Of a DNA stretch of 48,063 nucleotides, positions 1 through 48,063 are shown one piece after another. A program made the translations under genes and the position numbers. Source of the stretch: Maricaulis sp. (GTDB lineage: Bacteria > Pseudomonadota > Alphaproteobacteria > Caulobacterales > Maricaulaceae); assembly GCA_029251785.1 (NCBI GenBank), contig JAQXCQ010000096.1, positions 1 through 48,063 of the forward strand, written 5' to 3'. Below the pieces are notes generated by a model, which had not been told where the DNA came from, did no database searches, and saw only the letters and a program-made list of their open reading frames with translations. Each line of letters starts with the position of its first letter. The stretch's first letter is position 1.

Positions 1-2237
1 GCGAGGGCGGCCAGGGTCGTAATGTCACTGACCGACGCGCCGAGGCGGGCGATTTGGACGGGGAGCTCAAAGCCTAGAAGCATTGGCCCCAGCACCGTCG
101 CACCTCCACTGACGCGCAATAGCTTTGTTGCGATGGAGGCGGAGTGGATGGCGGGCATGATCAGCACGTTTGCCGGGCCCTTAAGGCGAGAGAACGGGTA
201 GAGCGAGCGGTGGGCCGGATCGAGGGCGACGTCGACATTCATCTCACCCTCAAACTCGAAATCGACGCCGCGCTTTTCCAGTATCTGGACAGCGCGTTGC
301 AGCTTTTCGGTGCGCGTACCTGACGGATTGCCGAAGTTTGAATAGGACAGGAAGGCCACGCGCGGAGTGTAACCAAACCCCTTAGCGGCCGCAGCGGATT
401 GTTCTGCGATGTCGGCGAGTGCTTCGCTGTCCGGGAATTCCGTGACATTTGTGTCGGCGATAAACAGCGTCTGGTTATTGGCCAGGGCAATTGACATGCC
501 CATAACGCGCTCGCCCTCGGCCGGGTCGAGAACCAGGCTGACATCCTTAAGGGCGGCGTCATAGTTTCGCGTCAAGCCGGTGACCATACCATCGGCATCG
601 CCCATCTTGACCATGCAGGTGGAGAAGACATTGCGATCATTATTAACGAGGCGCTGAACGTCCCGGCGCAAATAACCCTTGCGCTGCAGGCGCTTGTAGA
701 GGAAGTCGGAATAATCGGCATTGCGCTCTGACAGCCGTGCATTGACGACTTCAATGGCATCTTCCGGCACGCCGACCAGGCGCATATTGGCCTTGGTGAT
801 TTCTTCGCGTCCGACAAGGATGGCGCGGCCCAATTCCTGAGTCTGGAAGCGATAGGCGGCACGGATCACTGCCGGCTCTTCGCCCTCGGCAAATACGATG
901 CGGCGCTCTTGACCCATAACTGCGCCCTGGATGCGTTGCAGCAAAGAGGCTGTTGGGTCGAGGCGGCGCGCAAGAGAGGCGCGGTAGGCGGTCATGTCGG
1001 CGATTGGTTTGCGGGCGACGCCGGTATCCATGGCGGCCTGGGCCACATAAGGCGGCACGTAGGAGATCAGGCGCGGATCGAAGGGTGAGGGGATGATGTA
1101 ATCCTTGCCGAAACTCGGACGTGCGCCGTGATAAGCAGCAGCCACTTCGTCGGGCACATCTTCCTTCGCCAGAGCGGCCAACGCATGGGCGGCCGCGATC
1201 TTCATTTCCTCATTGATCGTGCGGGCGCGGACATCGAGGGCTCCACGGAAAATATAGGGAAACCCGAGAACGTTATTGACCTGGTTGGGATAGTCGGACC
1301 GCCCAGTGGCAATGATCACGTCGTCGCGGGCGGCGCGGGCGTCCTCCGGGGTGATTTCCGGATCCGGATTGGCCATGGCAAAAATGATCGGCTCATCGGC
1401 CATGGAGCGGACCATGTCCTGTGTCAGAGCTCCGGCGACTGACAGGCCGAGGAAGCAATCGGCGCCGTTAACAGCTTCGGCCAGTGTGCGTTTGTCGGTG
1501 TTTGCCGCATGGGCGGCCTTCCACTGGTTGAGCCCTTCACGGCCCTGCCAGATGACCCCGCGACTGTCGCACAGGATCGCGTTTTCGCTCTGCACGCCCA
1601 TGGCCTTGATCAGTTCAAGCACCGCAATGCCGGCGGCGCCGGCACCATTGACCACCACTTTGAGATCCTTGATGCGGCGTCCGGTGATCTGGCAGGCATT
1701 GATGATGCCGGCGGCGGAGATAATGGCGGTGCCGTGCTGATCGTCATGGAAAACAGGCACGTCGAGCAATTCGCGCAAGCGCTGCTCGATGATGAAGCTT
1801 TCCGGACCCTTGATGTCTTCCAGATTGATGCCGCCAAAGGTGTTGCCGAAGCGACGGACGCATTCGATAAAAGCCTCCGGGTCTTCTTCCTCGACCTCGA
1901 TATCAATGGCATCGATGTCCGAGAAGCGCTTGAACAGGACAGCCTTGCCCTCCATCACCGGCTTGGAGGCCATGGCTCCCAGATTGCCGAGGCCAAGAAT
2001 GGCCGTCCCGTTTGAGACAACACCAACCATATTTCCCTTGGAGGTATAGTCGTAGACCGCGTCAGGATCTTCAGCGATGGCCTTGACGGGGGCGGCGACA
2101 CCGGGCGAATAGGCCAGTGACAGGTCGCGCTGCGTCGCCATGGGTTTGGTGGGCAGTAGGGCGATTTTGCCAGGGGTTGGGTCACTATGAAAGGCGAGGG
2201 CTTCCTCGTCATCAACCTTGCTGGTTCTGTCGTTCAT
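1..2237 (-). CDS. maeB: NADP-dependent malic enzyme with C-terminal phosphotransacetylase-like domain (3' end cut by window)
   Basis: Oxidative decarboxylation of malate to pyruvate with reduction of NADP, cytosolic, linking the TCA cycle to pyruvate. My reading of the minus strand from the ATG at 2235-2237 stays open to base 1 (745 codons plus two bases). The N-terminal malic domain shows SPGVAAPVKAI, YTSKGNMVGVVSNG, FSDIDAIDIEV and the metal-binding stretch VFHDDQHGTA. The NADP-binding fold follows with VVNGAGAAGIAVLELI. The C-terminal third (from about residue 440) reads as a phosphotransacetylase-type domain, which in MaeB proteins is thought to be regulatory. MaeB is usually about 750-770 residues, so only a short tail is missing. 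The start is supported by a GAAGGA Shine-Dalgarno about 10 bases upstream. It is divergent from mutS. Confidence 0.95.
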   Translation of the reverse strand, partial: MNDRTSKVDDEEALAFHSDPTPGKIALLPTKPMATQRDLSLAYSPGVAAPVKAIAEDPDAVYDYTSKGNMVGVVSNGTAILGLGNLGAMASKPVMEGKAVLFKRFSDIDAIDIEVEEEDPEAFIECVRRFGNTFGGINLEDIKGPESFIIEQRLRELLDVPVFHDDQHGTAIISAAGIINACQITGRRIKDLKVVVNGAGAAGIAVLELIKAMGVQSENAILCDSRGVIWQGREGLNQWKAAHAANTDKRTLAEAVNGADCFLGLSVAGALTQDMVRSMADEPIIFAMANPDPEITPEDARAARDDVIIATGRSDYPNQVNNVLGFPYIFRGALDVRARTINEEMKIAAAHALAALAKEDVPDEVAAAYHGARPSFGKDYIIPSPFDPRLISYVPPYVAQAAMDTGVARKPIADMTAYRASLARRLDPTASLLQRIQGAVMGQERRIVFAEGEEPAVIRAAYRFQTQELGRAILVGREEITKANMRLVGVPEDAIEVVNARLSERNADYSDFLYKRLQRKGYLRRDVQRLVNNDRNVFSTCMVKMGDADGMVTGLTRNYDAALKDVSLVLDPAEGERVMGMSIALANNQTLFIADTNVTEFPDSEALADIAEQSAAAAKGFGYTPRVAFLSYSNFGNPSGTRTEKLQRAVQILEKRGVDFEFEGEMNVDVALDPAHRSLYPFSRLKGPANVLIMPAIHSASIATKLLRVSGGATVLGPMLLGFELPVQIARLGASVSDITTLAAL

Positions 2238-2247
2238 ATTCGCCGGT

Positions 2248-2280
2248 CCTTCATTGGGCCTTCATTGGGCCTTCATTGGG
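2248..2280. repeat. Three tandem 11-bp repeats in the maeB leader
   Basis: The unit CCTTCATTGGG occurs three times head to tail without a mismatch, beginning 11 bases upstream of the maeB start. On the maeB strand each copy reads CCCAATGAAGG, and the copy nearest the gene supplies the GAAGGA Shine-Dalgarno. The array therefore looks like a multiplied ribosome-binding segment, and copy number could vary by slippage. It lies between the divergent maeB and mutS starts. Confidence 0.85.
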
Positions 2281-2357
2281 GTTTTCCCCTGCTATGTAGG
2301 GCTCTAGCCGTATCCGCACCTTGCACGCAAGGTGAAACCTCGCCACGGTTCCATATC

Positions 2358-5048
2358 ATGAATGCCCACGCCACACTTGCTATCCCGATGAGCCGCGAAT
2401 TTCCGTCGCCAGACGGGGCGACTCCGATGATGGAGCAATTCCTCGCCCTGCGCGCCGAGGCACCCGGGGACGCGCTGCTGTTTTATCGCATGGGCGATTT
2501 TTATGAGCTGTTCTTCGACGATGCGGTGCGAGCGGCAGCGGCGCTTGATATTGCGCTTACCAAGCGTGGCCAGCATGCCGGCGAAGATATCCCAATGTGC
2601 GGCGTGCCGGCTGCAACGGCGGAAGCGTATCTGGCACGCCTGATCAAGGCTGGCTTTAAGGTCGCTGTTGGTGAGCAGATGGAAAGCCCGAAGGTGGCCA
2701 AGGCTCGCGGGGCGAAATCGGTGGTCCGACGCGCGATCACGCGTGTGGTCACCCCGGGTACGCTGACGGAAGATTCCCTTCTGGATCCACGCGTGTCTAA
2801 CCGTATTGCCGCGCTGGCCCGACTGGCGTCCGGTGAGGCGGCCTTGGCCTGGGCAGAAATGTCGACGGGTGAATTTGCCGTGACTGCGATCGCGCCAGCA
2901 AACATCACTGCCGAGCTGGCGGCCATGAATCCGGCGGAATTACTGTTGGAAGAAGCGCAATATACCGACGGTGCAGAGCTGGCACCGCGCTCCACCATTA
3001 CGCCTTTGCCGCGTGCCAAGTTTGATGCGGCTTCGGCCGAGCGCCAGCTGAAGGGACATTTTGGTGTTCGTGAGCTGGATGCGTTTGGCGTGTTCTCGAA
3101 GGCGGAACGCGCGGCGCTGGGGGCTCTGCTAGATTATTTGTGCCTGTCGCAGGCGGGTGGATCTCCCAAACTCTCGCCCCCCCGACAGGTCGTCGAAGGC
3201 GCGGTTTTGGCCGTAGATCCGGCGACGCGTGCCAGTCTGGAAATTGATCGCACCCTGTCGGGCTCCCGCAAGGGATCGCTTCTGGATGCTATTGATCGGA
3301 CAGTGACGGCACCGGGTGCTCGCTGTCTGGCCGAGCGATTGGGGCGCCCTCTGACAGATATTGCGGTGATCAATGCCCGGCTTGATGCGGTCGGTTTCTT
3401 CGTCACCTCAGCAGACACACGTCGCATTTGCCGCGACCGATTGCGGGCGGCGGGCGATGCCGAACGGGCTCTGTCGAGGTTGCTGCTTGGCCGGGGCGGA
3501 CCGCGCGATATGAAGGCGTTGTCGGCCGCTCTTGAGGAAGGCGCCGCACTGGCATCAGCGGTACAGGGTGCGCCCTTGTCGGCTCCGCCCCTCAATATTC
3601 AGCGCAATATTGAAGCCCTGACCCTCGACGACAAGCCGGAGCTGGCAGCGCTCCTGACTGATCTTGAGCGGGCGGTGATCGATGAACCACCCCTGCTGGC
3701 GCGTGATGGTGGATTCGTTGCGGAGGGCTGGCGGCCGGAGCTGGATGAGACTCGCGGATTGCGTGATGAATCTCGGCGTGTGGTCGCTGGTCTGCAGCAA
3801 ACTTATGCCGAGGCGAGCGGCGTGGCGGCGCTGAAGGTCAAGCACAATAATGTGTTGGGCTATTTTGTCGAAGTGACGGCGAAAAACGGCGATGCCCTGA
3901 TGGGCAATGAGGCGTTTATCCATCGTCAAACGATGGCCAATGCGGTGCGTTTCACAACGACTGAACTTGCTAAGCTTGAAGCCAAAATTTCCAGTGCCGG
4001 TGAACGTGCCTTAGCGATGGAGATTGATGTTTTCAACGGCTTGCGAGACCGGGTAGAGGCGCAAGCTGAGCCGATCCGCGCTTCTTCTCACGCCTTGGCC
4101 GAGCTGGATGTGGCGACCGCTCTGGCGGAGTGGTCAGTCGAGACGGATGCGTGTCGGCCGGTGATCGATGAGAGTTGCCGATTTGCGGTTGAGGGTGGAC
4201 GTCACCCGGTTGTTGAAATTGCCCTGGAGCGAAGCGGTGAGGGCCGGTTTACACCGAATGATTGCGCCTTGGACGGCGCTGGCGGAGCAGCACCTCGTTT
4301 GATGCTTGTGACGGGCCCGAACATGGCCGGTAAGTCCACCTATTTGCGTCAGAATGCACTGATGTTGATGTTGGCCCAATCGGGCTGTCATGTGCCGGCG
4401 CGAGCAGCGCATATTGGTATTGCGGACCGCTTGTATTCTCGTGTGGGTGCTGCGGATGATCTGGCGCGTGGGCGCTCGACCTTTATGGCGGAGATGATCG
4501 AGACCGCGGCTATCCTCAATCAGGCGACCGAACGAAGTTTCGTCATTCTGGACGAAATTGGCCGCGGAACATCGACCTTTGACGGACTGTCGATCGCCTG
4601 GTCTGCGGCTGAACATCTGCATGGCGTCAATCAATGCCGGGCCTTGTTTGCCACGCATTATCACGAGTTGACCCGTTTGATCGATGAGATGGATGGCGCG
4701 GCCAATTGGTCTTTGAAGGCGCGTGAGTGGAAGGGTGAGCTGGTCTTCCTGCATGAAGTTGGACCGGGTGCTGCCGACCGGTCCTACGGTATTGAGGTGG
4801 CGCGGCGGGCTGGGTTGCCGCCCGTGGCCATCAAACGCGCTCAAGTGATCCTGGACCGGCTTGAAGCGGAGGGCGCGCCGGCGGCGGCACTGGCTGAATT
4901 GCCGCTTTTTGCGGCGTTGGAACCGGCAGTCGAGCGTGGTCCCTCGGCGGTGGAAATGCGGCTCGCCGATATCGACCCGGATGGGTTGGCGCCGCGTGAG
5001 GCCCTTGAATTACTCTACGCGCTGAAATCTATCGCAGAGAAAGCGTGA
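2358..5048 (+). CDS. mutS: DNA mismatch repair protein MutS
   Basis: Recognises base mismatches and short loops and recruits MutL. The protein is 896 residues, normal for alphaproteobacterial MutS. The mismatch-contacting Phe-X-Glu motif is F48-Y49-E50 within MGDFYELFFDD. The ABC-type ATPase domain has Walker A GPNMAGKST (653-661) and Walker B plus signature around DEIGRGTSTFDG (from 732), followed by the FATHYHEL segment. The frame is open further upstream to 2187, but the ATG at 2358 is chosen because the family begins just before the segment MMEQFLALRAEAPGD and the upstream part would run into the maeB leader repeats. It is divergent from maeB, and glnD follows after 34 bases. Confidence 0.96.
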   Translation: MNAHATLAIPMSREFPSPDGATPMMEQFLALRAEAPGDALLFYRMGDFYELFFDDAVRAAAALDIALTKRGQHAGEDIPMCGVPAATAEAYLARLIKAGFKVAVGEQMESPKVAKARGAKSVVRRAITRVVTPGTLTEDSLLDPRVSNRIAALARLASGEAALAWAEMSTGEFAVTAIAPANITAELAAMNPAELLLEEAQYTDGAELAPRSTITPLPRAKFDAASAERQLKGHFGVRELDAFGVFSKAERAALGALLDYLCLSQAGGSPKLSPPRQVVEGAVLAVDPATRASLEIDRTLSGSRKGSLLDAIDRTVTAPGARCLAERLGRPLTDIAVINARLDAVGFFVTSADTRRICRDRLRAAGDAERALSRLLLGRGGPRDMKALSAALEEGAALASAVQGAPLSAPPLNIQRNIEALTLDDKPELAALLTDLERAVIDEPPLLARDGGFVAEGWRPELDETRGLRDESRRVVAGLQQTYAEASGVAALKVKHNNVLGYFVEVTAKNGDALMGNEAFIHRQTMANAVRFTTTELAKLEAKISSAGERALAMEIDVFNGLRDRVEAQAEPIRASSHALAELDVATALAEWSVETDACRPVIDESCRFAVEGGRHPVVEIALERSGEGRFTPNDCALDGAGGAAPRLMLVTGPNMAGKSTYLRQNALMLMLAQSGCHVPARAAHIGIADRLYSRVGAADDLARGRSTFMAEMIETAAILNQATERSFVILDEIGRGTSTFDGLSIAWSAAEHLHGVNQCRALFATHYHELTRLIDEMDGAANWSLKAREWKGELVFLHEVGPGAADRSYGIEVARRAGLPPVAIKRAQVILDRLEAEGAPAAALAELPLFAALEPAVERGPSAVEMRLADIDPDGLAPREALELLYALKSIAEKA

Positions 5049-5082
5049 CGATGTCGGGGCGAAAAGGTAATTTGTTGCCACG

Positions 5083-7881
5083 ATGACCCTTCCTGCCTCT
5101 CTTGAAGCCTTGAAGCTACGTTCACAGATTGCGGCAGCAATCTCGTCGGATGGTTGGGATGCGCCAGCGGCCAGGGCGGCCGGTCTGGCCCATATCCGTA
5201 AAAAGCTGGACAAGTTCAATGCGCGCGCGCGCGGCTGCCTGGAGGGAGCCGGCGGCGGCGCTGTGGCTTCACAAGTATTGTGCGAGGGTGTGCGGGTTTG
5301 TCTGCACGCCCTCTTCGATTCAATGGCTTCGGAGGATCTCGTTGGATCTCGTGGGGTTAGTTTGTGTGCGACCGGCGGGTTTGGCGCGGGACAATTGGCT
5401 CCGGCTTCGGATGTAGATTTGCTGTTCATCAAACCCGGAACGAGCAGTGAGGAGACGGACCGCTTTTTGGAGCGCGTGCTTTACGCCCTGTGGGATCTGA
5501 AAATCGACGTCGGCGGCGGCGCTTGTCGCACCATTCAAGACACGATCGAACTGGTTGAGAAAGACGCGTCGGAGCGAACAGCGCTGCTGAGTTTGCGAGC
5601 GGTAGCCGGTGATCGTGACGCGCCTGAAGAGCTGGTGCGCCGGTTTCGGCAGGAAATTGTCAAGGGCCACGAGACTGAGTTTGTGGAGGCTAAGCTGCGC
5701 GAGCGTGATGCGCGCATCGAAAACTCTGGGCGATCGCGATACTCAGTCGAGCCGAACTTGAAATCTGCAAAGGGCGGTTTGCGTGATTTGCAATTGATGC
5801 GCTGGCTTGCCCTGTTCCTGTATGGTGCCGACGCGTTTGAGCGTTGGGTGGGTACTCGGCTGCTGTCGCTGGGGGATGTGGACCGCTATATCGCTGCGGA
5901 CGATTTTTTATGGACGGTTCGGTTTCACCTTCACGATTTGTCCGGATCAAAAAATGACCGGCTGAGCTTCGACTTGCAGCCCGAAATTGCCCAACGAATG
6001 GGTTATGAGGACGGTGCGGATGAGAGTGCGGTCGAGCGTTTCATGGGGCGCTATTTTCGTACAGCGATGGATGTTGGCGGGCTCACACGCCTGGTTTGCG
6101 CCAAGTTGGAGGCGGATGCCTGGAAGGCGAAGCCGAAGGGGCTTGCACGGTTTTTGCCGGGATCAGAAGCGACAGATGATCCGGAGATTGGTGCATTCGT
6201 TTTGCGAGACGGACGTTTGGATTTCGCGCACCCCAAGCAGATCACCGACGACCCCGTTCAGTTGTTGGAATTTTTCCACATTGCATCGTCGCGACAATTG
6301 GATTTGCACCCTGAGGCGATGGCGCGGGTCGGTCGAACCCTGCATCATGTCGATGACGGCTATCGAAGCGACCCACGGGCAGCGCGGGCATTTTTTGCGG
6401 TGTTGCTAGACTCGCCTGCTCCGATGGCGGTTTTGCGCCTGATGACTGAGACAGGTTTGCTCGGCCAGTTTATTCCGGAATTTGGCGATATTGTCGGGCG
6501 TACCCAGTTCAACATGTACCACCATTATACCGTCGATGAGCACACACTTCAGGCCGTTGGCTGGCTGCGTGAGATTGAGGACGGGCTTCATCCTGAAATG
6601 CATCCGTTGACGACAATTATCGCGCCTTTGGTGAAGAACCGGCGGGCTTTGCATCTGGCGATTTTACTGCACGACACAGGCAAGGGTTCCGGAGATCAAT
6701 GCGATGAGGGAGCGATTCGGGCTTTGTCTGTGTGCCGGCGTCTGGGGCTTGATGAATCTGAGTGCGAGTTAGTGTCGTGGCTTGTGCAGACGCATCTGTT
6801 GATGAGTGACACCGCCCAACGGCGCGACCTGGGCGACCCCAAGACAGTTCGTGATTTCGCGAAGGCTGTTGGAAATCTGGAGAAATTGCGACTGCTCACC
6901 CTGCTGACAACTGTCGACATTCGTGCTGTTGGCCCGGGTGTTTGGAATGGTTGGAAGGGTCAGCTTATGCGGGAGCTTTATGGCTCGACCGAGGCGTTAC
7001 TCCATGTGCAGGGCGATGAAACTGATCATGCTGGTGAAGTCCTAGCGCAACGCGCTGATAAGGCCCGCGCCTCTTTGAAGGATCGGATGGAACGGGTGAA
7101 TCCCGATTTTGCCCAGTGGTGGATTGAGGAAGTACCAGATTCCTATTGGACCGCGTTTGCGGAGGAAGACCGTTTTCGACATGCGGCGTTTGCCCGGCAA
7201 ATCTTTGAGAATGAGTTATTGCCGTCAGCTGCCATAAGAGTTGATAAACGCCGCGCAGCAACGGAGGTCATGATCTGGGCTCCAGATCGCGAGCGTATAT
7301 TCGCAGATCTGGCAGCTGCAATTGCGGAAATGCGCGCAGATGTGGTCGGGGCGAGCATTACCACAACCTCGTCGGAGCATGTCTTTGATATCTTCCATGT
7401 CCAGGACGCGACCGGACAACCTTTTGGGGCGGATGACGACTTCCAAATGACACGCTTGTTGCAGCACTTGAAGGAGGTCGCGCTCGGCGAAAAACCCGTT
7501 CGACGCCGCCGCCGACTGGCGCTTAAACAGCGTGATGCGGCCTTTCGAGTTACTCCACACGTCGCGATTTTTAACGACATTTCGGAATATGCAACTGTGA
7601 TTGAAACGACGGGGCGGGACCGACCCGGCCTGATGGCCGAGCTAGCAGATGTTTTGGCCGACGAAAGATTGTCCCTCATCTCAGCTCAGATCGATGGCTA
7701 TGGTGAACGTGCGACCGATGTGTTTTATGTCACGGTCAGGGGTGAAAAGCTCGAAGATGAGCACTTGAAAGCGCGCGTGATCGATGGGCTTCTGGCAGTG
7801 TTTACCCAGGGTGAAAGCGAGCTCGATGAAACAGCAGCCAAGCGCGGAATTGCCCGCGCACGCGCCAGCGCGCTGAGGTAG
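5083..7881 (+). CDS. glnD: Bifunctional PII uridylyltransferase/uridylyl-removing enzyme GlnD, with two unusual substitutions
   Basis: Nitrogen sensor that adds UMP to PII proteins at low glutamine and removes it at high glutamine. The 932 residues match the family length. Order: nucleotidyltransferase domain with the acidic pair D110/D112 in APASDVDLLF; linker; HD domain with H530-D531 in LLHDTGKG; two ACT domains (about 726-800 and 840-915, with ETTGRDRPGLMAELADVL). Two oddities are visible. The usual GGYGRGEL signature reads GGFGAGQL (Arg to Ala at 102, Glu to Gln at 104). The HD-domain stretch usually containing GGDHS reads GSGDQCDEG, with Gln539 in place of the histidine. The frame is otherwise intact. 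murJ follows after 7 bases, so the two are probably co-transcribed. Confidence 0.94.
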   Translation: MTLPASLEALKLRSQIAAAISSDGWDAPAARAAGLAHIRKKLDKFNARARGCLEGAGGGAVASQVLCEGVRVCLHALFDSMASEDLVGSRGVSLCATGGFGAGQLAPASDVDLLFIKPGTSSEETDRFLERVLYALWDLKIDVGGGACRTIQDTIELVEKDASERTALLSLRAVAGDRDAPEELVRRFRQEIVKGHETEFVEAKLRERDARIENSGRSRYSVEPNLKSAKGGLRDLQLMRWLALFLYGADAFERWVGTRLLSLGDVDRYIAADDFLWTVRFHLHDLSGSKNDRLSFDLQPEIAQRMGYEDGADESAVERFMGRYFRTAMDVGGLTRLVCAKLEADAWKAKPKGLARFLPGSEATDDPEIGAFVLRDGRLDFAHPKQITDDPVQLLEFFHIASSRQLDLHPEAMARVGRTLHHVDDGYRSDPRAARAFFAVLLDSPAPMAVLRLMTETGLLGQFIPEFGDIVGRTQFNMYHHYTVDEHTLQAVGWLREIEDGLHPEMHPLTTIIAPLVKNRRALHLAILLHDTGKGSGDQCDEGAIRALSVCRRLGLDESECELVSWLVQTHLLMSDTAQRRDLGDPKTVRDFAKAVGNLEKLRLLTLLTTVDIRAVGPGVWNGWKGQLMRELYGSTEALLHVQGDETDHAGEVLAQRADKARASLKDRMERVNPDFAQWWIEEVPDSYWTAFAEEDRFRHAAFARQIFENELLPSAAIRVDKRRAATEVMIWAPDRERIFADLAAAIAEMRADVVGASITTTSSEHVFDIFHVQDATGQPFGADDDFQMTRLLQHLKEVALGEKPVRRRRRLALKQRDAAFRVTPHVAIFNDISEYATVIETTGRDRPGLMAELADVLADERLSLISAQIDGYGERATDVFYVTVRGEKLEDEHLKARVIDGLLAVFTQGESELDETAAKRGIARARASALR

Positions 7882-7888
7882 AAAATTC

Positions 7889-9451
7889 ATGCGATTATTG
7901 CGTTCCACAGCGGTGGTCGGTGCGATGACCATGGGAAGCCGGGTGCTGGGCTTTGTGCGGGATATATTGCTGGCGGCCGCGCTTGGCGCTGGACCTGTGG
8001 CAGATGCGTTTGTGGTGGCTCTGCGGATACCAAATCTATTTCGGCGCTGGTTTGCAGAGGGGGCTTTTAATGCTGCCTTTGTCCCGCTTTATTCCCGGCG
8101 AATGGAGGAAGAAGGCGGTGGAGCCGCGGATGATTTTGCCTCGGACGTCCTCTCTGTTTTGATTGTCACGCTTGGCGTCTTGGTCGTGGGGTCACAATTG
8201 GCGATGCCATGGCTGATGCGGTTAATGGCACCCGGATTTCTTGATGATCCCGACAAATTCGGCCTAACGGTCCTGTTTACCCAGATCACCATGCCTTACC
8301 TGCTCTTGATGTCACTGACAGCGATGGTGGGCGGGGCGCTGAACGCCCGAGACAAGTTTGCTGCCGCGGCAGGTGCGCCAATCCTGCTCAATGTCGTGCT
8401 GATCAGCCTGTTATATTGGGCGCCTCTGGACCAGGCTCTGACGGGGCGAAATATTTCGATCGGTGTGACGGCGTCAGGGGTCTTACAGGCGCTTATGTTG
8501 TTTTGGGCCGCCCGGCGTGCAGGTGTGAAGCTCAAGCTTGGTTTTCCGAAACTGACACCGGGTGTGAAGCGTTTGATTGTGCTCGGTGTGCCGGGGGCGG
8601 TCGCGGCCGGCGTGACACAGATTAATATTACGATCAGTCAGATCGTCGCATCTTTCCAAGATGGAGCGGTTTCGCTGTTGTATTACGCCGACCGGCTTTA
8701 CCAATTACCGCTGGGTGTCATCGGAATCGCCATGGGCGTTGCTCTGCTGCCGATGCTGACAAAGCGGATCCGCGCGAATGATACGCAGGGGGCGGCGAAT
8801 GCCATGAACCGCGCCGTGGAGATTTCCATGGCACTAACACTTCCCGCTGCCGCGGCACTGGCTGTCATGCCGAATTTCCTCGCGGAAGGTCTGTTCATGC
8901 GAGCTGAATTCACCATCGAACACGCCCGCGGGGTTGCGTATGCGGTGTTGGCATTTGCTCTGGGCTTGCCAGCCTTTGTGATGATCAAAGTCTTGTCACC
9001 GTCCTATTTCGCGCGGGAGGATACGGCAACACCGATGCGGTTTGCCGGAATATCGATGATCATCAATGTCGTCTTGGGCGTGGGAGCTTTTTGGTTGGTT
9101 CGACAATATTGGCCAAATCTCGGTCATGTCGGGTTGGCGGCGGCAACTTCAGTGGCGGGATGGGTCAATGCGCTCTTATTGTTGCGGGGTGTTGTTGCCT
9201 CGGGCGGGCTGATCATCGATGAACGGTTGAAGTCGCGGGGCCCGCGGATATTGGTGTCGGCGGTTGGAATGGCTGTCGTTGTTGGTTACGGGGCTCAATA
9301 CTCAGATGTGCTGACGGAGCTCGCTTTTGGCTCGAGATTGCTCGCCCTGCTTGTTTTGACGGGAATTGGCGGGATCACCTATTGCGCTCTGGCGCTGGTG
9401 ACCGGTGCACTAAAGCCCTCTGAAATTCGCCAAGCGCTGAAACGATCCTAA
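7889..9451 (+). CDS. murJ: Lipid II flippase MurJ (MviN family)
   Basis: Integral inner-membrane protein that flips the peptidoglycan precursor lipid II to the periplasmic side. The 520 residues contain about 14 hydrophobic segments. The N-terminus is typical of the family (GSRVLGFVRDILLAAALG, then FRRWFAEGAFNAAFVPLY), with the conserved charged residues of the central cavity in these first helices. It starts 7 bases after the glnD stop. The order glnD-murJ-trpS is common in alphaproteobacteria as I know them. No strong Shine-Dalgarno is visible, which suggests translational coupling to glnD. Confidence 0.95.
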   Translation: MRLLRSTAVVGAMTMGSRVLGFVRDILLAAALGAGPVADAFVVALRIPNLFRRWFAEGAFNAAFVPLYSRRMEEEGGGAADDFASDVLSVLIVTLGVLVVGSQLAMPWLMRLMAPGFLDDPDKFGLTVLFTQITMPYLLLMSLTAMVGGALNARDKFAAAAGAPILLNVVLISLLYWAPLDQALTGRNISIGVTASGVLQALMLFWAARRAGVKLKLGFPKLTPGVKRLIVLGVPGAVAAGVTQINITISQIVASFQDGAVSLLYYADRLYQLPLGVIGIAMGVALLPMLTKRIRANDTQGAANAMNRAVEISMALTLPAAAALAVMPNFLAEGLFMRAEFTIEHARGVAYAVLAFALGLPAFVMIKVLSPSYFAREDTATPMRFAGISMIINVVLGVGAFWLVRQYWPNLGHVGLAAATSVAGWVNALLLLRGVVASGGLIIDERLKSRGPRILVSAVGMAVVVGYGAQYSDVLTELAFGSRLLALLVLTGIGGITYCALALVTGALKPSEIRQALKRS

Positions 9452-9540
9452 GCCATTTCTTGCGCCGCAGACTTGAGCGTAATCTCCGGCGCGGGTAAGA
9501 GCGTGTCTCCTATTTTCCTCCTTCCACCAGAGGCGTATCG

Positions 9541-10578
9541 ATGAGCCAGACTCCTGCCGACTATAGCGGTCCCCAGCGTGTGCTTTCCGGCATGCAGCCC
9601 ACCGGGCAATTGCATCTTGGAAATTATCTGGGTGCCCTGAAAAATTGGGTATCCCTGCAGGATGATGGTGCCTGGGATTGTTTTTATTGCGTTGTCGACA
9701 TGCATGCGATCACCATGCCGCACGACCCGGCCCTGTTGCCAGATTCTGTGCGGTCTGCGGCGGCGGCATATATCGCATCAGGTGTTGACCCGTCCAAAAG
9801 TGCGATTTTTGCGCAGAGTGCCGTGAGGGCCCATGCGGAGTTGGCGTGGATTTTTAACTGTGTGGCTCGGCTGGGTTGGTTGGAGCGGATGACACAATTC
9901 AAGGACAAGGCCGGCAAGGACAAGGAGCGCGCTTCTGTTGGCCTGTTCACTTACCCCGTTTTGCAAGCCGCGGACATCCTAGTTTACAAGGCCACACACG
10001 TGCCTGTGGGCGAAGATCAGAAGCAGCATTTGGAGCTATGTCGCGATATTGCCGCGCGCTTCAATCGGGATTACGGCAAGGGTGAAGCGATCTTCCCGAC
10101 GACGGAGCCTGTGATCCAGGGGCCGGGCGCACGGATTATGAGCCTCCGGGATGGTTCGGCTAAAATGTCTAAATCGGATGTGTCGGATAATTCGCGTATC
10201 AATCTGGATGATGACGCCGACAAGATCGCCAAGAAAATCAAGAAAGCCAAGACCGACCCGGAACCGCTCCCTGCAACGGTTGAGGAATTGGACAAGCGGC
10301 CTGAGGCCTCAAATCTCGTCGGAATTTACGCGGCGCTGACGGGCACCTCCAAAGCGGATGTATTGGGTGAGTTTGGTGGCGAAGGTTTTGGTAAGTTCAA
10401 GCCGGCGCTGGCCGATGTGGCTGTGCAATACTTGGCACCCATTTCCGATGAATATCGCCGACTGATTGGTGATAAGGCTGAGATTGACCGCGTGTTGGCT
10501 GCCGGTGCGGAACAGGCTTCCGAAGTGGCGGAGCCGGTTGTCGCTGAAGCGCGCAAGCTGGTCGGTTTCTGGGGTTAG
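9541..10578 (+). CDS. trpS: Tryptophanyl-tRNA synthetase
   Basis: Class I aminoacyl-tRNA synthetase charging tRNA-Trp. The 345 residues are the usual bacterial length. The HIGH-type motif is in [17 protein letters not shown] (about 20-36). The KMSKS loop is exact at K208-S212, and [16 protein letters not shown] carries the usual tryptophan-site helices. The gap after murJ (89 bases) holds a weak GCGCCG/CGGCGC inverted pair around 9463-9496 but no T-run, so I do not call a terminator. The TCCTCC-type pyrimidine stretch just before the gene is on the coding strand and is not a ribosome site. Confidence 0.96.
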
Positions 10579-10643
10579 TCAATTTGTCTCATGGCGCTGT
10601 TTGGTTTGTTGGAACAGCATGCAGGCTAATTGAGGAGAGTGTT

Positions 10644-11147
10644 ATGCGTGTACTGGTTTTGATGGTCTGCCTGATGCTGGCGGCATGTGGCAGCGAGCCG
10701 CACAACGCGCACGAAGAGATGGCCGCAGCGCCAACACATCTGGTTGATGATGGGGTGATGCCGGTCATTGATGTGCGCATGGCCTGGATACGACCACATC
10801 CAGCTGGCCGGGATGTCACTGCGGCGTATTTTACGCTGTATTTGGCGGAAGGAAGCGCAGACCGGCTAGTTTCTGCCCGGATTGCAGGTGCCAGTTCAAC
10901 CGAGTTGCACGGGCATACGATTGCGGCCAATGGCATGATGCAGATGCGTCCGATTGAGGCCCAGGATCTGGTGGCCGGTGCGCCGCTGATTTTCGCACCT
11001 GGCGGGCGGCATTTGATGGTGCACGGTCTGCCTTCGGTTGCCGAAGGCGATACGGTTTCCGGCGTGCTTGTGTTTGAACGTGCTGGAGAGATTGAGCTGG
11101 AATTTCAGGTTCAGTCGATCGCGCCGGGTTTGCCCACGGATTTTTAA
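10644..11147 (+). CDS. PCu(A)C-type copper chaperone lipoprotein
   Basis: Predicted periplasmic lipoprotein of 167 residues related to the PCu(A)C (DUF461) copper chaperones that deliver copper to cytochrome oxidase. Residues 1-15 form a lipoprotein signal ending in the lipobox LAAC (Cys15). The copper motif of the family, H(M)x10Mx21HxM, can be laid on H89-G90-x10-M101-x21-H123-L-M125, with Gly in place of the first Met. Extra His and Met residues nearby (H91, M98, M99, H127) could also bind metal. The ATG at 10644 is preferred to an upstream in-frame start because GAGGAGAG precedes it and the signal peptide begins there. Its stop overlaps the stop of the convergent gene at 11144. Confidence 0.85.
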   Translation: MRVLVLMVCLMLAACGSEPHNAHEEMAAAPTHLVDDGVMPVIDVRMAWIRPHPAGRDVTAAYFTLYLAEGSADRLVSARIAGASSTELHGHTIAANGMMQMRPIEAQDLVAGAPLIFAPGGRHLMVHGLPSVAEGDTVSGVLVFERAGEIELEFQVQSIAPGLPTDF

Positions 11148-11698
11148 GCCTTCCGGTAAACGCCTGGGTCATATGGTTTTGACGCGGCCGTAAAGGACAG
11201 GCTCAAAAGCCAGATGCCTGCTGCCAAGACGGGTAATAAGAAGTATCCGCCCGGCTCGGAATTCACGATCGCGAATTCATAGAAAAACCAGCCACCGATC
11301 ATCAATAGAGCACTGCCTGCCGCGGCGAGTCCGGCGAGCGTACGCGGCCCGCTGCCTTCTTGATAATCCACTGTATCAGAGCGGGGCTCGAGCGCCTTGT
11401 GCAAGGCAATCAGTAACGGCATGAAGGTCTCGATGCTGGAATCCCAGGATGACGGCCCAATGGCGGTCATGGAGCCAAAGCTGAACATCTCGCCTTCCGA
11501 GTCCGTGACGTGGCAAACAATCTGGACAGACTGGAAGGCCTTTTGCTGGGTCAGGCGAATTTGCTGAATCTCGTCGAGGGCCAACCGCGCTGATATTTCA
11601 TCATTTTCGTCGTGGCGGTTGAGGAATCCGTTGGCCACGCTATAAGCGAAGCGAGGCTGGTTTATTGTGCGCCGGTCCATATGTGGTGTGTTTGCCAT
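11144..11698 (-). CDS. Hypothetical protein with two C-terminal membrane helices
   Basis: I do not recognise the family. From the ATG at 11698 it is 184 residues. The first ~120 are soluble and polar, with a segment reading QIVCHVTDSEGEMFSFGSM. There follow two hydrophobic helices (about 122-146 and 154-174) and a short basic tail. A start four codons upstream (11710) is also possible. The stop codon shares bases with the stop of the convergent copper-chaperone gene (TTA/TAA at 11144-11147), so the two transcripts must overlap at their 3' ends. It is divergent from the universal stress gene. Confidence 0.7.
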   Translation of the reverse strand: MANTPHMDRRTINQPRFAYSVANGFLNRHDENDEISARLALDEIQQIRLTQQKAFQSVQIVCHVTDSEGEMFSFGSMTAIGPSSWDSSIETFMPLLIALHKALEPRSDTVDYQEGSGPRTLAGLAAAGSALLMIGGWFFYEFAIVNSEPGGYFLLPVLAAGIWLLSLSFTAASKPYDPGVYRKA

Positions 11699-11774
11699 AA
11701 GCGTCCCCAATTTAGACGGTGATTAGCATCCATTGCTGGATGAGTCGCCCCGAAGCAGCGAGAGTTTGCAGGAC

Positions 11775-12251
11775 ATGCCCGATCGCATCAGAAAATTCCT
11801 TGTTGTGGCGGACGAAAGTCCGGAATGCCGAAAAGCACTGTATTTTGCGGCGCGTCGCGCGATGGCAACCGGTGCGACCGTCAGCATTCTGGCAACATTG
11901 GAGCCCGGCGACTTTAATCATTGGATTGGCGTTGCCGAGGCCGTTAAGCGCGATGCCGAATCCGCGGCGGCGGCGACGTTGGACTCAATGGCTGCAGATG
12001 CCCGGGCAATAACCGGGATGGACCCCGAATTATTGTTGCGCGAGGGGCAGCATCAGACTGTTTTGGCTAAATTACTGGAAGAGGACCCGCTGATTTCGCT
12101 GCTGATCCTGGCCGCATCTCCATCGAGCGAAGGGCCAGGGCCGTTGGTGTCATCATTGGCCCGCGGCAAGGGGTTGTTTGCGGGTCGCGCGGTTCCTGTG
12201 ACCGTCGTGCCTGGGGATATGGATACCGCAGAAATTGATGCGCTGACGTGA
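11775..12251 (+). CDS. Universal stress protein family
   Basis: Predicted cytosolic UspA-fold protein, 158 residues from the ATG at 11775. It opens with RKFLVVADESPECRKAL, the first strand and helix of the Usp fold, and ends with AVPVTVVPGDM, the last strand. The family's ATP-binding G-x2-G-x9-G(S/T) region is degenerate here (SPSSEGPGPLVSSLARG), so nucleotide binding is uncertain. The open frame reaches a TTG at 11733, but the ATG fits the domain start. It sits directly upstream of the Nfu gene. Confidence 0.82.
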   Translation: MPDRIRKFLVVADESPECRKALYFAARRAMATGATVSILATLEPGDFNHWIGVAEAVKRDAESAAAATLDSMAADARAITGMDPELLLREGQHQTVLAKLLEEDPLISLLILAASPSSEGPGPLVSSLARGKGLFAGRAVPVTVVPGDMDTAEIDALT

Positions 12252-12281
12252 TCTCTCACAGCATGAGAGCTTGAACCGGTG

Positions 12282-12300
12282 TCAATTGCGCGCCAATTGA
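12282..12300. promoter_or_regulatory. Perfect inverted repeat upstream of nfu, possible operator
   Basis: TCAATTG-CGCGC-CAATTGA is a perfect 7-bp inverted repeat with a 5-base centre, ending 18 bases before the Nfu start. A second smaller one, CTCTCA-CAGCA-TGAGAG, lies at 12253-12269 just after the stress-protein stop. Neither is followed by a T-run, so they do not look like intrinsic terminators. The first has the size of a dimeric repressor site but does not match an Irr, RirA or IscR site as I know them. Confidence 0.4.
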
Positions 12301-12318
12301 GACCCAAGGAGCCCAATC

Positions 12319-12882
12319 ATGTTTATCCAGACTGAAGCAACACCAAATCCTAATACGATGAAATTCCTTCCCGGACAGCCGATTGCACCGGATGGCCCGC
12401 GCGAGTTTGAGAGTGCAGACGACACACAACACGCACCCATGGCGGCCGACCTGTTTGTGATTGAAGGCGTTCAAACAGTTTTTTTTGGTGAAGATTTCAT
12501 CTCGATCACCAAATCTGATGAGATTGACTGGGACCATATCAAGCCGTTTCTACTGGGCGCGATCATGGATGGTCTGCAGTCGGGTCGGCCGATCTTGGGT
12601 GAGGGAGAAACCCAGAGTGGACATGCTGTGGATGCGGGCGAGGCTGAGGGTGTGGTGAAGGAAATCATTGAGCTGATTGACTCGCGCATTCGACCTGCGG
12701 TCGCCCAGGATGGCGGCGACATTCTGTTTCATTCATTTATTGCCGATAGTGGTGTCGTGCGGCTGAAGATGCGCGGGGCCTGTGCGGGGTGCCCGTCGGC
12801 TACCATGACGTTGAAGTCTGGCATTGAGAATTTGCTCAAGCACTACATCCCTGAAGTGACGTCTGTTGAGGCGGTCGAGTAG
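12319..12882 (+). CDS. Nfu-type iron-sulfur cluster carrier protein
   Basis: Carries 4Fe-4S clusters to target apoproteins. The 187 residues hold an N-terminal Nfu domain, with the typical opening FIQTEATPNPNTMKFLPG, and a C-terminal NifU-like domain (about 110-187) with the cluster-binding Cys155-Ala-Gly-Cys158. AAGGAG is placed 8-13 bases before the ATG. Such Nfu proteins are usual next to general stress or tsaB-region genes in alphaproteobacteria. The inverted repeat just upstream may control it. Confidence 0.93.
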   Translation: MFIQTEATPNPNTMKFLPGQPIAPDGPREFESADDTQHAPMAADLFVIEGVQTVFFGEDFISITKSDEIDWDHIKPFLLGAIMDGLQSGRPILGEGETQSGHAVDAGEAEGVVKEIIELIDSRIRPAVAQDGGDILFHSFIADSGVVRLKMRGACAGCPSATMTLKSGIENLLKHYIPEVTSVEAVE

Positions 12883-13000
12883 CCCGCAGACAGTTATTCC
12901 AGAACGGAAATTCCCTTCGGCGCTGGAAGTCCCTATTTAGTTGGCTTGACGCGTTGCTGGCATATCGCTGCGGCGCCCGGTCTTATTGCGAGAAATTATC

Positions 13001-13633
13001 ATGTCTGCCGAACTGACAACCAAGCCTACGGGCAATACCGCTATTGATGCCTCAGTGATCGCCCAACTTTTCACCGAAGCACGCACTTATAACGATTTTG
13101 ATGCGCGCCCGATCCCGGAAGAGACGTTGCGCGGGATTTACGATATTTTGAAAATGGGACCAACCAGCGCCAATTCATCGCCGGCCCGGTTTATGTTTGT
13201 TCAATCGGCTGACGCCAAGGCACGCCTGAAACCGCATCTTTCCGAGGGCAATACCGACAAGACTATGAAGGCGCCAGTGACGGTCATTCTGGCGTGGGAC
13301 AGCAAGTTTTACGACAAGGTGCCCCAACTTATGCCGCACAATCCCGGTGCGCGAGAATGGTTTACCGCCCCGGAATCGACGCTCAGCAATGGCAAAAGAA
13401 ATGCCGTGCTACAGGCGGCCTATTTGATCCTTGCCGCGCGCGCTCTGGGTGTTGATAGTGGAGCGATGACGGGCTTTGACCCGGCGGGTGTTGATGCGGA
13501 GTTTTTCGCCAATGCCCCCGAACGAACAAACTGGAAATCTGACATTTTGATCAATCTGGGCTATGGCACGACCACAAACCTTTTCCCTCGACTGCCGCGC
13601 CTGGATTTCGACGAAGCGGCCAGCATTATCTGA
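13001..13633 (+). CDS. Nitroreductase family protein, RutE/HadB-like (malonic semialdehyde reductase type)
   Basis: FMN-dependent oxidoreductase fold of 210 residues. The sequence resembles RutE, which reduces malonic semialdehyde in uracil breakdown: [20 protein letters not shown], then [15 protein letters not shown], then [14 protein letters not shown] and [15 protein letters not shown]. No other rut genes are nearby, so the substrate is open and a general quinone or nitro reductase role is possible. The ATG at 13001 is chosen over an in-frame TTG at 12986. tsaB starts 7 bases after its stop. Confidence 0.85.
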
Positions 13634-13640
13634 TTGAGCC

Positions 13641-14294
13641 ATGCGCCTCCTTGCCATTGATACAACCGGTTCCAACTGCTCTGTCGCGCTGCGGGTGACA
13701 GGGCAGGCGGATATCTGTGTTACCGATGTGATTGGCCGAGGGCATGCGGAATACCTGGCTCCGATGGTGAGACGCGTCCTGGGCGAGGCGGGTGTCGACC
13801 CGAAAACACTGACCGATCTGGCGACCACCACCGGGCCAGGCAGCTTTGCCGGCACACGAGTTGGGGTCGCTTTTATCCGCGGGTTGGCGCTCGTCGCGGG
13901 CGTCCCGGCGGTTGGCATTGGAAATCTGGATGTTTGGGGCGCGCAATTGCGTGAGCTCAGCGAGCCCAACCTTCCGTTCGCGGCTATCCATGACGCCAAG
14001 CGGGGGGAGGTTATCGTCAAATGCTGGGGCACAGCACTATTCGACGAGCCGCAGATATTGCCGGTTTCCGAGGCGCTCAATCACGTCACCGATCGGCTCG
14101 GCGATAATGGGCTCCTTGGAGGCAGCGGAGCAGAGTTCCTGTCGGACGCCGGATTGGTCGATAGTGGTATTCGCGAACTGGACCTTTTGAAGGTTTTGGA
14201 CCTGGCTGGCACTGCGGTGACTGCAACGCATCCGCCGAGCCCATTTTACGCCCGGCCACCGGATGCGAAACTGCCCGGTGGGGCCTCGGTTTGA
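13641..14294 (+). CDS. tsaB: tRNA threonylcarbamoyladenosine biosynthesis protein TsaB
   Basis: Partner of TsaD in forming t6A37 in ANN-decoding tRNAs. The 217 residues open with LLAIDTTGSNCSVALR and carry TTGPGSFAGTRVGVAFIRGLA, both typical of the TsaB (YeaZ) actin-like fold. The C-terminus overlaps the start of rimI by four bases (TTGA), implying translational coupling. The tsaB-rimI pairing is widespread in bacteria. Confidence 0.94.
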   Translation: MRLLAIDTTGSNCSVALRVTGQADICVTDVIGRGHAEYLAPMVRRVLGEAGVDPKTLTDLATTTGPGSFAGTRVGVAFIRGLALVAGVPAVGIGNLDVWGAQLRELSEPNLPFAAIHDAKRGEVIVKCWGTALFDEPQILPVSEALNHVTDRLGDNGLLGGSGAEFLSDAGLVDSGIRELDLLKVLDLAGTAVTATHPPSPFYARPPDAKLPGGASV

Positions 14295-14755
14295 GCGACG
14301 GTCAACCGGAAATCGTTTCCGCGCAAAGTGCCGGAATAATGGCTGAGATTCATGCGATCTGTTTTGACCATCCGTGGAATGAAAAAGCTTTAACATCCCT
14401 CTTATTACTACCCTCAAGCGTCGGATTGCTCTGCCGGGAGGAGAAAGCTGGCCTCGGGATGGCGCTTATTCGCTGTGCGGCGGATGAGGCGGAAATTTTG
14501 ACGATTTGTGTGGTTCCCGACCAGCGGGGCCTAGGATATGCACATCACCTTTTGGAGCACGCCGAATGCCTCGCGCGAAAGCGCGGCGTGGTGCGCATGT
14601 TTCTGGAGGTCTCGGTAAATAACAAGGCTGCACAGAAACTGTATTTCCGAGCGGGTTACTCGGAAATTGGACACCGACCGGCCTATTATGTCGATGGTAG
14701 TGATGCTCTAATGCTGGAAAAAGCGCTGACCAAAGATGGACAAAACCGGTCGTGA
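14291..14755 (+). CDS. rimI: Ribosomal protein S18 alanine N-acetyltransferase (GNAT family)
   Basis: GNAT acetyltransferase of 154 residues, by context and sequence RimI. The acetyl-CoA loop is DQRGLGYAHHLLEHAE, preceded by the beta-strand ILTICVVP. It is followed by FLEVSVNNKAAQKLYFRAGY, the usual RimI C-terminal half. The start is read as the TTG at 14291 that overlaps the tsaB stop. An ATG at 14339 would remove 16 residues and leave little before the core HAICFDHPW, so the TTG is preferred but not proved. Confidence 0.88.
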   Translation: MSDGQPEIVSAQSAGIMAEIHAICFDHPWNEKALTSLLLLPSSVGLLCREEKAGLGMALIRCAADEAEILTICVVPDQRGLGYAHHLLEHAECLARKRGVVRMFLEVSVNNKAAQKLYFRAGYSEIGHRPAYYVDGSDALMLEKALTKDGQNRS

Positions 14756-14786
14756 GCGCCTATCACTCAATTCGCCTAGCGGGGGA

Positions 14787-15212
14787 ATGAGAATGCCAGA
14801 TCGCATCGAGAAGCTTTGCATTGAAAAGGGGCTGCGAATGACTGAGCAGCGTCGCGTTATCGCGCGCGTGCTGTCGTCATCAACGGACCATCCCGATGCC
14901 GAGGTATTACACCGGCGCGCTTCGGCCGAAGATCCGCGGATATCTCTGGCGACCGTTTACCGCACCGTTCGGCTTTTTGAAGACGCTGCGATTATTGAAC
15001 GCCACGATTTCCGCGACGGGCGTTCGCGCTATGAAGAGGCCGGTGATGATCATCATGACCATTTGATCGATCTAAAGTCCGGAGAGGTCATTGAGTTCGT
15101 CAATGAAGAAATCGAAGCCTTGCAAGTCGCTATCGCGCGCAAGCTGGGTTTCAAATTGATGGATCACAGGCTCGAACTTTATGGTGTCCCGCTCGAGGAC
15201 GCCAAAGACTAA
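14787..15212 (+). CDS. fur: Fur-family metal-responsive regulator
   Basis: DNA-binding repressor of 141 residues sensing iron or manganese. The winged helix is visible (LRMTEQRRVIARVL, then ISLATVYRTVRLFEDA). The dimerisation domain has HHDH at 89-92 in DDHHDHLIDLKSGEVIEF. The CxxC pairs of E. coli Fur are absent; only Cys11 remains. This is usual for alphaproteobacterial Fur/Mur proteins. The ATG at 14787, preceded by GCGGGGG, is preferred; the frame is open to 14736 inside rimI. Placement after tsaB-rimI is a known alphaproteobacterial arrangement. Fur versus Mur cannot be settled from sequence alone. Confidence 0.9.
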   Translation: MRMPDRIEKLCIEKGLRMTEQRRVIARVLSSSTDHPDAEVLHRRASAEDPRISLATVYRTVRLFEDAAIIERHDFRDGRSRYEEAGDDHHDHLIDLKSGEVIEFVNEEIEALQVAIARKLGFKLMDHRLELYGVPLEDAKD

Positions 15213-15319
15213 TTTACAAGACAATTTTTTGGCAAATTTTCGACGTGCTGCATTCCCGCGGGATTTAGCAAACGAACAACGATAGCCTACACAAAATTAT
15301 TCCGATCCAAGGACGAGCC

Positions 15320-16558
15320 ATGCCTGTGCGCCAACCCGGCAAGCACGCGATGATGTTCATTTTCATCACCGTGCTGATCGACATGATCGGTTTTGGCCTG
15401 ATCATTCCGGTCATGCCGGACCTGATTAAGGGACTAACCGGTCAGGATGCACCCAATGCGGCTGTGATGGGCGGCTGGCTGATGACGCTGTATGCGGGGA
15501 TGCAGTTTGTTTTCGCTCCGATTGTCGGTGGATTGTCTGACAGATTTGGGCGCAAGCCTATTTTGTTGATCGCGTTGGCTGGCTTCACGCTCGACTATCT
15601 GATCATGGGGTTTTCAGGCTCTTTCCTCGTTTTATTTATCGGTCGCGCGATATCCGGGATTTTCGGGGCCAGTTACACAACAGCCAGTGCCTATATCGCG
15701 GACATATCGAATGATGAAAACCGGGCCGCGAATTTTGGAATGATCGGCGCGGCCTTCGGGCTTGGGTTTATTTTGGGACCTGTCGCCGGCGGAATTTTGG
15801 GCGAGACCTTTGGCCCGCGGGCACCGTTTTTTGCGGCTGCGGCGCTGGCGGGGCTGAACTTCATCTATGGCTTTATCGTGCTCCCGGAGTCCTTGCCGGT
15901 TGAAAACCGCCGAAAATTTGAATTGCGCCGGGCCAATCCATTTGGCGCTCTGATGCAGATCCGCAAACATCCGGTTGTCTATGTTTTGCTCAGCGGCTTG
16001 TTTGTCATCATGCTGGCGCACTCGGTTTTCCCATCAACCTGGTCGTATTTCGGAGAATTCAGGTTTGGCTGGAGCAAGCAGGAGATCGGCTTCTCCTTGG
16101 GCGCTGTCGGTTTGATGACCGCTCTGGTGCAGGGTGGGCTGACACGCGTCGCGGTACCCAAGTTTGGTGAATGGCGCGTGATTATGTTTGCGCTGTCTGT
16201 GACGGTTCTCGCCTATGTCGGATATGGTCTCGTGACACAGGCCTGGATGGTTTATCTGGTCATCATTATTGGGGCGCTGGGCGGCTTGGGGCAGCCTGCC
16301 CTGCAAGCCGTCATGACCCGGCGGGTTTCCGCTGACGCGCAGGGTGAGCTGCAGGGTGCGATCACGAGCCTTCAAGGGCTGTCGATGATGATTGGTCCGC
16401 AGATCATGCCGCGTGTTTTCCAATTTTTCACGTCGGAAAATACACCTCTGGAATTGCCGGGGGCGGCGTTTTTGCTTGCCGCGGGGCTTGGTTCGATCGG
16501 GCTTGTGGTTGCCCTTTCTGCCCGCCGACAAGACAAGGTTCGCTCGCCCGCGCAATAA
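15320..16558 (+). CDS. TCR/Tet-type MFS transporter
   Basis: Inner-membrane drug:proton antiporter type, 412 residues with about 12 hydrophobic helices. The MFS signature between helices 2 and 3 is GGLSDRFGRKPILL. The opening VLIDMIGFGLIIPVMPDLI and the motif C-like segment around GLGFILGPVAGGILG place it with TetA-like exporters. That does not show tetracycline resistance, as chromosomal members have varied or unknown substrates. The 107-base gap after fur is AT-rich (TTTTTTGGCAAATTTT at 15225-15240) and probably holds its promoter, though I find no clean -35/-10 pair. Confidence 0.88.
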   Translation: MPVRQPGKHAMMFIFITVLIDMIGFGLIIPVMPDLIKGLTGQDAPNAAVMGGWLMTLYAGMQFVFAPIVGGLSDRFGRKPILLIALAGFTLDYLIMGFSGSFLVLFIGRAISGIFGASYTTASAYIADISNDENRAANFGMIGAAFGLGFILGPVAGGILGETFGPRAPFFAAAALAGLNFIYGFIVLPESLPVENRRKFELRRANPFGALMQIRKHPVVYVLLSGLFVIMLAHSVFPSTWSYFGEFRFGWSKQEIGFSLGAVGLMTALVQGGLTRVAVPKFGEWRVIMFALSVTVLAYVGYGLVTQAWMVYLVIIIGALGGLGQPALQAVMTRRVSADAQGELQGAITSLQGLSMMIGPQIMPRVFQFFTSENTPLELPGAAFLLAAGLGSIGLVVALSARRQDKVRSPAQ

Positions 16559-16671
16559 ATCCAGCACCAGCACGCTTGAAGAGTCCGCCGTTTTTGCCCA
16601 TAACGCCTCGCTTGCACGGTCGGACGGTTCCGATCTGAACAGGAGCGCAGGTCAAAAACCGCGCACATCGC

Positions 16672-18045
16672 ATGAGCTCGACGCGTAAACGCCTTTTTAT
16701 CAAGACCTATGGCTGCCAGATGAATGTCTATGATTCCGAACGGATGAAAGACGTGCTGACGCCGCTTGGCTATGAATCTTCGGAGACGCCCGAAGGGTCG
16801 GACCTGGTTATTTTAAACACCTGCCATATTCGCGAGAAGGCGGCGGAGAAAGTCTATTCCGAGCTGGGCCGATTACGGCCGCTCAAGGAAGCCAGACTTG
16901 AGTCCGGCGATCAGATGACGATTGCCGTCGCCGGGTGTGTCGCCCAGGCGGAGGGCGCTGAAATCATGAAACGCGCGCCGGTGGTGGATCTCGTTGTTGG
17001 CCCACAAACCTATCACAAGCTTCCCGAGCTGATCGCCCGAGCCGCGCGCGCCAAGGGCGAAGCGCTGGATACGGAGTTTGTTGTCGAAGATAAATTCGAC
17101 AAATTGCCAGCAGCGCGACAGGTCGATGGATATTCAGCGTTTGTGACCGTGCAGGAAGGTTGCGACAAGTTTTGTACCTTCTGTGTTGTTCCCTATACGC
17201 GCGGCGCGGAATGGTCCCGTCCGGTTGATCAGCTGGTCGCGGAAATTCGTGGTCTTGCCGCTATGGGTGTGCGCGAAGTCACCCTTCTCGGGCAGAATGT
17301 AAATGCCTATCATGGTGAGCCGCCTGCCGGCCGTGAGGCCGATGGCCCCTGGGGTCTGGCACAATTGCTACGTCATTTGGCGTTGATCGGTGGTATTGAC
17401 CGCCTGCGCTATACAACCAGCCATCCACGAGATATGGGCGATGATCTCATCGCGGCCCACCGTGATGAAGAAAAGCTGATGCCGTATCTGCACCTGCCGA
17501 TCCAGGTGGGATCCGACAAAATTCTCAAGGCGATGAACCGTCAGCATACTTATGCGGAATATGTTGATCTGATCGGTCGTGTACGTGATGCCCGGCCGGA
17601 CATTGCGATTTCGGGCGATTTTATTGTCGGATTTCCCGGCGAACGGGATGAGGATTTCGAAGCAACGATGAAATGCGTGCGCGAAATCGGCTATGCCACC
17701 GCCTATTCCTTTAAATATTCACGTCGCCCGGGCACGCCCGGCGCGGCGATGGTCAATCAGGTGGATGAGGGCGTAAAGGGTGAGCGCTTGCAGGCGCTGA
17801 AACTGTTGCTGGATGATCAGCAAACGGCCTTCAATCAGGCGCAAACCGGGCAAACCCTGCCTGTCCTGTTTGAAAAAGCGGGGCGCCTTGAGGGACAGCT
17901 TCATGGTCGTTCGCCCTACCTGCAATCCGTGCATGTTCAGGGGCCGGCCGAGTTGATCGGGCAGATCGGGCATGTGGCGATTGAATCTGTAACGCGGAAT
18001 GCCTTGACGGGTTCTTTGGTTTTACCGGCTACAGTCGATTCATGA
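16672..18045 (+). CDS. miaB: tRNA-2-methylthio-N6-dimethylallyladenosine synthase MiaB
   Basis: Radical-SAM methylthiotransferase that completes ms2i6A37 in tRNA. The 457 residues are full length. The N-terminal UPF0004 domain has cluster cysteines C15, C51 and C89. The radical-SAM motif CxxxCxxC is C164-C168-C171 in [22 protein letters not shown] domain ends the protein (about 385-450). The first base of the phoH ATG lies inside its last codon (overlap ATGA at 18042-18045). The 113-base gap before it shows no clear structure. Confidence 0.96.
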
Positions 18046-19061
18046 CCGGATCCAGACCCTCACCGAAGGCCCGCGCGGCCAAGCCGAAAAAACAAGCTTC
18101 AGAGACCCTGCATTTCGACGATGTTGACCGTTTGCGCGCGATGGCGGGCGCGGGCGACAGGTTCTTGATGATGATCGAGGAAGAGCTTGGTGTGAAGCTG
18201 AGTGCTCCCGGTGGCGGGCAGGTGGTTATTTCGGCCAACCAAACCGGTGCCCGAGATGACGCCAAGCGCGTGCTCAAAAGATTGTATGCAAACCTGGAAC
18301 ACGGTTTGACGTGTGACGAGGCTGCTGTCCGCGGTGTTATGCGCATGCGTGATGTCAGCGAGGCGTCTGCGGACGGTGACGGTGTTATTCGGGTGCCACG
18401 CGGATCCAGCTTGATCGCTCGAACCGAGGGACAGCGCGACTATGTTCGCGCCCTGAAAGATTCCGAAAATTACGATCTAATATTTGGTGTTGGGCCCGCA
18501 GGGACCGGCAAAACCCTGCTTGCAGTGGCTTATGGTGCCGCGTTGCTCGTACAGCGCAAGTTTGAAAAACTGATCATTACCCGGCCGGCTGTTGAGGCTG
18601 GTGAGAAACTTGGGTTTCTTCCGGGCGACCTCAATGAGAAGGTCGACCCGTATCTGTTGCCTGTTTGGGATGCGCTGGCAGATACGCTGGGACGGACCCA
18701 ATTGGAACGTATGCGTGAAGATGGCCGCATTGAAGTCGCTCCGATCGCCTTTATGCGCGGGCGCACACTCAATCGAGCGTTTGTGATTGTGGATGAAGCA
18801 CAAAATACGTCGCGCGCGCAGATGCAGATGGTTCTGACGCGTCTGGGCGAAGGGTCGCGGATGGCTGTGACCGGCGATCCTAGTCAGTGTGACCTGAATC
18901 CGCGAGATCCATCAGGTCTGCCACATGCTTTGGACATATTATCTGGAACAAAGGGTGTTTCGATCGTTCGTTTCTCCCGCGCTGATGTGGTTCGGCACGA
19001 TTTGGTTGGCCGTATCGTTGAGGCTTACGAGCACGACGCGGCTCGCAAGAGCGGTAGCTAA
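18042..19061 (+). CDS. phoH: PhoH-family ATPase
   Basis: Predicted cytosolic ATPase, possibly RNA-related, of 339 residues. Walker A is GPAGTGKT (151-158), and Walker B lies in [15 protein letters not shown]. The region before the ATPase domain has an RNA-binding-like feel ([18 protein letters not shown]). Its start overlaps the miaB stop by four bases, and ybeY begins 4 bases after its stop. The phoH-ybeY-corC-lnt block is conserved in alphaproteobacteria, and PhoH with YbeY has been linked to rRNA and RNA processing. Confidence 0.93.
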
Positions 19062-19065
19062 TCCC

Positions 19066-19581
19066 ATGCTTGCCGTAGACGTGATTGTAGAAGAAGAATC
19101 CTGGACTCAGCTGGCCGGTAAGGCCGTATTGGCAGAGCGGGCTGTCGCGGCGGCGGCGGCCGAATTGCCCAATGCACGCGCCGGTGTGATCGCGATCCTG
19201 CTGACAGATGATGCCAGTGTTGCATCCATGAACGAACAATTTCGAGGCAAGACCGGTCCGACCAATGTGTTGTCATTTCCTGCGGCGGCCAATGTCGAGA
19301 ACCATCTCGGCGACATTGCACTGGCCTGGGGCGTGGTGGAATGCGAGGCCGCGAACAAGTCTTGTTCTGTCGCGGACCATTTGCGACATCTCATCATCCA
19401 TGGATTTTTGCATTTACAAGGCTATGATCACCAGGCTGATGAAGAAGCGGAGATAATGGAAGCCATTGAGTGTCGGGCCTTGTCCCGACTTGGGGTGGCT
19501 AATCCCTATACGATGAATACTGATGATGAAGATGGGAATGATGTGGCCAAACCTGACACCCAAGAACCGGGTCGGGCATGA
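19066..19581 (+). CDS. ybeY: Endoribonuclease YbeY
   Basis: Metal-dependent RNase involved in 16S rRNA 3'-end maturation and ribosome quality control. The 172 residues carry the zinc-binding motif H112-x3-H116-x5-H122 in LIIHGFLHLQGYDH, and the MNEQFRGKTGPTNVLSFP segment before it. The open frame extends upstream into phoH, but the ATG at 19066, just after the phoH stop, fits the family start. Its last codon overlaps the corC ATG (ATGA). Confidence 0.95.
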   Translation: MLAVDVIVEEESWTQLAGKAVLAERAVAAAAAELPNARAGVIAILLTDDASVASMNEQFRGKTGPTNVLSFPAAANVENHLGDIALAWGVVECEAANKSCSVADHLRHLIIHGFLHLQGYDHQADEEAEIMEAIECRALSRLGVANPYTMNTDDEDGNDVAKPDTQEPGRA

Positions 19582-20468
19582 GTGAAGCTTCCAACTCTGG
19601 TGCTGCGAAATCACGTGTGTGGTGGCGAAAGCTATTTGACCGGACACCCGGCGTTTCAAGTGTTTCAGGGGTGAGCTCCGCCGCTGGAGCATTGCCCTTG
19701 CCGATCGAGGCCAATGCACTGGACCAACTTCGTGTGGCGGACGTCATGGTGCCGCGTGCGGATGTGATTGGTGTTGAAGTCTCGACGCCGCTAGGTGAGC
19801 TGGCTGAAGTGTTTGCGGATGCGGCACATTCGCGCTTGCCGATCTATCGAGATTCTCTCGATGACCCAGTCGCCGTCGCGCATATTCGTGACGTGATCCA
19901 TTATCTCAAGCCAGATGAAAACGGTGGCCGACCAGACGGTTGGTCAGAACAAGAAGTGCTGACTAAAATCGGCCGCCCCCTCCTGTTTACACCGCCATCA
20001 ATGAGCGCTGCGGCGTTGCTGCGGCGTATGCAGGCGCGACGCATACATCTGGCTCTGGTCGTCGATGAATATGGCGGCACGGACGGCATGGTGACGCTTG
20101 AAGATCTGATTGAGCCCATCGTCGGTGATATCGAGGACGAGCATGATGACGAAGACGCGCCGGCGATCAGCACGCGTGGTCAGGGCGTGTGGGATGTTGA
20201 GGCGCGCGCTACCATTGATGCGTTTGAAAAAGTTGTGGGTGAAGAAATAGCGGCACCCGATGAAGATGAGGATGTCGACACACTCGGCGGGCTGATCTTC
20301 ACGATTGCGGGCCGTATTCCCGAGCGCGGCGAGGTTATTCGTCATGCCAAGGGCTATGAGTTTGAGGTTCTGGAGGCGGACCCCCGCCGGATCAAACGGA
20401 TGCGGGTAAGAGCTGCAGGCAAGGCCGATACCGACAAGCCAAAAACCGTAAAGCGTCCGCGTTCGTGA
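19578..20468 (+). CDS. corC: CorC/TlyC-type CBS-domain protein
   Basis: Cytosolic protein of 296 residues with a tandem CBS pair (about 54-180) and a C-terminal CorC_HlyC domain (about 200-285). [14 protein letters not shown] opens the first CBS and [20 protein letters not shown] closes the second. There is no N-terminal membrane (DUF21) domain, so it is the short CorC form. CorC is linked to magnesium and cobalt efflux in enterics; the role here is inferred. It overlaps ybeY upstream and lnt downstream by four bases each. Confidence 0.9.
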
Positions 20469-22063
20469 GCACCGCCCCCTGGTTTGCGCCGTGGAAACTA
20501 AGGGCGATGATTGGCGCGCTAAGCGGGTGGCGCGCGGCCCTGCTTTTATGCATCGCCGGAGCGGTCAGCGCGCTGGCCATGGCTCCGTATCACTTCTGGC
20601 CATTATTGTCGGTTGGACTAATACTCTTGATGTGGTCGGTAGATCGCGCTCATGGAACAGGAAAAAATCTCAAGGCGGCTTTTTTCCGCGGCTTCATGTT
20701 TGGGTTTGGGTATTTTTTGGCAGGAACATTCTGGCTGAGCTTTGCGTTCATTACCCGCGGCCCAGAATACGTTCCGCTTATTCCTTTTGTCTTGCCGCTC
20801 TTTTCGGGCTTCCTGGCGCTGTATTGGGGCGGTGCCATGGTTTTGTACAAGGCGCTGGGGCATCGATCCGAGTGGCGAATTCTGGGTTTTGCGGCGTCGA
20901 TTGCGCTGTTTGAGTGGATTCGTGCGCATCTGTTTTCGGGCTTGCCATGGAATATGCCGGCGTATGCGTGGCCTGCCGGCGGAGCGGTCAGCCAGGCGGC
21001 GTCCTGGTTCGGAGTGTATGGTCTATCGCTTTTGACGATTTTGATACTGGCGTCTCCGGCGGTGGCTGTCGGGCGTTGCAGTCCGGTCACGCGGCTGTTT
21101 TCGCCGCTGGCCGGGATGATTATCCTGACGATTTTGATTGCGACCGGCAGCGCACGCATCCCAAGCGGCCCCTCCCCGGTACGAGCCGATGTGACGATGC
21201 GCATTGTTCAACTGGCGTTGACGCAAGAAGAAAAATGGGGACCCGGGGGATTCTATCTGGCACGCGAGCGTTATCTCGAATTGACGGGGCAGCCGGGCAT
21301 TGAAGACGTGTCGCATGTCTTATGGGCAGAAGGGGCCTTGCCAAGTTATTCTGTCCTGCGCCACGCGGAAACACTCAACTTGATCGATGAGGCTTTGCCA
21401 CCAGAGACACTCTTGCTCGCCGGCGTGAACCGGGCGGTTGCCGTGCCGGAACAAGACGACGAATTTGTTTTCTACAATTCACTAACTGTGATGAATTTCG
21501 GTGGTTTGACGCCCCGTTTTTCACAGTATGACAAAGCACTTCTTGTGCCCTTTGGTGAGTTCATCCCGTTTGCTGCCCTGATTGACGCCGCGGGTTTCAG
21601 CGACTTTGCGAGACAGCAATTTACCGCGGGATCCGGACAACAAGTCATGGATACCGGATCTGCGGGAACCATGTTGCCCTTGATTTGCTATGAGGCAATT
21701 TTTCCAAATTACCTGCAAGGTGCTCCGGAGCGCCCTGATTGGCTCTTTAATTTGTCGAATGATGCTTGGTTTGGGGAAACCAGTGGCCCTGCGCAGCATC
21801 TGATCCAGTCTCGATACCGGTCCATTGAAACCGGATTGCCGATGGTGCGCACGGCGGTAAGAGGCATTTCCGGTGTCATTGACCCGTTTGGTCGAATGCC
21901 CGTGAGCATCGATCGCCTGGACGAAGGTGCGCACGACGTCTCGTTGCCGCTATCCATCAATGCGACACCCTATGTGCGTTGGGGTGATTTGCCTTTTTGG
22001 ATGATTTGCCTTGGCATTTTTGCAGGAATTTTCGGCATGCGCCGGTTTGGCGAACACGAATAA
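20465..22063 (+). CDS. lnt: Apolipoprotein N-acyltransferase Lnt
   Basis: Inner-membrane enzyme that adds the third acyl chain to lipoproteins. The 532 residues have about six N-terminal helices, then a nitrilase-type periplasmic domain. The catalytic triad can be placed at E289 (WAEGALPSY), K357 (YDKALLVPFGEF) and C408 (PLICYEAIFP). It uses a GTG start overlapping the corC stop (GTGA). It has local partners in the window: at least three predicted lipoproteins (10644, 24821, 44481). Confidence 0.95.
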   Translation: MSTAPWFAPWKLRAMIGALSGWRAALLLCIAGAVSALAMAPYHFWPLLSVGLILLMWSVDRAHGTGKNLKAAFFRGFMFGFGYFLAGTFWLSFAFITRGPEYVPLIPFVLPLFSGFLALYWGGAMVLYKALGHRSEWRILGFAASIALFEWIRAHLFSGLPWNMPAYAWPAGGAVSQAASWFGVYGLSLLTILILASPAVAVGRCSPVTRLFSPLAGMIILTILIATGSARIPSGPSPVRADVTMRIVQLALTQEEKWGPGGFYLARERYLELTGQPGIEDVSHVLWAEGALPSYSVLRHAETLNLIDEALPPETLLLAGVNRAVAVPEQDDEFVFYNSLTVMNFGGLTPRFSQYDKALLVPFGEFIPFAALIDAAGFSDFARQQFTAGSGQQVMDTGSAGTMLPLICYEAIFPNYLQGAPERPDWLFNLSNDAWFGETSGPAQHLIQSRYRSIETGLPMVRTAVRGISGVIDPFGRMPVSIDRLDEGAHDVSLPLSINATPYVRWGDLPFWMICLGIFAGIFGMRRFGEHE

Positions 22064-22166
22064 TTCAATTCACAGCGCTTGTCTGAAAATAGTAGCATCT
22101 CCACCTGCTGGTTGTGTTATCCGAGGTGTACCGATACTGAATGAACGCTCATATCAAGGATTAGAG

Positions 22167-22586
22167 ATGCCCAAGGCTAACCCTCGCGGCCCAAACCCGA
22201 TTGATCAACATGTTGGATCTCGTGTTCGTCTGCGTCGTCAATTGATGAAAATGAGTCAGGAAAAACTTGGCGATGAGCTCGGCGTGACCTTTCAGCAGGT
22301 GCAAAAATACGAACGCGGCGCCAATCGTGTCGGCGCATCGCGGCTCTACCGACTTTCTCGTGTGCTGGAAGTGCCGGTTCAATTTTTCTTTGAAGGCTTG
22401 GGTGACAAAACGGCTGAGACAGGCTTGGCCGAAAATGATCAAACGCCGATCGTTTACGACTTTATCCAAAGTTCGGATGGCGTTTCTCTCGCGGATTCGT
22501 TCTCACGCATCAAGGATTCACGGGTCCGTCGACGGATTCTGGAATTGGTGCGAACCCTGGCTTCCGAAGACGAGATGGATGCCTGA
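22167..22586 (+). CDS. XRE-family helix-turn-helix regulator
   Basis: Short DNA-binding protein of 139 residues with a Cro/C1-type HTH at about 17-72 (RLRRQLMKMSQEKLGDEL, TFQQVQKYERGANRV). The C-terminal tail is acidic and helical, ending in RRRILELVRTLASEDE. Such a gene usually stands between lnt and metK in alphaproteobacteria, as here apart from the missing metK. The ATG at 22167 follows AAGGATTAGAG. The frame is open to 22011, but the upstream part overlaps lnt and has no domain. A weak promoter-like pair (TTGTGT near 22113, TACTGA 17 bases later) precedes it. Confidence 0.88.
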   Translation: MPKANPRGPNPIDQHVGSRVRLRRQLMKMSQEKLGDELGVTFQQVQKYERGANRVGASRLYRLSRVLEVPVQFFFEGLGDKTAETGLAENDQTPIVYDFIQSSDGVSLADSFSRIKDSRVRRRILELVRTLASEDEMDA

Positions 22587-22632
22587 CACCATCAGGGTAT
22601 GCTTCCAGTAAACCAGACTTCTGCTTTTTGAG

Positions 22633-23355
22633 ATGCATCCAAGCATCAAAGCCGATACATCGCCCGCTATGACACGTTCTCTCAACAAACCCTCAGAATT
22701 TCGTCTGTACGGTCGGTCTGTCGGCAAAGCTCTGTCCGCACGACAGCAAAAGCTGATCGATGAGGTTTTACCGCGCATTGATCTCCCATTGGACGGGGTC
22801 ATCGACCCAAATGAATTTAATCCGGGCAAGGCAGCGCAAGCGCTGGAGATCGGCTTCGGTGGTGGCGAGCATCTCGCCGGCCAAGCCAAGCTCAATCCAG
22901 ATTGTGGTTATATCGGCATCGAGCCTTTCCTGAACGGCGTGGCCAAAGCGCTAACCCATGTTGAAGAGGGACGCCTCGACAATGTGCGTATCCATCGTGG
23001 AGATGCGCGGGAGAGCTTGGGGCAAATGACAGATGCCAGCTTCGACAAGATTTATCTGATGTTTCCCGATCCCTGGCCGAAGCTTAGACACACAAAACGA
23101 CGCTTCGTGCAGCAGGCGACGCGCGACCACTTTGCTCGCTTGCTCAAACCGGGCGGCCGGTTACGTATTGCCACCGATGTGAAAATTTATATCGATCATG
23201 TGATGATGCAGATGACCGATGATGCCCGCTTTGTATGGACGACCGAGCAAGCGTCTGATTGGCGCGTTCCGCCAGAAGATCACGTCCAGACCCGGTATGA
23301 GTCCAAAAATCTTGGTGATTGCAAGCCGGTCTGGATGGACTTCATCCGGACCTGA
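22633..23355 (+). CDS. trmB: tRNA (guanine-N7-)-methyltransferase TrmB
   Basis: Methylates G46 of tRNA. The protein has 240 residues from 22633, or 228 from the second ATG at 22669. The SAM-binding motif I is [12 protein letters not shown]. The family segments [32 protein letters not shown] and [13 protein letters not shown] are all present, with DPWPK the substrate-site motif. The usual upstream neighbour metK is absent; only 46 bases separate it from the HTH gene. Confidence 0.94.
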
Positions 23356-23372
23356 TCAAGCTTGAAAAGCGC

Positions 23373-24821
23373 TTACTGTTCGCCAACGAACACTAATTCA
23401 TCCTCATCGATTTCAACGGCAATACCGGCGAGGGCCAAGCCCTCGATAAGGATTTCTCGGGGGTCTTCCACCGGTTCTGAAATCAGTGCGTTAACCCAGT
23501 CCAATATGGCCGATTGACCGCCTTGCTGATGAAAGGCGTCCAGGAACACACTTTGAGAATAGCTATGATCATCCGTGGCGAGCGCGTGTTGGATCACATT
23601 GCTCCAGATTTTCAACAGGGTGTTATCGCCGCCCTCGGTTTGCAAATCTCGCTCGATCGCCAGCATTATAGTTGCACCACAGGAATAATGGGCTCGATAA
23701 TTGCCGCCTTCGATCGCCGTATAGAAACTGCCTGAAGCCAACGCGCTGGCGCAGTGATTTAGGGCATCCGCATGCTGCCGGTTCATATACCCGGACGAGA
23801 GGTCAAAAATTTCTGTCAAAACCCGCCAGCTGATCGCATCGGCACCGCCCTCATGTATCCAGGCCTCCTCGGGATTTGGCGATAATACCAGGCCCACATT
23901 CCACAGATGAGCCATTTCGTGGACGATGCCGCCTGCGGCCATCGTCCGAACCTGGCTTCGGACACCCGCATCGTCGGAGTCGACGGCATCTCCACCAATT
24001 TGCATGACCACTTGTCCGTCAACAACGCCGCCTCTGAAGGAAATTCCCTGCCCCACATTGGGCCGACGAGTGAGTATGATCATGGGCGGGTGACGCAGTG
24101 GGGTGTCGAACTCAGTCTCCATATAAGCGAGGGATTGAGGGATGGCGCGGAGGAGTAAATCCGTCAGGTGTTGGGGTAGCTCTTCACTCACATACACACC
24201 GCCCTGAATGTCGGAAATTGGCGGGACGGACCCAAAGAGGGCATAGCCGCCAATTTCTTCATTAAAGGAAATGCGCTCATCATCTCGGACACGCCGGCCT
24301 GCTGTGCGTACTTGACCTGTGAGCTGGTCCCGAAAGCGAAAACTGTGGGCCAGAGATGGAAATTCTGGCGACGCGACCAGCAAATCGGCCATCTCGGGGA
24401 CAACGGATAATTGGAATTGGTGCGTGTAGACAGCCATCGACCCGTCCGCGAAGCGGGTGAAAGGTGTGTAGTCATCTGTTCGAAGAAGATCCTCGGTGTT
24501 GCGTAAAAACCGAACTGCCTGGAATGGGGTCTCTGAGACAAGAATGTCGATGTCGTTTTCACGACGCAATTCAATACCGGGCGTACCGATTTCCCAATGC
24601 GCGACGCGAACATCCTCGCCTGTTCTGACAAAGGCGAGTATCGTTGCGGGCTGATCAAGCTGCACGTCAATTTGCCAGCTATTTTCCGCGAGCCTTTCAA
24701 TCAAAATTTCTGCACGCGAGGCAGTTGGACTCGCCTCCGGCCCTTGCGAAATTGCGCATGCTGATAGCAGGGAGAGGATCAGGCCACTAAGGATCAGGTG
24801 GACGGGACGACAAATTGACAT
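23373..24821 (-). CDS. Predicted gluzincin metallopeptidase lipoprotein
   Basis: Predicted cell-envelope lipoprotein of 482 residues. The signal ends in the lipobox LLSAC (Cys22). The middle part has no family I recognise. The zinc site is clear: H301-E302-x2-H305 in GIVHEMAHLW, then 18 residues to E324 in EEAWIHEGGADA. This is the HExxH-x18-E spacing of M1-like (gluzincin, peptidase MA) enzymes. It lacks the M1 N-terminal domains and the GAMEN motif, so it is not a standard aminopeptidase. The ATG at 24821 starts the signal peptide; an upstream ATG at 24842 is less likely. It is convergent with trmB and divergent from rimP. Confidence 0.78.
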   Translation of the reverse strand: MSICRPVHLILSGLILSLLSACAISQGPEASPTASRAEILIERLAENSWQIDVQLDQPATILAFVRTGEDVRVAHWEIGTPGIELRRENDIDILVSETPFQAVRFLRNTEDLLRTDDYTPFTRFADGSMAVYTHQFQLSVVPEMADLLVASPEFPSLAHSFRFRDQLTGQVRTAGRRVRDDERISFNEEIGGYALFGSVPPISDIQGGVYVSEELPQHLTDLLLRAIPQSLAYMETEFDTPLRHPPMIILTRRPNVGQGISFRGGVVDGQVVMQIGGDAVDSDDAGVRSQVRTMAAGGIVHEMAHLWNVGLVLSPNPEEAWIHEGGADAISWRVLTEIFDLSSGYMNRQHADALNHCASALASGSFYTAIEGGNYRAHYSCGATIMLAIERDLQTEGGDNTLLKIWSNVIQHALATDDHSYSQSVFLDAFHQQGGQSAILDWVNALISEPVEDPREILIEGLALAGIAVEIDEDELVFVGEQ

Positions 24822-25001
24822 GAGAATTAATCCAAAAAGCATATATTTCCCAACACGATCCTCGGTCGTTCCCGGGATAAAATCACAAGATTTTTATCGC
24901 ACTGATTTTCCTTTCCTGATTGTCGTCTTGCTAAAGCCGAATGGCAGGCGTATAAGGCCGCCGTACCTCACAAGTTCGATTGCATTGGATGATGCTTTCG
25001 G

Positions 25002-25029
25002 GCGGTCGCTTCCCGCGGCCGCTCTTTTT
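25002..25029 (+). terminator. Terminator-like hairpin in the leader of the rimP-nusA-infB operon
   Basis: GCGGTCGC and GCGGCCGC form an 8-bp stem (one U-G pair) around a TTCCC loop, followed by TCTTTTT. It points along the plus strand and lies 51 bases before rimP. No plus-strand gene ends nearby, since 23373-24821 is on the other strand. It could stop read-through from trmB or act as an attenuator if the operon promoter lies in 24822-25000. Confidence 0.55.
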
Positions 25030-25080
25030 GTTATTTGGGCCAGGTTTGTCTGGCAGTTATACTGGTAGGAGCACCGCGTC

Positions 25081-25614
25081 TTGAAGACGAAGTCGCCACA
25101 AGATGCCCGCATACTCGCACTGGCGGAGCCGGTAGCAGAGGAACTCGGTCTGGAAATTGTCCGGATCCGGGTTATGTCGGGCAAGAAAACACGTTTGCAG
25201 ATCATGGCTGAGCGCAGCGATGGCTCCATGCCGGTTGGCGATTGCGCGCATTTGTCGCGCAAGCTGTCCATCGTGTTTGAGGACGTTGATCCGATCAATG
25301 GCGAATATGACCTGGAGGTGTCTTCGCCCGGCATTGATCGCCCGCTGACCACTCTGGCGCATTTCGAGCGCTGGGATGGCTATGAGGTGAAGATCGAACT
25401 GGATCGCTTGGCCGATGGCCGCAAGCGCTTTCGTGGCGAGCTTTCTGGTGTTGAAGATAATAATGTCCTGCTCGATATGAGCGGTGAAGAAGAGCTGACG
25501 CTGATCCCCTTTGATTGGATCGCCGAGGCCAAACTGGTTTTGACGGACGCCTTGATCGAGGCGTGTTTGAAAGCGCGGGACGAGAGTCCTGCGGAGACTG
25601 AAGGAGACGAATGA
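25081..25614 (+). CDS. rimP: Ribosome maturation factor RimP
   Basis: Needed for 30S subunit maturation. The 177 residues are in the usual range. The N-terminal domain has LRVMSG-like IVRIRVMSGKKTRLQIMAE and the core YDLEVSSPGIDRPL is a clear RimP signature. The start is the TTG at 25081. The frame has a TAG at 25066 and no ATG or GTG between, and AGGAG stands 9 bases upstream, which fixes the start. It heads the operon with nusA, ylxR and infB, a very conserved set. Confidence 0.93.
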   Translation: MKTKSPQDARILALAEPVAEELGLEIVRIRVMSGKKTRLQIMAERSDGSMPVGDCAHLSRKLSIVFEDVDPINGEYDLEVSSPGIDRPLTTLAHFERWDGYEVKIELDRLADGRKRFRGELSGVEDNNVLLDMSGEEELTLIPFDWIAEAKLVLTDALIEACLKARDESPAETEGDE

Positions 25615-25645
25615 TGTCGCTGATTACTGCAACGGGAATTATCCG

Positions 25646-27364
25646 ATGAGCATTGGTGTTAGTGCCAACAGGCTGGAATTGCTGCAAATCGCTCGCGCTG
25701 TCGCGACCGAGAAAACTATCGACGAATCGATTGTTATCGAGGCCATCGAAGAGGCGCTCCAGAAAGCTGCTCGCACACGCTACGGCGTTGAAAACGATAT
25801 CCGGGCCACAATTGACCGCAAGACGGGTGAGCTGACGCTGACGCGCTGCATGACCGTGGTTGAAGAGGTCGAAAATGATAACCAGGAACTAAGCCTGGCT
25901 GAGGGTAAGAAAATCGACAAGACCGCCGAAATCGGCACGGTCTTCTCTGATGAGCTGCCTCCAATCGAATTTGGCCGTGTGGCCTCCCAGACTGCCAAGC
26001 AGGTGATTACGCAAAAAGTGCGTGAAGCCGAGCGGGCACGTCAGTTTGCTGAGTACAAGGACCGTATCGGCGAAGTCATCAATGGCATCGTCAAGCGCGT
26101 CGAATACGGCAATGTCATTATCGACCTGGGCCGTGCCGAAGCCATCATTCGTCGCGCGGACGGTATTCCGCGGGAAAACCTGCAGAATAATGAGCGCGTT
26201 CGGGCCTATATCTATGATGTTCGTGAAGAAGTTCGTGGACCACAGATTTTCCTGTCCCGTGCCCATCCAGACTTCATGTCTGCGCTGTTCTCGCAGGAAG
26301 TTCCGGAGGTTTATGAAGGGCTCATTGAAATCCCAACGGTTGCCCGTGATCCGGGAAGCCGGGCCAAGATTGCCGTGATCTCCAATGACAGCTCGATCGA
26401 TCCAGTCGGTGCCTGTGTGGGTATGCGCGGTTCTCGCGTTCAGGCGGTTGTGTCCGAGCTGGCCGGTGAGAAGATCGACATCATTCCGTGGTCTGAAGAT
26501 CCCGCAACCTTTATCGTCAACGCGCTGCAGCCAGCCGAAGTGGCGAAAGTGGTTCTGGACGAAGAAGACCAGCGCATTGAGGTTGTCGTGCCTGATGAGC
26601 AGCTGTCTCTGGCGATTGGCCGACGCGGCCAGAATGTTCGCCTGGCGTCCCAGCTGACAGGTTGGTCGATTGATATCCTCACGGAAGAGGAAGAGTCCGA
26701 ACGCCGCCAGAAAGAGTTTGCTGAACGCACTAAAGTCTTCACGCAGGCACTTGATGTGGACGAGGTCATCGCGCAATTGCTGGCGACGGAAGGCTTCACA
26801 GATGTCGAAGACATCGCCTATGTCGAGCTTGGAGAAATCGCGTCGATTGAAGGTTTCGACGACGATACGGCCGAGGAAATTCGTGCACGAGCACGTGACT
26901 TCATTGAACGTCAAGCGGCCGAGCTCGAAGCCAAGCGAAAAGAGCTTGGTGTTGAAGACGCGGTTATGGAAATCGAAGGCATCACCGTTGCCATCGCTGT
27001 CGCCTTGGGTGGTGGTGATGTGAAAACTGTTGAGGACCTTGCAGGTCTGGTGACTGATGATTTGCGCGGCTGGTTCGAAACAAAGAATGGCGAACGTGTC
27101 CGTGAGGCCGGAATTCTTGACGAATTCGAATTGTCCTCAGATGACGCCGAGATGATGATCATGTTGGCCCGTGTCGCAGCCGGTTGGATTTCAGAAGAAG
27201 ATCTGCCTGTGCGTGAAGTTGAAGTGGAAGAAGAGACAGAAGTCGAAGCCGAGGACGGCATGGATATTGGCAGCATGGATTTGGCTGCCCTTGAGGCTGA
27301 AGCTGAAGCCCTCGGCATCGATCTCGACCAGGCTGTCTCGGAAGAGGAGCAAGAGACTGAGTAA
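25646..27364 (+). CDS. nusA: Transcription termination/antitermination factor NusA
   Basis: RNA polymerase-associated factor of 572 residues. Order: N-terminal RNAP-binding domain (1-~125), S1 domain (~135-200, [17 protein letters not shown]), two KH domains (~230-345, [15 protein letters not shown] and [15 protein letters not shown]), and two C-terminal helix-hairpin-helix acidic repeats. It ends in a strongly acidic tail ([11 protein letters not shown]). The two extra C-terminal repeats resemble the long proteobacterial form. Its end overlaps the proposed CTG start of ylxR. Confidence 0.96.
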
Positions 27365-27965
27365 CCCAAAGATAATCAGTCATGCAGGGCGCGAAAAACG
27401 TTGCGCGGCGTCTGGAGAGATTAAGAGCGAAGCAGATTTGCTCCGTCTCGTCATTGGTCCCGACGATCTGCTTTATCCTGATCTTGCGGCTAAATTACCA
27501 GGCCGCGGAATCTGGGTAAGCGCTGACAGGACTGCTGTTGATCTGGCCGGTAAAAAGGGCCTTTTCAACAAATCCGCCGGGCGGGCCGTCAAGGTTCCGG
27601 ATGATTTGAGTGATAGTATCGAGCGATTGCTCGAGGCTCGTGCACTCAGTCTTCTGGGCTTGGCCCGACGCGGCGGCGATGTGGCTTTGGGTTATGACGC
27701 GGTGAGGCTGGCATTGAAATCTGCTCGGCCGGCATGGCGTATCGAAGCAAATGACGGCGCCGAAGACGGTCGAGGTAAAATCGACCGTCTGGCACAGGGA
27801 GCTTGGGGCGATGTGCCTGTGGTGGCCTGTTTCAGCGCCGAGACAATGGGGGAAGCATTGGGGCGCGGTACCGTGGTCCATGCCAGCCTGGCGACAAGCG
27901 CGCATTCGCGGGCTTTTGGCGAAACGATCGGCAAGCTCGCGGGCTTTCGATCACTGGATTCGTGA
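27357..27965 (+). CDS. YlxR-L7Ae fusion, RNA-binding protein, probable CTG start
   Basis: Predicted RNA-binding protein of about 202 residues, standing between nusA and infB as usual. The N-terminal YlxR (DUF448) domain has EKRCAASGEIKSEADLLRLV and AAKLPGRGIWVSADR. The C-terminal part (about 90-200) is an L7Ae/YlxQ-like fold, starting LSLLGLARRGGDVALG. No ATG, GTG or TTG lies in frame between the nusA stop and the first conserved residues. The CTG at 27357 has a GAGGAG ribosome site at 27344-27349, 7 bases upstream, and gives a normal-length N-terminus, so I propose it as the start. Upstream starts would read through nusA in another frame. Confidence 0.85.
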   Translation: MSNPKIISHAGREKRCAASGEIKSEADLLRLVIGPDDLLYPDLAAKLPGRGIWVSADRTAVDLAGKKGLFNKSAGRAVKVPDDLSDSIERLLEARALSLLGLARRGGDVALGYDAVRLALKSARPAWRIEANDGAEDGRGKIDRLAQGAWGDVPVVACFSAETMGEALGRGTVVHASLATSAHSRAFGETIGKLAGFRSLDS

Positions 27966-28145
27966 TCGGGTTCAGGGAATTCCGCGAGGGGTTCTGCGAC
28001 GAATACCGCAACGGCGGTTGAATACGGGGCGAAGGTGGCTATTTTGGCGAGCCTTCGAACCGGTTGAGGTTTGAACAGTGCGGTTTTCCAGCTTTCGGCT
28101 GTTGGGAAGTTACCGTGAAACATTAGCTGAATTTGGAAGGCTCGT

Positions 28146-30743
28146 ATGAGCGACTCAGACGACAACAATTCAAGCGGCCGCCGGCCACTCTCCCTGAAAC
28201 GACCCGGGGCAGGTGGAACTGTGCAGCAAAGTTTTTCTCGCGGCCGGTCCAAGGCTGTCGTCGTGGAGAAAAAGCGCAAGCGTGGTGCAGCCCCCGCTCC
28301 GGCTGCGGGCGGCGGAAAGCCGACGCCTGGATCTGCTCGAGCGAAAGCGGAATCAGCGTTGGCCGCCAAGGCGCGCCAGCTGGGTCTGTCAGAGGCAGAA
28401 CTTGTAGCGCGGCAACGCGCGATCGCTCGGGCGCGAGCCGAAGCCACTGAGCGTGACGAAAAGAAAAAGGTAGAGGCCCAGGCGCGGACGGCACGAGCCG
28501 AGACCGAGCGAAAGGACCTTGAAGAGAAAAAAGAGCGGGTCCAGCGCGAAGCTGACGAGTCAAAGCGCAAGTCTGAGGAAGCGGCTCGGAAAAAGGCAGA
28601 AGAGGCTGCGGCTGCCGAAGCGGAAGCCGCCCTGGCTGAAGCTGAAGCTGCTGCTGAGACTCAGCTGGCTTCTGCTGAAAAGCAGGAAGCTCAAGGGTCC
28701 CGCCGCGAAGCACCCAAACGTGGTGCTGAGCCGAAAACAGCGCTGGAAGCCATGGGCGGACGTGTTAAGCGCAAGGGCGCTGTTGGTCCCGGTGCCCAGC
28801 CTCAACCGCGCGCCAAGGGCGGAGATGCCCGTCGCCGCGGCAAGCTGACCATTCAAAACGTGCTTGATGGTGATGAAGATCGCCAGCGTTCATTGGCCTC
28901 GGTGCGCCGTGCGCGCGAGCGCGAAAAACAACGCCGCAAATCCGGTGGCGGCGAGCGTGAAAAAATTGCTCGCGAAGTTATCGTGCCTGAAAACATTTCG
29001 ATCTCGGATCTCGCCAATCGTATGGCTGAGCGCGCTGTCGACGTCATGAAATTCCTGATGAAGCAGGGCCAGATGGTCCGCATGGATGACATGCTCGATG
29101 CCGATACTGCCGAACTCCTTGTTGAAGAGTTTGGTCATACCGTGAAACGTGTGTCTGAAGCTGACGTAGAAGTTGGATTCATTTCCGAAGATGATCCGGA
29201 GGATGCAAAGAAGCCGCGTTCACCCGTAATCGCGGTTATGGGGCATGTCGATCACGGTAAGACTTCATTGCTGGACGCCCTGCGCACAACGGACGTTGCA
29301 TCCGGTGAGGCCGGGGGTATCACCCAGCACATCGGTGCCTATCAGGTGCAAGTCAAAAGCGGCGAAAAAATCACGTTCCTGGATACACCAGGACATGCTG
29401 CGTTCGCTGAAATGCGTTCACGCGGCGCTGAAGCAACGGACATTGTGATCCTGGTTGTGGCTGCCGACGATTCCGTCAAGCCGCAGACCGTGGAAGCGAT
29501 CAAATATGCGCGCGCTGCCGGCACACCGGTTATTGTGGCGGTCAATAAATGTGACAAGCACGAAGCCAACCCGAACAAGGTTCTGACGGACCTTCTGCAG
29601 CACGAAATCGTTGTCGAGGCGATGTCGGGTGAAGTTCAGTCGGTGAATGTTTCCGCGACCAAGAAAGAAGGCCTGGACGAGCTGCTTGAAGCCATCACAC
29701 TGCAAGCTGAACTGCTCGATCTGAAAGCCAATCCGGATCGTCCGGCCGAGGGTATCGTTATTGAGAGTAAGGTCGATAAGGGCCGAGGTTCAGTGGCGAC
29801 AATCCTGGTCAAGCGCGGCTCGCTCAAGCGTGGGGATATCGTCGTGGCCGGTGCTGAATGGGGCCGCGTTAAGGCTCTGCTCAATGATCGGGGTCAGCAA
29901 ATGAAACTTGCCGGTCCGTCCGAGCCTGTGGAAATTCTGGGTCTCGGTGGAGCGCCCGCGCCCGGTGAAATGTTTGCCGTGGTGGAGAATGAAACCAAGG
30001 CCCGCGAAATCGCTGAATACCGTCAGCGCAAAATTCGCACGGCGGAATCCGATACGATGACTGCCGGTGGCGCATCTCTGGAACAGATGATGGCGCGCCT
30101 TAAGGAAGATCAGACCCAGGAAATGCCACTGCTCATCAAATCTGATGTTCAGGGTAGTGCCGAGGCGATCAAATCTTCCCTCGGCCGCATCGGCAATGAA
30201 GAGGTTCAGGCGAAGATTGTGCTTGCGGCGCCGGGCGGCGTTAATGAGAGCGATGTCTTGCTGGCGAAGTCTTCGGGCGCACCGATCTTCGCGTTTAATG
30301 TTCGGGCCAGTAAACAGGCGCGCGAACTGGCTGAGCGTGAAGGCATTGAGATCCGTTACTACTCCGTGATCTACGATGTGATTGATGATGTTCGCACGAC
30401 AATGGAGGGCATGCTCGCCCCCGAAAAGCGCGAAGACTTCATCGGTTACGCCGAAATTTTGGAAGTCTTCAACATCACCAAGTTGGGCAAAGTCGCCGGT
30501 TGTCGGGTCACAGAGGGCACCGTCAAGCGCGGGTGTGGTGTACGTTTGCTGCGTGATGACACGGTCATCCATGCCGGCGAGCTTTCAACACTGAAGCGCT
30601 TCAAGGACGAAGTGGAAGAAGTTAAATCCGGCACTGAGTGTGGCATGGGCTTCATCGGCTATCACGACTTGAAAAAGGGTGATTTGATCGAGTGCTTCAA
30701 GATCACTGAAGTGGCCCGTAAGCTGGAACGCGGTGCGTTCTAG
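28146..30743 (+). CDS. infB: Translation initiation factor IF-2
   Basis: GTPase that places initiator tRNA on the ribosome. 865 residues. The N-terminal IF2-associated domain ([17 protein letters not shown]) is followed by a long charged Ala/Glu/Lys/Arg helical stretch (~95-200). The G domain starts at G366 (GHVDHGKTS), with [11 protein letters not shown] and NKCDKH for the other nucleotide loops. Domains II, III and the fMet-tRNA-binding IV follow. A 180-base gap separates it from ylxR and contains no obvious gene. It ends at a strong terminator at 30783. Confidence 0.97.
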
Positions 30744-30782
30744 GGCGGTTAAGCCAGACAGAGCCATATCCTGATTGAATGA

Positions 30783-30811
30783 AGGGCGGTCCATAAGGGA
30801 CCGCCCTTTTT
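30783..30811 (+). terminator. Rho-independent terminator after infB
   Basis: AGGGCGGTCC pairs perfectly with GGACCGCCCT across a 5-base loop (10-bp stem), followed by a run of T at 30807-30811. It closes the rimP-nusA-ylxR-infB operon 40 bases after the infB stop. Confidence 0.92.
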
Positions 30812-30870
30812 CTACGCCCAATTGAGGGGTGCAGACGCAGAATTTCAATCGTGATGGGGATCGCATCGCC

Positions 30871-30896
30871 CCGGATCTGGCTCAGGAATGATCCGG
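30871..30896. repeat. Inverted repeat between infB and the NTF2-like operon
   Basis: CCGGATC and GATCCGG are a perfect 7-bp inverted pair with a 12-base centre. It lies just beyond the 3' end of the minus-strand NTF2-like operon. No T-run follows on either strand, so a role as a terminator is weak; it may simply protect an RNA 3' end. Confidence 0.35.
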
Positions 30897-30930
30897 AAAG
30901 AGCGACCCCCGACCCCGAAGGGTGTTTTGT

Positions 30931-31425
30931 CTAGTCCGCGCGCGGCGCCTCAATGCTCATCACGCCCCCGGCATAATCAGGCATGTCGAGATGTTCGGTG
31001 ACCTCGCCCCCCATGACGCGGACTGTGGTGACAATATCACCGCGCCAAACCCGGTCCTGCCCGTCCGCCATCCGCCAGCGGGCCTCAGCATTCACGACGT
31101 AGATGGATTGGCCACCCGCTTCATGCTGCATGTTCGGGTTATCGTAATCGATAGAGTAGAGACCCCAATTTTCGTGGAACATGGTGATCGCGGCGGTAAT
31201 CGCGTCGCGACCGACATAATGATAGGGTTCATTGGGTCCCCCAAAGCTGCCGCGATCAGAAAAAATGGCATCTTCAGCGAGATATTCACCCATGGCTTCG
31301 GCATCTACTGTCGCATAGGCGCGTAGATACGCATCGGCGATCTGAGCGTCCGACATATTTGAATCCTGCGCAAAGGCGGATACTGACAGCATCAGGCCGG
31401 TCAGGCTGGCAAAGAGGAATTTCAT
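30931..31425 (-). CDS. Secreted NTF2/SnoaL-like protein, third gene of the triplet
   Basis: Predicted periplasmic protein of 164 residues with a clear Sec signal (1-19, ending AFAQ). The mature part is a SnoaL/DUF4440-like fold: DAYLRAYATVDAEAMGEYL, AEDAIFSDRG, and the C-terminal strands VVNAEARWRM and GEVTEHLDMPDYAG. Function is unknown; such folds bind small molecules or act as steroid isomerase-like enzymes. It starts 15 bases after the stop of the preceding paralogue, with GAAGG before the ATG. It is the shortest-spaced end of a three-gene operon. Confidence 0.78.
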   Translation of the reverse strand: MKFLFASLTGLMLSVSAFAQDSNMSDAQIADAYLRAYATVDAEAMGEYLAEDAIFSDRGSFGGPNEPYHYVGRDAITAAITMFHENWGLYSIDYDNPNMQHEAGGQSIYVVNAEARWRMADGQDRVWRGDIVTTVRVMGGEVTEHLDMPDYAGGVMSIEAPRAD

Positions 31426-31440
31426 GATAATGCCTTCATT

Positions 31441-31941
31441 TTACGGGACGCGGACAAGGCTGCGATCAGGATTGGCGTAGTTGGCGAAATCTCGCTGACG
31501 AATAATTTGACCGTCACGAACGGTGATGACGGTGACCTGTTCGGCGTTCCAGCGGAAAACCTGGCCATCGGTCGGGGTGGGGTAGAGCGCGTTGACCTCG
31601 CCCATGAAGATCACTCGGCCGTTGCTTTCGAAGATCGTGTGCCACTCGAAACCAAGTTCGATGGGCTGATTGGTTTCGATAAAGTCGCTCAGCATTTCGC
31701 GGGCTTCTGCGCCGCTCTGCATGGCAATCCCGTCGGGCCCCGTCTCTGGCCCCATGGCGGTGACATCGAAAAACTCAACGTCATCCGCCCAATAATCTTC
31801 CATGGCATCGAGATCGAGTGCGTCATAGTGCATCATATATTCGCGTGCGATGCGCTCCGCATCGGACATGTTTTCCTGGGTGAATGCAGGGGCACTGACG
31901 CAGGAAAGGGCCGCAAGCCCGATTAGTATTTTTCTCAGCAT
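31441..31941 (-). CDS. Secreted NTF2/SnoaL-like protein, second gene of the triplet
   Basis: Predicted periplasmic protein of 166 residues. The signal is 1-21 (LIGLAALSCVSAPAF). The fold matches its neighbours: REYMMHYDALDLDAMEDYW, ADDVEFFDVTAMG, then VITVRDGQIIRQRDFANYAN. The ATG at 31941 follows GGGGGGAG and is preferred over an in-frame upstream start at 32019 that would overlap the neighbour. The gap to the first gene is 10 bases. Confidence 0.78.
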   Translation of the reverse strand: MLRKILIGLAALSCVSAPAFTQENMSDAERIAREYMMHYDALDLDAMEDYWADDVEFFDVTAMGPETGPDGIAMQSGAEAREMLSDFIETNQPIELGFEWHTIFESNGRVIFMGEVNALYPTPTDGQVFRWNAEQVTVITVRDGQIIRQRDFANYANPDRSLVRVP

Positions 31942-31951
31942 GACTCCCCCC

Positions 31952-32428
31952 CTAATTTTCCTCGACGCGGCTAGCGCCGGCAAAGTCGGTGTAGTCACGG
32001 TGCTCCGTGACGTGACCATCTGTGACCGTGATGATCGTTGTGATGGGATAGTTCATCACAACGTCGCCATCGGGATTGGCGTAGGTCACAACAGCGTCGG
32101 CCTGAAAAACAACACGACCAGACGCCTCGTAAACATTGTGCACGTTATATTGGAGCAGGCTTGTGCCCCATCCCTCGATTCCGGAAATAATCTGATCCGC
32201 ACCGGTCCATTGAATCGGGTTGTTAAACCCCAACTCCAAGGATGTTGGATCAATGAAAACAGCGCTTTCGGAATAGTACTCACGCACAGCATCCCAATCC
32301 TTGATCGAATAGGCTGCCAGATAATCTTCTGCGATAGCTCTGGTTGTCGGTCCGGAATGGACGTCCTGGGCGTAGGCTGCAGCTGCCAGGGCGGTGCCGA
32401 TGGCGGCAATTCCCATCATTCGAAACAT
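31952..32428 (-). CDS. Secreted NTF2/SnoaL-like protein, first gene of the triplet
   Basis: Predicted periplasmic protein of 158 residues with a signal peptide (1-20, ALAAAAYAQ). The NTF2-like fold is visible in AEDYLAAYSIKDWDAVREYY, SESAVFIDPTSLELG and VTDGHVTEHRDYTDFAGAS. It is transcribed first; GGAGAG stands 8 bases before the ATG. The upstream 140 bases contain a GANTC (GACTC) site on both strands and TTAA motifs, but their spacing is not that of a CtrA box. Confidence 0.78.
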   Translation of the reverse strand: MFRMMGIAAIGTALAAAAYAQDVHSGPTTRAIAEDYLAAYSIKDWDAVREYYSESAVFIDPTSLELGFNNPIQWTGADQIISGIEGWGTSLLQYNVHNVYEASGRVVFQADAVVTYANPDGDVVMNYPITTIITVTDGHVTEHRDYTDFAGASRVEEN

Positions 32429-32625
32429 CGATACTCTCCATAAACGAATGCTGGCGCGAATACCTATTGGCTCGAGACGCGCCCGATTTGGGTGCTTGGC
32501 TAGGTGATGTTTAACGAGGTGGCGAGTCCGTTAACTCCGATTTGTGACGAGCGGACCGGATTAAGGGATGAATGACCTGGGCCGATGTGCTTGTCTCGGT
32601 GGATTGTTCGCGCGTACATGTTGGG

Positions 32626-33180
32626 ATGACCGATACAGTTTTCGAATTTGAGTACACGCTGAGTGAAGTGGAACGTGCGGAGTCACACCCGATTGTGTCG
32701 AGGGAGGTTTTCGGCGTGTTCGGGCAGTGGTCTTTCGCGATTGCCCTATTTGCGTGCCTCGCTTCGAGCATTACCGTGGGGCTTGTTCTAATTGATGAGC
32801 CAGGCGTTGCAGTTGCCGAACTCGCGATGAAATTTGTGGTCGTCGGCGTTGTCTCCGCTTTGGTGTTTCATTTTGTCCTGCAGTATTTTTCCGCAAGCGT
32901 TTTGCAGGCACGGCAAAAAGACTTTGCGCGCGGACAAATGACCCGAATGACTATCGACCAGACCGGTATCAGCGTTGAGCGGGGAAAAAGCACAAGTGTG
33001 ATGTCATGGCAGGACGTCCTGACCGTTTCGGAGCGGCAAGGCTGGATTGTTTTGGCGTTGGCCCCGGCTGCGTATGTCCTGCCTGAGCGCTTGTTTGAGA
33101 ATGCCGATAAACGCGAATTGGCGATCGAGCGGTTTACGGCCTGGCATAAAGCGGCCGGGGCCCCGGGGCCCTGGGGATAG
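32626..33180 (+). CDS. YcxB-like membrane protein
   Basis: Predicted inner-membrane protein of 184 residues from the ATG at 32626, with FEFEYTLSEVERAE first, two hydrophobic helices (about 37-56 and 68-88) and a soluble C-terminal domain. That domain (TIDQTGISVERGKSTSVMSWQDV, read in parts) looks like the YcxB-like C-terminal family. Function unknown. A start at 32572 would add 18 residues of no clear kind. It sits between the NTF2 operon (divergent) and rbfA. Confidence 0.65.
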   Translation: MTDTVFEFEYTLSEVERAESHPIVSREVFGVFGQWSFAIALFACLASSITVGLVLIDEPGVAVAELAMKFVVVGVVSALVFHFVLQYFSASVLQARQKDFARGQMTRMTIDQTGISVERGKSTSVMSWQDVLTVSERQGWIVLALAPAAYVLPERLFENADKRELAIERFTAWHKAAGAPGPWG

Positions 33181-33274
33181 CGGAGCTGGGGATTGGAGTC
33201 GCGCCCTTGTTGAAGCTTGCATCCCCCAAATAACCGGCGTACACCCGCGCGCCCGTTAATGAAATGGTGTGACC

Positions 33275-33697
33275 ATGGCTCGCAAATCATCCAATGAACC
33301 CAAATTGCCGACGCAGCGCCAGCTGCGCGCCGGGGAAGTGATCCGCCATGCGCTGTCGGACATTATGGCGCGCCGAGAGATGCGTGACCCTGTCCTTCAG
33401 AATGCGATTATTTCGGTGACTGAAGTTAAGCCGAATAATGACCTTCGTTCGTGCAAGGTTTATGTTGCTCCACTGGGTGATGGGGATGCTACTGAATTGG
33501 CCAAGGCGCTGAATCGATGTGCGGGATTTTTGCGCGGTAAGCTGGGTCGTGAGATTGAGTTGAAATTTACGCCGGAACTGCACTTCCATGCCGATAACAG
33601 CTTTGCGATTGCGAGCCACGTAGACTCGATCTTGGCACGCCCTGAGGTGCAGCGCGATTTGGCGCGCGATGAAGCCGATGACGACGAACAAGGCTGA
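33275..33697 (+). CDS. rbfA: Ribosome-binding factor A
   Basis: Cold-shock and 30S maturation factor, 140 residues. The KH-like fold is seen in RQLRAGEVIRHALSDIMARR, TEVKPNNDLRSCKVYVAPLG and FTPELHFHADNSF. The start at the ATG 33275 is preferred to a GTG two codons earlier. Its usual neighbour infB is separated from it here by the NTF2 triplet and the YcxB-like gene. The acidic tail ADDDEQG is normal. Confidence 0.92.
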   Translation: MARKSSNEPKLPTQRQLRAGEVIRHALSDIMARREMRDPVLQNAIISVTEVKPNNDLRSCKVYVAPLGDGDATELAKALNRCAGFLRGKLGREIELKFTPELHFHADNSFAIASHVDSILARPEVQRDLARDEADDDEQG

Positions 33698-33751
33698 CGC
33701 TCTCTTCCGAACCGGCGCCCGCGCCTCCGATCAGTATTGAAAGAATTTCTC

Positions 33752-34708
33752 ATGGCGCGACGACGCAAGGGCGATGATATCCATGGCTGGGTCATCCTCG
33801 ACAAACCACTGGATCTGACATCGACCCAGGCTGTGTCTGCGGTCCGTCGCGTGTTTAACGCGAAAAAGGCGGGCCATGCGGGCACGCTTGACCCTCTGGC
33901 GACGGGCATTTTGCCGATCGCTTTGGGTGAGGCGACCAAAACCGTGCCATTCACAGTGGAAGGCGAGAAGGTTTATCGCTTCACGGTGCGCTGGGGCGAA
34001 GAGACTGACACGCTTGATACTGAAGGGGATGTCGTTGAAACCAGCGATGTTCGGCCGACGCGTGCGGCCATTGAGGCCTTACTCCCTGACTTTAGGGGCG
34101 AGATCAGTCAGGTACCGCCTGCCTTTTCCGCGATCAAGATCAAGGGTGAGCGAGCCTATGATCTGGCGCGCAGCGGCGAAGCGGTTGAGTTGGAGCCGCG
34201 CATAATCCAAATCGATGATCTCCAGCTGATCGATTGCCCCTCCAATGATCTCGCCGTGCTGGAAATGCGTTGCGGGAAGGGGACTTATGTTCGAGCTTTG
34301 GCCCGTGACCTTGCCTTAGCACTGGGGACTCGCGGACACGTTGCGGCGTTGAGGCGGACGGTTGTTGGCCAGTTCTGCGAGGGTAAATCTATAAAGCTGG
34401 ACGAATTGCAGGAAATGGCTCATAAGGGCGCCGCTTCTGAAGCCCTTCTTCCGGTTCAGACAGCGCTGGACGACATCCCGGCGTTTGCCATTACTCAGGA
34501 AGAGGCCTTCGATCTGAAGCTAGGACGCTCGATCGTCCTGCTCCCGCGTCCCGCGCAAGAGCTGAAAGAGCATCGCCGCCCGCGTGTTGTGGCAGGCAAG
34601 GATTGCTCATTCATGGCTCTGGCTATGCTGGACGATGAAGCAGTGGCATTGGGCGACGCGAAGGCCGGACAATTCCAGCCGTCGCGCGTATTTAACCTGA
34701 CCCAATAG
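33752..34708 (+). CDS. truB: tRNA pseudouridine 55 synthase TruB
   Basis: Makes pseudouridine at position 55 of the tRNA T-loop. The catalytic aspartate is D47 in [29 protein letters not shown] precedes it, and [19 protein letters not shown], read in parts, follows. 318 residues from the ATG at 33752; a TTG at 33737 could add five residues. The C-terminus forms a PUA-like domain. It stands before rpsO and pnp, the usual order. Confidence 0.94.
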
Positions 34709-34733
34709 GGTCAACGACAATTAGGAGACTTCG

Positions 34734-35003
34734 ATGTCGGTAACTCTCGAGCGCAAAGCTGCGCTGATCAAAGAAAACGCTCGCGGTGAAGGCGATACAG
34801 GTTCCCCTGAAGTACAGGTGGCGATCCTCACAGAACGGATCGTAAACCTCACAGAACACTTCAAGGAACATAAGAAGGACAACCACTCACGTCGTGGCCT
34901 TCTGAAAATGGTATCGCAGCGCCGTCGTCTGCTGGACTATGTAAAGTCCAAGGACGTCGCCCGCTACCAGGCACTCATCGAGAAGATGGGTCTGCGCCGC
35001 TAA
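34734..35003 (+). CDS. rpsO: 30S ribosomal protein S15
   Basis: Small-subunit protein of 89 residues, full length. The core reads [17 protein letters not shown], then [20 protein letters not shown] good ribosome site (TTAGGAGAC) precedes the ATG by 7 bases. It lies between truB and pnp. No RNase III-type hairpin stands out in the 30 bases before pnp. Confidence 0.97.
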
Positions 35004-35033
35004 TCCGCGACCGAAATCCGCACGAAAGACGAT

Positions 35034-37154
35034 ATGTTCGATATACACACAGAGACGATGGAGTGGGCAGGACGCACACTCACAATCGAAACCGGGCGCG
35101 TAGCCCGTCAGGCAACAGGTTCCGTAATGGTAACCTATGGCGACACAATTGTGCTCGCGACAGCCGTTGGTATGAAAACGGCCAAGCCGGGAATGGATTT
35201 TTTCCCGCTGACCGTGAACTACCAGGAAAAAACTTACGCAGCCGGAAAAATCCCGGGTGGCTTCTTCAAGCGTGAAGGCCGCCCGTCGGAAAAAGAGACG
35301 CTTACATCGCGCCTCATTGACCGTCCGATCCGTCCGCTCTTCCTGAAGGGTTTCAAAAACGACACCCAGGTGATGATCACCGTTGTCCAGCATGATCTGG
35401 AAAACGACCCTGATGTGCTCGGCATGATTGGCGCTTCTGCAGCGTTGACCTTGTCCGGCCTGCCATTCATGGGTCCGATCGGTGGCGCACGCGTCGCATA
35501 CATTGATGGCGACTACGTCATCAACCCGACGGAAGACGAGAAAAAAGAGAGCGATCTCGAGCTCATGGTCGCTGGCACACAAGATGCCGTGATGATGGTT
35601 GAGTCGCAGGCGAAAGAACTGTCCGAGGAAATTATGCTCGGCGCGGTTATGGCCGGTCATGAAGCCATGCAGCCGGTGATCGACATGATCATCAAGCTGG
35701 CCGAAAAAGCCGCCAAAGAACCTTGGGACGTCACAGCAGAAGACCTTTCTGCTGAGGAAGCTCAGGTTCGCAAGCTGGTCGAAAAAGATCTGGTTGCTGC
35801 CTATAAGAACGTCGATAAGAGCCTGCGCTCTGCGGCGATCAGTGAAGCCAAGGCGAAAGCCATGGATAAACTGGCCGCTTCCGAAGACAACCCTGATGGC
35901 ATCCCAAGCAACACTCTTGGAAGCGCGTTCAAGGCTGTTGAAGCTTCCATCGTTCGCGGTGGCATCATCAAGACCGGCAAGCGAATCGATGGCCGTGATC
36001 TAGACACAGTTCGTCCGATCCTTGGCGAAGTTGGCATGCTGCCACGCACACACGGTTCTGCCCTGTTCACACGCGGTGAAACGCAGTCCATGTGTGTCGC
36101 AACATTGGGTACAGGCGAAGATGAGCAATTCATCGACGATCTGACCGGAACGTTCAAAGAGCGCTTCCTGTTGCACTACAACTTCCCACCATATTCCGTT
36201 GGTGAGACCTCTTTCCGTCTGGCTCCAGGCCGTCGCGAAATCGGTCACGGCAAGCTGGCATGGCGCGCTCTGAGTGCTGTTCTGCCAACCGCCGAGGAAT
36301 TCCCATACACAATCCGTCTCGTGTCCGAGATCACCGAGTCAAACGGTTCGTCTTCCATGGCGACAGTTTGCGGTTGCTCCCTGGCCATGATGGATGCGGG
36401 AGTTCCGATCACACGTCCGGTTTCTGGTATTGCCATGGGCCTGATCAAGGATCCTGAAGGCATGGCCGTATTGTCTGATATCCTGGGTGATGAAGATCAT
36501 CTTGGCGATATGGACTTCAAGGTTGCCGGTACATCCGAGGGCATTACGTCCCTGCAGATGGACATCAAGATCGCTGGCATCACCAAGGACATCATGCACA
36601 CCGCTCTGGAACAAGCCAAAGCCGGTCGCTTGCATATCCTTGATGAAATGGCCAAGGCGCTTGACGAAACCCGTGAAGAGCTGGGCGAATTTGCTCCACG
36701 CATCGAAACGATCACGATTCCGGTCGACAAGATCCGGGACGTGATTGGTACAGGCGGTAAAGTGATCCGTGAGATCGTCGCCACTACCGGTGCAAAGGTC
36801 GACGTCAATGACGAAGGCGTGATCAAAGTTTCATCTTCCGATGGTGCTTCGATCAAGGCAGCCCTGGACTGGATCCACGGTCTGACGGCCGAGCCTGAAG
36901 CCGGCAAGATCTACAAGGGGAAAATCGTCAAGGTCATGGACTTTGGTGCTTTCGTAAACTTCTTCGGACCCAAGGACGGCCTCGTCCACGTGTCTCAGTT
37001 GAAGAGTGAACGCGTCAATCACCCATCCGACGTTGTCAAAGAAGGCGACGAAGTCTGGGTCAAGCTCCTCGGCTTTGATGATCGCGGCAAGGTTCGCCTG
37101 TCGATGAAAGTTGTCGACCAGGAAACTGGCGAAGAGGCCACTGAAGACGCATAG
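35034..37154 (+). CDS. pnp: Polyribonucleotide nucleotidyltransferase (PNPase)
   Basis: 3'-5' phosphorolytic exoribonuclease of the RNA degradosome, 706 residues. Two RNase PH domains (~5-215 and ~315-545) are joined by an all-alpha linker. A KH domain (~550-615, [19 protein letters not shown]) and an S1 domain (~620-690, [17 protein letters not shown]) close it. Codon choice here and in rpsO is more even at third positions than in the flanks, as expected of highly expressed genes. It ends at the terminator at 37179. Confidence 0.97.
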
Positions 37155-37178
37155 TTTTCTGGTCTTTACTGATTGCGA

Positions 37179-37209
37179 AAACCCGCTGGAGCGATCCGGC
37201 GGGTTTTTT
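37179..37209 (+). terminator. Terminator after pnp, probably usable in both directions
   Basis: AACCCGC-TGGA and TCCG-GCGGGTT form a stem with one mismatch around GCGA, followed by a T-run on the plus strand. The minus strand also has four Ts after the stem, so it may serve the convergent LytTR gene as well. Confidence 0.85.
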
Positions 37210-37225
37210 GTTGGCGGACTGTTTT

Positions 37226-38119
37226 CTAAGTCCGCTTGGCGGGCATGGTCTTGCTCAGGCGTTCAAGTGCGGCTGATGCAAAGCGACGGGAAACCGGGAC
37301 CTTCTCGTCGCTGCCCGCAAGCGTCAGTACATAACCCTGGGCATTTCCGGAAGTTCGGGTCACCCGTTCAGGATTGACCGCCCAGGAGCGGTGGGTTTGT
37401 AGCAAGCCAAGCGAAGCAGTTTGCTGCAGGAGTGATCGCATGGGCAGGCGCAGTAATTCCGTACGGGCTGGCTGCCCCTTCACGCCCAGGCAAATTTCAC
37501 AATAATTTTGGCGAGAGCGCACATGCAGCAGAATGCTGGCGGACAGGGTGCGGGGGTCACCATTTTCTGGGGTGATCAGCGCGGTCGCGCCCGATGTGTC
37601 CGTTTGCCCCGGTTCAGTCTTGCGAATGGCGAGGCCTTGCTGAAACTCTGCGAGTTCCCGGACCGACCGTCTGAGCTGATGATTTTCCGACAGGAAGACA
37701 TCGAGAATGATCGGGACGCTGGCTCCCATCGCCGTCAGGGCGATGGTCTGGAGCAGGATGGCGGGTGTCATTACCACCATTGAGCGCACGGCGAGGACAA
37801 TCAGAATGGCAATCGCGATAAGGCAGACATGGGCTATGTAAAACAGGATGGCCCGGCCCACAGTCCAGTTTTGATCATCGACCAAAACGGCCATTCCGAC
37901 ACGCAGGCTCGCGCTGGCGGTAAAACAGGCGAGGGCGGTTTGAAGGGCGAATTCCCGGCCTGCTGGTGTTGGGTTCATCATTGCCATCGCAATGATGCCA
38001 CCGATTGTAAACAGGAGCAGCGGCGCGGTTTCGGTCAACCATCCACGCCACAGCGGGAAGGGGCGCTTCAGACGTTCCCGGGAAGCAGCCCAGCGCGATT
38101 GTCCTGTCTGGTCAGCCAA
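37226..38119 (-). CDS. Membrane-anchored LytTR-family transcriptional regulator (1)
   Basis: Predicted inner-membrane transcription factor of 297 residues. About four hydrophobic helices lie at 32-48, 57-80, 88-110 and 116-140. A short linker leads to a LytTR DNA-binding domain at about 190-288, with ILLHVRSRQNYCEI, LLQTHRSWAVNPERV and VPVSRRF. There is no receiver domain, so it is a one-component type. The start is a TTG at 38119, since no ATG or GTG lies in frame nearby. AGGGA 9 bases upstream serves as its ribosome site, and it overlaps the first of two operator-like repeats. Divergent from the 4-TM gene at 38220. Confidence 0.84.
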   Translation of the reverse strand: MADQTGQSRWAASRERLKRPFPLWRGWLTETAPLLLFTIGGIIAMAMMNPTPAGREFALQTALACFTASASLRVGMAVLVDDQNWTVGRAILFYIAHVCLIAIAILIVLAVRSMVVMTPAILLQTIALTAMGASVPIILDVFLSENHQLRRSVRELAEFQQGLAIRKTEPGQTDTSGATALITPENGDPRTLSASILLHVRSRQNYCEICLGVKGQPARTELLRLPMRSLLQQTASLGLLQTHRSWAVNPERVTRTSGNAQGYVLTLAGSDEKVPVSRRFASAALERLSKTMPAKRT

Positions 38120-38121
38120 TA

Positions 38122-38152
38122 CCGTTCGTCCCTGAAAGCAGCCATTCGTCCC
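38122..38152. promoter_or_regulatory. Candidate LytTR operator: two direct repeats, 20-bp period
   Basis: CCGTTCGTCCC (38122-38132) and CCATTCGTCCC (38142-38152) are direct repeats differing at one base and exactly 20 bp apart. The first with its left neighbour, ACCGTTCGT, fits the published LytTR consensus [TA][AC][CA]GTTN[AG][TG] at all nine positions; the second fits seven. A looser copy, TTCGACCC, lies at 38159-38166. The site is between two divergent genes, 3 bases before one start and 68 before the other. The first half also contains the ribosome site of the minus-strand gene. Confidence 0.55.
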
Positions 38153-38219
38153 GATGTGTTCGACCCTAGGGGTGTTTGCCCGGAAACAGGAGGGGAATTG
38201 TTTTGAGAGAGGAATAGCA

Positions 38220-38636
38220 ATGAGACGGACTTTTATCGGAATTTACGGTTTCGCCCTGATGACCATTCTGGCTATGGCGGGGTACCATTTTTATCTGCCA
38301 ACTCACATGCATTGGGCGGAGGGTATGGTCGACGCGCCTGTTATGCTCCGGTGGGCTCTGGATGCGTTGAATTATTTGTGGAGCCTGGTGACACTATGCT
38401 TCGCCGGGTTGATGGTGCTGTATCTTCGCAAACCACGTATTGACGCCAGAGCCAAACGATTGGCGAGCAATATGTTCTGTATCTATTGGGTGTTACATGC
38501 GGTGTTTTTGTATTTTTACCCACCCGCTTTGCCTCCACACCTGCAGTGGATTCCGATGCTATTCCTGATCTTCCCATTGGCTAATGTTGGGATGTTGTCG
38601 CTGGGTAACTGGATTTTCCGTGAAGAGACAGCCTGA
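38220..38636 (+). CDS. Small four-helix membrane protein in the LytTR module
   Basis: I do not recognise the family. 138 residues with four hydrophobic helices at about 5-24, 45-68, 83-100 and 109-127, and a basic loop (RKPRIDARAKR) after the second. GAGAGGA precedes the ATG by 7 bases, and that fixes the start. It stands between the two LytTR regulators, divergent from one and ending 3 bases from the stop of the other. By analogy with LytTR regulator/membrane-inhibitor pairs of firmicutes, it could be a partner of one regulator; this is inference. Confidence 0.72.
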   Translation: MRRTFIGIYGFALMTILAMAGYHFYLPTHMHWAEGMVDAPVMLRWALDALNYLWSLVTLCFAGLMVLYLRKPRIDARAKRLASNMFCIYWVLHAVFLYFYPPALPPHLQWIPMLFLIFPLANVGMLSLGNWIFREETA

Positions 38637-38639
38637 CCG

Positions 38640-39518
38640 TCAGGCGGCTTCGAGCCGGTCGCGATAGCGTCGGCTGCCCGGGATCGTATCGCCACTGGTG
38701 AGCGTGATGGAGACATCGCCTTCACCGGTGGGTTCGATCTGGCTAACCAGGTCGCGATTGACCAGCCACGACCTGTGCACACGAATGGCAGGAATCGAGG
38801 CCTCGCAGAGCAGGGTTTCGAGTTGAGCGAGGGTCATGCGGGCAAGGTGATCGCCATTGCCGAAGCGGGCTTCGACATAATTGCCGGCAGATTTGGCGGA
38901 GACGAAGTCTTCCGCGGCCAATAACATTATTCGGCCGCCACATTTTAACGTGATCCGGTGAGAAACCTTCGCTTCGCTGCGCGCCATGCGGAGTTCGAGA
39001 TGGGCGCGTTCCAGTGACCGGATATTGCCCAGGATAATTTGATAGGCCGCGTAGGACATGGCCTGTTTGCGCATCTCGTAGACGTAATTGTCAAAAACCT
39101 CGGCACCCCAGCTATAGTCCGCGTCAAACAAAACCGGCCACAGAATGTCTCTCGACCCGTACATGAGCACGATTTGAAGTGAGCCATAGGCCAATAATCC
39201 GGCGGTATGAATCGGAATAGATGAGCGAAGGCGGCCCGGTTCTATCGGAAAACGGTGACCGAGCCAGAGTGCGATCGGAAGGCTGACCAGCATGGCCAGG
39301 ATCGCGCTGCCCTCGAGCACCCAGGCGTAGAGGGCGGGACTGTTTGCGCCAGACCAGCCGAGCTCTGTTGAGACTGATAGCGCGTTGACGATGTAGAACG
39401 CTAGAATGAGACCGACCGATCCGATCGACGCTTTCAACAAGACCCGTCGATCGGTTTCACGCTCAGAGGTTCCGAGGGTGAGCGGTTCGGTTTCTGGTGG
39501 GGCCGGGTTAATATTCAT
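38640..39518 (-). CDS. Membrane-anchored LytTR-family transcriptional regulator (2)
   Basis: Predicted inner-membrane transcription factor of 292 residues from the ATG at 39518. Hydrophobic helices at about 30-50, 64-86 and 102-120, possibly one more at 153-165. A LytTR domain follows at about 188-290: EDFVSAKSAGNYVEARF, IRVHRSWLVNRDLVSQI and IPGSRRYRDRL. The HRSW and SRR(F/Y) positions match its neighbour at 37226, but the membrane parts differ, so they are distant paralogues or members of one family. An upstream TTG at 39566 is possible; no good ribosome site is seen for either. Divergent from the acyltransferase. Confidence 0.84.
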   Translation of the reverse strand: MNINPAPPETEPLTLGTSERETDRRVLLKASIGSVGLILAFYIVNALSVSTELGWSGANSPALYAWVLEGSAILAMLVSLPIALWLGHRFPIEPGRLRSSIPIHTAGLLAYGSLQIVLMYGSRDILWPVLFDADYSWGAEVFDNYVYEMRKQAMSYAAYQIILGNIRSLERAHLELRMARSEAKVSHRITLKCGGRIMLLAAEDFVSAKSAGNYVEARFGNGDHLARMTLAQLETLLCEASIPAIRVHRSWLVNRDLVSQIEPTGEGDVSITLTSGDTIPGSRRYRDRLEAA

Positions 39519-39575
39519 GGTGTGATAATGACGTGATGCCACCTTGTTGGAAATAGCGTCTCTCAAAATCTAATC

Positions 39576-39646
39576 GAAGTCGTCCCCGCTCACCGCCGTT
39601 TGTCCCTCGAGCGCAGTTTTCGCCCCGCCGGGCCACGGTTTGGCCC
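39576..39646. promoter_or_regulatory. Candidate LytTR operator array: four direct repeats, 20-bp period
   Basis: Four 11-base words start exactly 20 bases apart: GAAGTCGTCCC (39576), CCGTTTGTCCC (39596), GTTTTCGCCCC (39616), CGGTTTGGCCC (39636). The second differs by one base from the repeat at 38122. Against the LytTR consensus, the second and fourth words (with one base to the left) each fit eight of nine positions; the first and third are weaker. A TTAAAT at 39659 could be the -10 of the acyltransferase gene. The last copy overlaps an inverted repeat (CGGGCCA/TGGCCCG, 39629-39647) that might explain part of it. Confidence 0.5.
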
Positions 39647-39706
39647 GTGTCGGTGGTGTTAAATGTGAGATGGGTGAATTTGGTCGGGCCAGACCGGAGA
39701 GACTTT

Positions 39707-40909
39707 ATGACACACGCTGCGAACGATTCCACACACACCCGCCGTTATGACCTCGATTGGCTCAGGATTATCGCGTTTGGGCTTCTTATTTTCTATCACA
39801 TCGGGATGTTCTTCAATTCCTTTGGGTGGCACGCCAAGAGCGTGAATATGAGTGACAGTATTGATGCCTATATGATGCTGAGCAGCCCGTGGCGCTTGCC
39901 GCTGCTGTTCTTTATATCCGGCGTCGCCATTCGATTTTTGTCCGACAAGCTTGGATCAGTCGGATTCGCCGGTGACCGATTTGTTCGCCTGTTTCCGGTT
40001 ATTTTGTTTGCGGTGTTTGTGATTGTACCACCGCAGACCTATGCCGAAGTTATTGGCACCGGGCAGTATGAGGGGAGCTTTTGGGGATTCTACCAACATT
40101 ATGCCGGCGAAATTGGCGGCCCGTGGACGATGATTACGCCAACCTATAATCATCTTTGGTACGTGGTGTACCTGTTCTTGTATTCGCTTCTGCTGGCCCC
40201 GTTATTCCCGCTGCTTCGCTGGATTGCGGATAGTGGTGCGATGCGGGCAGTCGGGGCCTTGTTCGACAAGCCGGTTCTTGGCCCACTGCTGATGATCGCC
40301 CTGCCGGCACTGCCGTTTCTGGCGATCCGCTTCACGCTCTCAATGGACTACCCGACGACCCACGCGCTCTGTGATGACTGGGCCAATCATGCCAACTCGC
40401 TGACTATTTTGGTGATGGGCTTTCTGTTTGCGAAGAATGACATTTTGTGGCGCGCGGTCGATCGTGTCTTGCCGTGGGCGGGCACTTTGACGGTTGCTTC
40501 GATCGCGTTTTTGTTCGTCGTGTATTCCAATTTGGAATGGTTTGAGAATGATACATTGGCGCTGATCGCGCGTGTTGATCGTATTGTTTACGCCTGGGCG
40601 ATCATTCTCACCTTGCTGGGGTTGGCTCGGAAATTCCTGACAGGTGACGGTCCGCTGCGGCGCTATCTGACCCAGGCGATCTTTCCCTATTACATCCTCC
40701 ACCAGACAATCATTGTGTCTGTCGGGTTTGCCATTCGCGACATGGGCCTGGATGTCTGGACTGAGTTTGGGGTGATTGTTGTGGCGACGGTTCTGGGTTG
40801 CGGACTGGGTTATGAAGCGTTGCGGCGTGTACCCGTATTGAGATCACTGATGGGGTTGAAATGGGGTCAGACCAAGCCCCCGGCACCGATATCCCAACTG
40901 GCCGAATAG
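39707..40909 (+). CDS. Acyltransferase family 3 membrane protein
   Basis: Predicted inner-membrane O-acyltransferase of 400 residues with about ten helices. The family's N-terminal pattern RYDLDWLRIIAFGLLIFYH includes the probable catalytic His31. The C-terminal helices (PYYILHQTIIVSVGFAI) are of the AT3/OpgC kind. Targets of such enzymes are glycans, lipids or osmoregulated glucans; which one is not shown. GGAGAG precedes the ATG at 39707, and a longer frame back to 39647 is rejected. The candidate LytTR array lies 60-130 bases upstream. Confidence 0.88.
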   Translation: MTHAANDSTHTRRYDLDWLRIIAFGLLIFYHIGMFFNSFGWHAKSVNMSDSIDAYMMLSSPWRLPLLFFISGVAIRFLSDKLGSVGFAGDRFVRLFPVILFAVFVIVPPQTYAEVIGTGQYEGSFWGFYQHYAGEIGGPWTMITPTYNHLWYVVYLFLYSLLLAPLFPLLRWIADSGAMRAVGALFDKPVLGPLLMIALPALPFLAIRFTLSMDYPTTHALCDDWANHANSLTILVMGFLFAKNDILWRAVDRVLPWAGTLTVASIAFLFVVYSNLEWFENDTLALIARVDRIVYAWAIILTLLGLARKFLTGDGPLRRYLTQAIFPYYILHQTIIVSVGFAIRDMGLDVWTEFGVIVVATVLGCGLGYEALRRVPVLRSLMGLKWGQTKPPAPISQLAE

Positions 40910-40913
40910 GCAC

Positions 40914-40951
40914 AAAAAAGCCCCGCCGGATTTTTCCGACGAGGCTTTTTT
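40914..40951. terminator. Bidirectional terminator between acyltransferase and fabI
   Basis: AAAAAAGCC pairs with GGCTTTTTT at the base of a long hairpin with two mismatches and a TTTT loop. The A-run and T-run make it work on both strands, and it stands between convergent genes. Confidence 0.92.
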
Positions 40952-40968
40952 GTGAGGTTTGTAGAGGA

Positions 40969-41781
40969 CTATTCGTCGTCCATGCTTGGCACGGCGACGG
41001 CATGGAAGCCGCAATCGACGTGGTGCGTTTCACCTGTGCAGGAGGTGCCCAGGGAGGACAGTAAATAGAGCGCGGCACCGGCCACACCTTCCATTTGAGT
41101 GTCCTGTTTCATCATCGACCATTCGCGGCCGGTGCGCATCAGGCCCTTGCCGCCGGAAATGCCGGCCATGGCGAGGGTGCGCATGGGGCCAGCAGACAGC
41201 GCGTTGACGCGGATGTTTGATGGGCCGAGATCGCGGGCCATATAGCGTGTGGAGGCTTCCAGGGCGGCCTTGGCAACGCCCATGACATTGTAGGACGGCA
41301 CAACGCGTTCCGAGCCAAGATATGTCAGAGTGATCATTGATCCGCCATCCGTCATCAGACGAGAGGCGCGCTTACCTGCATCGACGAAGGAGAAGGCCGA
41401 GATTTCCATGGCGCGGCTCCAGCCTTCGCGCGTGGTATTCTCTGTGAAGGAGCCAACCAGTTCGTCCTTGCCAGCAAAAGCAATCGCGTGGACGAGGAAG
41501 TCAATCTTGCCCCATTTGTCTTCCAGGGCCTGAAAACACGCGTCCATGGACGCGTCGTCAGTGACGTCAGCTTCAACCATGAAGGGATCGCCGCCGAGGC
41601 TTTCGACTAGGGGGCGGACGCGCTTTTCAACGGCGCCCTGGTAGGAAAACGCCATCTCGGCGCCCTGGGCAGCCAATTGCTGGGCGATACCCCAGGCAAT
41701 GGAATTCTTGTTGGCAACACCCATTACAAGCCCGCGCTTGCCTTTCATCAGGTCGCCCTTGGGGAAAATTGTATCACTCAT
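40969..41781 (-). CDS. fabI: Enoyl-ACP reductase FabI
   Basis: Last step of each fatty-acid elongation cycle, NADH-dependent. 270 residues from 41781. The nucleotide site is GLVMGVANKNSIAWG, and the active-site residues are Y154, Y164 and K171 in LTYLGSERVVPSYNVMGVAK. Two ATGs stand in tandem at 41784 and 41781; the second has the better distance (7) from AGGAG. It is the third gene of fabA-fabB-fabI, an order found in many alphaproteobacteria. It is the expected target of triclosan-type inhibitors. Confidence 0.95.
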   Translation of the reverse strand: MSDTIFPKGDLMKGKRGLVMGVANKNSIAWGIAQQLAAQGAEMAFSYQGAVEKRVRPLVESLGGDPFMVEADVTDDASMDACFQALEDKWGKIDFLVHAIAFAGKDELVGSFTENTTREGWSRAMEISAFSFVDAGKRASRLMTDGGSMITLTYLGSERVVPSYNVMGVAKAALEASTRYMARDLGPSNIRVNALSAGPMRTLAMAGISGGKGLMRTGREWSMMKQDTQMEGVAGAALYLLSSLGTSCTGETHHVDCGFHAVAVPSMDDE

Positions 41782-41832
41782 CATATGGCTCCTCGCCGTT
41801 GATGCCGATGGTCCGGTGTGTGGACGTTCAGG

Positions 41833-43047
41833 TCAGACTTTTTCGAAGGTCACGCTGCCGTTTGTGCCGCCAAAACCGAAGCTGTTGGACATGGTGCACT
41901 GAAGGTCGGCATCACGGGTTTCGGTGATGATTGGCAGGTTGAGCGCAGCGATGTCAGGATCCATTTCGAAGACATTGATCGACGGGGCAATAAAGCCGCC
42001 ATCCATCATCAACAATGTGTAGATGGCTTCATGAACACCGGCGGCGCCCAGGGAGTGACCGGTCATTGACTTGGTGCCGGAAATCATCGGAACTTTGTCG
42101 CCGAAGACATTGCGGACAGCCTGCATCTCGGTGATGTCCCCAACCGGAGTGGCTGTGGCGTGCGGATTAAGATAATCGACCGCGCGTGTCGCTGTCTCCA
42201 TGGCCATCGCCATCGCGCGTTCGGCGCCTTCGCCCGACGGCGCAACCATGTCGTGACCGTCGGAAGTCGCACCATAGCCGGTGATTTCGGCATAAATTTT
42301 CGCACCGCGCGCCTTGGCACGTTCATATTCTTCGAGCACCAAGACGCCAGCACCAGCACCGGCTACGAAGCCGTCGCGGTCCTTGTCGAAGGCGCGAGAA
42401 GCTTGTTGTGGTGTGTCGTTATATTTGGTCGACATGGCACCCATGGCATCAAACAGGTTAGACAGGGCCCAGTGGATCTCTTCGGAGCCACCGGCAAACA
42501 TAACGTCCTGCTTGCCCCACTGGATTTGTTCGGCGGCGGCGCCGATGCAATGGAGCGATGTGGTGCAGGCGGAGGTGATTGAATAATTCACACCGAGAAT
42601 CTTGAATGGCGTCGCGAGCGTGGCAGACGCGGTTGAGCTCATCGCCTTGGGCACAGCAAATGGACCAATTCGGCGTGGGCCCTTATTGCGGGTGATGTCG
42701 GCCGATTCTACGATGACGCGGGCGGAGGGGCCGCCCGAGCCCATGATGATGCCCGTCCGGGGATTGGAAATATCGGATTCCTCGATGCCGGAATCCGCAA
42801 TCGCCTGCTCCATCGCCATATAATTCCAACCGGAACCTTCTGACATAAACCGATAGACGCGCTTGTCGACATGATCGACCGGGTCAATATCCGGCTTGCC
42901 GCCTACCTGGCATTTAAAATTGAGCTCCTTGAAGCTCTCCATAAAGCCAATGCCACTCTTGCCCTCGCGAAGGGATTGAGCGACTTCGTCTGCATTATTG
43001 CCGATCGGCGAAATAACGCCCAGACCGGTGATCACGACACGACGCAT
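41833..43047 (-). CDS. fabB: 3-oxoacyl-ACP synthase I FabB
   Basis: Condensing enzyme of unsaturated fatty-acid synthesis, 404 residues. The catalytic triad is C161 (TSACTTSLH), H296 ([11 protein letters not shown]) and H331 ([13 protein letters not shown]), with K326. It starts 14 bases after the fabA stop and precedes fabI. FabB with FabA is the anaerobic route to unsaturated fatty acids. Confidence 0.96.
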
Positions 43048-43061
43048 ATCAAACTCCTCGA

Positions 43062-43580
43062 TCAGGCCATTTCGCCGGGCTTGAACAAGCCCACGCGCAG
43101 GTCTGTTGCGGTATAAATAATTTTTCCATCAGCCTCTACATGGCCATCACCGATCGCCATTATAAGGCGTCGCTGGATCACACGCTTGAGATTGATCACA
43201 TAACGAACGGTTTTGGTCTCGCGGGTGATCTGTCCTGTGAACTTCACCTGACCCACGCCGAGGGCGCGACCCTTGCCGGGATTGTCCTTCCAGCACAGGA
43301 AGAAACCAACCAGCTGCCACAGGGCGTCGAGGCCCAAACAGCCGGGCATTACCGGGTCACCCTTAAAGTGACAATCAAAGAACCAATGGTCCTGCTTGAT
43401 GTCCAATTCGGCAATGATCTGACCCTTGCCGTACTCACCACCTTCGTCGGTGATGCTCAGAATGCGGTCCATCATCAGCATGGGTGGTGCGGGCAGGCGA
43501 GACCGGTCGGGGCCCCACATGCGACCTTCTGATGAGTCGATGAGTTCTTCGTAGGTGAAAGAGCTTTGGCGTTCTGTCAT
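43062..43580 (-). CDS. fabA: 3-hydroxydecanoyl-ACP dehydratase/isomerase FabA
   Basis: Introduces the cis double bond of unsaturated fatty acids. 172 residues. The active-site histidine is H71 in [18 protein letters not shown], with D85 as its partner. It is first in the fabA-fabB-fabI set. The SH3-like gene lies upstream on the same strand, with a 93-base gap that contains ACCGG/CCGGT inverted arms at 43630-43654 and probably the fab promoter. Confidence 0.96.
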
Positions 43581-43673
43581 GGGGCCGTTTGGTTGCGCCT
43601 CTGGTGACCGGGCAGATAGGGCCGATCACCGGACTGGGAATGATACCCGGTCCAAACGCGCTGACCGGGCGAA

Positions 43674-44270
43674 CTAGTGCAGAGCGGTATCACGCGAAAG
43701 AGAGGGGCTCAAGGTGGCGCTGCGGTCATCGCCCGCACTTGTTCCACCCGCTTGTTCATGTGGATAGACACCCCACAGCATGTGAGCCTGCGCCCAGCCC
43801 CGAAATCCCTGGGCTTCCACGCGGCACCAGCCGGAGCGACACCGCTCGAGTGTGAAGGTCACGCCCGCGTCTGCAATGGCTTCTTCGGGGGCGTCGATAT
43901 CGGCCCGGGCGCGCAGCGGTGTCTCAACCAAGGTGAAGACGGAGCGACGGCCGGACAGGACGCGTTTGTGCATCCAGGTGATCTCGCCATCCGGGTCACG
44001 CACGCGGCGCCAATTGGGCGTCTCGGCGATAACTTCCATCGGCAAAGCGCGCCTGAGGTAACGCCAGGCGATTGGATGAGCCTGGCTGGGTCCCGAACGA
44101 CCATTGGCCACGTCGAATTTGAGACTGACAAATCTGGGGACGGCCTGACCGGAGGGTGTTGTCTCGGAGGTGGATGTGTCAGGGGATTGTCCCGGCGCGT
44201 CTGTCTGGGCGTCGGCAGGGCCCGCGACCAGAAATGACAGACAGCTCAATAAAACCAACAAACCACGCAT
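43674..44270 (-). CDS. Secreted bacterial SH3-like protein
   Basis: Predicted periplasmic protein of 198 residues. The signal peptide is 1-22 (LLVLLSCLSFLVAG, cleavage at ADAQ). The mature part has two bacterial SH3 (SH3_3/SH3_4-like) repeats. One reads NGRSGPSQAHPIAWRYLRRA and PNWRRVRDPDGEITWMHKRV; the second ends with SGWCRVEAQGFRGWAQAHML. Such proteins are thought to bind cell-wall peptides. The start at 44270 follows GCGAGAGAG; an upstream start at 44291 is possible. It precedes fabA on the same strand. Confidence 0.8.
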   Translation of the reverse strand: MRGLLVLLSCLSFLVAGPADAQTDAPGQSPDTSTSETTPSGQAVPRFVSLKFDVANGRSGPSQAHPIAWRYLRRALPMEVIAETPNWRRVRDPDGEITWMHKRVLSGRRSVFTLVETPLRARADIDAPEEAIADAGVTFTLERCRSGWCRVEAQGFRGWAQAHMLWGVYPHEQAGGTSAGDDRSATLSPSLSRDTALH

Positions 44271-44442
44271 GACAGACTCTCTCGCTATCAAAACTCGACC
44301 TCATCATCATCTGCCGCAGCAGGATGAACACACGGTAAAAATGTCGATTTGACGGCCAGCGTATCTGCAAGGTCGAGCGACCAACGAAAAATTGATGCAC
44401 TGTGCGTGCAATCGGGCGATCCGCTACTATATCATGGCCAGA

Positions 44443-44458
44443 CACCTCCACTGAGGTG
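44443..44458 (+). promoter_or_regulatory. Small hairpin before the metallo-beta-lactamase gene
   Basis: CACCTC-CACT-GAGGTG is a perfect 6-bp stem with a 4-base loop, ending 22 bases before the ATG. Its left arm and loop include CACCTCC, which resembles anti-Shine-Dalgarno sequence, and the gene's own site (GGGAGAT) lies just after it. A TACTAT box at 44425 may be the -10, which would place the hairpin in the leader RNA. Confidence 0.35.
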
Positions 44459-44480
44459 ACAGGATTTGAGGGAGATCTCC

Positions 44481-45410
44481 ATGAGTTTTCGACTGGCAAT
44501 TTCGAGTGCGACTATTTTTCTGGCCGCCTGTGCACAGTCCAGCGAACGCGCAGAAGCGCTGACCCGACAGGACCAACAACCGGAGATGATGGTCGAAAAT
44601 ACCGATCTTGGCGGTGGTTTGCATATGTTGTCGACGCATACGGGGATTGGCAATCTGGCTTTGCTCGTCGGAGACGATGGGGCTGTGATGGTTGATGATC
44701 AACTTCCAAATAATGGCTCGCTTATTGAAAGCGCGATAGAGGCCATTGCCGGCGAGGGCGCGCCGCGTTTTATCGTCTCGACGCATTTTCATGGCGATCA
44801 TTCTGGCGGAAATGCCTATTTCGCGGAACGAGGCACAATGATCGCTGCCCATCACAATATCAGAACACGACTGGAAAATTCAGAAGCTGAGTGGGCACAG
44901 GCGCCGGATACACTACCCATCATGACATTCGGGCAGGATCTGACCTTCCACATGAATGGTCAGACCGTTGAGGCGGTGCACATCAATGCCGCGCACACGG
45001 ATGGCGATGCGGTGGTCATGTTTCGTGAAGCCAATGTGTTGCATATGGGTGATATTTTCTTCTCCGGCTTGTTTCCGTTTATTGATTTGGCCGGTGGCGG
45101 CACCGTCGATGGATACATTGCCGGCATGGAAGCGGCGCTTGCGATGACGAATGAAGACACGCGCATTATTCCGGGTCATGGACCGCTCTCAACCCCCGCA
45201 GAGTTGCAGGCATCGATAACGATGGTTCGCGACGCGGCTTTCCGGGTGCGGACGCTCGTTGAGGGCGGAGCAGATCTCGAGGCTGTTCGAGCGGCAAACC
45301 CGTTGGCGGATTATGATGCCGATTGGGCCTGGTTCTTCATCAGCACCGACCGGATGGTGCGGACGTTATACAACGATGCTGTTGGTAATGATTACGCTTG
45401 GCAACGCTAA
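44481..45410 (+). CDS. Metallo-beta-lactamase-fold lipoprotein
   Basis: Predicted envelope lipoprotein hydrolase of 309 residues. The lipobox LAAC ends at Cys17. The metal motif HxHxDH is H102-F-H104-G-D106-H107 (STHFHGDHSGGN). H172 (AAHTDGD), D191 (HMGDIFFSG) and H233 (IPGHGPLS) complete the binuclear site. Spacing and the FPFIDLAGGGTVDGY segment place it in the broad quinoprotein-relay/glyoxalase-like branch, not with known antibiotic-degrading enzymes. The ATG at 44481 follows GGGAGA. It ends at a good terminator. Confidence 0.88.
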   Translation: MSFRLAISSATIFLAACAQSSERAEALTRQDQQPEMMVENTDLGGGLHMLSTHTGIGNLALLVGDDGAVMVDDQLPNNGSLIESAIEAIAGEGAPRFIVSTHFHGDHSGGNAYFAERGTMIAAHHNIRTRLENSEAEWAQAPDTLPIMTFGQDLTFHMNGQTVEAVHINAAHTDGDAVVMFREANVLHMGDIFFSGLFPFIDLAGGGTVDGYIAGMEAALAMTNEDTRIIPGHGPLSTPAELQASITMVRDAAFRVRTLVEGGADLEAVRAANPLADYDADWAWFFISTDRMVRTLYNDAVGNDYAWQR

Positions 45411-45454
45411 CGCGTGCCGAATGAATGACTGGAAATTCTGACCAATATTTAAAG

Positions 45455-45487
45455 CCGCCCCAATCATCTCGAAAGGGGCGGTTTTTT
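45455..45487 (+). terminator. Terminator after the metallo-beta-lactamase gene
   Basis: CCGCCCC (45455-45461) pairs with GGGGCGG (45475-45481) across a 13-base loop and is followed by six Ts. It ends 12 bases before the next gene starts. Confidence 0.85.
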
Positions 45488-45498
45488 ATGTTGCGGGT

Positions 45499-45705
45499 AT
45501 GAATGCTCCTGCCAGACCCCCGTCGCAAAAACCTCCAACGCAAAAAGCCGGTCCGCCCGAATTCGTGGCGGGACTGATTGCCGGCGTGATGCTGTGGGGC
45601 GTGCTCGCGGCGATGACGCACAATTTTGTGCTGGGAATGGTCTTTGGGCTGGGTTCGGGAGTGCTGATTGGCGTGGGACTACACCTCACTCAACGACGCA
45701 AATAA
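45499..45705 (+). CDS. Small two-helix membrane protein
   Basis: 68 residues: a proline- and lysine-rich N-terminus (PARPPSQKPPTQKAGPP), two hydrophobic helices (about 22-40 and 43-62, rich in glycine), and a basic end QRRK. No known family. The ribosome site is weak (GCGGG), and the gene begins just after a terminator, so it needs its own promoter, which I do not see. It may be real because hydrophobic structure and base composition fit a coding gene. Confidence 0.55.
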   Translation: MNAPARPPSQKPPTQKAGPPEFVAGLIAGVMLWGVLAAMTHNFVLGMVFGLGSGVLIGVGLHLTQRRK

Positions 45706-45794
45706 TTCGGTGGTGAGCAGCCAATAGACAATTAGGTGTTGCGCCGATTATTCCAGCCGCGTTAGCCTTGTCCCAGTGTCGGGGGCGGGGTTTT

Positions 45795-48063
45795 ATGTTA
45801 TATTTGGTGTTGTTGGGCCATGCGGTGCACGACCGGTCGTTTGTGGGGCCGCGAGTCTCAAATGGTTTGCGCAAGGTTGCATTATTGATTTGCGGCTGGA
45901 TCGTCCTGGTCAGTAATTCTCATGCCCAGAACAGGCCTCTATCCACCAACGACCTCGTTCAACCGGATGCTGTTCATTCGGTGACGATTTCGCCAGACGG
46001 CCGGTTTGTTGCCTATCTGGAACGCACAGATGAATTTACGCCCTTGGCCCGCAAGCGTGACAGGACGCTTAACCCGGAGCAGTTTGACTTTCTGCACGCG
46101 GTCAGAGTTCTTGACCTGGCTGAGGGTTTCGATGAATCCTCGGAGGCTCTGGAGCTTGATGGGGACAGCCCCGTATGGGTCAGATGGGCCGGTGTGAACC
46201 GCTTGTTGGTGGGTGTGGTTGCGGATTCAGAGGCGAATGGGCATGAGCGACCCACTAATTGGCGGCACCCCTACTACCCCTATTATTTTAGGATATTGTC
46301 GATTGATGTCATGACTGGTGAGATTGCCGTGCTGTTTGGCGATGACGGCGCCTGGGATATGCGGGTGAAGGATATACCGGCCACGTTGATCAATTCTGTG
46401 GTTGATGACCCTGAATCTGTACTGGTGGCTGCGAAATTTAGCGATAATGCGTTTGACCTCTGGCGTGTGTCGACAATAACCGGCGCAGCCCGGCGCGTAG
46501 AGCATGGGCGTAATCACACCATAAATTGGCGCACGAATGAGAATGGTGAGGCAGTTTTTCGTCTGGATCTCGACGCTGAGCGGGACCAGGTACGGGTGTA
46601 TCGGCGCGCGGATGGGGAGCAACGTTGGCGCCGAACAGATCGCTTCACTCTGGAAGAGTTTGATGAGCGGCTGGATCGCGCACGTCGCTCCATCTGGGTC
46701 GCCGACACGGATGATAATGATGAGGTGTTGGTGGCGGTACGACCCGATGATGCCGAGCGTCGCGGGATCTATCACTACAATATCGAGAATGATGAGCGCG
46801 GCGAATTATTCTGGGAACATCCGGTCTATGATCTGCGATCAGTGATCCGTAATACTTATAGCGACCGTTTGATTGCGGCGACCTATGTGGATGACCGTCT
46901 TCGGATGCACTTCTTTGATGGCAGGACCGACGCCCATTACCGCGCGATAGCGTCCTTCTTCGAGCCTGATGCGGTTGTTCGCCCTGTTGAGGTTTACGAA
47001 AACGCGATGCTTATCCGCGTATTTGGACCGCAGGAACCGACTACATATTACGCCTATCTGTTTGCGGATTCATCTATCATACCCGTCGCTGCTGTGAATC
47101 CCGTGCTGTTCCAGACTAGGCTCAGCCCGGTGACTGTCGAGAATTATCCGGCTCGCGATGGCGAGAATATCCAGGCCTATCTGACCCGCCCGGTTGGTCA
47201 CACTATGGAAAGCCGCCCACTCATCGTAATGCCGCACGGTGGGCCAGAGCTTCGGGACAATTTTGGATTTGATTTCGTGGCACAGTATTTTGCCTCCGAA
47301 GGGTGGGCCGTGCTGCAACCAAATTTTCGCGGGTCAGATGGTTTCGGTCGTCAATTCATGGAAGCGGGACATCGGCAGTGGGGTCGTCGCATGCAGGACG
47401 ACATCACCGATGGCGTTCAATGGTTGATCGATAACGGGATGGTTGACCCCAACCGGGTCTGCATTGTGGGTTTTTCGTACGGCGGTTACGCGGCTCTTGC
47501 AGGTGCACTTGTTACACCGGACCTGTACCAATGCGCCGTCAGCATTGCGGGCGTTTCCCATCTGCCACGTATGATGGAGTGGGAAGCCCAAACCTATCCG
47601 GAGAGCTATGATTTTTGGCGGGCTCGCATTGGGGACCCAGATGTGGATGCCGATGATCTTGTCAGGTATTCACCCGCTTTACGAGCGAACGAAATCACAA
47701 CACCGATATTGCTGTTGCACGGTTCCGCCGATGAGATTGTTCCCATTGAACAAAGTATTCTCATGCGGGATGCCTTGGTCGATGCGGGAGCAGAACATCG
47801 CTATTTGCGACTTAACGGCGCCGATCATGATTTGAGTTCGCCTCTGTCCCTGGCTAGAGCGCTCGCGCTGATGGAAAGTTTTATTGGTGATTATCTTGAT
47901 GTTGGTCCGACTCCGGAAGATCGAATAAGCTGGTCAGAACTGACGGAAACCCCAAATTTCAATTTGTCGGAGCGACGCACACAGGATGAAACGGAACTTG
48001 GCCCCGAAATGATCGAGGCAGTTGCTGACGAGCGTGAGTCCGTTTCGTCAACATCAAGTGATG
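45795..48063 (+). CDS. S9-family prolyl oligopeptidase-like serine peptidase (3' end cut by window)
   Basis: Predicted secreted or periplasmic peptidase, open to the last base (756 codons plus one base). A hydrophobic signal lies at about residues 28-44 (VALLICGWIVLVS, then SHAQ). The N-terminal half is a beta-propeller with VTISPDGRFVAYL. The alpha/beta-hydrolase half holds S561 (GFSYGGYAA), D646 (HGSADEIVP) and H678 (NGADHDLSSP). After the hydrolase fold there is an acidic, low-complexity tail of more than 50 residues that runs off the window. The start is uncertain: the ATG at 45795 leaves about 23 residues before the signal, while a TTG at 45867 would give a standard signal peptide. Confidence 0.88.
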   Translation, partial: MLYLVLLGHAVHDRSFVGPRVSNGLRKVALLICGWIVLVSNSHAQNRPLSTNDLVQPDAVHSVTISPDGRFVAYLERTDEFTPLARKRDRTLNPEQFDFLHAVRVLDLAEGFDESSEALELDGDSPVWVRWAGVNRLLVGVVADSEANGHERPTNWRHPYYPYYFRILSIDVMTGEIAVLFGDDGAWDMRVKDIPATLINSVVDDPESVLVAAKFSDNAFDLWRVSTITGAARRVEHGRNHTINWRTNENGEAVFRLDLDAERDQVRVYRRADGEQRWRRTDRFTLEEFDERLDRARRSIWVADTDDNDEVLVAVRPDDAERRGIYHYNIENDERGELFWEHPVYDLRSVIRNTYSDRLIAATYVDDRLRMHFFDGRTDAHYRAIASFFEPDAVVRPVEVYENAMLIRVFGPQEPTTYYAYLFADSSIIPVAAVNPVLFQTRLSPVTVENYPARDGENIQAYLTRPVGHTMESRPLIVMPHGGPELRDNFGFDFVAQYFASEGWAVLQPNFRGSDGFGRQFMEAGHRQWGRRMQDDITDGVQWLIDNGMVDPNRVCIVGFSYGGYAALAGALVTPDLYQCAVSIAGVSHLPRMMEWEAQTYPESYDFWRARIGDPDVDADDLVRYSPALRANEITTPILLLHGSADEIVPIEQSILMRDALVDAGAEHRYLRLNGADHDLSSPLSLARALALMESFIGDYLDVGPTPEDRISWSELTETPNFNLSERRTQDETELGPEMIEAVADERESVSSTSSD

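Follow-up and report, generated by a model that had tools for sequence, protein, structure and literature searches.

LytTR proteins with described binding sites provide the background against which the present locus can be judged. In Pseudomonas aeruginosa, AlgR is a two-component response regulator of the LytTR family whose sites are scattered; at algD, sites RB1 and RB2 read CCGTTCGTC and site RB3 reads CCGTTTGTC (PMC4064291). CoxC of Afipia carboxidovorans, a membrane-bound LytTR protein with an MHYT sensor domain, requires three direct repeats, 18–21 bp apart, of the word TTNNNGCN and represses the cox genes (PMC11347149). In the LytTR Regulatory Systems (LRS), of which HdrRM and BrsRM are examples, the repeats lie mostly 10 bp before a -35 and feedback is positive (PMC6193735). 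HigX of Caulobacter crescentus combines a predicted four-helix membrane domain with a LytTR domain, and the motif reported for it is an inverted repeat; the main text of that paper contains neither "acyltransferase" nor "direct repeat" (PMC13384398).

Direct-repeat operators of LytTR proteins are, then, already known. What is new here is a phased array of several words, present in several families, between the gene for a probably membrane-bound LytTR protein and the gene for an OpgC-like acyltransferase. No published account of such a module was found among the matches listed in our literature search, which covered titles and the openings of abstracts and left subscription papers mostly outside its scope. 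The targets of membrane-bound LytTR proteins in Alphaproteobacteria are little known, HigX and CoxC being the cases that we found. For this class of regulator the locus would supply an operator defined in sequence, the geometry of a promoter and a partner gene that hardly varies, together with a link to an OpgC-like acyltransferase.

Operator-like words within two divergent gene pairs

The window (the whole stretch of 48,063 nucleotides of Maricaulis sp. DNA that was analyzed) contains two divergent gene pairs, LytTR-1/4-TM and LytTR-2/acyltransferase. Both lie between genes that we take to be pnp (ending at 37154) and fabI (40969–41784, minus strand), names given from inspection of the sequence without a family search. 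Coordinates of the features are collected in Table 1.

Table 1. Features of the pnp–fabI interval and a further candidate site. Positions are those of the window, and the letters of the six words were read from it directly.
Feature	Position	Strand	Sequence	Remarks
LytTR-1	37226..38119	-		PF04397, 32.8 bits, C-terminal LytTR domain; TTG start (38119) uncertain
4-TM protein	38220..38636	+		138 aa; four long helices in predicted model
LytTR-2	38640..39518	-		PF04397, 59.6 bits, C-terminal LytTR domain; putative ATG at 39518
Acyltransferase	39707..40909	+		Acyl_transf_3; putative ATG, upstream GTG at 39647 possible
Doublet of candidate operator words, LytTR-1/4-TM intergenic region	38122..38152	+		Words 38122 and 38142, 20 bp apart
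Word 38122			CCGTTCGTCCC	
Word 38142			CCATTCGTCCC	
Four-word array, LytTR-2/acyltransferase intergenic region	39576..39646	+		Words 39576, 39596, 39616 and 39636, in 20-bp steps
Word 39576			GAAGTCGTCCC	Weak word
Word 39596			CCGTTTGTCCC	
Word 39616			GTTTTCGCCCC	Weak word
Word 39636			CGGTTTGGCCC	
Putative -10 of leaderless LytTR-2 promoter	39525..39530	-	CATTAT	From comparison with relatives
Possible third site	32544..32575	-		Two words 21 bp apart, before YcxB-like ORF; tentative

In LytTR-1 as in LytTR-2, a hydropathy scan places hydropathic segments in the N-terminal half, and on this basis both proteins are probably membrane-bound. The only match of LytTR-2 to a solved structure was 3d6w (E 0.0019); its single-sequence structure model, with a mean pLDDT of 44, was unusable. 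The 4-TM protein belongs to no family in Pfam or NCBIfam. Its model, built from two sequences, has four long helices and a mean pLDDT of 73, and a fold search with this model against solved structures gave no match at E 0.001. We label the acyltransferase as OpgC-like only, because its score against the MdoC/OpgC family (NCBIfam NF003014) is far below the cut-off (75.9 bits; cut-off 338).

Direct reading of the window bore out the positions that the sequence-only reading had given for six related words, the spacing of exactly 20 bp within each region and the single base that separates word 38122 from word 39596. The same reading had several words, extended by one base on the left, fit a LytTR consensus at eight or nine of nine positions: this holds for three of the six words and fails for the other three, the counts being 9, 7, 5, 8, 5 and 8 of nine in window order. 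Against the AlgR core CCGTTCGTC the words match, in the same order, at 9, 8, 5, 8, 5 and 6 of nine positions. Both sets of words are oriented toward the divergent partner genes (acyltransferase and 4-TM) and away from the LytTR promoters. Two caveats raised with the words are also correct. Word 38122 directly precedes the putative LytTR-1 start codon, TTG, in the position expected of a ribosome site, and word 39636 lies within an inverted repeat. This repeat (CGGGCCA-CGGTT-TGGCCCG, 39631–39649), which overlaps the fourth word, is by eye absent from the relatives compared.

The locus resembles AlgR in its core word: word 38122 is identical to RB1/RB2 at nine of nine positions and word 39596 reads as RB3, CCGTTTGTC. 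It differs in arrangement and in the kind of regulator, AlgR being a response regulator with scattered sites, whereas the window has two to four words phased at 20–21 bp and regulators with hydropathic N-terminal halves. CoxC is closer in being an alphaproteobacterial membrane LytTR protein with direct repeats 18–21 bp apart, but its word, its MHYT domain and its repression of the cox genes set it apart (PMC11347149). HigX, also alphaproteobacterial, shares the build of four membrane helices and a LytTR domain; its inverted-repeat motif is unlike the words of the window (PMC13384398).

The pattern is rare. In the 3,155,743 bases of the window's own genome, TTYGTCCC-N12-TTYGTCCC occurs three times with at most one mismatch, each time in one of the two intergenic regions, and the 38122 doublet is the only perfect copy; the genome search proposed as a check on the words was thus passed. 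A 31-bp pattern, with up to three mismatches, likewise occurs at these two places only (one control match). With up to three mismatches the TTYGTCCC doublet is uninformative, giving 64 matches compared to 73 for the reversed control. For each region, the chain score was equalled by none of 5000 shuffles of its own sequence and by none of 60 in which the whole window was shuffled; the matrix used had been seeded with the six words and rebuilt solely from relatives' words at LytTR-2 loci.

Across the 137 genomes of the family there are two perfect doublets, that of the window and one upstream of LytTR-2 in another genome (G080). Of the 33 doublet matches in these genomes, a hand count puts 7 at a LytTR-1 or LytTR-2 locus; the other 26 fall elsewhere, compared to 31 control matches. 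A stricter consensus drawn from the relatives, searched with up to two mismatches in 19 genomes of the genus, gave 20 matches, 14 of them immediately upstream of LytTR-2 (all nine with zero or one mismatch, and five of the 11 with two). The six matches elsewhere, each with two mismatches, compare to eight control matches, and at two mismatches this consensus has no match in the own genome. A large regulon was considered and rejected, there being no excess of sites away from LytTR loci in the own genome, the 137 family genomes or the 19 genomes of the genus. Given that matches away from LytTR loci do not exceed the controls, the circuit looks local.

Rarity also bears on the identity of the protein that binds. 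Beyond LytTR-1 and LytTR-2 the own genome encodes six LytTR domains, eight in all, and such domains are expected to recognize similar words; the words could therefore be sites for another member of this set, or for an unrelated factor, with LytTR-1 and LytTR-2 as mere targets. The matrix was applied to 27 of the 30 given loci that hold the own genome's matches elsewhere, and to the six other LytTR loci (L002–L007). At these six, pairs scoring above 8 occur only in L004 and L006, in both cases downstream of the LytTR domain. Together with the 26 family-genome matches that do not rise above the 31 of the control, and with an array that tracks LytTR-2 in five families and LytTR-1 in its one other genome (see below), this makes a different regulator improbable in our view.

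Conservation of the array beside LytTR-2

LytTR-2 has matches in 51 of the 137 family genomes including its own, that is, in 50 of 136 relatives. All but one of the 50 were taken (a partial match in G033 was excluded), and the removal of two near-duplicate upstream regions, L057 and L066, left 47 loci. When these were scored with a matrix built from the words of the window only, the z of the mean best-pair score was 25.8 at a spacing of 20, 24.8 at 21 and 14.8 at 40; every other spacing in the range 11–39 gave a z between 3.1 and 9.4. Scores on the reverse strand, for spacings of 18–22, were 2.0–2.6, compared to about 15. The expectation that relatives would carry similar words 20 bp apart was thus confirmed at LytTR-2 loci.

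After refinement on the same loci, 45 of the 47 carry at least two words in register, and the commonest steps from word to word are 20, 21 and 20. No convincing array was found at the remaining two, L119 and L121; of the 301 bases of the L121 region, 100 are N. Mean information, calculated over 20 loci with first steps of 20 and 21, is 1.06 bits in the words, 0.65 in the spacers and 0.32 in the flanks, the contrast being inflated because words were chosen by score.

Some of these relatives are close, as the removal of two near-duplicates indicates, and repeats without function might simply have been retained through recent common descent. Yet LytTR-2 from the family set is only 30–56% identical in protein sequence to that of the window, and a matrix that has seen nothing except the words of the window still peaks at 20–21 bp. 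We find this explanation scarcely credible.

Outside the family, LytTR-2 has matches in 73 further genomes of a 398-genome sample of the order (116 less 43, by hand count). Forty loci were fetched from outside the family, one per genome, and scored with a matrix trained within it: 38 outscore every one of 100 shuffles of the region concerned, and at the other two (L145 and L151) the array is not convincing when compared to shuffles. Across the order sample, the array tracks LytTR-2 through five families. The partner gene is nearly constant, a divergent acyltransferase homologue standing beside LytTR-2 at 89 of 90 loci (window and near-duplicates counted), with L151 as the exception. A pnp homologue occurs in the fetched flank of LytTR-2 at 11 of the 90 loci.

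Taken together, conservation, rarity and the nine-of-nine match of word 38122 to the AlgR core strongly support the six words as LytTR-type operators. The sequence-only reading had gone further, with one or both LytTR proteins binding here and controlling themselves and the divergent genes; it is the operator part of that proposal to which this evidence speaks.

Promoter geometry and proposed mode of action

The hexamer CATTAT, the putative -10 of LytTR-2, lies 6 nt before the LytTR-2 ATG and 45 nt from the nearest word. In relatives a -10-like hexamer is often found at about the same distance from the ATG, which suggests that the LytTR-2 transcript is leaderless. A generic promoter scan of the window region did not report this promoter, and its one match lay outside both intergenic regions. 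On the LytTR-2 side, 20 of the 47 family loci have a CTTG that starts 10–12 bp from the proximal word; in the other 27 none was found at that distance. The conserved GCAAG beside the array was at first read as an inverted word; this was dropped in favor of the -35 of LytTR-2 (CTTGC on its own strand), because its distance from the word is constant.

Distances from word to -10 cluster near 25, 35, 45 and 55 nt, and the best period among those scanned is 10.5. With -10s and starts picked by algorithm, cuts set after inspection of the data, and relatives that are not independent, the fit to this period gives R 0.68 (n=49) with a cut on -10 score, 0.66 (n=65) without a cut on -10 quality, and 0.58 for all 85 loci with an array and a start, near-duplicate loci being kept in all three figures. 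Collapsing the loci by genus leaves 20 values, with R 0.54 and a Rayleigh p of about 0.003. Of the 85 loci, 20 were dropped because their distances fell outside 1–109; when the score cut was applied, 25 of the 85 failed it, and 11 of the 60 that passed were then dropped for distance. At 45 and 46 nt, the window and G076, the relative that matches it best, lie about one turn above the 33–35 nt of most other loci of the genus.

On the acyltransferase side, TGG stands 7 nt past the fourth word position in the window and in 15 of the 39 loci that have three or more words; the frequency of TGG is 0.016 per position, and the fourth position was extrapolated where three words were called. Ten of the 15 TGG-bearing loci belong to the genus of the window.

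We think it likely that the words are LytTR operators at which membrane-bound LytTR-1 and LytTR-2 bind and activate their own and the divergent promoters. The LytTR DNA-binding domains would occupy the words as binding sites and, the words being two helical turns apart, would do so on one face of the DNA. Anchored in the membrane, LytTR-2 would sit on two to four words between its own gene and that of the acyltransferase, where it would activate its own promoter (positive autoregulation) and the promoter of the OpgC-like acyltransferase too. LytTR-1 would act likewise through the doublet that it has in common with the 4-TM gene. Since the words point toward the acyltransferase and 4-TM genes, the divergent gene may be the main target. 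The regulator may respond to a signal from the envelope, a guess prompted by the acyltransferase. Both binding and the choice of activation over repression are inferred from the words, their spacing and conservation, the gene order and the phasing.

This arrangement has parallels in the LRS, where the gene for a small membrane protein adjoins that of the regulator and direct repeats lie immediately before the -35 of the promoter that drives the regulator (PMC6193735). A similar position of the repeats is suggested by the relatives, with the CTTG spacing at 20 of 47 LytTR-2 loci. The differences are several. The LRS regulator is soluble and shares an operon with its inhibitor, whereas the regulators of the window look membrane-bound and their partner genes are divergent rather than co-operonic, LytTR-2 being paired with an acyltransferase. 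In addition, the words of the window point away from the LytTR-2 promoter, whereas the published LRS table, as we interpret it, orients them the other way (PMC6193735).

The same operators might serve repression, a LytTR protein keeping the divergent promoter as well as its own silent until a signal at the membrane releases it. CoxC, a membrane LytTR protein, is described as doing so from three direct repeats that overlap a -35 (PMC11347149). The nearest word does end just 24–26 nt before the -10 in 10 of the 65 loci, close to the site of a -35; moreover, the LytTR-1 doublet of the window abuts the putative start codon, and in the second genome that carries this pair one word contains the ATG. 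At 53 of the 65 loci, however, the array ends at least 33 nt before the predicted -10, roughly 10 bp or more before a -35 at the standard spacing, and for a helically phased array at such a distance, contact with RNA polymerase fits better than blocking. We consider repression unlikely and activation the better account. That CoxC represses, and that the motif of HigX differs, indicates that neither activation nor the word is general for proteins of this kind.

The LytTR-1/4-TM pair and probable cross-regulation

Among the 137 family genomes, LytTR-1 together with the 4-TM gene occurs in the own genome and in one other (G030). Across the order sample of 398 genomes the 4-TM gene is present in two, divergent to LytTR-1 in both. 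When genome contigs were scanned with the 4-TM alignment a single locus was found, L123, in a MAG of Hyphobacterium sp., a genus that NCBI places in the Maricaulaceae, Maricaulales. This locus contains the 1363 bases of the G030 pair (L099) exactly, and the pair of G030, L099 and L123 also sits between fabI and pnp. The pnp–fabI interval is thus a repeated host of divergent LytTR pairs: LytTR-1/4-TM in the Hyphobacterium MAG and both pairs in the window.

In G030 the 4-TM protein is 37% and LytTR-1 30% identical to the counterpart in the window. A 20-bp doublet nevertheless lies between the two genes, with one word including the ATG of LytTR-1, and its score was reached by none of 5000 shuffles. 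This bears on the possibility that the array at 39576–39646 is a LytTR-2 operator and the 38122 doublet a chance likeness or part of a ribosome-binding region, as the restriction of the pair to two genomes and the ribosome-site position of word 38122 might suggest. Such an origin is very hard to reconcile with the sole perfect doublet of the genome, and with window and G030 scores that no shuffle attained although the proteins are only 30–37% identical; we give it little chance.

Outside the own genome the two LytTR pairs never co-occur in the family. None of the 50 relatives with a LytTR-2 match has a match to LytTR-1, and G030, which is 88% complete and has six LytTR domains, contains no match to LytTR-2 at 1e-15. 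The word is retained beside either pair in the absence of the other, and cross-talk is therefore to be expected where both meet. Both pairs of the window use the same word, so each LytTR protein probably acts on the operator of the other here. Cross-regulation between LytTR-1 and LytTR-2 in the own genome is thus probable, and co-regulation of the two pairs as one regulon a fair prediction; in the LRS, two systems co-regulate each other (PMC6193735).

On a broader view, which we offer tentatively and with rather less than even confidence, the five families would share an old module built on a bidirectional promoter. A membrane-anchored LytTR protein would keep this promoter at the inner membrane by means of a phased AlgR-type array, driving itself and an envelope acyltransferase. 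Here a second module, LytTR/4-TM, would have joined it with the same word in the same pnp–fabI interval, making two cross-wired membrane switches.

Two further word pairs were noted. The possible third site of the window (Table 1) has a chain score of 18.0, above all 60 window shuffles, the largest of which reached 14.6. The YcxB-like ORF behind it starts at 32572 or 32626 and ends at 33180; its Pfam score of 20.9 is under the cut-off of 23.3, and its protein has no match at 1e-5 in the 136 other family genomes. The second pair lies elsewhere in the own genome, at 1419–1450 of L004, where two words 21 bp apart, scoring 16.5, stand just downstream of another of the LytTR genes and before a convergent ORF.
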